Below, piece by piece: positions 1 to 43,163 of a stretch of 43,163 nucleotides of DNA. The position numbers and the translations under genes are program-made. The notes below the pieces were generated by a model that was not told the DNA's origin, did not search any database, and saw nothing but the letters and a program-made list of their open reading frames with translations. Where the stretch lies: the NCBI RefSeq assembly GCF_900103505.1, contig NZ_FNIA01000025.1:1-43163 (forward strand), in the 5' to 3' direction. The stretch is from Haloarchaeobius iranensis (GTDB taxonomy: Archaea > Halobacteriota > Halobacteria > Halobacteriales > Natrialbaceae). Positions within the stretch are counted from its first letter, which is position 1, and the number at the start of each line of letters is the position of its first letter.

Positions 1-199
1 CGTCACAAATCTCGGTCATGTACTGTAGCCGATTCGGTGTTTCACGGTAGCTGTGGCCGTCTTCGAGCCGGAAACAATGGAGAACGACGTGCTTCCAGCG
101 GGCGAACCCGCCGCTGGCGGGCTCGCCCGCGTGCTTTCCCAACGCTTGTTTGACTAGCTGCCGACACTGCTCAACGAAGTCGAGGAGATCAACTTCCAT
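1..199 (-). mobile_element. IS5-like transposase, N-terminal part (runs off window)
   Basis: Read on the minus strand from the ATG at 199, this gives about 66 residues that continue beyond the left edge. Residues around 20-32 read GKHAGEPASGGFARW, followed by a Leu-Glu-Asp-Gly-His-Ser-Tyr stretch. I recognise this as the N-terminus of a common haloarchaeal IS5-group (ISH) DDE transposase, which cuts and pastes its own element. The catalytic domain lies outside the window. The element end should fall between 200 and about 285, because a truncated acetyltransferase reading frame starts there, but I could not define a terminal inverted repeat from one end alone. It is a different family from the transposase at the right edge. 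Confidence 0.75.
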
Positions 200-272
200 A
201 GCCAGAATCGATTTCCTCGGCTTCGCCCTTCTAACCCGTGACAACCGTCGATTAGATCGCTATTCAACACGG

Positions 273-569
273 CACAAGATACAGGACCGCACGCGCTGGG
301 CCGAGATCGCCATCAGCATCGCGCCCGAGCACTGGGGCAACGGCTACGCGACCGAAGCGAGCGAGCTCATCGTCGACTACGCGTTCACCGAGCGCAACCT
401 CCACCGCCTCCAGGCTCGCGTCATCGAGCCCAACGACGCCTCCGCGAGCGTCTGGGAGAAGCTCGGCTTCACCCGCGAGGGCACCCTCCGCGAGAACCAG
501 TTCTACGAGGGCGAGTACGTCGGCACGCGGTACTACGGGCTGCTCGAAGACGAGTGGGAGGGGCGGTGA
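273..569 (+). pseudogene. GNAT acetyltransferase (RimJ/RimL type), 5' end lost beside the IS
   Basis: The frame encodes the C-terminal half of a RimJ/RimL-like GNAT N-acetyltransferase. It has the acetyl-CoA loop region APEHWGNGYATEA (from about 321), then a conserved helix, then SVWEKLGFTREGTLREN and a Tyr-rich end. Full-length relatives are about 180-190 residues. Here only about 95 family-like residues remain, and the residues before them (SIARIDFLGFALL...) do not resemble a GNAT N-terminus and run into the IS region. The simplest reading is that IS insertion or IS-linked deletion removed the 5' half and the promoter. The frame itself has no stops, so the loss may be recent. Family call is firm; loss of function is inferred. 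Confidence 0.75.
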
Positions 570-694
570 CGGAGCTCTCGGACGACGAAGTCGACCGCTG
601 GCTCTCGGGGACGATAGCCTCGGGCGTGGCGACCGACGGGGAGTATATCGACGACATCGTGTACGGTCGAGAACTCGACCCGGAGACGGCGTAG
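566..694 (+). CDS. 42-aa acidic small protein overlapping the GNAT stop
   Basis: A GTG at 566 overlaps the GNAT stop codon (GTGA) and opens a 42-codon frame ending at TAG 692-694. The product is acidic and soluble (starts VTELSDDEVDRW, ends RELDPETA), with no cysteines or membrane segment. The 4-nt overlap is the usual sign of translational coupling in haloarchaeal operons, so this was probably the second gene of the GNAT transcription unit. With the GNAT 5' end gone, its expression is uncertain. I do not recognise the family. A chance ORF of this length is possible in such GC-rich DNA. Confidence 0.4.
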   Translation: MTELSDDEVDRWLSGTIASGVATDGEYIDDIVYGRELDPETA

Positions 695-743
695 CACGGC
701 CCACGCAACGGTTAAGACGCATATCATCTTATTTAGAAGTATA

Positions 744-1040
744 ATGTTCGAGAAAGTAACCCTCGTAGAGCTTCGTGTCGAAGACCCCACCGTCGGCGGC
801 GCAGCCACCGGAGACGACGAGTCGGCCCGCGAGTCGATGGCCAAGGAGTCGAGCGAGTCCGAGGAGCAGTCCCGACGCTCCATCGGGGCCCGCGTCCGCC
901 GCATCGCCATGCTCGGCGCGGTCCTCGGTGCGGTCGCAGCCGTCACCGCGGTCGCCCGCCGCGTGCGTGGCCGCCGTGGCATGGCCGACGACCGCGACAT
1001 CGAACTCGCGCGAGAGGACGACGTCGAGCTGCCCGCCTGA
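744..1040 (+). CDS. Small single-pass membrane protein, unknown function
   Basis: 98 residues. An acidic, Ser/Glu-rich N-terminal part (residues 1-45) is followed by one hydrophobic segment at about 52-70 (RIAMLGAVLGAVAAVTAVA) flanked by arginines, then an acidic tail. This predicts one transmembrane helix. An AT-rich box (catcttatttagaag, about 724-738) sits just upstream of the ATG, but closer than the usual 25-30 nt, so the exact start or promoter is uncertain. Acidic composition and codon use match neighbouring genes, which supports real coding. I do not recognise the family. It stands alone between two decayed genes. Confidence 0.6.
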   Translation: MFEKVTLVELRVEDPTVGGAATGDDESARESMAKESSESEEQSRRSIGARVRRIAMLGAVLGAVAAVTAVARRVRGRRGMADDRDIELAREDDVELPA

Positions 1041-1252
1041 GGCCGACCGCGTCGCGGAGCGCGGACGGCCGGCTGCGCGCGGCGATTCGGGAGACCTGCC
1101 GAGCGTACCGGCCCGACGTGCCCATCTGCTTCGACCTCGACTCCGGCCACACCGACCCGCAGCCCCCGGTCCCCATCGGCGGACACGTCGAACTCGACCC
1201 GACGACCGAGTCGGTCGTGTTCGGCGCGGGGCGGCGAGCAGCCGCCGCGTGA
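1037..1252 (+). pseudogene. Remnant: C-terminus of S66 LD-carboxypeptidase-like peptidase
   Basis: In the frame ending at TGA 1250-1252, the last about 55 codons read AIRETCRAYRPDVPICFDLD, then SGHTDPQPPVPIGGHVELDP, then TESVVFG. This matches the C-terminal end of peptidase family S66 (LdcA/MccF type), where a conserved G-H-T-D-P-x-x-P-I-G motif carries the catalytic His. Family members have about 300-350 residues. Here only the last fifth remains, with no start codon and no Ser nucleophile region upstream. It directly follows, and slightly overlaps, the end of the 98-aa gene, so a deletion has probably fused the two. The peptidase cannot be functional. Confidence 0.6.
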
Positions 1253-1339
1253 CCCAGTGACCGCGTTTTAATACCCCGACCCGCAAGGTCCAGCCATGGA
1301 AACTCGACGTTCGAACGGACAGCCGACCGCGGAGGAGCG

Positions 1340-2677
1340 ATGGTAGACCTCGTGTTCTCCGCGGCACGGGTCCTCGCCGCGCTGTTCCTCGTCGCCCTGA
1401 ACGGCTTCTTCGTCGCCTCCGAGTTCGCCTTCGTCCGGGTCCGCTCGACGTCGGTCGAGCAGCTGGCCGAGGAGGGGCTCGCCGGCTCCGCCGCCCTCGA
1501 GGGCGTGATGGCGAACCTCGACGACTACCTCGCGGCGACACAGCTCGGCATCACGCTCGCATCGCTGGGGCTCGGCTGGATCGGCGAACCCGCCGTCGCG
1601 GCGCTCATCGAACCCGTCCTCGACCCGTTCCTCTCGGGGGACCTCATCCACCTCGTCGCGTTCGCGCTCGGGTTCAGCATCATCACGTTCCTCCACGTCG
1701 TCTTCGGCGAACTCGCTCCGAAGACCATCGCCATCGCCGACGCGGAGCGTGTCTCCCTGCTGCTCGCGCCGCCGATGGCCGCCTCGTACTACCTGTTCAA
1801 GCCCGGCATCGTCGTGTTCAACGGGGCCGCCAACGCCTTCACGCGCCTGCTCGGCGTCCCGCCGGTGTCCGAGACCGACGAGACGATGGAGGAGCGCGAG
1901 ATCCGCCGCGTCCTGATGCGCTCGGGCGAGGAGGGCCACGTCGAGATGGCCGAGGTCGACATGATCGAACGCGTCTTCGACCTCGACGACACCACGGTCC
2001 GCGAGGTGATGGTGCCCCGACCCGACGTCGTGAGCATCCACGCGGACGTGCCGCTGTCCGAACTCCGCGCGACGGTCCTCGACGCCGAACACACGCGCTA
2101 CCCCGTCGTCGACGCGGAAGACCCCGACCAGGTTGTCGGCTACGTCGACGTGAAGGACCTCCTCCGAGCCACCGAGTCCGACCTCGAGTCCGCGACCGCC
2201 GGCGACCTCGCACGCGACGTCATCGTCGTCCCCGAGACGACGACGGTCAACGACCTCCTCCTGCAGTTCCGCGAGGAGCAGCGCCAGATGGCCGTCGTCA
2301 TCGACGAGTGGGGTGTCCTCGAGGGCATCGCCACCGTCGAGGACGTCGTCGAGGCCATCGTCGGCGACCTCCGCGACGAGTTCGACGCCGAGATCCGCGA
2401 GCACTCCATCAGCCGGCAGGACGACGGCAGCTACGACGCCGACGGCTCGGTCACGCTCTCGGACGTCAACGAGGAGCTCGGCACCGCGTTCGAGAGCGAC
2501 GGCTTCGAGACGCTCGGCGGCTTCGTGCTGGAACACCTCGACCGACTCCCCGAGGTCGGCGACAGCGTCGACGCCGGCGACTACACCATCGAGGTGACGG
2601 GCGTCGACGGGGCGCGCATCTCGACGCTCCGGATCGAGGGCGGCGACGAGGACGGCGAGGAGACGACGGCGGCGTAG
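1340..2677 (+). CDS. CNNM/CorC-type membrane transporter (DUF21, CBS pair, CorC_HlyC)
   Basis: 445 residues with the full hemolysin C-like layout. A DUF21 transmembrane domain at about 1-180 starts with VALNGFFVASEFAFVRVRS, the signature of the family, and contains four hydrophobic stretches plus the GELAPK motif. A CBS pair follows at about 200-325 (REVMVPRPDVVSI, then ARDVIVVPETTTVNDLL). A CorC_HlyC domain closes the protein at about 345-430. Members of this family export Mg2+ or Co2+ or act in divalent-cation homeostasis; the CBS pair usually binds ATP-Mg. Substrate here is inferred only from family. An AT-rich box (gttttaatacc, 1263-1273) lies upstream. No operon partner: the next gene faces it. 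Confidence 0.9.
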   Translation: MVDLVFSAARVLAALFLVALNGFFVASEFAFVRVRSTSVEQLAEEGLAGSAALEGVMANLDDYLAATQLGITLASLGLGWIGEPAVAALIEPVLDPFLSGDLIHLVAFALGFSIITFLHVVFGELAPKTIAIADAERVSLLLAPPMAASYYLFKPGIVVFNGAANAFTRLLGVPPVSETDETMEEREIRRVLMRSGEEGHVEMAEVDMIERVFDLDDTTVREVMVPRPDVVSIHADVPLSELRATVLDAEHTRYPVVDAEDPDQVVGYVDVKDLLRATESDLESATAGDLARDVIVVPETTTVNDLLLQFREEQRQMAVVIDEWGVLEGIATVEDVVEAIVGDLRDEFDAEIREHSISRQDDGSYDADGSVTLSDVNEELGTAFESDGFETLGGFVLEHLDRLPEVGDSVDAGDYTIEVTGVDGARISTLRIEGGDEDGEETTAA

Positions 2678-2777
2678 CTCGCCCCCTCAGCCGTCCGAGT
2701 ACGGGTCATCGTCGGGGCGCAGCACCCCCAGCTGAACGGGGTCATCCGGAGACGGGTCGTCGACGGTTCGGCCGCCC

Positions 2778-3716
2778 TCACCTGTCGACCGCGGTCACCT
2801 CGAACGTCGTCCCCTCGTAGGCGAACGTCGCGCCGCGGTGGAACCGGGTGCCGAGCCTGCCGTTCGTCCGAACGGTGACGCGCTCGACGCCCGGTTCGAA
2901 CTGTGCGAGGACGTCCCGCAGGAGCGGGTTCCCGTAGACGGACTCGGTGACGTACGTCGTCCGCTGGTCACCCGCTGGGGCCTCCTCCTCGGTCCGTCTC
3001 GTCACCGTCACCGAGCGGTCGGGGTCGTCCGCCCCGACCGTCACGGTCACCGTCTCGCCGTCGCGAGCGACGTCCTGGACGCGGTTCGTCGGGGTCAGTT
3101 CGAGGGGGTCGCCCTCGACCGTGAACGGCGCGGCGTATCCGACGACCGGCTGGCTCTCCCGCCACGGCTCGCCCTCGCCACCGTAGGACCCGACGACGAC
3201 GAACGCGTACTGGCCGGGGCCGAGCGCCCGCAGTTCGAGTGTCTCGTCGGCGGTCACCGGCTCGACCGGGCGTTCGAGGCCGTCGTTTCGGATCGAGAGC
3301 GACCACGTGTGCGACCCACCGGGGGCGAGCGACGCGCCGGCAGCCGCCGAGAAGCGCCTGGCGACGGTCTCGTGCCACGAGCCGTCGACGTGCTTCTGCA
3401 GGTGCCAGTTGTAGAAGTTCCCGTTGAACGCCTCGTCGCGGTTGTTCACCAGCGTGAACGTGGTCGCGGCCGCCGGGAGTGAGACGGCCCGCTCCCCCGG
3501 CACGAGCGCGGTCTCGTCGGCCGCTGCCGTCGATTCGATGTCCGTGTTGCACTGCACGCGAACCTCACCCTCGAGGTCCGCGTTCCCGACGACCGAACTC
3601 GAAGTCGGACAGGGCGGGGCGTCGGACGAACTCGAGAGGGGACCAATGCCGTCGAGACAGCCGGCGAGCGCACAGGGGAGTGCGGCGCCTGCGTGGAGGA
3701 GGGTACGGCGTTTCAT
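2778..3716 (-). CDS. Secreted lipoprotein, unknown function
   Basis: 312 residues from the ATG at 3716. A start nine codons further upstream exists, but this one places a proper signal at the N-terminus: basic KRR, hydrophobic core, and a lipobox ALAGC with Cys20 as the likely lipidated residue. The mature part is beta-rich with two immunoglobulin-like segments: about 80-195 (TTFTLVNNRDEAFNGNFYNW, then HTWSLSIRNDG) resembles haloarchaeal extracellular beta-sandwich domains, and the C-terminal 60 residues begin with YVTESVYGNPLLRDVL. One short cysteine pair (CPTSSS..VQCNTD) could form a disulfide. I do not recognise a named family. It is convergent with the CNNM gene. Confidence 0.8.
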   Translation of the reverse strand: MKRRTLLHAGAALPCALAGCLDGIGPLSSSSDAPPCPTSSSVVGNADLEGEVRVQCNTDIESTAAADETALVPGERAVSLPAAATTFTLVNNRDEAFNGNFYNWHLQKHVDGSWHETVARRFSAAAGASLAPGGSHTWSLSIRNDGLERPVEPVTADETLELRALGPGQYAFVVVGSYGGEGEPWRESQPVVGYAAPFTVEGDPLELTPTNRVQDVARDGETVTVTVGADDPDRSVTVTRRTEEEAPAGDQRTTYVTESVYGNPLLRDVLAQFEPGVERVTVRTNGRLGTRFHRGATFAYEGTTFEVTAVDR

Positions 3717-3768
3717 ACACCTACCCGTGTTGTGACAGGACAAAAAGCTGTAACGGAATACTCGATAG

Positions 3769-3846
3769 CAACCGGGGTCGTCCGAGATGGGCTACCCGCC
3801 GTACCGGCGGCTGGGGTTCGAGACGGTCGTCACCGACCACCAGTCC
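3769..3846 (+). pseudogene. Probable GNAT C-terminal fragment
   Basis: Following an in-frame TAG (3766-3768), about 26 codons read QPGSSEMGYPPYRRLGFETVV. The pattern G-Y-P-x-Y-x-x-L-G-F-x-x-V is typical of the C-terminal strand/helix of GNAT acetyltransferases. No start codon, acetyl-CoA loop or clear stop is present; the frame runs on into the antisense of the next gene. It looks like the leftover end of a deleted gene. The short length keeps confidence low. Confidence 0.3.
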
Positions 3847-3888
3847 GAACCCGCCGCCGGAGCGGCTCGCAGCAACCCGCGTCCCGGC

Positions 3889-4503
3889 TCAATCGTCCCA
3901 GATCGCCCGGTCGAGCACGCCGAGGTGGCGGAGGTCCCGGTGCCGTTCCTCGTAGTCCAGTCCGTACCCCACGAAGAACGAGTCCGGGAGCAGGAACCCG
4001 CTGTAGGCGGGATCGACGTCCACGTCACGGTCGACGTCGACCTCGAACAGCGTCACGATGGTGACCGAGTTGGGGTCGTGCGCCGCGACCCGGTCGCGGA
4101 GCGTCGCCAGCGTGTGCCCCTCGTGGAGGATGTCCTCGACGAGGACGACGTCCTTGCCGGCGAGGCGGTCCTCGTCGAAGAACTCGACGGCCGGCGTCTC
4201 GGTGGTCGGGCCGGAATCGTATCGCGAGGTGTGGACGATGCCCTCGCTGTAGGGCACCGCGAGGTCGACCTCGCACAGCAGGTCCACGAAGAAGCGCATC
4301 GCACCCTTGAGGACACAGACCGGGTAGAAGTCGGGGTTCGACCGGTGCTCGTCGGCGAGCGCCGACCCGAGCGCTGCCACGCGCTCTTCGAGCTCGGCCC
4401 GCGGAATCAGCACCCCCTCGAGCGCCGACTGGTGCGCCTCGCCGATGTCGAACTGCTCCGGCTCGTACAGGTCGCGGTCCCGGACGTCGATCGGTGCCAG
4501 CAT
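3889..4503 (-). CDS. Hypoxanthine/guanine phosphoribosyltransferase-like protein
   Basis: 204 residues matching the bacterial/eukaryotic HPRT family, which makes IMP/GMP from the base and PRPP. Seen: VCVLKGAMRFF (residues 62-72, PPi-binding L-K-G), HTSRYDS (91-97, flexible loop), VEDILHEGHTL (122-132, PRPP loop) and PDSFFVGYGLDYEERHRDL (173-191, base-binding end). The PRPP loop is unusual: E-D-I-I-D-T-G in the family is E-D-I-L-H-E-G here, so the Asp normally acting as general base at N7 is His127. Either catalysis is altered or the substrate differs. A TATA-like cgtatttacgc sits 28-38 nt upstream (4531-4541), supporting the ATG at 4503. Salvage role is inferred from family. Confidence 0.8.
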   Translation of the reverse strand: MLAPIDVRDRDLYEPEQFDIGEAHQSALEGVLIPRAELEERVAALGSALADEHRSNPDFYPVCVLKGAMRFFVDLLCEVDLAVPYSEGIVHTSRYDSGPTTETPAVEFFDEDRLAGKDVVLVEDILHEGHTLATLRDRVAAHDPNSVTIVTLFEVDVDRDVDVDPAYSGFLLPDSFFVGYGLDYEERHRDLRHLGVLDRAIWDD

Positions 4504-4712
4504 CTGTCTCAGCTAGTCGTCTCGCCCTCCGTGCGTAAATACGATGTCGCTTCGTCGTAGTTCCCACCCCACCGGGGTCCTCGTACGTCGAGCCCGCCCG
4601 GCCACACGCCGACCCCCTCACCGCTTCCCTGCCAGCGGTGTCCCCCAGCACCAGCGCGTTCGGAGCAGCCGCGACCCCAAAGGTATTCTCCCGGACGGAC
4701 GGACACTCTACC

Positions 4713-5126
4713 ATGGGCGACGCAGACCTGACCCACTACGAAGTCCGTGCATCGCGTGTCAGCCCGAAACGGACCCGCGTCGACACCGGCGACGCGGAGT
4801 TCACCGTCGGCAAGGACGTGAACCCCGTGGAGTACTTCGTCGGCTCCGTCCTGGCCTGCCTCAACTCGACCGGGACGATGGTCGCCCGCGACATGGACAT
4901 CGACATCACGTCGCTGGAGGCGTCGATCGAGGGCGACATCAACTACGCGACGTACCGAGGCGAGGACGTCGCGGACCGCGCCGGCCTCCAGGGACTCGCG
5001 GTGACGCTCTCGGTCGAGACCGCGGACGACGCCGACCTCGACGCCTGGCTCGCGGCCGTGAAAGACCGGTGTCCGGTCACCGACAACGTCGAGAACGAGA
5101 CCGGTCTCGACGTCAGCCTCGACTGA
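4713..5126 (+). CDS. OsmC family protein (thiol-dependent peroxidase-like)
   Basis: 137 residues with the OsmC/Ohr fold. Both family cysteines are seen: Cys49 in FVGSVLACLNSTGTMVAR and Cys120 in VKDRCPVTDNVENET, the pair that reduces organic hydroperoxides in OsmC and Ohr proteins. The N-terminal strands (HYEVRASRVSPKRTRVDTG) and the VNPVEYF segment also fit. The likely role is cytoplasmic detoxification of organic peroxides or another thiol-dependent reaction. The ATG at 4713 is chosen because family similarity begins here and an upstream in-frame ATG (4638) adds non-acidic, unlike sequence. It is divergent from the phosphoribosyltransferase gene. Confidence 0.88.
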   Translation: MGDADLTHYEVRASRVSPKRTRVDTGDAEFTVGKDVNPVEYFVGSVLACLNSTGTMVARDMDIDITSLEASIEGDINYATYRGEDVADRAGLQGLAVTLSVETADDADLDAWLAAVKDRCPVTDNVENETGLDVSLD

Positions 5127-5369
5127 GCCGGCCCGGTGAGCGTCCGCGACGGTCCGGAGTGAGCCGACCGACCCCCTTCCGGAGCGCCGTCGACACCCAC
5201 TGTCGTATCCTCCCGCGACGACGGCGCGACGGGTGAACACCGGACCGTGCGACCGTTCGCCGACGCTCCACAGCCGGTGAAACACAGCGCGTGCACCGGC
5301 GGTGCGAGACGGAGCTCCCGGGCGGTCACGGAGCGCTCCCCCTGTTCTGACGACCGGAAGCGTTCGTGG

Positions 5370-6716
5370 TCAGAGCGGCGGGACGATGTACGCGTCGGAT
5401 GGCGTCGCCAGCTCGAGGACGCCCAGCGCGAGGGTCCCGAGGACGGCCAGGAGGACGACGGTCCTGACCGACCACAACCACAGCGTCGAGATGTCCGGCA
5501 ACCCCTCGGCTCCCTGGCGAACCTCGTCGACGGCGTCCCGGGCGACTATCCAGCCGACGAAGAAGACGACGAGAACCACCGTCAACGGCAGAAAGAGGTT
5601 CACGGCGATGGCGTCGAACCAGCCGAGCCAGTCGGTGTCCCACGCCGACGGGACACCCAGGACGAACAGCACGAGGCCGAGACCGCTGGCGACGACGGGC
5701 CGCGAGACGTCGTAGGTGTCGACGAGATAGGAGACGACCACCTCGAGCAACGAGATCGAACTCGACAGCGACGCGATGAGGACGATGGCGAAGAACACCA
5801 CCCCGACAGCTCCCCCGAAGGGGAGTTCCCCCAGCGCGGTCGGGACCGAGATGAAGATGGCACCCGGACCGGCCGTGTCCGGCGAGACGCCCTCGGCGAA
5901 CAGGAGCGGAAAGACGATGAGCCCGGCGAGCACCCCGACGAACGTGTTGAACGCGGCGATGGTCGCGCCGTCGACGACCAGGTTGTCGTCCTCGCCGATG
6001 TACGACGCGTACGTGATCATGACCGAGAAGCCCAGCGACAGCGAGAACAGCGCCTGTCCGACGGCCGCGGGAACGACGCTCCCGAGGTTCGCGGCCAGCA
6101 CGTCGAGGTCCGGCGCGAGGAAGTACGCGAACCCCTCGCCCGCGTTCGGCAGCGTCGCCCCGAACACGGCGAGTCCCATCATCAGGAGCACGACGCTCGG
6201 GACCATGAACTTCGTCGCCAGCTCGATGCCATCTTCGACACCCAGCGCGACGATACCGACGGTCGCCGCCAGGAAGACGGCGTGGAGCACCACGGCCTCG
6301 GGGCCAGCCGAAACAGCCCCGAAGTACGCCGCGGGGTCGTCGACGTACCCGCCCGTTGCGCTCGCGCCGATGTACCGGATCACCCAGCCCCCGATGACGC
6401 TGTAGTACGAGAGGACCCAGAAGCCCGTGAACACGCCCAGTGCGCCGGCGACCTTCCAGTTCGGTCGGCCGAGCTTCTCGAAGGCCGTGATCGCGTTGAT
6501 GTTCGCTCGCCGTCCCACGACGAACTCGGCGAGCACCGCGGGGATGCCGATCACCACGACGGCGACCAGGTAGACCACCAGGAACGTCGCGCCACCGTTC
6601 TCCGCGGTCTGGAACGGGAACCGCCAGATGTTGCCGAGCCCGACCGCGCTCCCGATCGACGCCAGGAGGAATCCGATACGTGTCGCCCAGGTCTCGCGTT
6701 CGACCATCCCGCTCAA
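5370..6716 (-). CDS. Sodium-dependent transporter of the NSS (SNF) family
   Basis: 448 residues, almost entirely hydrophobic, with 11-12 predicted membrane helices. The first helix contains GSAVGLGNIWRFPF (about 17-30), the unwound Na+/substrate site that defines neurotransmitter:sodium symporters (LeuT fold). Helix 6 region AAVGQALFSLSLGFSVMITY also fits, where bacterial members bind substrate. The family imports amino acids or related amines with Na+; the substrate here cannot be read from sequence. It is a single gene, minus strand, with possible starts at 6716 or 6707 (the fourth codon, MVERETW). Confidence 0.9.
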   Translation of the reverse strand: MSGMVERETWATRIGFLLASIGSAVGLGNIWRFPFQTAENGGATFLVVYLVAVVVIGIPAVLAEFVVGRRANINAITAFEKLGRPNWKVAGALGVFTGFWVLSYYSVIGGWVIRYIGASATGGYVDDPAAYFGAVSAGPEAVVLHAVFLAATVGIVALGVEDGIELATKFMVPSVVLLMMGLAVFGATLPNAGEGFAYFLAPDLDVLAANLGSVVPAAVGQALFSLSLGFSVMITYASYIGEDDNLVVDGATIAAFNTFVGVLAGLIVFPLLFAEGVSPDTAGPGAIFISVPTALGELPFGGAVGVVFFAIVLIASLSSSISLLEVVVSYLVDTYDVSRPVVASGLGLVLFVLGVPSAWDTDWLGWFDAIAVNLFLPLTVVLVVFFVGWIVARDAVDEVRQGAEGLPDISTLWLWSVRTVVLLAVLGTLALGVLELATPSDAYIVPPL

Positions 6717-6959
6717 CTTGGACGATGGGGGGACGAAAAACTGCCGAATCTGGGGGTGACGAGGCGTGCTAACTGGGAGCGCGCCCTGCGTTCATCGTGC
6801 TTGTCCGTCCTGTGCTGGGAGCCAGTTCGACGGAAAGCACAGGCGAGCGTCCCCTTGCAGACTCGCTCCGTCTTCTCGTCTCCGACCCTGCGAACCTCTC
6901 GGGCGTCCTCGCCGAGGGGACCACCGGACACAGCCAGCTTCGAACGCCGTCAGATCGTC

Positions 6960-7280
6960 ACGGTCCGTCCAGCTCGTGTACGTCGCAACCGACTTCCTCA
7001 CCGCGACGGCGTCGACAAAGAGATGAACGTCGGCCAGCTCAGCAGCTACGGCCACGGCATAGACATCCTCCGCGGCGAAATCGTAAAATGCGACGTGCTC
7101 TGCGCCGACTGCCACCGCAAAGAGCACTTCGTCGACCACCTCGAAGCCGCTCCCGACGAGTGCGTGGCGACCCGGACGACTGACGAATCGCCGTACGTGA
7201 GTGCGTCTCACCACTGCGCTGTTTCGCAACACTCAAATATCCAAGCACAGTACTATGCTCTGTATTCCCGGCCGAATCGA
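6960..7280 (+). pseudogene. Broken HNH-motif gene, C-terminal part
   Basis: From about 6999 one frame reads HRDGVDKEMNVGQLSSYGHG and then GEIVKCDVLCADCHRKEHF, a zinc-finger type HNH end (CxxCxxC-H pattern) seen in small haloarchaeal HNH proteins. Upstream, recognisable pieces (C-T-S near 6975; A-T-D-F-L near 6988) sit in other frames, implying at least two frameshifts. There is no stop before the tRNA gene, so the 3' end is lost too. It is therefore a decayed nuclease-like gene next to a tRNA, with a different intact HNH gene just beyond. Confidence 0.5.
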
Positions 7281-7297
7281 CGACCGGGAGACGTGTC

Positions 7298-7370
7298 AGT
7301 CCATTGGGGTAGTGGCCAATCCTGTTGCCTTCTGGGGGCAACGACCCTGGTTCGAATCCAGGATGGACTA
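7298..7370 (+). tRNA. tRNA-Gln (anticodon CUG)
   Basis: A full 73-nt cloverleaf. The acceptor stem is AGTCCAT (7298-7304) pairing with ATGGACT (7363-7369), with discriminator A at 7370. The D-arm contains GGGGTAGTGGCCAA. The anticodon stem TTGCC/GGCAA encloses the loop TTCTGGG with anticodon CTG. The T-arm is CCTGG TTCGAAT CCAGG. No intron is seen and CCA is not encoded, as usual in archaea. The following cttttcg may serve as a terminator. Decayed genes on both sides suggest this 3' end is used as an integration site. Confidence 0.97.
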
Positions 7371-7512
7371 CTTTTCGTACTTTTGGCCCCGGAGAGCCGT
7401 CTTTAGTACAGTTTCGGCTCCGTACCGATGTTTGTTAGGTTCTGATTCGAAAAGAGGATATTACCCGTATGCTTTCATCCCTGAGACGTGGCCAACCGAT
7501 ACTCACGCCGAA
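7371..7512. other. Non-coding stretch after tRNA-Gln
   Basis: This stretch is more AT-rich than its surroundings (for example tttgttaggttctgattcgaaaagaggatattaccc at about 7430-7465). No reading frame resembles a protein and no second copy of the tRNA 3' end was seen. It probably holds only the tRNA terminator. Confidence 0.4.
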
Positions 7513-7738
7513 CTACCGCGTCACCACGACGAGTCCAGCGACCATCTGGACGACAGCCAAGAGCGCCGGAACGCCCCAGAGACCGCCGACGGCAATCATG
7601 ACTGTGGCTGCTCCGACAGCCAGTATCCCCGCGAGGAGGAAACCCAGGACCAACCGGAGGGAGGGTCCGGGGACACGGGTGTTCCAGAGCGCTCGGAGGA
7701 GACTGCGCGTGCCACCACGAGTGGGTCGCGACTCAAGC
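7513..7738 (-). pseudogene. Fragment of small hydrophobic membrane protein
   Basis: On the minus strand the frame ending at TAG (7513-7515) encodes about 74 residues with two hydrophobic segments: LRLVLGFLLAGILAVGAATV and GVPALLAVVQMVAGLVVV. The frame opens right after an in-frame TAG and has no ATG or GTG before the first segment, so the start has been lost or shifted. A neighbouring frame starts at 7805 (MGVSARAGTISAG) and could be the original N-terminus after one frameshift. Family unknown. The Leu-Trp-Asn-Thr-Arg start resembles the N-terminus of two-helix haloarchaeal membrane proteins. Confidence 0.4.
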
Positions 7739-7795
7739 TACTTCTGTCGGGTCCGGAGGAAGGCACGCCAGCGCTGATGGTGCCGGCTCGCGCGC

Positions 7796-8785
7796 TCACA
7801 CCCAAGCCAGTTCCGCGTTGTGCTGGCGGAGATACCCCGCGTCCACGGCTTCCTCCGGCACGCCGACGCGCTCGCCGTCGCGGTTCAGAATCGTCCGTTC
7901 CAGCAGCTCACTCTCGGTCTCGAAGCCGGGGTTCACGACGAGCCGGTACTCCTCGTCGAGCGTGAACAGCTCGCGGTCGAACGCTGCGTGGTGGGTCCGG
8001 TCCAGCACGAGCACGTTCGAGAGGTCCGCCCGGTACGCTGGGTACTCACTCCAGGGGAGCACGTGCGCCACATCGAGCAGGCCGGTGTGGTCCACTCCCG
8101 AGACGGGACACGTCCGTTCGTACCGCGACAGCGCGGTCGCGCGGAACTCGGGGTCGACCGACCGGGCCTGGGCGGTGGTCTCGTACGTGCCGGCAGTCAT
8201 CGCGTCGTCCGCACCATCCTCCACAGTCCATTCGGTCCCCGCCCAGTCCGCGACGGCACCCTCGACGAATTCCCGACCTTCGTCAGTGAGCGCGTACTCG
8301 TCGCCACGTTTCTCGACGAGGCCCATGCTGCGGAGCCAGTTCGCGCGCTGTTTCGGCATGCCGGTCTCGTTGCGGTCCCAGCCGAGTTCCGGGTGGGTGT
8401 CGAGCTGCTGGGCACCGATCTCCGCGATGGTCATCGGGCCGACGGCGAGCGCGTAGAGCAGGCTGCGGAGGCCGACGTTGCGGTCGCACATGATCCGAAG
8501 GAGCGTCGCCGTGTCGTGGCCGTCTGTGTACGCCTCGCCGTTCGGCCCGAGCGTCCATCCCTCCTGCCCCTCGGCGAGGAAGCCGACCTTCCGGAGGTAG
8601 CGCACGCGGCGCATGATGGAGCCCTCGCTCGACACGCCGTCGAACTGGCCGCGGTGCCAGCCGACGAGTTCGTCGGTCGAGGGTTTGTGGGCGTCGACGA
8701 ACGCGAGGATGGCGTCGAGGGTCTCGACGTACCGGGTCGCCCCGCCGAACATGGGGACGATAGAGCGGACGCGCTCTTCCTGCAT
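7796..8785 (-). CDS. Winged-helix / HNH endonuclease fusion, restriction-like
   Basis: 329 residues from the ATG at 8785; the next start upstream would overlap the acetyltransferase gene region. The N-terminal half has two winged-helix-like segments, at about 15-85 (STDELVGWHRGQFDGVSSEG, then RVRYLRKVGFL) and about 95-175 (RANWLRSMGLVEKRGDEYAL). The C-terminal part is an HNH nuclease: CPVSGVD (Cys226), DVAHVLPW (His241), NVLVLDRTHHAAFD (Asn257, His265/266). This HNH type occurs in stand-alone restriction enzymes and in some modification-dependent nucleases. No methyltransferase gene is nearby, so it may cut modified or foreign DNA. The role in defence is inferred from domain layout and its place beside a tRNA with decayed genes. 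Confidence 0.75.
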   Translation of the reverse strand: MQEERVRSIVPMFGGATRYVETLDAILAFVDAHKPSTDELVGWHRGQFDGVSSEGSIMRRVRYLRKVGFLAEGQEGWTLGPNGEAYTDGHDTATLLRIMCDRNVGLRSLLYALAVGPMTIAEIGAQQLDTHPELGWDRNETGMPKQRANWLRSMGLVEKRGDEYALTDEGREFVEGAVADWAGTEWTVEDGADDAMTAGTYETTAQARSVDPEFRATALSRYERTCPVSGVDHTGLLDVAHVLPWSEYPAYRADLSNVLVLDRTHHAAFDRELFTLDEEYRLVVNPGFETESELLERTILNRDGERVGVPEEAVDAGYLRQHNAELAWV

Positions 8786-8839
8786 ACGGGGTGGTCGGCC
8801 GGCCGTGGTATGATCCTTCTGCCCGGCCCGCATCTCGCT

Positions 8840-9292
8840 CTACCGACGGAGGGGCTTCATCAGACAGACCGCCGACGCCGGACAGAGGTCGGCGAACTCG
8901 GTCGTCTCCCGGATCGCGTCCGGGACGGCCTCCCGTTCGACGCGCTCGTAGCCCCGGGCTCGGAAGAACGGCGCGGCGGTCGTCGTGAGCAGGTAGAGGG
9001 TCTGGAAGCCGCGCTCCCTGGCGCGTGCTTCGAGAGCGTCACAGAGCGCGGCCCCGTAGCCCTGGCCGCGGTACTGCTCGGCGACGACGACCGAACGGAG
9101 CAGGCCGTTCGAGCCGTAGCGTTCGAGCCCGCCGACACAGGTCGATTCGTCGCGCTCGTCGACGGTGGACGCGATGAAGAACTCGGCGCCCCCGTCACGC
9201 ACGTCCCGATGTGGGAGGTCGTTCGCCGCCAGCAGTGACTCGACCTGGGGGATGTCGGCCTCGGTCGCAGGTCGCAAGCTGAGGTCGTTCAT
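8840..9292 (-). CDS. arsN2: ArsN2-type GNAT acetyltransferase
   Basis: 150 residues, one GNAT domain. The start MNDLSLRPATEADIPQVESL, the VVAEQYRGQGYGAALCDALE acetyl-CoA loop (about 71-90), and especially LYLLTTTAAPFFRARGYERV followed by FADLCPASAVCLM match the arsenic-resistance acetyltransferase ArsN2 as I know it. Its place at the end of an arsR-arsM cluster agrees. ArsN-type enzymes N-acetylate organoarsenicals such as arsinothricin; ArsN2 activity itself is less well defined. The ATG at 9292 is used because an upstream start (9349) adds Arg-rich, non-family sequence. It is last in the minus-strand ars gene order. Confidence 0.75.
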   Translation of the reverse strand: MNDLSLRPATEADIPQVESLLAANDLPHRDVRDGGAEFFIASTVDERDESTCVGGLERYGSNGLLRSVVVAEQYRGQGYGAALCDALEARARERGFQTLYLLTTTAAPFFRARGYERVEREAVPDAIRETTEFADLCPASAVCLMKPLRR

Positions 9293-9373
9293 AACGTCGG
9301 GCTGGTCGTTCGTGAGGCGCTCGGTTCGGTCGCGATGCGGCGACGGCACGGGCCGGGTGCCCGGACCCGACGC

Positions 9374-9667
9374 TCAGCAGCAGGCGTCATCTGCCGGGGG
9401 CCGTCTGACCGTGATCCGGGCGGTGCCGAACAGGTCGAACGTGAGTCGCTTGCAGCGCTGCACACAGCGTGCCAGCCGGTAGGCGTGTCGGGCGCCAGTG
9501 CCGAGCGTGCCGCCCGCGACGAGCGTCGTCGCAGCCGCGAGCGGACTGTGCACAGCCCACAGTGCGAATGGAACCGCGGCGACCAGCAGGTAGCTCGTGA
9601 CGATGCGTCGCCACGTGAGGTCGTCGGCGAACTGGCGGGTTCGTGGGTCGAGTGGCGGTCGTGGCAT
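9374..9667 (-). CDS. Small membrane protein inside the ars cluster
   Basis: 97 residues from the ATG at 9667. A basic N-terminus (MPRPPLDPRTRQFADDLTWR) leads into two hydrophobic stretches, about 27-43 (TSYLLVAAVPFALWAVH) and about 45-61 (LAAATTLVAGGTLGTGARH). A basic/cysteine segment RLARCVQRCKRL follows, and the protein ends in Asp-Asp-Ala-Cys-Cys. The four cysteines (two as C-x3-C, two as a terminal pair) facing one side of the membrane could bind As(III) or another soft metal. It lies between arsM and the arsN2-like gene, all minus strand. I know no named family; its involvement in arsenic handling is inferred from position and cysteines. Confidence 0.6.
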   Translation of the reverse strand: MPRPPLDPRTRQFADDLTWRRIVTSYLLVAAVPFALWAVHSPLAAATTLVAGGTLGTGARHAYRLARCVQRCKRLTFDLFGTARITVRRPPADDACC

Positions 9668-9732
9668 CTGGCTGGTGGTCGACGGTGGCTGGTGGTCGAT
9701 GCGAGCGCTGGTACTGACGGGCCGGTCGCGTA

Positions 9733-10578
9733 CTACGCCCCCGCCTCCGGTCGTTCGGCCTCGATGGTTGCGGCGACGATGTACTCGCTCAGGTCGAGCG
9801 CGTCGTCCCACTCGCGGATGAACTCGTCGCTGTCGGCCTTCGGCTCGATGGTGACGTGGACGAAGCCGGCCTCGGTCAGCATCGACTCGAGCGCGGAGAT
9901 GGTCGCCGCACCGGCGACACACGCGGCGACCGACTCCGGGTCGGTCCGCAGGTCGGTCGGGAGATCGGCGGTCAGCACGACGTCGGAGATGGCGACGCGG
10001 CCACCCGGCCTGAGGACGCGATAGGCCTCGCGGAACACCTGGGGTTTGTCCGGCGACAGGTTGACGACGCAGTTCGAGATGACGACGTCGACGGACGCGT
10101 CGGCGACCGGGAGGTGTTCGATCTCGCCGAGGCGGAACTCGACGTTGCTCGCGTCGTTCGCCGCGACGTTGTCGCGGGCCGTCTCGACCATCTCCGGCGT
10201 CATGTCGACGCCGACGACGTGGCCGTCGGGCCCGACCTCGCGGGCGGCCAGGAAGCAGTCGAAGCCGCCGCCGGAGCCGAGGTCGAGGACGGTGTCGCCC
10301 GCGTCGAGGCTGGCGATGGCGGTGGGGTTGCCACAGCCGAGGTTCAGGTTCGCGTCGCCCGCGACGGCGGCGAGGTCGTCGGCCGAGTAGCCGTGCTGCG
10401 TCGAGACCTGGGTGTCCTCGGCGGCCGTCTCGCCACAGCAGGAGGCAGTGTCGTCACAGCACGACCCGGACTCGGCGGCGATGCGGCCGTAGCGTTCGCG
10501 CACCGCGGTTCGCTGTGTCTTAGCGTCCAGTTGGTCGGCGTCGTCGCGGGTGGCAGCCGGCGTCTCAGTCACGGACAT
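9733..10578 (-). CDS. arsM: Arsenite S-adenosylmethionine methyltransferase
   Basis: 281 residues. A class I SAM methyltransferase with motif I VLDLGSGGGFD (97-107) and VVGVDMTPEMVE (121-132). The cysteines expected for ArsM are all present: Cys40/41 in the N-terminal GSCCDD segment, Cys82 in NLGCGNP, Cys170 in ISNCVVNLS and Cys220 in VAACVAGA. It should methylate As(III) to methylated arsenicals in the cytoplasm. An extra SCC (47-48) makes two CC pairs near the N-terminus, perhaps for substrate capture. The start at 10578 overlaps the end of arsR by 14 nt, so the two are translated together. Confidence 0.92.
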   Translation of the reverse strand: MSVTETPAATRDDADQLDAKTQRTAVRERYGRIAAESGSCCDDTASCCGETAAEDTQVSTQHGYSADDLAAVAGDANLNLGCGNPTAIASLDAGDTVLDLGSGGGFDCFLAAREVGPDGHVVGVDMTPEMVETARDNVAANDASNVEFRLGEIEHLPVADASVDVVISNCVVNLSPDKPQVFREAYRVLRPGGRVAISDVVLTADLPTDLRTDPESVAACVAGAATISALESMLTEAGFVHVTIEPKADSDEFIREWDDALDLSEYIVAATIEAERPEAGA

Positions 10579-10945
10579 CACCCCTGGTCTCGTCGAGTGC
10601 GGCGAGCAGTCCTTCCGCACGCGGCGTCGAGGAGTAGTACCGCCAGCGGCCCTCCTTTCGCCGCTCCACGAGGCCGGCGCTGAACAGCCGGGAGAGCGCC
10701 TGGCTGACGGCCCCCTGACTCACGCCGAGTGCGGGCTCTATCTCGCAGACACAGACGTCGTCGTCGGCCGCCGCGATGATGCGGAGCGCCTCGTACCGGG
10801 TGTCGTTCCCCAGGGTCGCGAGGAGCTCGACGTCGGTGGCGACCGCCGACTCCGACAGGGCGTGCTCGTGGCGACCCGAGCAACAGCCCGTCTCCTGTTC
10901 GCGCTGTGCGTCGGTTGGCCGTTCGTCCGTGGTCGGTTCGTTCAT
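10565..10945 (-). CDS. arsR: ArsR family metalloregulator
   Basis: 126 residues. A winged-helix ArsR/SmtB repressor: LLATLGNDTRYEALRII (helix 1-2 region), VCVCEIEPALGVSQGAVSQALSRL (recognition helix, about 64-87) and the wing LVERRKEGRWRYYSS. The pair Cys65/Cys67 in VCVCEI is the classic alpha-3 As(III) site (E-L-C-V-C-D-L in ArsR). Another pair, Cys21/Cys22, in the N-terminal arm could be the third ligand, as in other ArsR variants. It is the first gene of the cluster and most likely represses its own promoter until arsenite binds. The duplicated AT-rich element just upstream is a good operator candidate. Confidence 0.9.
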   Translation of the reverse strand: MNEPTTDERPTDAQREQETGCCSGRHEHALSESAVATDVELLATLGNDTRYEALRIIAAADDDVCVCEIEPALGVSQGAVSQALSRLFSAGLVERRKEGRWRYYSSTPRAEGLLAALDETRGDVRD

Positions 10946-10955
10946 TTTAGTATGC

Positions 10956-10981
10956 GCTAATATAAGACCCTGCTAATATAA
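10956..10981 (-). promoter_or_regulatory. ars promoter with duplicated AT-rich element
   Basis: The 10-mer gctaatataa occurs twice on the plus strand, at 10956-10965 and 10972-10981, a 16-nt repeat distance. On the minus strand it reads ttatattagc. The distal copy lies 27-36 nt upstream of the arsR ATG, where a TATA box is expected for a leaderless transcript. The proximal copy would overlap the initiation site, a natural place for repressor binding. Repeat and spacing are seen; the regulatory role is inferred. Confidence 0.6.
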
Positions 10982-11094
10982 TGGTCGGGGTCGAGCGCTG
11001 TGCACGGACTATCGGGATGTGACTCACCGAGACCGGTCGTGGGCCACCGAGAAACAGGCCGTCACGGACCGTCGCCCGCCGGGAGCGACGGCCC

Positions 11095-11958
11095 TCAGTC
11101 GAGGCTCCCCGAGAGCAGACTCAGCTCCGGGTCGGCCCCCTTCCGGGCCATCACGACCGTGTTCTGTGCCTGCCCGCGGATCTCGGCGGCCTTCGACCCG
11201 AAGATCAGCCGCCGCAGCTTCCCCTTCTGTGGCGCTCCGATGACCGTCAGGTCGTGATAGCCCGATTCCTCGACGATCTCCGAGGTGACGCTCCCACCGT
11301 CGATGATCCTGGTGTCGACCTCGACGTCGTCGGGAGCCCGCGCCGCACCCGATTCGAGCAGGGCCGTCGCCTCGTCGCGGTCCGGACCGGAGTCGCCGGT
11401 CTCGAGGATGTGGACGAGTTCGAGCCACGCGTCGTTGGCTTCGGCGACCGCGCTGGCGACATCGACGGCGGCCCCGGAGTGTGACCCGCCGGCGATGGGG
11501 ACGAGTATCGACGCGATCGACTCGGGCGGCGCCCGACCACCGACGACGACCGTGTCACAGCCCGTCTGGGTGGCGAGCTGGCTTTCGAGGCCTTCGGACG
11601 CGTCGTCACCCATCACGATGGTGTTCACCTGAAACGTCCCCGCCGCCGTGACGACAGCCTCGCTCGGGGACGGTCCGGTGAGTGTCTGTCCGAGGACGTC
11701 GGCCGCTATCGAGGGGTTCTGTCGGGCGTGAAGAACCGTCTCCGCGACCTCGCGTGAGCTCTCGTATCCCGCACCGTCGGTTCCTGTCTCGACGTCGCCG
11801 ATCAGTAGTTGGCTGTCCAGTGCCGTCGCAATCGCTCCCGCGATGCCGAGCACAGTATCGGACTCCGCCTGAAAGATCGGGTACAGCGTCCGCGTCTTCG
11901 ACGCACCCCTCGAACCACCGATCATCGGCCGCTCCCGCTCGTCCGACGAGTCACTCAT
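11095..11958 (-). CDS. Two-domain UspA-type universal stress protein
   Basis: 287 residues from the ATG at 11958. Two Usp-like halves: an N-terminal one at about 15-135 (LYPIFQAESDTVLGIAGAIA) and a better preserved C-terminal one at about 150-275 (ASILVPIAGGSHSGAAVDVA, then HDLTVIGAPQKGKLRRLIFG). The second ends in the usual G-x2-G-x9-G-(S/T)-like nucleotide-binding arrangement, though the exact glycines are altered. It is transcribed away from trkA and faces a cluster for K+ and Na+ transport. Usp proteins often sit beside haloarchaeal transporter genes and may sense ATP or c-di-AMP. An AT-rich box (agtatttagtac) lies 25-36 nt upstream of the start. Confidence 0.75.
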   Translation of the reverse strand: MSDSSDERERPMIGGSRGASKTRTLYPIFQAESDTVLGIAGAIATALDSQLLIGDVETGTDGAGYESSREVAETVLHARQNPSIAADVLGQTLTGPSPSEAVVTAAGTFQVNTIVMGDDASEGLESQLATQTGCDTVVVGGRAPPESIASILVPIAGGSHSGAAVDVASAVAEANDAWLELVHILETGDSGPDRDEATALLESGAARAPDDVEVDTRIIDGGSVTSEIVEESGYHDLTVIGAPQKGKLRRLIFGSKAAEIRGQAQNTVVMARKGADPELSLLSGSLD

Positions 11959-12035
11959 TTCCCACCCATTTTCGCCTCGAGTATTTAGTACTATCTCTGC
12001 TATCAAGTGGCGCAAAATTTGGGGCCGATATTTTG

Positions 12036-12063
12036 GTTTCGGCAGAACAACCAATTCCGAAAC
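12036..12063. promoter_or_regulatory. Inverted repeat in the usp/trkA intergenic region
   Basis: GTTTCGG (12036-12042) and CCGAAAC (12057-12063) form a perfect 7-bp inverted repeat with a 14-nt spacer, in an AT-rich stretch of the divergent 256-bp region. It is near the likely usp promoter side and could be an operator for a dimeric regulator such as the Lrp-type protein encoded downstream, or a hairpin. No binding data can be read from sequence. Confidence 0.35.
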
Positions 12064-12189
12064 AGATGCGTTAAGTCACTCCGGAATGCAGACCGAGACA
12101 GACTGATGATTCGCAGCGTTCGTTCGCCCCGTACGGTCGACTCGCCTGTCCCGGCTTCGTTCGGCCGACGACCAACTCGACACGACACG

Positions 12190-12204
12190 CACCCGATGCG
12201 GGTG
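12190..12204. promoter_or_regulatory. Small inverted repeat just before trkA
   Basis: CACCCG-ATG-CGGGTG is a perfect 6-bp inverted repeat ending 10 nt before the trkA ATG. As RNA it would form a tight hairpin close to the start codon and could affect translation. It might also be part of an operator. It could occur by chance in GC-rich DNA. Confidence 0.25.
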
Positions 12205-12214
12205 TAGCCCAGCC

Positions 12215-12907
12215 ATGTACATCATCATCGTCGGTGCGGGCGACATCGGCACACCGCTCATCGACATCGCGACGCGAGCGGGGAACGAGGTCGTCGTCAT
12301 CGAGCGCGACGCCGACAAGGCCGACCGTGTCGCGGGCCAGTACGACTGCCTCGTGCTCAACGCCGACGCGACCACGAAGGAGACCATCAGCGACGCGGGC
12401 GGGGAGCAGGCCGACGCGATCATCTCGACGACGGACCAGGACGCGACGAACATCATGGTGTGTCTGCTCGCCAAGGAGTTCGATATCCCCGCTATCCTCT
12501 CTGTCGTCCACAATCCCGAACACATGGGGCTGTTCCGGCAGATCGGCGTGAACACGATGCAGAACCCACAGCAGCTCATCGCCGAGTACCTCTACCGCGC
12601 CGTCGCCCGGCCGGCCATCGTCGACTTCATGCGGATCGGTGAGGAGGCGGAGGTGTTCGAGATCGAGGTGACGCCGGCGGCCCCGATTGCGGGACAGACG
12701 CTGAACGAAGCCGCTAGCTCGGAGCTTCTCGACGACGAGATGCTCGTCGTGGCGATCGAACGGAACGGCGAAGGGCACCCGATCACCCCTCGCGGGAACA
12801 CCCGGATAGAAGCGGGCGACCTCCTCACGGTGTACTCGGGCGTCGGCGCGGACCCGGAGATCACCGACATCTTCGGCCACCACGAGGACCGGACGTATGG
12901 GGACTAA
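12215..12907 (+). CDS. trkA: TrkA-type K+ uptake regulatory protein (RCK_N + RCK_C)
   Basis: 230 residues. An N-terminal Rossmann RCK domain (IIIVGAGDIGTPL at 3-15, the G-x-G-x2-G NAD/ATP loop; VVVIERDADKADR) at about 1-130 is followed by an RCK_C domain at about 145-225 (EVFEIEVTPAAPIAGQTLNE, then RIEAGDLLTVYSG). TrkA rings sit on the cytoplasmic face of TrkH and gate K+ flow in response to nucleotides. Some RCK_C domains bind c-di-AMP. trkH follows after 51 bp in the same direction, so they form one operon. Confidence 0.93.
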   Translation: MYIIIVGAGDIGTPLIDIATRAGNEVVVIERDADKADRVAGQYDCLVLNADATTKETISDAGGEQADAIISTTDQDATNIMVCLLAKEFDIPAILSVVHNPEHMGLFRQIGVNTMQNPQQLIAEYLYRAVARPAIVDFMRIGEEAEVFEIEVTPAAPIAGQTLNEAASSELLDDEMLVVAIERNGEGHPITPRGNTRIEAGDLLTVYSGVGADPEITDIFGHHEDRTYGD

Positions 12908-12958
12908 CACACACAGTGACCGCGAGAGACGGTCGAAACGAGGCTATATCTCCGAGAC

Positions 12959-14518
12959 ATGAACGGGTCGTACGCCCCGGTCGGTCGTGACATCGGCCGC
13001 ATGCTCCAGGCGCTCTCCGGCCTGGTACTGATCACGATACCCGTCTCGCTCGTCTGGGGGGAGTACTACGTGCTCCCAGCGCTGCTGCTCTCCGCACTCG
13101 TCCCGCTCGCGAGTGGCCGACTCCTCACGTCCGCGTTCCGGGACGCATCCGACCCGGGCAAGCTCCACGGGATGATGGTCGCCGCAGCGGGGTGGTTCGC
13201 CGTCGCGCTGTTCGGCTCGCTCCCGTTCTTCCTGATCGCCTGGACGGTCGCGCTCGACCCGGTGCTGCTGGAGCCGCCGACGCTGAGCGGGCGGGCCGCG
13301 TCGACGGTCAGTGCGTTCAGGAACCCGCTCAACGCGGTGTTCGAGTCGATGAGCGGGTTCACCGGGACCGGACTGACGATGACCGACAACGAGGAGGCAC
13401 TGCCCCGGACGCTGCAGTGGTGGCGGACGTTCATCGAGTGGGTCGGTGGTGTCGGGGTCATCGTCCTGACGACCGCGATCCTCGCCCGACCGGGGAGCGG
13501 CTCCCTCACCCTCTACGAGAGCGAGGCCCGGTCTGAGAAGATACACCCGAGCATCGTCTCGACGGTCCGGACCATCTGGTGGATCTTCCTGCTGTTCACG
13601 TTCGTCTCGATACTCGTCCTCTGGCTGGCAGGGATGCCGCTCTGGGGCGCGATCAACCACGCGATGACCGGCCTCGCCACCGGCGGGTTCTCCATCACGG
13701 ACAACTCCATCGCGACGTACGACAGCGCCGTGATCGACTTCGCGCTGATTCCCGTGATGATACTCGGGAGCATCGCCTTCCCCATCCACTATCTGATACT
13801 GCAGGGCGACCTGAAGAACCTCTACACCGACCTGCAGACGCGATGGATGTTCGGCTTCTTCGGGGGCGGCTCGGTGCTCCTCTCGGCGCTGGTGTACCTG
13901 AGTGGGACCTACGACTCCTGGTTCGACGCGTTCAGGTACGGGCTGTTCCAGTTCGTCTCCGCGATGTCCTGTACGGGGTTCCAGACCGCGGTCGACTCGA
14001 CGAACGTCGCCCTCGGCAAGTGGCCGGCCCAGGCACAGTTGACCGTCACCTTCGGGATGGTCGTCGGAGCGGCCGCCGGCTCGACCGTCGGCGGCATCAA
14101 ACTCATCCGACTCGCGACGCTCGTGAAGGGCATCCGTCACCGGATCACGGACGTGTTCGTCCCCGATACGGCGGTTCGACGCCTCGAGATCGGCGACAGG
14201 CGGCTCACCGAGGAAGCGGCGAACCGCGAGCTGGGCGAGGCGGCCATCATCGCGGTGCTCTGGTTCGTGTTCCTCGCCCTGACGACGTTCGTGCTGCTGC
14301 TGGTGCTGCCCGAGAGCCAGTACACGCTGGAGAACGTCCTCTTCGAGGTCGCGAGCGCCCAGGGGAACGTCGGCCTCTCCTCCGGCATCACCGGTCCGGG
14401 GATGCCGACGGTCGGGAAGCTCTTCTTCCTGTTCAACATGTGGATCGGTCGACTCGAGATCATCCCCGTCCTCGTGCTGCTCAGGGCGTTGTTCACCCGC
14501 GGAGGGCTGTACCGATGA
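12959..14518 (+). CDS. trkH: TrkH-type K+ uptake channel/transporter subunit
   Basis: 519 residues, with about 10 hydrophobic segments in the four M1-P-M2 repeats of the SKT superfamily. The four selectivity-filter loops are visible: ESMSGFTGTGLTMTD, HAMTGLATGGFSITD, SAMSCTGFQTA and ASAQGNVGLSSG. Each has the central Gly that lines the K+ pore. It takes up K+ across the membrane, which is central for a salt-in haloarchaeon. It follows trkA, and its TGA overlaps the ATG of the next small gene (ATGA). Confidence 0.94.
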   Translation: MNGSYAPVGRDIGRMLQALSGLVLITIPVSLVWGEYYVLPALLLSALVPLASGRLLTSAFRDASDPGKLHGMMVAAAGWFAVALFGSLPFFLIAWTVALDPVLLEPPTLSGRAASTVSAFRNPLNAVFESMSGFTGTGLTMTDNEEALPRTLQWWRTFIEWVGGVGVIVLTTAILARPGSGSLTLYESEARSEKIHPSIVSTVRTIWWIFLLFTFVSILVLWLAGMPLWGAINHAMTGLATGGFSITDNSIATYDSAVIDFALIPVMILGSIAFPIHYLILQGDLKNLYTDLQTRWMFGFFGGGSVLLSALVYLSGTYDSWFDAFRYGLFQFVSAMSCTGFQTAVDSTNVALGKWPAQAQLTVTFGMVVGAAAGSTVGGIKLIRLATLVKGIRHRITDVFVPDTAVRRLEIGDRRLTEEAANRELGEAAIIAVLWFVFLALTTFVLLLVLPESQYTLENVLFEVASAQGNVGLSSGITGPGMPTVGKLFFLFNMWIGRLEIIPVLVLLRALFTRGGLYR

Positions 14519-14733
14519 ACCTCGACGACGTGCCGGTCGTCAACTACGTCCTCGAGTCCGGACCTGACGACCCCGTGTTCGATACGCTCCTCCTCAGTGG
14601 CCCGCTGGTCATCGGGATACTCGCCCTCGTCGGCCGGGAACCGGTCTCGGTCGGGCTCGGCGTGCTGTACCTGCTGGTGTTCGCTGGCTATCTCCCGTAC
14701 AAGTGGCTCAGCGGCCGCGACCAGGACCGCTAA
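14515..14733 (+). CDS. 72-aa membrane protein coupled to trkH
   Basis: The ATG at 14515 overlaps the trkH stop by 4 nt. The product has an acidic start (MNLDDVPVVNYVLESGPDD) and then two hydrophobic segments, about 26-40 (LLLSGPLVIGILALVG) and about 46-62 (VGLGVLYLLVFAGYLPY), ending in a charged tail. This predicts a two-helix inner-membrane protein. Tight coupling with trkH suggests a small accessory subunit of the K+ transporter. I know no named family. Translation is supported by overlap, membrane pattern and codon use. Confidence 0.75.
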   Translation: MNLDDVPVVNYVLESGPDDPVFDTLLLSGPLVIGILALVGREPVSVGLGVLYLLVFAGYLPYKWLSGRDQDR

Positions 14734-14771
14734 ACGGAAACGGTTTGGCAGCAGCCGACCAAGTCGAAGGC

Positions 14772-15521
14772 ATGGACTATCGGCTGGATGAGATCGACAA
14801 GCGAATCCTCTATCATCTGGCTCTCGAGGCGCGGGACACCTCCGCGCCCGACATCGCGGAGGAAGTGAACGTCTCCGCGGGGACGATCCGCAACCGGATC
14901 AACCAGCTAGAGGAGCGGGGCATCATCAGGGGCTATCACGCCGACATCGACTACGAGCGAGCGGAGGGGATGCTCACGAACCGGTTCAAGTGCACGAGTG
15001 CGGCGGCCGACCGGGCCAAACTCGCGAAGCAGATCCTCCAGATACCGGGGGTCGTGAACATCCGCGAGATCATGACCGGGAAGGCCGACCTAGAGATCAA
15101 GGCCGTCGGGAGCGACACCCGAGACCTCACCCGCATCGGTGACGCGATCCTCGAGCTGGGCGTGGAGATCGAGGACCAGGACATCATCAAGCGAGAGCAC
15201 TTCCGCCCGTATCAGCCGTACGGCCCCGCCGAGACACGACACTCACCGTCGATAACCGACTTCATGAACCTCGCCGGCGACGCCGAGGTCGTCGAACTCA
15301 CGGTGCGGGAGGGCGCCCCGATCACGGGAACCACGCTTCGGGAGGCGAACTCCGACGGACTGCTCGAGGAGGGGCTGCTCGTCGTCGCGCTCGAACGCGA
15401 CGGTGACGTCCTCACGCCACACGGTGAGACGGAGCTCGAGCCGGGGGACCTCATCACCATCTTCGTCCACAACGGGCAGAGCGACCGGATCGAATCGGTG
15501 TTCGCGCCGCAGGAAGCCTGA
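14772..15521 (+). CDS. Lrp/AsnC-type regulator fused to RCK_C (TrkA-C) domain
   Basis: 249 residues. Residues 1-60 are an Lrp/AsnC winged helix (DEIDKRILYHLALEARDTSA, then VSAGTIRNRINQLEERGII). About 65-145 form a ligand-binding-like region (IPGVVNIREIMTGKADLEIK resembles the Lrp RAM domain). About 165-245 are a TrkA-C/RCK_C domain (EVVELTVREGAPITGTTLRE, then ELEPGDLITIFVHNGQ) closely matching that of the TrkA above. This is a DNA-binding protein with the same sensor domain as the transporters it lies between. It likely controls the Trk and Na+/H+ genes in response to the RCK_C ligand. ATG 14772 is chosen because Lrp similarity starts there. Confidence 0.88.
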   Translation: MDYRLDEIDKRILYHLALEARDTSAPDIAEEVNVSAGTIRNRINQLEERGIIRGYHADIDYERAEGMLTNRFKCTSAAADRAKLAKQILQIPGVVNIREIMTGKADLEIKAVGSDTRDLTRIGDAILELGVEIEDQDIIKREHFRPYQPYGPAETRHSPSITDFMNLAGDAEVVELTVREGAPITGTTLREANSDGLLEEGLLVVALERDGDVLTPHGETELEPGDLITIFVHNGQSDRIESVFAPQEA

Positions 15522-15674
15522 CGGGCAACTGGCCCCGAACCCTCCTGTTCGGGTCGGTTCCGGAAGCCATCGGCGAACAGTTCGACGGCCGGGTCGTCGT
15601 GGCCCGGGGCGTCGCCCGCTTCGGCACGAACAATTTTCAACTCGTCCGTCGTCAGTTCCCGGTACCGAGACCCA

Positions 15675-15722
15675 ATGAACGCCCACCGCCCCCCGACGAC
15701 GTCCAGTCGTGGTCGTGTATGA
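15675..15722 (+). CDS. Possible 15-aa leader ORF before the antiporter gene
   Basis: ATG 15675 opens 15 codons (MNAHRPPTTSSRGRV), and its TGA (15720-15722) overlaps the ATG of the antiporter gene by 4 nt. This ATGA overlap is the same arrangement as in front of the RND transporter. If translated it would couple the two frames. In DNA this GC-rich a chance frame of this size is quite possible, so this is only a candidate. Confidence 0.3.
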   Translation: MNAHRPPTTSSRGRV

Positions 15723-17614
15723 GTGTCTCCGTCGACATCATTCGGGTCGTCATCACCATCATGGGTATCGGGGTCGCGGCCCAGATACTCGCGGACCGGC
15801 TACAGGTCCCGAGTGTCCTCTTCCTCATCGTCTCCGGGGTGCTCGTCGGCCCGGAGGGACTCGGGTTGGTCGACCCCGACATCTTCGGCGACGCACTGCC
15901 GGCCATCGTCGGCCTGAGCGTGGCGATAATCGTCTTCGAGGGGGCGTTCCACCTCCACGTGAACCGGCTGCGTGAGGCCCCGAGGGAGACGCTCCGGCTG
16001 GTCACCGTCGGCGCGTTGCTCTCGCTGGTCGGGACGGCGGTTGCCGTCCGGTTCGCGCTCGGTGCGTCGTGGGACGTGGCGCTGCTGATCGGGGCGCTGC
16101 TGGTCGCGACCGGCCCCACCGTGATAACGCCGATCATGGACGTCGTCCCGGTCCGCGAGCGGGTCGCGACCACGCTGGAGACCGAAGGGGTGGTCAACGA
16201 CGTGACCGCCGCCATCCTCGCGCTCGTCATGTTCGAGTACGTGCTGCTCGGGTCGAGCGGCCTCCCGACGCTCGTCCAGAAGTTCACGGTGCGACTCGGC
16301 CTCGGTATCCTCGTCGGCTGTGCCGTCGCTGCCGGCGTCTGGTACCTCCTCAACCACGTGAGCCTCTCGGTCGAGAACGCCCCACAGAACGCCCGCCTCA
16401 TCGTCCTCATCGCGGCCATCGGGACGTACGGACTCGCCGAGATACTCGCCGCGGAGGCGGGTATCGCCGGCGAGCTCGGCTCGGAGTCAGGTATCGCCGC
16501 CGTCGCCGCCGCCGGCTTCGTCCTCGGGAACGTCTCGCTCCCGTACCGGGAACAGATCGAGCAGTTCAAAGGCGACATCACGCTCATCGTCCTCACGTTC
16601 GTGTTCATCACCCTGGCGTCGTTGCTGACGCTCGACGACTTCCTCGCCCTCGGTCTCGGCGGGGTCGTCGCCGTCGTCGCCATCGCGGCGGTCGTCCGGC
16701 CCGCGCTCGTGCTGCTCTGTACGGTCGGTGACCGGTTCACCGTCGCGGAGCGCCTCTACCTGAGCGCCATCGGCCCGCGCGGCATCATTCCGGCGAGCGT
16801 CGCGACGCTGTTCGCACTCGAACTCCGACCGGAGAACCCGGAAGCCGCGACCACGCTCGTTGGCGCGGTGTTCCTGGTTATCTTCGCGACCGTCGTGTTT
16901 GAAGGCGGGCTAGCTCGTCATCTCGCGCAGAGACTGAACGTGATTCCAATGCGAACGATAATCGTCGGCGGGGGACGTGTGGGACGCGCCCTCGCCGAGC
17001 GACTCGAGGACCGGGGCGAGGAGGTCCTGCTAATCGATGCCGACGAGGCGGCCGTCGAGCGGCTCCGGCGCGACGGGTTCTCCGCGCGCCACGGAGACGG
17101 AACGCAGCGGGAGGTGCTCGAGAACACCGGCGCGGGGAACGCCAAGGTCATCGCCGCAGCGACCGCGAACGACGAGGCGAACCTGCTCATCGGCCAGCTC
17201 GCGAAGAACAAGTTCGGCGTCGACACCGTCGTCGCACGCGTCAACAGCCCCGACAACGTGGAGGCGTTCGAGAACCTCGACATCGAGGCGATATCCAGCG
17301 GGATGTCCATCGCGTGGTCGATGGACAACGTCATCGAGCGGCCCGGCATCGCGCGCTGGATGACCGAACTGGACCGGGAGGGCGACGTCCAGGAGGTGGA
17401 GGTGACGACGGACCAGATCGTCGGGACGTCCGTCTCGGAGCTACAGGCCGAACTCCCCGAGGACTGTCACCTCGCCCTCATCACCAGGGACGAGAACAAC
17501 CGACTCCCGCACGCGGACGACGTCGTGACGCACGGCGACCACCTGACGTTCATCGGGCGGAAGGAGGCGGTCCGGCAGGCACTCGAGTACTGTAACTCCT
17601 CGAATCTATCCTGA
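15719..17614 (+). CDS. NhaP-type Na+/H+ antiporter with C-terminal TrkA domains
   Basis: 631 residues. About 1-400 is a CPA1 cation/proton exchanger with 12 or so membrane helices; the LVATGPTVITPIMDVVPVRE segment (helix 4-5 region) and TEGVVNDVTAA hold the Asn-Asp pair of electroneutral NhaP antiporters. About 412-530 is an RCK_N domain (RTIIVGGGRVGRALAERLED, with the G-x-G-x2-G loop), and about 550-630 an RCK_C domain (QEVEVTTDQIVGTSV, then VTHGDHLTFIGR). It exports Na+ in exchange for H+, gated by nucleotide binding. The preferred start is 15719; an in-frame ATG at 15599 would add 40 Arg/Pro-rich residues unlike the family. Confidence 0.9.
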   Translation: MSVSVDIIRVVITIMGIGVAAQILADRLQVPSVLFLIVSGVLVGPEGLGLVDPDIFGDALPAIVGLSVAIIVFEGAFHLHVNRLREAPRETLRLVTVGALLSLVGTAVAVRFALGASWDVALLIGALLVATGPTVITPIMDVVPVRERVATTLETEGVVNDVTAAILALVMFEYVLLGSSGLPTLVQKFTVRLGLGILVGCAVAAGVWYLLNHVSLSVENAPQNARLIVLIAAIGTYGLAEILAAEAGIAGELGSESGIAAVAAAGFVLGNVSLPYREQIEQFKGDITLIVLTFVFITLASLLTLDDFLALGLGGVVAVVAIAAVVRPALVLLCTVGDRFTVAERLYLSAIGPRGIIPASVATLFALELRPENPEAATTLVGAVFLVIFATVVFEGGLARHLAQRLNVIPMRTIIVGGGRVGRALAERLEDRGEEVLLIDADEAAVERLRRDGFSARHGDGTQREVLENTGAGNAKVIAAATANDEANLLIGQLAKNKFGVDTVVARVNSPDNVEAFENLDIEAISSGMSIAWSMDNVIERPGIARWMTELDREGDVQEVEVTTDQIVGTSVSELQAELPEDCHLALITRDENNRLPHADDVVTHGDHLTFIGRKEAVRQALEYCNSSNLS

Positions 17615-17665
17615 CGGGGGCCGGTTCGAGGCGCGGCGGCACGACACCCCGACGCGGGGCGGTCC

Positions 17666-18076
17666 CTACGACTCCGTCGAGAGCCGCGTCGTCCCCTGCT
17701 CGAACTCGAGCAACCGACGCTTGGTCGCGACGCCGTCACCGCCCGAGTAGCCACCGAGCCCGCCGTCGCTCCCCACGACGCGGTGGCAGGGGACGACTAT
17801 CGGCACGGGGTTGCGCCCACACGCCTGGCCGACCGCGACGGGCGCGGTGTCGAGCTCGGCGGCGAGCTCGCCGTACGTGCGCGTCTCGCCGTAGGGGATG
17901 TCGGTCATCGCGGCCATCACCTCGCCGGTCATGGTCCCGGGCATGGCGACCGTCAGGTCGAACGCCTCGCGCTCGCCCCGCGCGTACTCGCGGACCTGCT
18001 CGCGGACGACCGCGGGCGGTTCGGCGATGGCGGTCTCGTCGATCTCGACGGTGCTTCCGAGGATGGGGACGTGCAT
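17666..18076 (-). CDS. ogt: Methylated-DNA-protein-cysteine methyltransferase
   Basis: 136 residues. The active site is IVVPCHRVVGSDGGLGGYSG with Cys97 accepting the alkyl group. A helix-turn-helix that places the arginine finger (GETRTYGELAAELDTAPVAV, with GQACGRNP) is also present. This is an O6-alkylguanine repair protein acting once per molecule on DNA. The N-terminal non-catalytic half is short (about 45 residues), compared with about 80-90 in E. coli Ogt, but such compact forms are common in archaea. It faces the antiporter gene. Confidence 0.92.
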   Translation of the reverse strand: MHVPILGSTVEIDETAIAEPPAVVREQVREYARGEREAFDLTVAMPGTMTGEVMAAMTDIPYGETRTYGELAAELDTAPVAVGQACGRNPVPIVVPCHRVVGSDGGLGGYSGGDGVATKRRLLEFEQGTTRLSTES

Positions 18077-18193
18077 GGGATGGTCGACTGCGTGGGTCGG
18101 TACCGTCCGTACGACGGGGTCGCATATAACGACGTGCCACGGACCGGAACTGGTGTGGAGCGCGCACGGGCGTCCGACGGGCGGCCGGACCGG

Positions 18194-18730
18194 TCACTCG
18201 AAGTCCCGGACGAACGTCACCGGACAGGGCGCGTCGAGCAGCACCTGCTGGGCGGTGCTCCCGTGCCGGACCTTCCCGGCCGGGGTCCGCTTGCGGCCGC
18301 CGACGAAGACCCGCTTCGCGTCGACCGCCTCGGCGGCGGCGACGATCTCCCGGCTCACGTCGTCGCCGACGCGGCCGGTGACGTCCATCGTCGTGCCGTA
18401 CTGCCGGAGGGGCGTACAGAGCTCCCCCGCGACCGCCCGCACGGGCTGGACGTGCGTCGCTGCCTCGTCGGGCGAGAGCGGCGTCTCCGTCGCCGGCGCG
18501 AGCTCCTCGTGGACCTGCTCCAACTGGGATTCCGTGAACACGTGCAGGATTCGGACCGTCGTCTGCAGCAGGCCGGCGGCCTCGGCGGCCGTCTCGGCGA
18601 GCGCCTCGGCGCGGTGGCCGTCGCTCGGGCCGACGGGGACCAACACCGTCTCGGTCCGCACGGGCGGGCGTTCGAGGACGTCCGCCAGCTCCTCGGAGGG
18701 CGGGAACGGGTCGGTCGAGAGCGCTGTCAT
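18194..18730 (-). CDS. UspA-type universal stress protein, single domain
   Basis: 178 residues from the ATG at 18730. After a short N-terminal extension, the Usp fold begins at TETVLVPVGPSDGHRAEALA (about 26-45) and ends with VFVGGRKRTPAGKVRHGSTA and LLDAPCPVTFVRD. The G-x-R-x2-x-x-G-x-x-x-G-S pattern matches ATP-binding Usp proteins. It probably binds ATP and acts in stress adaptation; partners are unknown. It is on the same strand as ogt but separated by 117 bp, so transcription together is unclear. Confidence 0.8.
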   Translation of the reverse strand: MTALSTDPFPPSEELADVLERPPVRTETVLVPVGPSDGHRAEALAETAAEAAGLLQTTVRILHVFTESQLEQVHEELAPATETPLSPDEAATHVQPVRAVAGELCTPLRQYGTTMDVTGRVGDDVSREIVAAAEAVDAKRVFVGGRKRTPAGKVRHGSTAQQVLLDAPCPVTFVRDFE

Positions 18731-18891
18731 GGCCGGTTCCGTGGTCGTCGCAGCGAGCCGTGCCGCGCATCCATCATCGGTACGTTGGGGGAGACGGGGC
18801 AGGACACGCAAAAGTGCTGTCTATTACCACTCCGGAAGCGCATAATACACCTAGTATCGGGGTGCGGCGTGGCGGTCCACTCGACGGTCGG

Positions 18892-19425
18892 TCACTCGAC
18901 GACGACCGCACCCTTCATCCCGGCTCCCTCGTGGGGTACACAGACGTACAGCACGGCCCCCGGCTCGTCGAAGCCGTGCTCGAAGGTGAACCCCTCCTCG
19001 CCGGACTGCTCGCTGGCGAACGCGGCTCCGTGTCTGGCGACGACGTTGTGGGTGCTGCCCTGTCCGGTCCAGGTCCAGGTGACCGTCGTCCCCTGGTCGA
19101 CACGGACGGCCGCCGGCCCGAACCCGAAGAACGCGCCGTTGGCCTCGACGCCGACGTCGACGCCGACGGCGTCGGCCCCCGTCCGGTCGACGACGCCGTC
19201 GAAGTTGCTCGTGTCGCTCAGGAACGACTCGACGGTCGGCTGGCTGGCCGTCTCCGTGCCGGCGTCGGCGGTCGTCGACCCCGTCGTCGCCGGTGGCGCG
19301 GTGGTGGCTTCGGGCTGGTCCGTCCCATCCTGGGTCGAGTCGGTGCCGAGACAGCCGGCGACGGTCCCGACGACCGCGAGACAGGCGCTCCGGACGACAG
19401 TACGGCGGCTGCAGCGTCGGCTCAT
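18892..19425 (-). CDS. Halocyanin-like blue copper lipoprotein
   Basis: 177 residues. SRRCSRRTVV begins a signal peptide with a lipobox VAGC (Cys25), so the mature protein is lipid-anchored outside the cell. A Thr/Ala-rich linker (30-65) precedes one plastocyanin-type domain. Copper ligands are visible: His126 (GSTHNVVA), Cys162 (VLYVCVPHE), His165 and Met170 (GAGMKG). Halocyanins carry electrons in the haloarchaeal respiratory chain. ATG 19425 is preferred over 19488 because it places the basic N-terminus directly before the hydrophobic segment. It is divergent from the next secreted protein gene. Confidence 0.9.
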   Translation of the reverse strand: MSRRCSRRTVVRSACLAVVGTVAGCLGTDSTQDGTDQPEATTAPPATTGSTTADAGTETASQPTVESFLSDTSNFDGVVDRTGADAVGVDVGVEANGAFFGFGPAAVRVDQGTTVTWTWTGQGSTHNVVARHGAAFASEQSGEEGFTFEHGFDEPGAVLYVCVPHEGAGMKGAVVVE

Positions 19426-19771
19426 GCTACTACCCGGTGTGAGAGTACTGTAATAGTGGTTGGGAACGTCCACGCGGTAATCGGACACTACTCGGGGACG
19501 GAAGTCGGACGACGTGTGCCGGACCGGACCGGGGCGCCGACGAAGGTCCCGTCCGCCGGCACGTCCTGGGTCACCTGGTACGAAGTCACTACCCGAGCGA
19601 GAACCCGGGACTGGGCGGGTGTCGCGGGGGCGAACAGCCGGGTCGCTGTCGGATTCACTGGAGCGAACAGTTGGGGCGCGTTGATAGCTCTAGCGACTGG
19701 TTTCCGCCGGTGGGTGGTTCAAAGGTCACACGGATTTATCCACGGGAGGCGACTCCATAGTGTGTTACCTT
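19426..19771. other. Divergent intergenic region between halocyanin and oxidase-like genes
   Basis: 346 bp without a convincing gene. It carries both promoters: an AT-rich tact-gtaatag patch (about 19446-19456) before the halocyanin gene on the minus strand, and ggatttatcc (about 19732-19741), some 30 nt before the ATG of the plus-strand gene. The sequence gcgaacag occurs twice (about 19632 and 19662), but I see no convincing operator. Confidence 0.5.
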
Positions 19772-21685
19772 ATGACATACGAGGAGCTCCGTGACCGAGT
19801 CGAGGAGACGAGCAGGCGACAGTTCATCGCCGCACTGAGCGTCGGCGCGGGCGCCTCGCTCGCGGGGTGCAACACCTCGGGGAACGGCGGCACGGACACC
19901 CCGATGGACACCCAGACGACGGCCCGTCAGACGACGACCGAGGCGACATCGACCACGACCGAGGAGCCCGAGGACCCGCCGGAGCCGGGCGAGCGCATCA
20001 TCTCGGCGCGTCGCGTCGGGCCGCGCGACGTCAGCGACTTCGGCTTCAAGGAGCTGTGGACCTACCGGAAGCGACAGGCGGTCGAGGCGCTGGTCGACGA
20101 CCCGGCGGTCAACGACGTCGCCAGCGACTGGGTCGCCTCCTTCGAGGCGTACGACCCGCTCACCAACCGGCTCGACGCCGTCAGTGTGCAGGGCACGACC
20201 GGCATGACCGTCGAGGGCGGGCGCGAGTCGGGGACGTTCGACGTGACGGCGACCGACCGGCAGGTGGCGTACGGGCTCGTCGACCGGCGGACCGACGAGC
20301 TGCTCGGCCTCCACATCACCGACCCCATCGACGTGACGTGGCAGCGCGGCGGCTGGAACGAGACCCAGCGGGCGCGCCACGACTTCGTCCTCGACAGGGA
20401 CGAGGTCTGGCAGCACCTCGAGGGGAACGACTGGTACCCGATGGTGAAGGCGGCGGAGATCATCACCGCGTACGAGGGCTACCCGCACGGCGAGGTCTCG
20501 AACGTCATCTACTACGTGGACGACGGCGACCGGCTGTTCGTCGTCAGCGGTTTCATCCACGTCGCCGGCGAGGAGCTGGCGTTGCTCGACCTCCACGTCG
20601 TCGAGGACTTCGTCGAGCACCCCATCATGGAGCTCGCTCGCGAGACGAACCCGCCGGGTGAGTCGGTGCTCGGCGAGGTCCCCGTCCCACCGATGCTCCA
20701 GCGCCCGCAGATAACCGCCCCGAACGGCTACCACCGCATCGAGGAGCCGCCGAACACCATCGAGCAGGACGGCTGGACGGTCGAGTGGTCGGGGCCGCGG
20801 ACCGTCGGTGCCGAGGTGAGCGCGAGCTACAACGGCTCGCCGGTGTTCTCGCTCACCGCGCCGTTCAGCACCTCTACGGGGTACGACCTCCCCGAGCGGA
20901 ACGGGCGGAACACCCGCGAGTTCATGTTCCCGACCGACGAGCCGGTGTTCAGCGGCGAGTTGCTGTTCTGGGACATCCACAGCCTCAGCCTCGGCGGCCC
21001 GGGTATCCTCGGGATGACGGAGTACCCCGCCGAGGACGGCCGCCCGAGCGGGTTCAACATCCGCACGCACTACCACACGGGGGCGGTCGAGAACGCCCGC
21101 GACTTCCACTCCGGGCACCGCTTTGCGCCGTACAACTACTACATCAACTACCAGTTCTACGAGGACGGCGTGTTCATGCCGGTCTGGATGCGCCAGGGGC
21201 CGGGCTACGTCACCGAGTTCTACTCCTACCGCGACCGGGAGCGCTCGGGGCCGGCCCAGTACTACCTCGAGAACTGGCTCACCGTCCCGACGCCCGGAAC
21301 GACCGACGGCGTCACCACGCGGGTGTTCGACGGCGACGAGTGGACGACGCCCGAGTCGGAGTTCTACCTCGTCGGCGACGAGGAGCAGGTCGTCCGCTTT
21401 GCCAATCCCGACGGGAGCGAGACCATCGACGTGCCGCTCGACGACACGCAGGAGGCCGTCGTCGTCCGGCCGCACGAGAACGAGATCGGCGAGGCGCTGC
21501 GGGTGCTCAACGCCCAGGCAGAGCTCGGCTTCTACCATCCCGCCCAGTACGTCGACGGGGAGGCGATCCAGGGCGAGAGCGTCCTCTTCTGGCTCCTGAT
21601 GGAGGGGCGGACCGACGAGGTACCACACAGCTCGGGCATGACGACGTTCACCCAGTTGGCGGAGTTCAACCTCAGCGGCTACTGA
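19772..21685 (+). CDS. Tat-exported lipoprotein, copper amine oxidase-like, ligands altered
   Basis: 637 residues. TSRRQFIAALSVG (13-25) is a twin-arginine signal and LAGC (30-33) a lipobox, so the protein is exported folded and anchored. A Thr-rich linker (43-66) follows. Residues about 75-290 resemble the N-terminal domains of primary amine oxidases. About 330-480 resemble the catalytic domain: GWTVEWSGPRTVGAEVSASY, then RTHYHTGAVENARDF, then APYNYYINYQFYEDG. Tyr454 aligns with the Tyr that becomes the TPQ cofactor (usual N-Y-D/E-Y, here P-Y-N-Y), 11 residues before the same Asp-Gly. The copper His-x-His pair expected about 50 residues later is not seen. Amine oxidase activity is therefore doubtful. 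Leaderless promoter at about 19735. Confidence 0.45.
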   Translation: MTYEELRDRVEETSRRQFIAALSVGAGASLAGCNTSGNGGTDTPMDTQTTARQTTTEATSTTTEEPEDPPEPGERIISARRVGPRDVSDFGFKELWTYRKRQAVEALVDDPAVNDVASDWVASFEAYDPLTNRLDAVSVQGTTGMTVEGGRESGTFDVTATDRQVAYGLVDRRTDELLGLHITDPIDVTWQRGGWNETQRARHDFVLDRDEVWQHLEGNDWYPMVKAAEIITAYEGYPHGEVSNVIYYVDDGDRLFVVSGFIHVAGEELALLDLHVVEDFVEHPIMELARETNPPGESVLGEVPVPPMLQRPQITAPNGYHRIEEPPNTIEQDGWTVEWSGPRTVGAEVSASYNGSPVFSLTAPFSTSTGYDLPERNGRNTREFMFPTDEPVFSGELLFWDIHSLSLGGPGILGMTEYPAEDGRPSGFNIRTHYHTGAVENARDFHSGHRFAPYNYYINYQFYEDGVFMPVWMRQGPGYVTEFYSYRDRERSGPAQYYLENWLTVPTPGTTDGVTTRVFDGDEWTTPESEFYLVGDEEQVVRFANPDGSETIDVPLDDTQEAVVVRPHENEIGEALRVLNAQAELGFYHPAQYVDGEAIQGESVLFWLLMEGRTDEVPHSSGMTTFTQLAEFNLSGY

Positions 21686-21758
21686 GCGGCGAGCGCTCGG
21701 TGGCCACTCCCGTCCCGCCGCAGCACGATTTATCACCCGTGCCGGGCAGAGAACAGGT

Positions 21759-23843
21759 GTGAACGCTCCCTCCGAACAGGCATCCCAGGCAGCGGCGCAG
21801 GCGCTGCTCGAACGGAGCATCGGCCCCGATGCCGAGTTCCGCCCGCAGCAGTGGGCGGCCATCGACGCGCTGGTCAACCACCGGGACCGGCTCCTGCTCG
21901 TCCAGCGCACCGGCTGGGGCAAGAGCACGGTGTACTTCATCGCCACGAAGCTGCTCAGGGAGCGCGGCGAGGGCCCGACGCTCATCGTCAGCCCGCTGCT
22001 CGCGCTGATGCGCAACCAGGTACAGGACGCGAGCGCACAGCTCGACCTGGACGCGTACACCATCCACTCGAACAACACCGACGAGTGGGACGAGGCGAAG
22101 CGGCGCGTCGTCGACGGCGACTGCGACGTCCTGCTCGTCTCGCCCGAGCGCCTCGCGAACCGGGAGTTCCAGGCGGCGGTGCTGGCGGAGATGCGCGAGG
22201 CGTTCGGCCTGCTCGTCGTCGACGAGGCGCACTGCATCTCGGACTGGGGGCACGACTTCCGGCCGGACTACCGGCGCATCAAGCGCATCTTACGGGAGCT
22301 GCCCGAGCACATCCCCGTGGCGGCGACGACCGCGACGGCGAACGACCGCGTCGTCGACGACGTGACGCGCCAGGTGCCCGACCTGCAGGTGATTCGAGGG
22401 GACCTCGTGCGGGAGTCGCTGCGCATCCAGACCGTCGAACTCGACTCGCGAGCCGACCGGCTGGCGTGGCTGGCGGAGAACCTGCACGGACTGCCGTCGT
22501 CGGGCATCGTCTACTGCCTGACCACCGACGAGGTCGAGGTGGTTTCGTCGTGGCTGAACCGGCAGGGCTTCGACGTGGAGCCGTACCACGGCGGCATCGA
22601 CGGCGACCGGCGGAGCGAGCTGGAGGACGCCCTCCTGGCGAACGAGGTCGACGCGCTGGTCGCGACGAACGCGCTCGGCATGGGGTTCAACAAGCCCGAC
22701 CTTGGCTGGGTGGTCCACTACCAGCGGCCGCCGAACCTCATCCGGTACTACCAGGAGATCGGCCGTGCGGGCCGCGGGCTCGACGAGGCCTTCGCCGTGT
22801 TGCTCTCGGGCGAGGAGGACGACGATATCGCCGAGTACTTCATCGAGTCGGCGTTCCCGACGCCCGCGGAGTTCGAACTCGTACTGGAGACCATCGAGGA
22901 GGCCGAGGCGCCGCTGTACAGGTACGAGGTGCTCCAGCGCGCGAACGTCTCCTGGAAGGTCGCCTCGAAGTGCCTGGACATCCTGCGGGTCGAGAACGCC
23001 GTGCTCCGGGTCGACGACGGCTTCGAGCGCACGACCAAGCGCTGGTCGTACGACCACGAGCGCATCGCGTCCATCACGGCACAGCGCTACCGCGAGCTCG
23101 AACAGATACAGGCGTTCGTCGCGACCGACGACTGCCTGACGCGGTTCGTCGACGACGTGCTCGACGGGTCGCTCGACGAGCCCTGCGGGCAGTGCGCGAA
23201 CTGCGCCGGCGACTTCGTCCCGCGAACCCCACAGGACGAGGCCCTCGTCGAGGCCGCGGTCGACCACTACGAGGCCGAATCGTGGAGCGAGCTCTCGCCT
23301 CGCTACTACATGCCCCGGCGCGGGGCCGGGAAGACGAAGATCGACGGGGACCGCAAGCCCGAGGACGGCCGCGCGGTCTGCAGCTACGGCGATCCCGGCC
23401 TCGGCGAGCTGGTTCGCGAGCAGTACGAAGCCGACGGGGACTACGGCGACGACGTGGTCACCGCGGCCGTCTCGCACGTCGCGGACGTGTGGGCGCCCGA
23501 CCCCGAGCCGACCTGGGTGACGGCGGTGCCGTCGCGCTCGGGCGAGGGGCGGGTCGAGGACCTCGCCGCCCGCCTCGCGGCGCGACTGGACGTGCCCTAC
23601 GTCCCCGTGCTCCGGAAGGTCGCGGCGACTGCGCCGCCCGCGGAGCCAAAGAACTCGTACCAGAAGCGCTGGGACGTCGAGGGCGTCTTCGAGGTCGGCG
23701 GCGAACTCCCTCCCGGCCCCGTTCTGCTGGTCGACGAGCTGGTCGATACGCGCTGGACGCTCACCGAGGCAGGGATGACCCTCAGGGACGCCGACAGCGG
23801 GCCGGTGTACCCGTTCGCGCTCGCGAAGCGGACACGGTGGTGA
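21759..23843 (+). CDS. RecQ-family helicase with C-terminal phosphoribosyltransferase-like domain
   Basis: 694 residues starting at GTG 21759, 26-30 nt after a TATA-like cgatttatcac. Seen in order: a RecQ motif 0-like FRPQQWAAI (27-35), Walker A RTGWGKST (50-57), DEAH box VVDEAHCISDWGHDF (153-167), the SGIVYC and NALGMGFNKPD motifs of the second RecA domain, the conserved RAGRG arginines, and a zinc-binding end with C-x2-C-x2-C near 476-482. The last about 150 residues add a module unlike RecQ that ends VLLVDELVDTRWTLTEA (655-671), the PRPP-loop pattern of type I phosphoribosyltransferases. It unwinds DNA 3'-5' in repair; the tail's job is unknown. Confidence 0.88.
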   Translation: MNAPSEQASQAAAQALLERSIGPDAEFRPQQWAAIDALVNHRDRLLLVQRTGWGKSTVYFIATKLLRERGEGPTLIVSPLLALMRNQVQDASAQLDLDAYTIHSNNTDEWDEAKRRVVDGDCDVLLVSPERLANREFQAAVLAEMREAFGLLVVDEAHCISDWGHDFRPDYRRIKRILRELPEHIPVAATTATANDRVVDDVTRQVPDLQVIRGDLVRESLRIQTVELDSRADRLAWLAENLHGLPSSGIVYCLTTDEVEVVSSWLNRQGFDVEPYHGGIDGDRRSELEDALLANEVDALVATNALGMGFNKPDLGWVVHYQRPPNLIRYYQEIGRAGRGLDEAFAVLLSGEEDDDIAEYFIESAFPTPAEFELVLETIEEAEAPLYRYEVLQRANVSWKVASKCLDILRVENAVLRVDDGFERTTKRWSYDHERIASITAQRYRELEQIQAFVATDDCLTRFVDDVLDGSLDEPCGQCANCAGDFVPRTPQDEALVEAAVDHYEAESWSELSPRYYMPRRGAGKTKIDGDRKPEDGRAVCSYGDPGLGELVREQYEADGDYGDDVVTAAVSHVADVWAPDPEPTWVTAVPSRSGEGRVEDLAARLAARLDVPYVPVLRKVAATAPPAEPKNSYQKRWDVEGVFEVGGELPPGPVLLVDELVDTRWTLTEAGMTLRDADSGPVYPFALAKRTRW

Positions 23844-23878
23844 GCGCTCCCGAGACCTGCGAGGCGCAAGAGCCATAT

Positions 23879-23896
23879 TGACTGAACAGTCAGTTA
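23879..23896. promoter_or_regulatory. Operator site A (TGACT-N8-AGTTA), overlapping promoter of the zinc-ribbon gene
   Basis: TGACTGAACAGTCAGTTA sits between a TATA-like catatt (23874-23879) and the ATG at 23902. Its inner core ACTGAACAGTCAGT is the exact reverse complement of the core of site B in front of the transporter gene 1.2 kb away. Repressor binding here would block initiation. Sequence match is seen; binding by the TetR protein next door is inferred. Confidence 0.65.
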
Positions 23897-23901
23897 GGAA
23901 C

Positions 23902-24300
23902 ATGGGTAGAAACGCGACACCGCGTCCCTGGCTCGCAGCGGTGCTCGACGGGCTCGCCGTCGGCCTCGGCCACGCCTACCTCGGGCGGTGGCGCCGGGCG
24001 TTCGGCTGGCTGCTCGTCTGGGCGGCGGTCGCCACGGCGTTCGTCCCGACCGTCACGCTCTCCGGTGGGGGACTCCCCTCCGCGGACGCACTGCTACGGC
24101 TGAGTCCGCTGGTCCTGGTCTCGTCCGTCTGCGCGGCCGACGCGTACCTGCTCGCGCTCAGACGGCTCGAGGCGTCGCCTGCGTCGGACGAGCCGCCGGC
24201 GTGTCCGTCGTGTGGCGTGACCGTCGACCCGGAACTCGACTTCTGTCAGTGGTGCACGACGGAGTTCGAGCGGGTCGACGGTGAGGTGGTCGAGCGATGA
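23902..24300 (+). CDS. Two-helix membrane protein with C-terminal zinc ribbon
   Basis: 132 residues from the ATG at 23902. Residues 8-32 (RPWLAAVLDGLAVGLGHAYL) resemble TM2-like membrane hairpins. Hydrophobic segments lie at about 34-50 (AFGWLLVWAAVATAFV) and about 70-90 (LSPLVLVSSVCAADAYLLAL). The tail holds a zinc ribbon CPSCGVTVDPELDFCQWC (about 103-120, two C-x2-C knuckles). It probably sits in the membrane with the zinc ribbon in the cytoplasm. Promoter-overlapping site A matches the operators of the RND operon, so it is likely in the same regulon. No enzymatic motif is seen; it could be an accessory or assembly factor. I know no firm function for such zinc-ribbon membrane proteins. Confidence 0.75.
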   Translation: MGRNATPRPWLAAVLDGLAVGLGHAYLGRWRRAFGWLLVWAAVATAFVPTVTLSGGGLPSADALLRLSPLVLVSSVCAADAYLLALRRLEASPASDEPPACPSCGVTVDPELDFCQWCTTEFERVDGEVVER

Positions 24301-24357
24301 CGCCGGACGGGGCCGTCCGGAAGATACTTTCGCGCGGTCCGCCGAACTGGTGGGTGT

Positions 24358-24951
24358 ATGTCAGGTAGCGACCGGGAGCCGACGGACACGAAGACGGCCA
24401 TCATGGAGGCGACCTACCGGGCGCTCTGTGAGCACGGCTACGCCGACCTCACAATTCAGGATATCGCCGACGAGTTCGAGAAGTCCCGCTCGCTGCTGTT
24501 CTACCACTACGACACGAAGGAGGAACTGCTCGTCGATTTCCTCCGATTCCTGCTGGACTGGTTCGCGGACGACCTCTCGGCCAACGCCGACGCGTCGCCA
24601 CCCGAGCAGCTGCGCGGGCTGCTGGAGCGGACGGTCCCGGCGGAGCTCGACGACGAGGGCGAGGACTTCCAGGTGGCCTTCCTCGAACTCCGCTCGCAGG
24701 CGCCGTACATCGACGAGTTCCGCGAGCAGTTCACCCGGACCGACGAGTTCCTCTACGACACGATCGCGGCGTACATCGAGGCCGGCATCGAGGAGGGCGC
24801 GTTCCGAGAGGTCGACGTCGACGAGACGGCCGCGGTGCTGGTCGGGCTCATCTACGGGACGATCCTCATCCGCGTCTCCACGGACGACGAGGCGTTCGCC
24901 AGCGCCCTCCGTGAGGGTGTGCTGGACTACGTGAACCGACTCGAAGCCTGA
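24358..24951 (+). CDS. TetR/AcrR family transcriptional regulator
   Basis: 197 residues. The N-terminal helix-turn-helix is classic TetR: TKTAIMEATYRALCEHGYAD, then LTIQDIADEFEKSRSLLFYH (about 31-50), followed by YDTKEELLVDFLRFL. The ligand domain is all-helical, rich in Glu/Phe, with pattern TRTDEFLYDTIAAYIEAGIE. It most likely represses the divergent-looking but co-oriented zinc-ribbon and RND transporter promoters through the palindromes A-D, and is released by a hydrophobic compound or ion exported by the pump. No site of that type is found at its own promoter (a TATA-like atacttt at 24324-24330), so autoregulation is not indicated. Confidence 0.9.
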   Translation: MSGSDREPTDTKTAIMEATYRALCEHGYADLTIQDIADEFEKSRSLLFYHYDTKEELLVDFLRFLLDWFADDLSANADASPPEQLRGLLERTVPAELDDEGEDFQVAFLELRSQAPYIDEFREQFTRTDEFLYDTIAAYIEAGIEEGAFREVDVDETAAVLVGLIYGTILIRVSTDDEAFASALREGVLDYVNRLEA

Positions 24952-25036
24952 ACGAGTCGCGGACGGCGGCAGGAAACTGGGAGTCGGCGACGACTCCCGG
25001 TTGACACGTGGGGTGCGAGACGTGTCTGTCGACGCA

Positions 25037-25065
25037 GTGCTGGCAGGGTGGTGTGCGGCCAGCAC
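25037..25065. terminator. Hairpin after tetR, before operator B
   Basis: GTGCTGGC (25037-25044) and GCCAGCAC (25058-25065) form a perfect 8-bp stem with a 13-nt loop. It lies about 85 nt after the tetR stop and directly before site B. There is no T-run, so termination in the archaeal manner is uncertain; it could also be part of the regulatory region. Confidence 0.3.
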
Positions 25066-25067
25066 GG

Positions 25068-25085
25068 TAACTGACTGTTCAGTTA
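25068..25085. promoter_or_regulatory. Operator site B (TAACT-N8-AGTTA)
   Basis: TAACTGACTGTTCAGTTA has the same half-sites and 8-nt spacer as site A, and its 14-nt core is the exact reverse complement of that of A. It is the farthest of three sites upstream of the transporter gene. Centres of B, C and D are about 36 and 38 nt apart, close to a constant spacing, which suggests cooperative binding of several repressor dimers. Confidence 0.6.
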
Positions 25086-25103
25086 GTGTAGGCTTTTCGG
25101 TGT

Positions 25104-25121
25104 TGACTAACCGTTCAGTCA
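25104..25121. promoter_or_regulatory. Operator site C (TGACT-N8-AGTCA)
   Basis: TGACTAACCGTTCAGTCA keeps both outer half-sites TGACT/AGTCA with an 8-nt spacer; flanking bases extend the symmetry to TTGACT/AGTCAA. It lies just upstream of the TATA box (25131-25140), where binding could stop TFB recruitment. Confidence 0.6.
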
Positions 25122-25130
25122 ATCGCGATA

Positions 25131-25157
25131 GAGTTATATGTACTGACTAGTTAGTCA
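25131..25157 (+). promoter_or_regulatory. Transporter promoter: TATA box plus operator site D
   Basis: The TATA-like gagttatatg (25131-25140) is followed at once by TGACT-AGTT-AGTCA (25144-25157), a perfect palindrome with a 4-nt spacer in place of 8. The TATA centre is 27 nt before the ATG at 25164, which fits a leaderless transcript starting at the mini-ORF. Operator D would cover the space between TATA and start, the same layout as at site A. Confidence 0.65.
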
Positions 25158-25163
25158 GGGCTG

Positions 25164-25217
25164 ATGAACACCGTCAGTACTACCCTACAGACACCGCCCG
25201 ACGGAGGGTCGCGATGA
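25164..25217 (+). CDS. Possible 17-aa leader ORF before the RND transporter
   Basis: ATG 25164 opens 17 codons (MNTVSTTLQTPPDGGSR), and its TGA (25215-25217) overlaps the transporter ATG (25214) as ATGA. The promoter geometry puts the transcript start at or very near this ATG, so ribosomes on a leaderless mRNA would meet it first and reach the transporter by coupled re-initiation. Not conserved sequence as far as I know; the coupling is inferred. Confidence 0.4.
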   Translation: MNTVSTTLQTPPDGGSR

Positions 25218-28200
25218 GTCGCACCGACCGTCTCGTCGGGGCGATAACCGACAACACGCGCATCCTCATCGCGGTGATGCTCGTCCTCACCGTCGCCTTC
25301 GGGGCCGGTGTGATGAACCTCGACCAGTCGTCCTCGCTCGACCAGTTCCAGAGCGACACCGAGGAGTCACAGAAGCTCACGTACATCAACGACAACTTCT
25401 CCACCGGCAACCAGAACACGACCTCGGCACAGCTCATCGTCCGGGACGACGACGTCCTCGACAAGGAGACGATGGTCGACGTCCTCGAACTCCAGCAGGA
25501 GTTCAGGCGGAACGCGACGATAAACCAGACGCTCGTCGAGCAGAACGCCATCGTCGGCATCCCGAACATCGTCGCGACGGCCGCCATCCGGGCCGACATC
25601 GGGGCGGAGCTCCAGCGCACCAACGCCGAGTTCCAGCGGCTGAACCGGACCGTCAGCGAGGAGCGCGCCTCGCTCCGTGCGGACGGTGCCGAGTTGGAAC
25701 GGCGCGCCGCGACGCTCAACGCGACGACCGAGGAGCTCAGTGCCGCGCTCGACACGCTCCGTGCGAACCCGAACGCGTCAGTGCGTGAGACGTTCGCGTC
25801 CGTTCGCTCGGCGACCCCCGTCGAGTTCACCGACGAGGACTACGCGACGTTCGAGCGCGCGGTCGAACAGCTCCGGAGCGCGGAGAACAGAAGCGCCGCC
25901 GAGGCCGCCTACCGTCTCGGGACCCGGGGCGTCCTCGCCGACCAGTTCGAGACGCTTCAGTCCCAGCGCGAGACGCTCCAGCAACGGCAGGCCGACCTCC
26001 GCGAACAGGGCGAGCAGCTGCAGGAGCTCGGTGCCGAGCTCCGGTCGCTGAACGCCGACCTACAGAACGCGAGCGACCCGACGCTCGACCGGCAACTCGA
26101 GACGCTGCAGGCGATGAACGAGTCCGAGGTCGACGACACCATCGGGCTGGTCCTCGGCTCCGAGTCCGGCGGACAGGCGTTCGCGTTCATGCCGAACTAC
26201 TACCAGCCCGGCGACACCTCGGTGAACGCGACGATGCTCGTCGTGACACAGACGACGGCCACCGAGATGTCGGCCGGCGCTGCCTCCGACCGCCTCGTCG
26301 ACTCGCAGCTCGCGATGGAGACCGTCGCCGCGAACGCCGACGTAGCGGCCGACGACGTCATCGTCTTCGGCACCGGGAAGATCTCCGACGAGATCAACCG
26401 GTCGATGACCGACTCGCTGGCCATCGTCGGCCCGCTCGCGCTGCTGTTCGTGGTCATCGCGCTCGCCGTCGCCTACCGGGACGTCATCGACATCCTCCTC
26501 GGGCTGGCGGGCATCGGCGTCGTGCTGACGTGGACGTTCGGCGCGATGGGCTGGCTGGGCATCTCGTTCAACCAGATCATGATCGCGGTCCCGGTGTTGC
26601 TCATCGGGCTCTCCATCGACTACGCCATCCACATCTTCATGCGCCACCGCGAGGAGCGCCAGAACGAGAACACGCCCAGCAGCGTCGCCGGCGCGATGCG
26701 CGTCGCCCTCGCCGGCGTCGGCATCGCACTGGTCTGGGTGACGGCGACGACCGTCATCGGGTTCCTCTCGAACCTGACGAGCCCGGTCCCGCCGATACAG
26801 GACTTCGGTATCGCGAGCGCCGTCGGCATCAGCGCCGCGCTCGTCGTCTTCGGCCTGCTCGTCCCCGCGCTGAAGATCGAGGTCGACGGCCTGCTCGAGG
26901 ACCGCTTCGGCTGGGACCGCCGGAAGGAGGCCTTCGGGACCGGCGGCGGGCGGTTCAGTCAGGTCCTCGCGGTCGGCGAGACCGCCGCACGGAAGGCACC
27001 CTACGTCGTCATCGTCGCCGCCGTCCTGCTGAGCGCGGGTGGCGCGTACGGCGCGAGCCAGGTGGACACGACGTTCAACCAGGAGGACTTCCTCGCCGAG
27101 GACCCGCCGGACTGGACGAAGGACCTCCCCGAGCCGTTCAAGCCCGGCGAGTACGACGCCAAGGCGAACCTCGACTACGTCAACGAGAACTTCCTGCGGC
27201 AGGACTCGCAGGCACAACTCCTCGTCGAGGGCGACGTCGCCTCGGCCGCGACGCTCGAACAGCTCCAACGGGCCCAGCGGACCGCGGAGGAGAGCGACAG
27301 CGGCGTCGTGCAAGTGCTCTCCAACGGCGAGGCCGACATCCGCGGGCCGCTCTCGGTGATGGAGCAGGTCGCCGCGAACAACGAGACGTTCAACGCGACG
27401 CTGGCGGCCGCCGACACCGACGGCGACGGCGTCCCCGACCGGAACGTCGACGCGGTCTACGCCGAGCTGTTCGCCGTCGCGCCCGACCAGGCGGCCGGCG
27501 TCATCCACCGGACCGACGGCGGCGACTACGAGGCCGTCCGGATGGTCATCTCGGTCCAGGGCACCGCGTCGATGGGCGAGACCACCGACGAGATGCGCGC
27601 CCTCGCCGACGGCATCGAGGCCGACTCGGAGCTGACCGCGACGGCCACGGGACAGACGATACTGTTCGACATCGTCTCCGACCAGCTGCTCGATACGGTC
27701 ATCGAGAGCCTGCTCATCACGCTCGTCGCCGTGTTCGCGTTCCTGATGTTCACCTACCGCATCACCGAGGGAAGCGCCCTCCTCGGGGCGGTGACGCTGG
27801 TGCCGGTCGTGTTCAGCGTCACGTGGATCCTCGGGACGATGTGGCTGCTCGACATCCCGTTCAACATCATGACGGGGATGATCACCAGCCTGACCGTCGG
27901 GCTGGGGGTCGCCTACAGCATCCACGTCAGCGAGCGCTACAACCAGGAGCTCGAACGCGCCGATTCGATGTGGGACGCGATGGAGACGACCATCACCGGC
28001 ACCGGCGGCGCGCTGCTCGGCTCGGCCGCGACGACGGTCGGCGGGTTCGGCGTGCTCAGCTTCGCCATCCTGCCGCCGCTCCAGCAGTTCGGCATCATCA
28101 CCGGGCTGACGATCATCTACGCGTTCCTCGCGAGCGTGCTGGTACTGCCGAGCCTGCTCGTCGTCTGGACGCGCTACGTCGGGCCCGATGTCGGCGAGTC

Positions 28201-28255
28201 GGCCGCTGAGGCCGAGGCACCTGTCGGGACCGCCGCACCGGGAGCGGAGGACTGA
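25214..28255 (+). CDS. RND/MMPL superfamily transporter
   Basis: 1013 residues with duplicated architecture: membrane helix 1 at about 14-34, a large external domain at about 35-395, helices 2-6 at about 400-545, then helix 7 at about 598-615, a second external domain, and helices 8-12 at about 830-990. Motifs of MMPL/RND permeases are seen: LLIGLSIDYAIHIFMRHREE (Asp in helix 4) and TSLTVGLGVAYSIHVSERYN. The first external domain contains a long Gln/Glu/Leu-rich heptad stretch (about 130-310) that predicts a coiled-coil hairpin, unusual for small MMPL proteins. The second contains DTDGDGVPDRN, a Ca2+-loop-like motif. It likely exports hydrophobic compounds or lipids using H+ or Na+ flow. Confidence 0.9.
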   Translation: MSRTDRLVGAITDNTRILIAVMLVLTVAFGAGVMNLDQSSSLDQFQSDTEESQKLTYINDNFSTGNQNTTSAQLIVRDDDVLDKETMVDVLELQQEFRRNATINQTLVEQNAIVGIPNIVATAAIRADIGAELQRTNAEFQRLNRTVSEERASLRADGAELERRAATLNATTEELSAALDTLRANPNASVRETFASVRSATPVEFTDEDYATFERAVEQLRSAENRSAAEAAYRLGTRGVLADQFETLQSQRETLQQRQADLREQGEQLQELGAELRSLNADLQNASDPTLDRQLETLQAMNESEVDDTIGLVLGSESGGQAFAFMPNYYQPGDTSVNATMLVVTQTTATEMSAGAASDRLVDSQLAMETVAANADVAADDVIVFGTGKISDEINRSMTDSLAIVGPLALLFVVIALAVAYRDVIDILLGLAGIGVVLTWTFGAMGWLGISFNQIMIAVPVLLIGLSIDYAIHIFMRHREERQNENTPSSVAGAMRVALAGVGIALVWVTATTVIGFLSNLTSPVPPIQDFGIASAVGISAALVVFGLLVPALKIEVDGLLEDRFGWDRRKEAFGTGGGRFSQVLAVGETAARKAPYVVIVAAVLLSAGGAYGASQVDTTFNQEDFLAEDPPDWTKDLPEPFKPGEYDAKANLDYVNENFLRQDSQAQLLVEGDVASAATLEQLQRAQRTAEESDSGVVQVLSNGEADIRGPLSVMEQVAANNETFNATLAAADTDGDGVPDRNVDAVYAELFAVAPDQAAGVIHRTDGGDYEAVRMVISVQGTASMGETTDEMRALADGIEADSELTATATGQTILFDIVSDQLLDTVIESLLITLVAVFAFLMFTYRITEGSALLGAVTLVPVVFSVTWILGTMWLLDIPFNIMTGMITSLTVGLGVAYSIHVSERYNQELERADSMWDAMETTITGTGGALLGSAATTVGGFGVLSFAILPPLQQFGIITGLTIIYAFLASVLVLPSLLVVWTRYVGPDVGESAAEAEAPVGTAAPGAED

Positions 28256-28259
28256 GCCG

Positions 28260-29033
28260 ATGGGGTCCGAGTCCGCGGCGGTCGACGCGCTCGAACGACT
28301 CGGCCTGACCAGCTACGAGGCTCGCGTCTTCGTCGCCCTGCAGAAGCTGGGCTCGGGCACCGCCCGCGAGATCGCCCAGGTCTCCGAGGTCCCTCGGTCG
28401 CAGGTGTACACCACCGCCGAGTCGCTGGAGGAGCGTGGGCTCATCGAGGAGCAACGGGCGACACCCATCGAGTTTCGGACCGTCGGACCCGGCGAGGCCC
28501 GGGAGAAACTGGCAGAGCGGCGGCGCGACGACGAGCGTCGTGCGTTCGAGTACCTCGCCGCGGTCGAGCACTCCCTCCAGGACCAGTCGGACGCGTCGGC
28601 GGATATCTGGACGCTTCGGGGACGGGACAGCGTGACCCGTCGCGTCACCCACCTGCTCGACGAGGCCGACGACCGCGTCGTCTTCGGCACTGCGTCCGTC
28701 GAGCTCTTCCCCACGGCGGTTCGGGACGCTCTCGCCGGGGTCGCCACGGACGGCGTCCGGGTCGTCGTCGTGAGTCGCGACCCGGACGTACTGGCCCTGG
28801 CGGAGTCGCTTCCGAACGTCGACTGCTGGCCCCTCGACGGCTCCTACGTCGACGACGTCGAGGGCGGACGCCTGCTCGCCGTCGATGGGGAGACCATCCT
28901 GCTCAGCGTCCTCGGGGCCGGCATCGAGCAGTTCGACGAGGAACACGCCCTCTGGAGCAGTGGGACGCAGTTCGCGACGGTCCTGCTGCAACTGCTCGAC
29001 GGCTGGTTCGACCGTGAGCTGGCCGTCGCGTAG
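28260..29033 (+). CDS. TrmB-like transcriptional regulator
   Basis: 257 residues. The start LERLGLTSYEARVFVALQKL (about 11-30), followed by EIAQVSEVPRSQVYTTAESL, is the TrmB-family winged helix. The C-terminal part (about 115-250) contains WTLRGRDSVTRRVTHLLDEA and VVFGTASVELFPTAVRDALA, resembling the phospholipase-D-like ligand domain of TrmB relatives. It starts 4 nt after the transporter stop and is surely in the same operon. A second regulator encoded with the pump suggests feedback on the pump or on related lipid genes. Target and ligand are unknown. Confidence 0.85.
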   Translation: MGSESAAVDALERLGLTSYEARVFVALQKLGSGTAREIAQVSEVPRSQVYTTAESLEERGLIEEQRATPIEFRTVGPGEAREKLAERRRDDERRAFEYLAAVEHSLQDQSDASADIWTLRGRDSVTRRVTHLLDEADDRVVFGTASVELFPTAVRDALAGVATDGVRVVVVSRDPDVLALAESLPNVDCWPLDGSYVDDVEGGRLLAVDGETILLSVLGAGIEQFDEEHALWSSGTQFATVLLQLLDGWFDRELAVA

Positions 29034-29198
29034 GCCGGACCGGGAACGGGCCTCAGTTCCGAGCAGACAGCGAGCAGACTGTTGCTGTCCGCTGTCGAAT
29101 CCGTCCGCACTCGCGAAGCGGCGGCGATGGCCAGTCCGCGACGGGCAGCCGGTCCGGGGCGACACCACCGGAACATACAGCACGCCACGCCACCCCCG

Positions 29199-29483
29199 AT
29201 GCGTATGGCGAAAACTGTCGACGACCTCCGGGACGAGATCCGGGAGGCAGTCGGGCGATACGAGCGAGTCGAATCGACGGCGTTCACCAAGGAGGCCCTC
29301 GCCGCCATCTGCGAGGCCGTGGACTACGACATCGGCGCGGGGTCGCTCCCGTCCAAGTCGCGGATGCGAGCGGGAATCCTCTGGAAGGTCGGCGAGCTCC
29401 CGGAGGACGACCCGGAACGGGCGAGCAGCGCGTTCAGGAAGGCGGAGCTGGCGGCCATCGCGACGGCACTCCGGCGCGAGTGA
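29199..29483 (+). CDS. Small conserved-looking acidic protein
   Basis: 94 residues from ATG 29199 (or 29205, two codons on). An AT-rich gaacatacagc box at about 29171-29181 lies 20-30 nt upstream, fitting a leaderless start. The protein is mostly helical and soluble: KTVDDLRDEIREAVGRYERV, then FTKEALAAICEAVDYDI, then SKSRMRAGILWKVG and an Ala/Glu-rich end. It has no cysteines or membrane segments. Composition and codon use fit a real gene. I recognise no named family, but the pattern resembles small haloarchaeal proteins often left as hypothetical. Confidence 0.65.
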   Translation: MRMAKTVDDLRDEIREAVGRYERVESTAFTKEALAAICEAVDYDIGAGSLPSKSRMRAGILWKVGELPEDDPERASSAFRKAELAAIATALRRE

Positions 29484-29485
29484 CG

Positions 29486-30987
29486 GGGTCTCAGGCGCGG
29501 GTCGCAACGGGCGCTGTGGCCGCCAGCGCGGCTGGACATCCTCGTCCCAGCGCTCGGTGAGGGAGTACGCGACGGCGACGGGTTTCTCGCCGACGACCGC
29601 GCGTCGACGAGGTCGTGCTCCTCGAGCTCGTCGCGGGTCGCCGTCGGCGTCAGCGTCGGCGGCCAGCCGGTCGATGCTCGGGAACGTCGCCGGACGCGAA
29701 GAGGTCGCCGACGGCCGCCCGGTCGGGCGCGGCCCGAACGGAGACGCCGTCGTCCCGTCGCTCGACCCAGACGACGCGGTCGGCGACGCGCCAGCCGTCG
29801 TCGACCGACCGTCCCCGCGCGGCGAAGCCGTCGCGGACGGCCGCGGCGACGCGCGCCGCAGCGGTCGGGCTCCGCCAGACGGTCCGCCACTCGTAGCCGA
29901 ACCGGTCCAGGTCGTCGACGTAGCCGTAGGCTGCCAGCCGGTCGCCGAGCCAGTCGCGCAGGAGCGTCGTCCGGAAGGCGTACCGGAAGGTGGTCGCCGC
30001 GGTCACGTCCGGGTCGACCTGCGCGGCCTCGTCGTCCAACGAGACCTGGCCCAGCGCGTACAGCAGTGTGTAGAGCCCCTCGACGCCGAGGCGGTCACGC
30101 CCGATGGGGAGCCAGTCCGCCCCCGTGGCGGCGAGTGCGGGCTCGACCGGGGTGGAGCCACCCTTGCGGAACCGGGTCGGGTAGGTGATCGCGGCCGTCG
30201 TCGCTGGCGGCGAGCGGTGGGCACGCCAGAGCGCGTCCCAGCCCGCCTCGCGCACCAGTTCGTGGGCGAACACCCGCCCGTTCACGTAGCGTGGCCTGTC
30301 GCCGGCGACGACGAACAGCGGCGCGTCCGGGTGGAGCCGTCCCCCGGGACCGAGCCGGTAGTCGTCGTACCGGCCGTCCCGGCAGGCCGCCCGGTACAGC
30401 CCGGCGACGTAGTCGGCGGTCCCCTCGACGACCGTCTCGCACGCCGCGGCCGCGTCGCGCGTGGCGTCGGCCGGGTCGATGGTCCCCACCAGCCCGTCCT
30501 GGAGCGCGTGAGTCAGCTCGTGTGCGACGAGGGGGTCGTGAGGGTACCAGTCCCCGTCCGGAAGCACGACGTCGTACCGGTCGGCGATGCGCGACAGGTC
30601 GAGCTCCTCGGGGTCGAGGAAGGAGACGGTACGCGTCGAGCCGTCGTACCGCGCGAGCCGTGCGGGGACCGACGACGGCCACGTCACCCCGTCGATAGCC
30701 TGTGCGGCCGCGACGGCGCTGGCGAACCGGCCCGTCGCATCCGATGCCCCCGCCACGTCACCGGCTCCCGGGTCGACGAACCGGACGTGGACGGGCGCGT
30801 CGAGCCGCCGCCCGACGAGGTCGCCGATTCGGCGTTCGACCCGCCGGCAGCGCGCCCGCGTGTCCGCGTCGACCCCGTCACCGAAGCGGAGCACCGAACC
30901 GCGACCGTCGTCGAGCGCGTACCCGACGACTCCCGCACCGGCGGTCGCGCCGAGCACTCCCAGCAGCCGTCGTCGCGTCACCTCCAT
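29486..30987 (-). pseudogene. Secreted gluzincin-like metalloprotease with frameshifted 3' end
   Basis: The main frame (30987 down to a TGA at 29650) encodes 445 residues. TRRRLLGVLGATAGAGVVGY is a Tat-like signal or anchor. HELTHALQD (His156, Glu157, His160) plus ETVVEGTADY (Glu188) form the zinc site of a gluzincin. After GDVPEH the frame enters a short Arg-rich end, while the next frame gives SIDRLAADADADGD, and further on a convincing tail VVGEKPVAVAYSLTERWDED reaching about 29500. A third frame between them reads TRDELEEHDLVDAR. Thus one to three small indels disrupt the last about 60 codons. The catalytic domain is intact, so activity may survive; a sequencing error is also possible. 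Confidence 0.6.
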
Positions 30988-31159
30988 CGTCGGCCGGTTC
31001 CGGCCGTATAATCAAAAACGTGACCCTATCGGCGTGCCCGGAGCGGGAGCGCCGGCGCTCGACCTCTCTGTCTCGACCACCTCGGCTGGAAAGGAGAGGC
31101 TAACCGGGCGATAATTTCATTTCTCGTGGAGAGAATACTTCTCGGACGTATAAGAAATG

Positions 31160-31169
31160 AATATATATG
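31160..31169 (+). promoter_or_regulatory. TATA-like box upstream of the PQQ-lipoprotein gene
   Basis: aatatatatg lies 25-34 nt before ATG 31194. A second AT-rich motif, cgtataaga (31147-31155), is slightly upstream. Positions suit a leaderless transcript beginning at the short ORF rather than at the lipoprotein gene itself. Confidence 0.5.
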
Positions 31170-31193
31170 CGAAGTCCCGAAAACCCGACGAGC

Positions 31194-31316
31194 ATGACTG
31201 GAGATCGCGTCGACCGGATGCGGACCCGGACGGTCCCCCTCGGTCCCGATCGGGCGACGAGGTGGTGCGGGCCGACCGGGGTCGCAGCGGCCGGACGCAC
31301 GAGAGAGCGACGATGA
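31194..31316 (+). CDS. Possible 40-aa leader ORF before the PQQ lipoprotein
   Basis: ATG 31194 opens 40 codons (MTGDRVDRMRTRTVPLGPDR...) ending in TGA 31314-31316, which overlaps the lipoprotein ATG (31313) by 4 nt. The product is Arg-rich, unlike normal acidic haloarchaeal proteins, so it may not be a stable protein. The TATA distance favours translation starting here. A mere by-product of GC-rich DNA cannot be excluded. Confidence 0.3.
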   Translation: MTGDRVDRMRTRTVPLGPDRATRWCGPTGVAAAGRTRERR

Positions 31317-32503
31317 CCGGTGTCTCCCGTCGCGCGGTCCTCGGCGCGGCCGTCCTGGGTGGCATCGCCACCACGGCCGGCTGTACGGGCCTCGGCTCGT
31401 CCGACGACGCCCCCCGCGAGGACCGTGCCGACGAGCGAGTCGACGGCCGATGGGGATGCCACCACCGGACGGCCGAGAACACGCGACGGACGGAGACGGG
31501 CGGGCCGACAGCCGAGCCGACCGTCGTCTGGGAGCGGTCGGTCGGCACCCGACCGTTCGTCGACCCGGTCGTCACGGACAGCCTCGCGTTCGAGTACGCC
31601 CCCGCGGACTCGGTGACCCACACGGTCGAGGTGGCGACCGGGGAGCGGACGACCGCGCCGACGGTCGACGGCCGCGGCGAGTTCGTCCTCGCGGTCGACG
31701 ACGACGTCCACTGCCTGACCCGGTCCGGCGGGGAGGGGAGCGTGGTCGTCGGGCGGGCCGCCGGGGACGGGACCGAGCAGTGGACCGCGTCGCTCCCGGG
31801 CGCACCGTCGATGCGGGCGTCGCTCGTCGACGGGGTGCTCTACGTCTCCGGGTTCGATCGGCAGTGGATACGCGCCATCGACGCCGGCGACGGCACCGAG
31901 CACTGGACGTACGAGACGGTCGGCCGCGTCGGCTCGCTGGCGGTCGAGGGGGAGCTAGCCACGTTCGCGACGGGGTCGTACCTGTTCGCGCTGGACGCCG
32001 TCGAGGGCAGCCGGAGCTGGCACCGGGAGTTCGACGCGTCGTTCACGACCGACGCGATGGCCGTCGGGTCTGCCGTGGTCGCCGGCACCGACGACGGCCG
32101 CGTCGTCGCGATGCGGCGGTCCGGCGAGCCGGCCTGGACGGTCGACGCCGACACTGGGGCGGTGACCGCGCTGGCGGCCGCCAACGGGAGGGTCTTCGTC
32201 GGCGGCGAGGACGGGATCACCGCGCTGGCGGTCGGGACGGGCGACCCGCTCGCCGAGACCGATACGGCCGCGTCGGTCGACGGCCTCTCCGTCGGCGGTG
32301 ATCGCCTGTACGCGGCGACGCCCGACCCGGCGCTGACCGCGCTCGACCGGTCGTCGCTCGACGCCCTGTGGTCACGCGGTCTCGACAGAGACCCCGTCGG
32401 TGGGCCGGCCGTGCTGGACGACACACTGCTGCTCCGGCTCGGCGACGTCGGGACGGCCAGCGGCGACACCGACCAGTCGCTTGTCCGTTTCGGGGACCGC
32501 TAA
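31313..32503 (+). CDS. PQQ-like beta-propeller lipoprotein
   Basis: 396 residues from ATG 31313, which puts the Tat-like signal VSRRAVLGAAVLGG and lipobox TAGC at the N-terminus. An in-frame ATG 52 codons upstream adds a charged, non-secretory stretch and is not used. The mature protein has at least six repeated blade units with the pattern G-x-V-x-A-x-D-x2-T-G-x3-W (for example IRAIDAGDGTEHWTYETVGR and VFVGGEDGITALAVGTGDPL), typical of PQQ_2/YfgL-like propellers. Such lipoproteins act as scaffolds or sensors at the outer face; no catalytic residues are seen. The Cys-rich gene follows 131 bp downstream in the same direction. Confidence 0.82.
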   Translation: MTGVSRRAVLGAAVLGGIATTAGCTGLGSSDDAPREDRADERVDGRWGCHHRTAENTRRTETGGPTAEPTVVWERSVGTRPFVDPVVTDSLAFEYAPADSVTHTVEVATGERTTAPTVDGRGEFVLAVDDDVHCLTRSGGEGSVVVGRAAGDGTEQWTASLPGAPSMRASLVDGVLYVSGFDRQWIRAIDAGDGTEHWTYETVGRVGSLAVEGELATFATGSYLFALDAVEGSRSWHREFDASFTTDAMAVGSAVVAGTDDGRVVAMRRSGEPAWTVDADTGAVTALAAANGRVFVGGEDGITALAVGTGDPLAETDTAASVDGLSVGGDRLYAATPDPALTALDRSSLDALWSRGLDRDPVGGPAVLDDTLLLRLGDVGTASGDTDQSLVRFGDR

Positions 32504-32634
32504 CCTGAGTGCGGACTGGGTTTTAAATTCCAATATCATATCTCGGAAGGCCGTATTCGTCCAGATGTGGGACCCAATCATCAAATATAATTAAATAAAA
32601 ACTTTTAACTACTTGCGGTTTAGATTTTATATTG
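32504..32634 (+). promoter_or_regulatory. AT-rich promoter region of the Cys-rich gene
   Basis: This 131-bp stretch is far more AT-rich than its neighbours (ttttaaattccaatatcat near 32520; aatataattaaataaaaac at about 32584-32602). The latter TATA-like tract lies 33-51 nt before the ATG at 32635. The contrast with flanking DNA suggests a strong separate promoter, or acquired DNA. Confidence 0.5.
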
Positions 32635-33345
32635 ATGGTAGACGGAGAAAAGTCCGACACGTCCAGACGTGCGATACTCAAGGGAACTGCCGGGACGGTG
32701 GGGGCCGCCTCGATTCCGGCGACGGCCGCCGCCAACAGCTCGGGGCAGTCCATCGAACTGCGTCGCAAGCGCCTCGAAGCGCAACGCCGTATCCCGAAGG
32801 AGTACGACGAGGCGTCGGTACAGGAGGCCCTCGACGAGGACGCCGAGGCGCTGCTGCGCGCGCTCGCCGACGAGGGGTTCATCTCCAGCCCCGACCTCTC
32901 CGACTTCGCGTCCATCGAGGACCCCGCGTCGTCGGCCACGATGTCCAACAACCGAAAGGTCGCGACGGTGGGCGACGTCCACGAGGCGACCGGCCAACAA
33001 ACTGCCCATCTGCAGGCGTACGCGACCACCGACTCCCACGACATCGACTTCCACGTCCTGCCCGACGTCGACGTCGCGTTCGCCGTGGCGAAGGAGCGAT
33101 CCGGCGACGGCCTGTTCCTCGTCGACCCGTCGAACGACACCACGACGAGCGAGGTCTCGCCGCAGGGCTGCAGTGGCGAAAAGTGTCAGGCGATCTGTGA
33201 CCCGACGAACCCGCGCATCGACCCGTACGTCATCCGGACGCAGGGTGACACGCCGTGTTCGAACACCTGCGTCGACTCCGAGGACATCTGCGGCGAGTGT
33301 CCTGACGCCGACGAGTGTGACGACAGCGGCGGTGGCGGCTGGTAA
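32635..33345 (+). CDS. Tat-exported protein with C-terminal eight-cysteine domain
   Basis: 236 residues. TSRRAILKGTAGTVGAASIP is a twin-arginine signal likely cleaved after ATAAA. The middle (about 38-170) is acidic and helical and resembles a protective or targeting pro-region. The end (179-236) holds eight cysteines: C179, C184, C188, C208, C212, C219, C222 and C228, spaced like disulfide-rich or zinc-binding modules, and stops in Asp-Ser-Gly4-Trp. Tat signal, pro-region and Cys-rich tail recall halocin C8 precursors, but I see no sequence match to halocin C8 itself. It might be a peptide antibiotic precursor, a secreted metal-binding protein, or other. Function unknown. Confidence 0.75.
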   Translation: MVDGEKSDTSRRAILKGTAGTVGAASIPATAAANSSGQSIELRRKRLEAQRRIPKEYDEASVQEALDEDAEALLRALADEGFISSPDLSDFASIEDPASSATMSNNRKVATVGDVHEATGQQTAHLQAYATTDSHDIDFHVLPDVDVAFAVAKERSGDGLFLVDPSNDTTTSEVSPQGCSGEKCQAICDPTNPRIDPYVIRTQGDTPCSNTCVDSEDICGECPDADECDDSGGGGW

Positions 33346-33389
33346 GCGACGCGACTGAACTGACCGCTCGCAGGCGGCTCCCCGCGCCG

Positions 33390-33512
33390 TTACAGCAGGT
33401 ACCGGTAGTAGTCAGCGAACGTCTCGGGCACCGGTCGAGCTGGGACGGGTAGAGGTCGAACTTCACTCCGTGGCGGGAGGTTGACGAACGCTCCGGTTAG
33501 CAGTTCTAACTT
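33390..33512 (-). pseudogene. Possible C-terminal gene fragment
   Basis: On the minus strand a 40-codon open stretch between TAG (33513-33515) and TAA (33390-33392) ends in PVPETFADYYRYLL. The end looks protein-like, while there is no start codon. It may be the last piece of a gene lost by deletion. The match is by eye only and no family is assigned. Confidence 0.2.
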
Positions 33513-33546
33513 CTACCGGAGCAGTTGGAAGGAAGACACGTCTTCC
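33490..33546. terminator. Two adjacent hairpins between convergent genes
   Basis: CTCCG-GTTAG-N5-CTAAC-N6-CGGAG (about 33491-33521) is a nested stem. GGAAGAC-AC-GTCTTCC (33531-33546) is a perfect 7-bp stem with a 2-nt loop. They lie between the ends of the Cys-rich gene and the prenyl-synthase-like gene, where both transcripts should stop. Function as terminators is inferred from position. Confidence 0.4.
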
Positions 33547-33558
33547 GTCCGAGGAGAC

Positions 33559-34413
33559 TCAGCCGTGGTGACGCTCGTGGACCGCCGCGACGTCGACCGC
33601 GAACAGGGAGCGAATCCGCTCCCGGCGCTCGGCCGGCAGCCCCTCGAGGTGGGCCGCGAGCGCCGACCGTTCCGCCGCCAGCAGCGACGCCGCCTCGTCC
33701 GCGTCGACGAACCGGTAGAGGTTCCACGGCTCGCCGGCCTCGCGGCCGTGCTGCCTACAGTCGACGACGAACTGCTCGCACCGATAGTAGCGGCGGCCGA
33801 CCCGTTCCGCTCGAGCGACCGCGTCGTCGGCCGCGCCCGCCGCCAGCGCACTCACCCCCGTGACGAAGCCGAACAGGCCGGCCTGCAGGTCGAGGATGTC
33901 CAGGTACGCCGCCAGCGACGGCTCCTGTCGTCGTTCACCGAAGGGCGCGCCGGTCAACCGCCGCGCTCGCCGAGACCAGTAGGCGACGACGTCGCCACCG
34001 AGTCGACCCAGTCGTTCCACGAACAGCGAGAGGAGCACCTGCAGCACGAGGAACACGCAGTCCTCGTCCTCGGGCGCGACGTCGCCATCGACGAGGTCGT
34101 CCGCGATGTCGTAGTACTCCGTCACGGCGACGGTGAACTCGCACACCGTCGCCAGGTCCGTCCCGTCGGGGTCGTGAGCGAGGTACAGCTGCTCGGCGAG
34201 TGCCAGTGTCTCCAGCTTCGGTCGCTGGCTGCGCTTCGGGAGCGCCCGGCTCGGGTCGAAGGCGAGTTCGTAGACCTGCTCCCGGGCGGCGTCCGACTCG
34301 ACATCCGCGAGCAGCGCCTCGACGGCGTCGAGCGAACGGAACCGTAGCTCTTCCCGGTAGGCCGCCAGTTCCTGCTCCCGGTCCGGCGGGAGCGTAGAAG
34401 GCGCTTCGAACAT
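33559..34413 (-). CDS. Class I prenyl-synthase-like protein with one Asp-rich motif
   Basis: 284 residues, all-helical, acidic. TVAVTEYYDIADDLVDGD (about 100-117) holds the first Asp-rich DDxxD motif of trans-isoprenyl diphosphate synthases, preceded by SQRPKLETLALAEQLYLAHD. At the expected place of the second Asp motif, near residues 215-235, the sequence is EQFVVDCRQHGRE, so the second DDxxD is lost. Chain-elongating enzymes need both motifs, hence this may be a non-catalytic or differently acting relative, or bind prenyl diphosphates. It is a single gene, start at 34413 just after an AT-rich cagaaaataac box on its own promoter side (34431-34441). Confidence 0.65.
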   Translation of the reverse strand: MFEAPSTLPPDREQELAAYREELRFRSLDAVEALLADVESDAAREQVYELAFDPSRALPKRSQRPKLETLALAEQLYLAHDPDGTDLATVCEFTVAVTEYYDIADDLVDGDVAPEDEDCVFLVLQVLLSLFVERLGRLGGDVVAYWSRRARRLTGAPFGERRQEPSLAAYLDILDLQAGLFGFVTGVSALAAGAADDAVARAERVGRRYYRCEQFVVDCRQHGREAGEPWNLYRFVDADEAASLLAAERSALAAHLEGLPAERRERIRSLFAVDVAAVHERHHG

Positions 34414-34534
34414 AGTTCCACTCCACGTCGTCAGAAAATAACGGTGTCGGTCCGGACTACCCGTCACCGGGACTGAACTCCTCGACCGCCGCCGGTGCCG
34501 GACCGGCGTCGCGCTCCTGCTCGGTGGGTCCGAC

Positions 34535-34735
34535 GTGCTGTTCCAGTCCGGGCGGACGCTCGCGTTCGTGCTCGCCATTCCCCAGCAGGCACTCCTCCGG
34601 CTCCTGGGGGAGCCACAGACACTCCTCTGGGCGGTCGTCGGATACCTCACCTGGTCCGACCAGCTGGCCGCTGTCGGGAGCGTCGAGCGGGTGCGGCAGT
34701 GGGCGACGGACACCGTCGGCGGCCCGAGCCGGTGA
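34535..34735 (+). CDS. Small protein of unknown function, start uncertain
   Basis: The open frame gives 66 residues from GTG 34535 and stays open further upstream (GTELLDRRRCRTGVALLLGG). It contains FQSGRTLAFVLAIPQQALLR and WAVVGYLTWSDQLAAVG, amphipathic to weakly hydrophobic. The composition is protein-like, and the frame ends 3 nt before the stop of the convergent TRAM gene. The true start may be an upstream non-ATG codon, since an AT-rich box sits at 34433-34441. Not recognised as a family. Confidence 0.4.
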   Translation: MLFQSGRTLAFVLAIPQQALLRLLGEPQTLLWAVVGYLTWSDQLAAVGSVERVRQWATDTVGGPSR

Positions 34736-34738
34736 GCC

Positions 34739-35086
34739 CTACCCCACGACGGTCCCGTCGGCCGAGGTGCCCCCGCGGTTGAACGAGGTGATCTTCACGC
34801 GGACCACGTCGCCGACGGCAGCGCCCGAGGGCACGTCCTCGGCGAAGACGACGAACCCCTCGACCTTGCCGACCGCCACGCGCTCGCCGGAGTGGTGGTC
34901 GCTGAACTCGGTGATGCCGAACTCGACGGTGTCGCCGATGTCGACCGGTGCGTCGCGCTGCTGGGCCGCTTCGTGGGCCCGCTTGGAGGCGCGGGCGTCG
35001 TCGCTGCCGCGTCGCCGGAGGACGGCCGCGACGGCGACGAGGAGCACGACCGCTGCCGCACCAGCGGCGATGTAGAGCTGTTGCAT
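34739..35086 (-). CDS. Membrane-anchored TRAM-domain protein
   Basis: 115 residues. One N-terminal helix (LYIAAGAAAVVLLVAVAAVL, about 4-23) and a basic/Ala linker precede a TRAM domain at about 50-115: DIGDTVEFGITEFSDHHSGE, then VGKVEGFVVFAEDVPSGAAV, then VRVKITSFNRGGTSADGTVV. TRAM domains bind RNA, as in TrmA/RumA enzymes and archaeal cold-shock-like proteins. Tethering to the membrane suggests a role near secreting ribosomes, which is inferred only. The ATG at 35086 begins just upstream of the hydrophobic segment. Confidence 0.82.
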   Translation of the reverse strand: MQQLYIAAGAAAVVLLVAVAAVLRRRGSDDARASKRAHEAAQQRDAPVDIGDTVEFGITEFSDHHSGERVAVGKVEGFVVFAEDVPSGAAVGDVVRVKITSFNRGGTSADGTVVG

Positions 35087-35257
35087 GGGCGCGTGGTCAT
35101 CCCGCACCGGCAAATAGCTTGGAGGTACACACGTACCCGGCGCGGGACCGGGTCGGTCGTCGCGGCCGCCGTTCGACGGACGCGTCAGCGGCCCACGGCG
35201 TCCGGACGATACCGAGGGAAGTGTTTTATGGCCGCCCCGGGACTCTACCGGACCAGT

Positions 35258-36094
35258 ATGGACGATACGGATGTCGAGGAGCCGTCGGGCGGACCGGTAC
35301 TGCGGACGGTGAGCGCGATCTACAACCACTTCTGGAACGTCGTGCTGACCGGCATCGCCATCATCCTCCCCGTGGTCATCACGCTGTACGTCGTCCAGCT
35401 GGCGGTCAGCTTCGTCCGCAAGGCGCTCGACCCGTTCATCCTCTTCCTGCAGTACTTCGGCATCATCGAGCGGTTCGAGCGCGTCGAGGTCGTCAGCCTG
35501 CTCATCGAGCTGAACGTCTACCGGTTCGTCTTCGACTTCCTGACCGAGATCATCGCGCTGGGCATCCTGTTCCTCATCGTCCTGGTCGTCGGTTCGGTCG
35601 GGCACAACCGGTACGGCGAACGGATAATCCGGTACGTCGACCTCACCATCTCCTCCATCCCGGGCGTGGGGACCGTCTACAAGAGCTTCCGGCGGATGGG
35701 CGACGTGATGCTCGACGACTCGGCCGAGAACTTCCAGGACATCAAGCTCGTCCGCTGTCTGGGCGACGAGATGTACGTCCTCGGCTTCGAGACCAGCAGC
35801 GCACCGGCGAGCGTCGAGGACGCCGCCGACCACGAGGAGATGGTGACACTGTTCATCCCGATGGCACCGAACCCCGTCACCGGGGGCTTCCTGACGTACG
35901 TCCCGCGGGAGAACGTCTACGACATCGATATGACCATCGAGGACGGCGTCCGGAGCATCCTGACGAGCGGCGTCGCGACGGGGGAGGGCGCGACGGACCC
36001 CGGACAGCTGACCCTCGACGACATCCAGAACGTCGCTCGCGTCGAGCAGCTCCAGGACGCCCTGCCGCTCCAGGGCGACGACCGCTCGAAGTGA
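35258..36094 (+). CDS. DUF502 family membrane protein
   Basis: 278 residues. Two hydrophobic segments, at about 29-55 (VVLTGIAIILPVVITLYVVQ) and about 92-112 (IIALGILFLIVLVVGSVGH), and the conserved block SIPGVGTVYKSFRRMGDVML (about 131-150), then VTLFIPMAPNPVTGGFLTYV, match DUF502. These are two-helix inner-membrane proteins with an external soluble domain and no known function. ATG 35258 is preferred: a TATA-like gtgttttatgg (35221-35231) is about 30 nt upstream, while the earlier in-frame ATG (35228) overlaps that box. It is a single gene. Confidence 0.85.
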   Translation: MDDTDVEEPSGGPVLRTVSAIYNHFWNVVLTGIAIILPVVITLYVVQLAVSFVRKALDPFILFLQYFGIIERFERVEVVSLLIELNVYRFVFDFLTEIIALGILFLIVLVVGSVGHNRYGERIIRYVDLTISSIPGVGTVYKSFRRMGDVMLDDSAENFQDIKLVRCLGDEMYVLGFETSSAPASVEDAADHEEMVTLFIPMAPNPVTGGFLTYVPRENVYDIDMTIEDGVRSILTSGVATGEGATDPGQLTLDDIQNVARVEQLQDALPLQGDDRSK

Positions 36095-36207
36095 GCCACC
36101 GCCGGTACCGGGTCCGCCGCCGGTCGAGCTGTCGGGGGCGTTCGTGAGACGGCTCCGGCCGTTACCGGGCGGCCGGCCGGGGGCCCGACAACACGGGCAG
36201 CCCGGGC

Positions 36208-37437
36208 CTACGGCTCCGGCGCGAACCAGGCGACGGCGATGCCCACGAGTCCGAGCGCGCCCGCGCCGAGGAAGGCAGTCCCGTAGTTCGTCGCATCGAT
36301 GAGCGCGCCGCCGACGATGGGGGCGAGGAACGCACCGGCGAGCCCGATGCTCGTCAGGAAGGCGACGGCGGTGGCGGCGACGGCGGGCTCGACGAGCTCA
36401 CGGACGTAGGCGAACACGAGTCCGAGACAGAGCTGGATGGCGAAGCCGGCGACCAACAGCGCGGCGACGACGACCGGCACGCCGCGGAGGGACGTGAACG
36501 CGGCGACGGCCGGCGTCGCCAGGACGAAGGAGGCCAGCACGACCGGGCGACGGCGACCCCCGAACAGCCGGTCGGAGAGCACGCCGCCGCTGATGCGCGA
36601 GAGGACCCCGACAGCCGGGAACAGCGCCGAGAGCGCGCCGCTGGCGACGAGCGTGAGGCCGAGTTCGTCGGTCAGGTAGGACGGGGCCCAGCTGTTGACG
36701 AACAGGTACAGCGAGTAGCCGAGGAAGCCGAGGACGCCGACGAGCCAGACGCGCCGGTCGGTGACGACCCGCGAGAGGTCCGCGAACGTGGGCGTCGGCG
36801 TGTCGCTCGCGCGGCCGCTCCCGCGGCTGGTCGGCCAGAACAGCGCGAGGCCGACGAGCGAGAGCGCGGTGAACACCGGGAAGACGGCGGGCCAGCCGAA
36901 CGTCTCGGCGACGAGGGGTGCGGCGGCCTGCCCGACGGCGAAGCCGACCGGCCCGCTGGCGGTGAACGTCGCGACGGCGGTCGCCTGGCGCTCGGCCTCG
37001 AACGACCGCCCGACGACGTCGATGCCGGCGTTCCAGACGACGACGTAGGCGAGCCCGCCGAGCACGCGCGAGGCGAGCACCAGCGCGAAGGACTCGATGG
37101 TCGCGGCGTACCAGCCCCAGAGGCCGGCGACGAGCAGGAGGCCGACCGCGACGGCGACCGCGTGCCGGGAGTTCGTCCGGTCGAGGACGACGCCGACCGG
37201 GATGCTGGCGACGACGGCGGTGCCGAACATCACGCTGACGATGAGCCCGGCCGCGGAGGGGCCGATGTCGAGCGACTGCCGGATGAGCGTCGTCACGCTC
37301 GCCGGCGCGAGCTCGTAGGCCCCGAGCGAGACGGACATGACGCTCGCGCCGAGGAGCAGTCCCCAGCGGGCTCGCTCGCTGGAGACGGCTGGTCCCTCGG
37401 ACGGCCCGTCGTCGCTGGTCGCGTCGGTCGTGGACAC
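36208..37437 (-). CDS. MFS transporter
   Basis: 409 residues with 12 predicted membrane helices in two six-helix halves joined by a charged loop near 200-220 (SRGSGRASDTPTPTF). The A-motif-like GVVLDRTNSRHAV lies in the loop between helices 2 and 3, and its second-half counterpart is GGVLSDRLFGGRRRP. The layout YELAPASVTTLIRQSLDIGP in helix 1-2 resembles sugar-phosphate or nitrate-type MFS permeases. Substrate cannot be told. Single minus-strand gene, with no regulator nearby. Confidence 0.85.
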   Translation of the reverse strand: MSTTDATSDDGPSEGPAVSSERARWGLLLGASVMSVSLGAYELAPASVTTLIRQSLDIGPSAAGLIVSVMFGTAVVASIPVGVVLDRTNSRHAVAVAVGLLLVAGLWGWYAATIESFALVLASRVLGGLAYVVVWNAGIDVVGRSFEAERQATAVATFTASGPVGFAVGQAAAPLVAETFGWPAVFPVFTALSLVGLALFWPTSRGSGRASDTPTPTFADLSRVVTDRRVWLVGVLGFLGYSLYLFVNSWAPSYLTDELGLTLVASGALSALFPAVGVLSRISGGVLSDRLFGGRRRPVVLASFVLATPAVAAFTSLRGVPVVVAALLVAGFAIQLCLGLVFAYVRELVEPAVAATAVAFLTSIGLAGAFLAPIVGGALIDATNYGTAFLGAGALGLVGIAVAWFAPEP

Positions 37438-37673
37438 GCCACACCGGTTCCCCCGGTGGCCGTATCAAGCTATCGTGGGAACTGCTCACGGACAGCATGG
37501 GTTGGTCGGCGACAGGGCGGCTCCCGGCGTCACGTGCGCATCGCCGGCCAGCACGAGCGGTTCGGATGGATCGACTGGGCCCGAACCACAGTCCATTCGT
37601 TCGCTTTCCAGTTGAAACAGAGGGGGCAGAGGAGACCAACACGGCTATTCGTGACGGGTGCCTAGCGACGCCC

Positions 37674-38348
37674 ATGCGACGACGTACGTTCCTCGCGGGT
37701 TCGGCTGCACTCGGTGCGGCCACTCTCGCAGGCTGTCTCGGCGGCGGGAACGGAAACGTGACGGTGGCGGACGGGGAGACGATCACGCTCACACCCGTCG
37801 GCAAGACGTACGAGTGGTTCCAGGACGACGCGGCCCGGTTCGTGGACGCTCGCGGGACCGGCCAGTACGAACAGTCCCACATCGTCGGGGCCGTGAGTAG
37901 TCCGGCGTCGAACCCCGGCGGCCCCGGGGACCCCGTGATGGACTGGCCGACCGACACTCGCATCGTCTGCTACTGCGGCTGTCCGCACCACCTCTCCTCG
38001 CTGCGTGCCGCACACCTCCAGAAGAACGGCTACTCGAACGTCTCCGTCATCGACGAGGGGTTCTTCGAGTGGGTCGACCGCGGCTACCCGGTCACCGGGC
38101 AGTCGAGCACCGCGTTCTACGAGATCACCGGCGAGACGGACCCCGCGGACGCCGGCGAGATGGCCTGGGTCCGCGACCTCGAGTCCGACCAGGACGAGGC
38201 CGCACCCATCGCCGCGGACGGGTCGTACACCGTCCACGTCCGCTTCGCGGACATCACGGACGACACCGTGTTGACGCTCTCGACGCCCTCGTACACCGTC
38301 GAGGCACCGCTCGGCAGGCTCACCGACGGACTCGTCACTGGCCCCTGA
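37674..38348 (+). CDS. Rhodanese-domain lipoprotein
   Basis: 224 residues. RRRTFLAGSAALGAATLAGC carries a Tat-like signal and a lipobox with Cys21. A rhodanese fold follows at about 45-140: VDARGTGQYEQSHIVGAVSS, then RIVCYCGCPHHLSSLRAA with the loop cysteine (Cys101 or Cys103), then VSVIDEGFFEWVDRGYPV. A beta-rich extension (about 145-224) follows. Extracytoplasmic rhodaneses move sulfane sulfur or sense oxidants. The active loop C-Y-C-G-C-P-H-H has three cysteines and lacks the usual closing Arg-Ser, so substrate may differ. No partner gene is apparent. Confidence 0.85.
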   Translation: MRRRTFLAGSAALGAATLAGCLGGGNGNVTVADGETITLTPVGKTYEWFQDDAARFVDARGTGQYEQSHIVGAVSSPASNPGGPGDPVMDWPTDTRIVCYCGCPHHLSSLRAAHLQKNGYSNVSVIDEGFFEWVDRGYPVTGQSSTAFYEITGETDPADAGEMAWVRDLESDQDEAAPIAADGSYTVHVRFADITDDTVLTLSTPSYTVEAPLGRLTDGLVTGP

Positions 38349-38366
38349 CCCGTACCAGAGGACGCC

Positions 38367-38519
38367 TCAGCCTTGCGCCTGCTCGAGCAGGCAGGAGATG
38401 CTGCAGTAGTAGTGCCGTATCTGCTGCGTCGAGCCCTTGTACTCCATCGGCTTGACGACCTCGATGTGCGTCTCTGCCTCCTCGTCGATGTCGTCCATGC
38501 AGACGTTACACTGAGTCAT
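38367..38519 (-). CDS. 50-aa small protein with two cysteine knuckles
   Basis: ATG 38519 to TGA 38367, encoding 50 residues: MTQCNVCMDDIDEEAETHIE, a central VKPMEYKGSTQQIRHYY and an end CSISCLLEQAQG. C4-x2-C7 and C39-x3-C43 could bind one zinc ion, a pattern of the many small zinc-finger proteins of haloarchaea. It is convergent with the rhodanese gene. Cys spacing, acidity and sensible codon use argue for a real gene despite its length. Possible roles are nucleic acid or protein binding; none is shown. Confidence 0.7.
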   Translation of the reverse strand: MTQCNVCMDDIDEEAETHIEVVKPMEYKGSTQQIRHYYCSISCLLEQAQG

Positions 38520-38634
38520 GCTCTATCGAACCCCCGTGTCGTGCCACCCGTGCACTGGAATCGACCCCATGTGACTGGTGTACACGACCTTGCGGACTAC
38601 ACTATCATAAGGTTTGTAGCCACTCACGTGGCTT

Positions 38635-38654
38635 CACCCGGGATATTCCGGGTG
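38635..38654 (-). terminator. Hairpin after the flavin oxidoreductase gene
   Basis: CACCCGG (38635-38641) and CCGGGTG (38648-38654) form a perfect 7-bp stem with a 6-nt loop, 9 nt beyond the stop of the minus-strand reductase gene. It likely ends that transcript. Confidence 0.45.
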
Positions 38655-38662
38655 CGACTGCC

Positions 38663-39964
38663 TCAGCGGCCGGTCTCGTACGTGCCGCCGCGCTCGCGAC
38701 GGGCCCGCTCGCGAACGACGCTCGGCGTGCGACATCGGCCCGGTTCGTCCGTGACCTGCGGGACGGTGCAGTTGTTGCAGTTCTCACAGAGTGCGGCGGT
38801 CTCCGGCGGCACCCCGCCGAGCAGCCGCGCCGGGAGCTTCGGTTCGGCGTAGAACGGTCGCGCCATGCCGACGAGGTCGCACGACTCGCCGAGCAGCCGG
38901 TCGATGCGACCGCGCTCCCGGATGCCGCCCTCCAGCATGACCGGCACGTCCACAGCGTCACGGATACGGCGGGAGATGCCGGCGTTCCAGGCCGGGTCGA
39001 ACCCGTAGAACAGCGACTCCACCCGGTTCCCGACCTTCACCGCCCCGGTGCGGAGTCGGCCCCCGAACGCCTCGTGGTACGCGGGCTGGAGCGACGACTC
39101 GTCCCACGCCCTGGCGGGGTACTCGCCGCGCACGATGCTCATGTCCCATACCACCGAGGTCTCGACCGGCGCGAGCGCGTCGTAGCCGATTTCCGCGAGG
39201 CGTTCGGCGATGACGACCGCGTCGTCGGCGTCGATGCGACGGCGGACGACGGGCGGGCTCGGCGTCTCCACGGGCACCTTCGTCACCAGCGGCGCGTCGC
39301 CGGCCCGCTCGCGGAACTCGTCGTGCAGCAGTTCCAGGAACCGCACGCCGTCCGCGAACTCGTCGTCGCGTCGGTTGTAGAACGGGGAGAGGAACTGCTG
39401 GACGATGCCCATGTTCGCCCCGGCGACGTGGACGCCGTCGTAGCCGGCGTCGATGGCCCGAGCGCCCGCGACGGCGAAGTCACGCGCCAGCTCGCGCACC
39501 GCCTGCGTCGAGAGGACGTGCGGCGAGAACTCGAGGAACCCCAGCCGGTCGAGCAGCCGGAGCTGCCACGGCGGCCGCGAGACGGCGAGCTGTTCGAGGT
39601 CGGGATGCTCGGCGCGGTAGCCGGCGTGCCAGGTCTCCATGCTCCGCAGGCCGCCGTGCTCCAGCTGGCAGAAGATGTGGCTCCCGTGTGCGTGAATCCG
39701 GTCGGTGAGCTGCTCGAGTTCGGCGACGAACTCGGGGTCGTGGACCCGGGTCATCCCCGGCGCGGCACACCCCCCTTCCCCGCGGACGATGGTCGCGCCC
39801 TGGCAGAGCAGGCCGGCACCGGCCGCCGCACCCGGTTCCAGGTCGTCGATGAGCGCCTCGACCGCGCCGTCGCCGGTGCCCGCACACTCCAGCAACGGCG
39901 CGCGGTAGAGCCGGTTCGGGAGCGTCAGCGGCCCGATGTCGACCGCGTCGTCGAGCGTCGGCAT
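38663..39964 (-). CDS. NADH:flavin oxidoreductase, Old Yellow Enzyme family with Fe-S cysteines
   Basis: 433 residues. It has an FMN-binding TIM barrel: DIGPLTLPNRLYRAPLLECA at the start (FMN N-terminal motif), FCQLEHGGLRS, then YDGVHVAGANMGIVQQFLSP (the usual Gly-Val-Glu-x-His-x-Ala-x-Gly-Tyr-Leu region, partly changed) and a final VPVMLEGGIRERGRIDRLLG. The end CENCNNCTVPQ...GRC gives Cys393, 396, 399 and 411, the set that holds a [4Fe-4S] cluster in 2,4-dienoyl-CoA reductase-type proteins. The extra C-terminal flavin domain of that enzyme is absent. Likely a reductase of unsaturated carbonyl or dienoyl compounds. Confidence 0.85.
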   Translation of the reverse strand: MPTLDDAVDIGPLTLPNRLYRAPLLECAGTGDGAVEALIDDLEPGAAAGAGLLCQGATIVRGEGGCAAPGMTRVHDPEFVAELEQLTDRIHAHGSHIFCQLEHGGLRSMETWHAGYRAEHPDLEQLAVSRPPWQLRLLDRLGFLEFSPHVLSTQAVRELARDFAVAGARAIDAGYDGVHVAGANMGIVQQFLSPFYNRRDDEFADGVRFLELLHDEFRERAGDAPLVTKVPVETPSPPVVRRRIDADDAVVIAERLAEIGYDALAPVETSVVWDMSIVRGEYPARAWDESSLQPAYHEAFGGRLRTGAVKVGNRVESLFYGFDPAWNAGISRRIRDAVDVPVMLEGGIRERGRIDRLLGESCDLVGMARPFYAEPKLPARLLGGVPPETAALCENCNNCTVPQVTDEPGRCRTPSVVRERARRERGGTYETGR

Positions 39965-40020
39965 GGGAGGGGATTCGACTGCGAGCGAGGAAAACCCGTG
40001 GGATGGTCGGCGGGAGGGGA

Positions 40021-41427
40021 CTACCCCCCGTCGCCGTCGCCCGCCGTCGTCACGTCGAACGCCGCGGGGTCGGCGTCCGCGACGGACGGGAGCCCGCGAA
40101 TCCGGGGACGGAGCAGCGTGTACAGCCCGGTGAAGCCGAAGCCGAAGGCGGCCAGGCCCATCGTCGTCTGGGTACCGAGCACCGCGGCGACGACGCCGCC
40201 GACGAGCGAGCCGAGCGGGAGCGTCGCGCCCGAGGCGGTCCCCTTGACCGAGGAGACGCGGCCGAGCAGCTCCTTCGGGAACACCGTCTGGTTCAGCGTC
40301 GCCGTGAGCACGCCGCTCGCGCCGGCGGGCACCCAGGAGAGACCGAACAGGACGACGGTGAGCGCGGGCGTCGGCGCGTAGACGGCGGCGAGCCAGCAGA
40401 CCGCGCCGAGCGAGTGCCCGACGAGCAGTAGTCGCCCGTACTGGACGTCCTCCAGGTAGGGGGCGACGACCGAGCCCGCGAGCCGGCCGATGCCGAGCGC
40501 GCCGAGCAGCAGGCCGTAGACGGCGGGGCCGCCGAGGCCGTCGCCGAACGACGGTAGGATGGCGAGGGTGACGCCGACGGCGAAGTTGGCGACAGCCGTC
40601 ATCAGTATCAGCTCGACGAAGACGCTGCCGCGGAGGGTGTCGATACCCGCACGGAGGTCGTCGAGGTAGGCCCCGAGGACCGACTCGTCGGTGTCGTCCT
40701 CGACCTCGCTCGGCTGCCCGTCGTCGCTGTCGTCCCGCCCGATGCCGACACCGGCGAACAGCAGCGCGGCGAGTGCGAACGTCACCGAGTCGAACAGGAA
40801 CAGCGTCGTCGCGCCGAAGACGGCGATGAACGCGCCGCCGAGCGCGTCGAACACCATGTCCAGCCCGAGCGTGACGGTCGCGAGCGCGGAGTTGGCCTTC
40901 GAGAGCCGCGTCTCGGGGACGATACGGGGAAGCAGCGTCGTCTGCATCGGTGCCATCACCAGCGTCGACAGCACCAGCAGCGGGACGACGGCGAGGATGA
41001 CCCCGACGGTCAGGTTCCCCGTCGCCGCCGCGAGCGGGAGCACGAGGACGACCACGCCCTGGACGACCTGCGAGCCCACGAGCACGGGCTTGAGCGGCAG
41101 GCGGTCGACGACGGGGCCCGCGAGTATCTGCAGGAGCCACGGGAGCAACAGCATCGAGTTCGCGATGCCGGTCAGGACCGTCGAACCGCTCAGCCCGAAG
41201 ACGAGCCAGAGGACGGCGACGGTGTAGAGGCTGTCGCCGGCGTTGGTGACGAACTGCCCGGCGAAGAATCGCCGGAAGTCGCGGTTGCGCCAGAGCGAGG
41301 GCTGGCTGTCGGTCGGTGCTGTGCCGGCTGTGGGTGATTCGTGGTCGGCAGGCGATTCCTGGTCTGTCTGCGATTCGGCGTCGTGTGAGTCACCGCTCGA
41401 CGGCGGCGACTCGGAGCCTGTCGGCAT
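40021..41427 (-). CDS. MFS exporter
   Basis: 468 residues. A hydrophilic Ser/Asp/Glu-rich extension (1-43, with repeats such as DQESPADHESP) precedes 12 helices. LWRNRDFRRFFAGQFVTNAG opens the EntS-like MFS group that exports siderophores, drugs or peptides (MFS_3-type). A long acidic cytoplasmic loop (about 228-250) joins the two halves. Exporter function is from family; substrate unknown. Start at 41427 is the only good ATG before the first helix. No regulator is adjacent, and it is followed by the reductase gene at 57 bp. Confidence 0.85.
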   Translation of the reverse strand: MPTGSESPPSSGDSHDAESQTDQESPADHESPTAGTAPTDSQPSLWRNRDFRRFFAGQFVTNAGDSLYTVAVLWLVFGLSGSTVLTGIANSMLLLPWLLQILAGPVVDRLPLKPVLVGSQVVQGVVVLVLPLAAATGNLTVGVILAVVPLLVLSTLVMAPMQTTLLPRIVPETRLSKANSALATVTLGLDMVFDALGGAFIAVFGATTLFLFDSVTFALAALLFAGVGIGRDDSDDGQPSEVEDDTDESVLGAYLDDLRAGIDTLRGSVFVELILMTAVANFAVGVTLAILPSFGDGLGGPAVYGLLLGALGIGRLAGSVVAPYLEDVQYGRLLLVGHSLGAVCWLAAVYAPTPALTVVLFGLSWVPAGASGVLTATLNQTVFPKELLGRVSSVKGTASGATLPLGSLVGGVVAAVLGTQTTMGLAAFGFGFTGLYTLLRPRIRGLPSVADADPAAFDVTTAGDGDGG

Positions 41428-41615
41428 CTGTGTCTGTGTTCGAGTGGGACACTGCGGCTACGGAGTGTAGCGAGGCGAACCCGAGTGCTGCGGCTATCGG
41501 GCCCGCACAGAAGCAGGCGGCGAGCGGGGGTCGAACACCGGACGGCCGAGATGCCGGCGAGTCATGAAACGCTCTACGCGATACCTGTACGGCGCGTAAT
41601 AAAGGACTGGGGGCG

Positions 41616-41636
41616 GTGTGTCACGCTGCGACACAC
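41616..41636. other. Hairpin upstream of the hel308 fragment
   Basis: GTGTGTC-ACGCTGC-GACACAC is a perfect 7-bp stem with a 7-nt loop, located between a TATA-like taataaagg (about 41597-41605) and the hel308 start. It could sit in the 5' leader of hel308. A good Shine-Dalgarno (aaaggaggg) follows at 41692-41700, five nt before the ATG, so this transcript seems to have a leader. Confidence 0.35.
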
Positions 41637-41704
41637 AAACAGACCGACCGGCCGACCACCCGAACACGACAGTTCAAACCACGGCAGGAGCCAAAGGAGG
41701 GTAG

Positions 41705-41869
41705 ATGAAGCCAGCGGACGTGCCCGGGGTGCCCGAGGCATTCGTCGACCAGCTCCGCGAGCAGGGCATCGAGGAGCTGTACCCGCCGCAGGTCGGGCGG
41801 ACGATTGCCAAATCACGTCACCCAGCTAGCGATGTGTCGGCGGTCCAGCGCGGCGGGACGACGTTCTAG
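41705..41869 (+). pseudogene. hel308: hel308 helicase, 5' fragment cut off by foreign DNA
   Basis: The first 29 codons read MKPADVPGVPEAFVDQLREQ and then GIEELYPPQ, the N-terminus and Q-motif region of the haloarchaeal DNA helicase Hel308. The family then continues A-E-A-V and reaches about 750-830 residues. Here the match ends at about 41791 and 25 unrelated codons follow to a TAG at 41867. A strong Shine-Dalgarno precedes the ATG. The gene was interrupted by insertion of the lower-GC DNA to the right; the rest may lie beyond the window. Hel308 acts on stalled replication forks. Confidence 0.8.
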
Positions 41870-42283
41870 CTACTCCCCGGGTGAAGACTCGCTCGCAGTG
41901 ACCCACCCTCCGCCCGAGATCTTGCCTGAAGCGGTGTAGTCCGAGAGCGAAACCGGACCGTCGGTGGCTGGGTCGAACGTGAAAACAGGAACAGTCTGAC
42001 TAATAGGGGCGACGGAGAAATCGGTCTCTTCCTGTCCAACGAGCGACCCACTCGTTTCAACTTTCGCCATCGCTGTTGACTCGCCGATAGACTCGCCGTC
42101 GTTCCGGATGAGAACACGAACCTGAATCATGTTCGCGTCCGTCTTCTCCATAGTGACGTTCTCTACATACAGATTCGCAGGCTCGTCGCCGGTGGTACAG
42201 CCAGCAAGTACTCCGACCAATGCTACTGAACCCGCCTTCGATAACAGCGTTCGTCTTCCAACCATTCGATTTTGTGTATTCAT
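41870..42283 (-). CDS. Small lipoprotein in lower-GC insert
   Basis: 137 residues from ATG 42283 (42289 also possible). RRTLLSKAGSVALVGVLAGC gives a Tat-like/lipoprotein signal with lipobox Cys29. The mature domain is beta-rich: LYVENVTMEKTDANMIQVRV, then RNDGESIGESTAMAKVETSG, then FDPATDGPVSLSDYTASGK. It resembles immunoglobulin-like folds of extracellular haloarchaeal proteins such as FxLD or CARDB-type domains, though that is a guess. GC content and codon use are clearly lower than for chromosomal neighbours. Its stop codon lies directly beside that of the truncated hel308. Confidence 0.7.
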   Translation of the reverse strand: MNTQNRMVGRRTLLSKAGSVALVGVLAGCTTGDEPANLYVENVTMEKTDANMIQVRVLIRNDGESIGESTAMAKVETSGSLVGQEETDFSVAPISQTVPVFTFDPATDGPVSLSDYTASGKISGGGWVTASESSPGE

Positions 42284-42335
42284 CACCATTGTAATAACAT
42301 CTGAATTTGTGATATACGCCCGCTCTTGACCCTGT

Positions 42336-42818
42336 TCAAGTCTCGACGCTGGTGTACTCCACGATATTGCTGACCAATCCTGTCTTCGTGGTCTTGAACA
42401 CTGTCGGTGCAACATCACACGGACATCTCCCGGTCCGATAGTCGAGATAGCCGAACTCGAATCGAGAACGTGTCTCGATCTGTGCTGTCCACCCAGACAC
42501 CATTCCGTTTTCGACCTTGAAGCTCGCACCGGCGATGTTATCCGTCTGGTCGGGAAAGTTCACGTTACCCTCCTCGTCATTCTGTTCGAGAGGGAGGTCC
42601 CAATAGTACTGTTCCTGGTCACCGCCGTTTGAATACCCCGAGTTGTAATCTACGGTGATGCCGCCGTTCGAATCCGCGTTCAGTGCGTACTTGATCACAG
42701 CAGTTGAGATACCGCCGTATACACCGGTCACACTGTTCACGACGTCGAGTGCGAGGTTCATGATTCCGTCGTCTGGACTGGAAGAGTCGTTCTCTCCGTC
42801 CGGCTGGGGTTTGCTCAT
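42336..42818 (-). CDS. Unknown protein in lower-GC insert
   Basis: 160 residues from ATG 42818; in-frame ATGs at 42833, 42842 and 42896 exist, but the last overlaps the transposase frame. A Ser/Asp-rich start (MSKPQPDGENDSSSPDD) leads to an amphipathic stretch ALDVVNSVTGVYGGISTAVI, then Gly/Asn/Tyr-rich VDYNSGYSNGGDQEQYYWDL, a beta-rich centre, and a C-terminal pair GRCPCDV before the end NIVEYTSVET. No signal peptide. I recognise no family. It is 52 bp from, and same strand as, the lipoprotein, so they are probably a two-gene unit carried together. Confidence 0.6.
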   Translation of the reverse strand: MSKPQPDGENDSSSPDDGIMNLALDVVNSVTGVYGGISTAVIKYALNADSNGGITVDYNSGYSNGGDQEQYYWDLPLEQNDEEGNVNFPDQTDNIAGASFKVENGMVSGWTAQIETRSRFEFGYLDYRTGRCPCDVAPTVFKTTKTGLVSNIVEYTSVET

Positions 42819-42843
42819 GGAGGAGCGTGTCATAGAATCCATC

Positions 42844-43163
42844 TCATAGTTTCTCACAGCCCGGTTCGTTTCCTCGCTCGTAGTTGGTGATAGCAATGAC
42901 GAGCCGGAGACACAGTGCCAGGAACACTTCTGTTCGTGCGTGGACGCGGCCTCGGGCGCGGACGTGCCCGAGGCCGCAGTCCTTGACTGCGTCGTTGGTC
43001 CGTTCGACCCCTGTCCGGTGGTTGTACGTCTCGTCTAAGACTGACTGCTTGAGCTGAACGTCCTCGCTGTGTTCGGTGATGCGGTCTTCGACTCTGTACT
43101 CGATATCTTTCGGGTGGTCAGTGTTTCGCGGGTTGTATGGAGCGATTGGCACGACCCCTGCGG
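42844..43163 (-). mobile_element. DDE transposase with YREK motif, C-terminal part (runs off window)
   Basis: The minus-strand frame enters from the right edge and ends at 42844, giving about 106 residues: VVPIAPYNPRNTDHPKDIEY, then LDETYNHRTGVERTNDAVKD, then ARGRVHARTEVFLALCLRLV. Y-x2-R-x3-E-x6-K (in YNHRTGVERTNDAVK) is the signature around the catalytic Glu of IS4-superfamily transposases. It is an insertion sequence common in haloarchaea; its exact name is not assigned. The 3' end of the element should lie between 42844 and the neighbouring gene start, but the inverted repeat cannot be confirmed with only one end. Confidence 0.8.

Follow-up and report, generated by a model that had tools for sequence, protein, structure and literature searches.

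A palindromic operator class at promoters of zinc-ribbon (DUF7575) and exporter genes in Halobacteria, and its probable recognition by the adjacent TetR regulator in Haloarchaeobius iranensis

Introduction

TetR control of exporters is textbook knowledge in bacteria: in the AcrR-AcrAB, QacR-QacA and MtrR-MtrCDE systems the gene of a TetR repressor lies beside the exporter gene, and a palindromic operator overlaps the promoter. TetR proteins are mostly repressors. To our knowledge, control of this kind is hardly described in haloarchaea, and in the literature searched, the coverage of which is incomplete, we found nothing relevant on the regulation of haloarchaeal TetR/RND or TetR/MATE loci or of DUF7575 genes; the apparent mentions of "TetR" in a Haloferax zinc-finger paper proved to be the word "tetrahedral".

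Here we analyze a 43,163-nt stretch of the Haloarchaeobius iranensis genome (contig NZ_FNIA01000025.1; below, the window), where the genes of a zinc-ribbon membrane protein, a TetR-family regulator and an RND transporter are adjacent. The locus resembles the bacterial systems in the adjacency of TetR and exporter and in the palindromic operator at the promoter. It differs from them in the archaeal TATA promoter, the leaderless start and the operator exactly filling the space from the TATA box to the start, and also in its presumed targets: the zinc-ribbon membrane gene is constantly among them, and the exporter is either MATE or a single-chain HAE3-like RND.

In archaea, the TetR repressor FadRSa of Sulfolobus acidocaldarius has few genomic sites with a 16-bp dyad motif and binds as a dimer or a dimer of dimers (PMC6449355). 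The TetR of the window is similar in being an archaeal TetR with few predicted sites and a dyad motif; FadRSa controls a 30-kb fatty-acid gene cluster (PMC6449355), whereas the TetR of the window would control the zinc-ribbon gene and an exporter.

Results

Operator sites in the window

The operator consensus is TRACTRA-N4-TYAGTYA, an 18-bp palindrome scored over 14 defined positions. Exactly four matches of at least 12/14 occur in the 43-kb window (sites A, B, C and D), and they coincide with the four palindromes listed in the initial annotation, all of which are present where it had placed them (TRACT-N8-AGTYA at 23879-23896, 25068-25085 and 25104-25121; TGACT-N4-AGTCA at 25144-25157). Operators are given below without a strand, and all genes and promoter elements of the window described here are on the + strand. 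Site A (23879..23896; TGACTGAACAGTCAGTTA; 14/14) is at -23 relative to the ATG of the zinc-ribbon gene; sites B (25068..25085; TAACTGACTGTTCAGTTA; 14/14), C (25104..25121; TGACTAACCGTTCAGTCA; 14/14) and D precede the RND gene. Site D (12/14) contains a perfect 14-bp palindrome at 25144-25157 and is best placed in the common 18-bp register (25140..25157; GTACTGACTAGTTAGTCA). Hence, the B-C-D spacing is 36 and 36 bp, replacing the earlier values of 36 and 38 nt. The cores of A and B had been described as exact reverse complements over 14 nt, and the agreement is even larger, as the reverse complement of A matches B at 17/18 bases.

In the sister species Haloarchaeobius sp. FL176 the gene order does not differ (recQ-like helicase, zinc-ribbon gene, tetR, RND, trmB), and all four sites are kept: site A is identical, as are the adjacent TATA-like box and the distance from the site to the start codon, and sites B, C and D are present as variants of the palindrome (TAACTGACTGCCCAGTCA, TGACTAATCAGTCAGTCA and GGACTGACTGGTTAGTCA, respectively). 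A pattern search of the 3.77-Mb genome yielded three perfect matches to the consensus, every one at the zinc-ribbon/tetR/RND locus. Loose patterns, when compared with dinucleotide shuffles of the window, are only mildly unusual, their counts being reached in 6/100 and 3/100 shuffles.

It had been suggested that at both promoters a site lies between the TATA box and the start. This is so for sites A and D, with the reservation that the start following D belongs to a mini-ORF at 25164, and the ATG of the RND gene is at 25214. The TATA-like box of the zinc-ribbon promoter, CATATT (23874..23879), is unchanged in FL176, and relatives have gaagRCTTATA at the equivalent place; the TATA box of the RND transcript is TTATAT (25134..25139; TTTATATG in FL176). 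The near-equal spacing of the sites had also been taken as a hint of cooperative repression, an argument we do not accept: in FL176 the spacing is 36/40 bp, other TetR-linked RND promoters have one or two sites spaced differently, and 36 bp does not correspond to whole helical turns. Cooperation between the sites would be speculative.

The zinc-ribbon gene and its promoter across Halobacteria

The zinc-ribbon protein (132 aa; 23902..24300) comprises predicted helices followed by a C-terminal zinc ribbon and belongs to the DUF7575 family (Pfam PF24460, 48.3 bits, cut-off 28.5), with invariant cysteines C101, C104, C115 and C118 (CxxC/CxWC). In its AlphaFold model the helices span residues 9-24, 30-47 and 61-90, the confidence being low (pLDDT 71), and a fold search of PDB with this model gave no match below E=1. 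The score for TM2, 13.4 bits, is below the gathering cut-off of 27.9. No second copy of the operator-bearing zinc-ribbon subfamily was found in the genome of the window. FL176 has a second zinc-ribbon-TetR pair on the same strand, with the operator CTACCGAACGTTCAGTTA and a MATE gene (G004 contig 35, 5641-6674; L118).

As relatives were gathered by similarity to the zinc-ribbon protein, that is, by neither the motif nor TetR, the selection of loci does not favor the result. The presence of the motif before orthologous genes, a test set in advance, was confirmed in many genera and families, and operator-bearing DUF7575 genes are present across the class Halobacteria. In the family of the window, 52 of the 57 distinct zinc-ribbon promoters have the palindrome at -22/-23 or nearby (500 sets of shuffles: mean 0.75, maximum 4), and the same promoter operator is found in most of forty loci from eight further families. 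A typical promoter has the structure gaagRCTTATA-operator-4 nt-ATG, that is, BRE/TATA, operator and leaderless start.

In the pooled set (n = 99 loci, nine families) an operator was counted if it scored at least 10/14 at -20 to -26 from the start. It was observed in 92/99 loci, mostly at -22/-23, and separates the TATA box from the leaderless ATG; TetR is encoded within 1 kb in 72/99, a MATE exporter within 5 kb in 49/99, an RND exporter in 18/99 and either exporter in 61/99, with neither exporter nor TetR nearby in 23/99, all these counts being non-independent trials, since the pool includes near-copies (e.g. L101, L102, L107) and the species share ancestry. As a control we used a DUF7575 paralogue group (n = 20), which has the same domain architecture and is widespread in Halobacteria. 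It differs in having nothing of this kind nearby in 20/20 loci: operator, TetR within 1 kb, MATE and RND were each found in 0/20. Thus, the expected co-occurrence of the zinc-ribbon gene with TetR is seen in relatives (72/99 vs 0/20). Three of the seven pooled loci without the operator themselves belong to the paralogue group.

The operator is retained in at least 17 relatives that have no TetR gene within 1 kb. In one genus (L114, L127, L128, L130, L140) the operator TTACTGACCGTCTAGTCA is retained despite the absence of TetR within 7 kb; an unlinked TetR gene, with TGACTAACTAGTCAGTTA approximately 10 nt before the matched coding region, is present in most of these genomes. The homologue from Haloferax lucentense, checked as a possible model, lacks the operator and is therefore not suitable.

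If the module is defined by an operator at about -22, TetR within 1 kb and an exporter within 5 kb, the window belongs to it, with the operator at -23, TetR adjacent and RND within 1 kb. The initial annotation knew of no described haloarchaeal system with this layout; we likewise found none in the literature searched, but the layout itself is a local form of a module distributed throughout the class.

The TetR regulator and the helix-operator match

The regulator (197 aa; 24358..24951; 84% identical to its FL176 orthologue) has both the N-terminal TetR_N (PF00440, 38.1 bits, cut-off 24) and the C-terminal TetR_C_6 domain (PF13977, 41.9 bits, cut-off 27), and its presumed target promoters bear a palindromic operator, as expected for the TetR family. 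It scores at best 36 bits, vs 150 required, against the NCBIfam equivalog models of AcrR, MtrR, BetI, FadR and RutR, and in being far below the cut-offs it differs from AcrR and MtrR proper. A probable separate TATA box of tetR, GATACTTT (24323..24330), is conserved in FL176 and has no operator; no site of at least 10/14 was found upstream of tetR in either genome. Classic autoregulation of tetR is apparently absent, unless the gene is read through from site A.

In the TetR tree we observe an RND-linked clade, the main zinc-ribbon-linked clade, a clade of regulators whose genes precede those of MATE exporters, as well as others. The TetR of the window and its FL176 orthologue form their own branch, in neither the RND-linked nor the zinc-ribbon-linked clades. 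By the recognition helix, the TetRs nearest to the zinc-ribbon genes are divided into the STAAI type and a second, mostly SLL type. The TTCA/TGAA half is present in the zinc-ribbon operator of 20/26 loci beside SLL-type TetRs vs 3/48 beside the STAAI type (p=5e-10), a comparison with helix classes picked after viewing the sequences; at the level of genera, which corrects for shared ancestry only in part, the counts are 11/14 vs 2/20 (p=8e-5). The window follows the same rule, with a TetR of the SRSLL type (SRSLLFYHY) and TGAA in site A. Among the available lines of evidence for recognition of the operator by the adjacent TetR, this covariation is the strongest.

A paralogous TetR, 46% identical, is encoded in the same genome (G000 contig 40, 66363-66914) next to a MATE gene. 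It has a helix of the SKSLL class and its own operator, TGACTGAACATTCATTCA (66954-66971), at -21, and cross-talk with the sites of the window is possible.

The RND gene and its leader ORF

The RND transporter (1013 aa; 25214..28255) is assigned by profile matches to the MMPL/HAE3-like group: it belongs to the MMPL group of the RND superfamily (PF03176, 123.3 bits, cut-off 20.5), and with 244.3 bits vs the cut-off of 351.9 for the HAE3 subfamily (TIGR00921) it is HAE3-like only. It is followed after 4 nt by the gene of a TrmB-family regulator (28260..29033; PF01978, 66.9 bits), probably in the same transcript. The RND-TrmB pair is also found in FL176 and in another genome (G012), and the TrmB regulator may provide an additional level of control.

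Each of the TetR-linked RND promoters examined has at least one operator upstream, and apart from the window and FL176 there are one or two, spaced differently; RND genes of other subgroups lack the operator, with one exception (L092). At the RND promoter of G012 the equivalent of site D adjoins the TATA box. After the last operator there is the start of an ORF, usually at a distance of exactly 4 nt, which is the spacing at the zinc-ribbon gene, and of 6 nt in the window. In the window this is a leaderless 17-codon leader ORF, MNTVSTTLQTPPDGGSR (25164..25217), the TGA of which overlaps the RND ATG as ATGA. The length of such ORFs is 17 codons (the window and FL176), 20, 42-43, 73 or 91-92 codons, the TGA overlapping the RND start in the same way; besides the window, they are present at L010, L023, L034, L038, L040, L097, L156, L179 and L180, and in two genera the RND gene is reached via two consecutive ORFs, with ATGA at each junction. 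In G012, exceptionally, the putative leader ORF extends 11 nt into the RND gene.

We rejected the possibility that the mini-ORF encodes a functional leader peptide, as non-synonymous codons mostly outnumber synonymous ones, and only the position of the start and the ATGA stop are conserved. As the amino acid sequence is not conserved, the leader ORF most likely serves translational coupling to the RND gene. Coupling of genes with overlapping stop and start codons (ATGA/TGATG) by termination-reinitiation has been studied in Haloferax volcanii (PMC6728339, PMC10666635). The locus of the window is similar in the overlap and differs from these cases in that the upstream partner is a non-conserved ORF of 17-92 codons, the sole role of which seems to be that of a path to the RND start.

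Exporters of the module

In most families the zinc-ribbon gene is followed by a convergent TetR gene and then by a divergent TetR-MATE operon, with an operator between the two TetR genes, and the MATE operons bear the same operator class. In Halomicrobium urmianum the order is zinc ribbon-TetR-TetR-MATE. Several genera have an RND of the window's subgroup as the exporter, for example, in the order MMPL-TetR-VTT-zinc ribbon in Haloterrigena turkmenica. The usual constants of the module appear to be the zinc-ribbon gene, TetR and the operator, the exporter being MATE or RND. The RND link is real, yet it is a particular case of a broader association with exporters. TetR-MATE operons (L120 8811-11110, L214, L216, L236, L276) often run into a gene of 260-275 aa, annotated as a polyprenyl synthetase in Halomicrobium urmianum, with a weak match to PF00348, which hints at a lipid or isoprenoid link.

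Discussion

The explanation that we regard as probable is that the TetR encoded at 24358 represses both the zinc-ribbon and the RND genes via the 18-bp palindromes, so that both products are induced at the same time, the locus being the form that a class-wide module takes in Haloarchaeobius. TetR would bind the TRACTRA-N4-TYAGTYA palindromes at site A, which occupies the whole interval from the TATA box to the leaderless zinc-ribbon start, and at sites B, C and D, which cover the RND promoter, with D in the same TATA-to-start position as A. The bound protein would block TBP/TFB or RNA polymerase. A ligand, probably a toxic amphiphile exported by the pump, would release TetR; its nature is speculative. 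Upon release, the zinc-ribbon protein and the exporter would be induced together, the RND being translated after the 17-codon leaderless leader ORF by stop-start (ATGA) coupling. Control of both genes by this TetR, as initially proposed, is not equally supported for the two. For the zinc-ribbon promoter, conservation of the operator and TetR and the helix covariation give good support to binding and repression by the adjacent TetR; repression of the RND promoter, via D helped by B and C, is likely and has fair support.

Other readings of the sites are less attractive. Loose patterns alone yield three matches in 6/100 shuffles of the window, and if they were all the evidence, the palindromes could be ascribed to chance or to a mobile inverted repeat; the comparative data already refute this, with the fixed position in 92/99 promoters vs 0/20 controls and all three perfect sites of the 3.77-Mb genome at the locus. 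Sites B and C are upstream of the TATA box, where archaeal activators bind, so that TetR could act as an activator, or the palindromes could have a divergent or chromatin function. This we consider very unlikely, as A and D are in the classic repressing position between TATA and start, the one conserved class-wide, and TetR proteins mostly repress. Another TetR could bind or share sites A-D, as paralogous TetRs use near-identical operators. In the extreme case a paralogue acting in trans, such as the contig 40 TetR with the same helix class and its own site at -21, would be the principal regulator at all four sites or at some of them, with the adjacent TetR having another job; retention of the operator in many relatives with no adjacent TetR would agree with that. 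Yet the tetR gene is situated between the two regulated promoters in both the window and FL176, its helix class predicts the operator variant, and the only perfect sites of the genome are at this locus, which makes such a takeover improbable, if less so than activation.

Repression by the adjacent TetR leaves a separate question, whether the zinc-ribbon protein is a "partner of the pump", as first suggested. The zinc-ribbon gene is indeed the constant of the module, but the exporter is more often MATE than RND, and the partnership is derived from linkage only. By this guilt by association, the zinc-ribbon protein may work with the exporter; a physical partnership is speculative. The protein may instead respond, at the membrane and on its own, to the same stress, for example, as a sensor or a membrane-quality protein, with shared regulation and no direct role with the pump. 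This alternative concerns only the partnership and does not contradict the regulatory explanation. It may well be right, though we stop just short of favoring it: the gene is paired with either MATE or RND and in 23/99 loci has neither exporter nor TetR nearby, its model has no fold match in PDB, and the DUF7575 paralogue occurs with no operator, TetR or exporter; on the other hand, the link to exporters of two unrelated families, in several genera and with rearranged gene order, suggests more than chance co-expression. That the operator-bearing DUF7575 proteins are dedicated accessory or sensing subunits for MATE or RND, kept in step by TetR throughout the class, is a tentative and rather doubtful possibility.

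TetR-operator-exporter control is an already known kind of regulation. What we did not find in the literature, incompletely covered as it is, is the combination of a class-wide operator fixed in its position within leaderless archaeal promoters, a constant DUF7575 membrane protein target and MATE/RND alternatives.

The operator is predictable base by base, in one fixed promoter position, in most of the approximately 100 loci. The TetR subfamilies behave as matched helix-operator pairs, which should be useful for predicting the targets of archaeal TetRs, and such pairs may be usable as inducible promoters in haloarchaeal genetics. The layout of the leader ORFs suggests that the pump gene can be reached only if a leaderless transcript is translated throughout its long leader. 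Finally, an as yet unnamed family of membrane proteins acquires a testable role beside multidrug-type exporters: the small zinc-ribbon protein looks like a long-overlooked companion of pumps.
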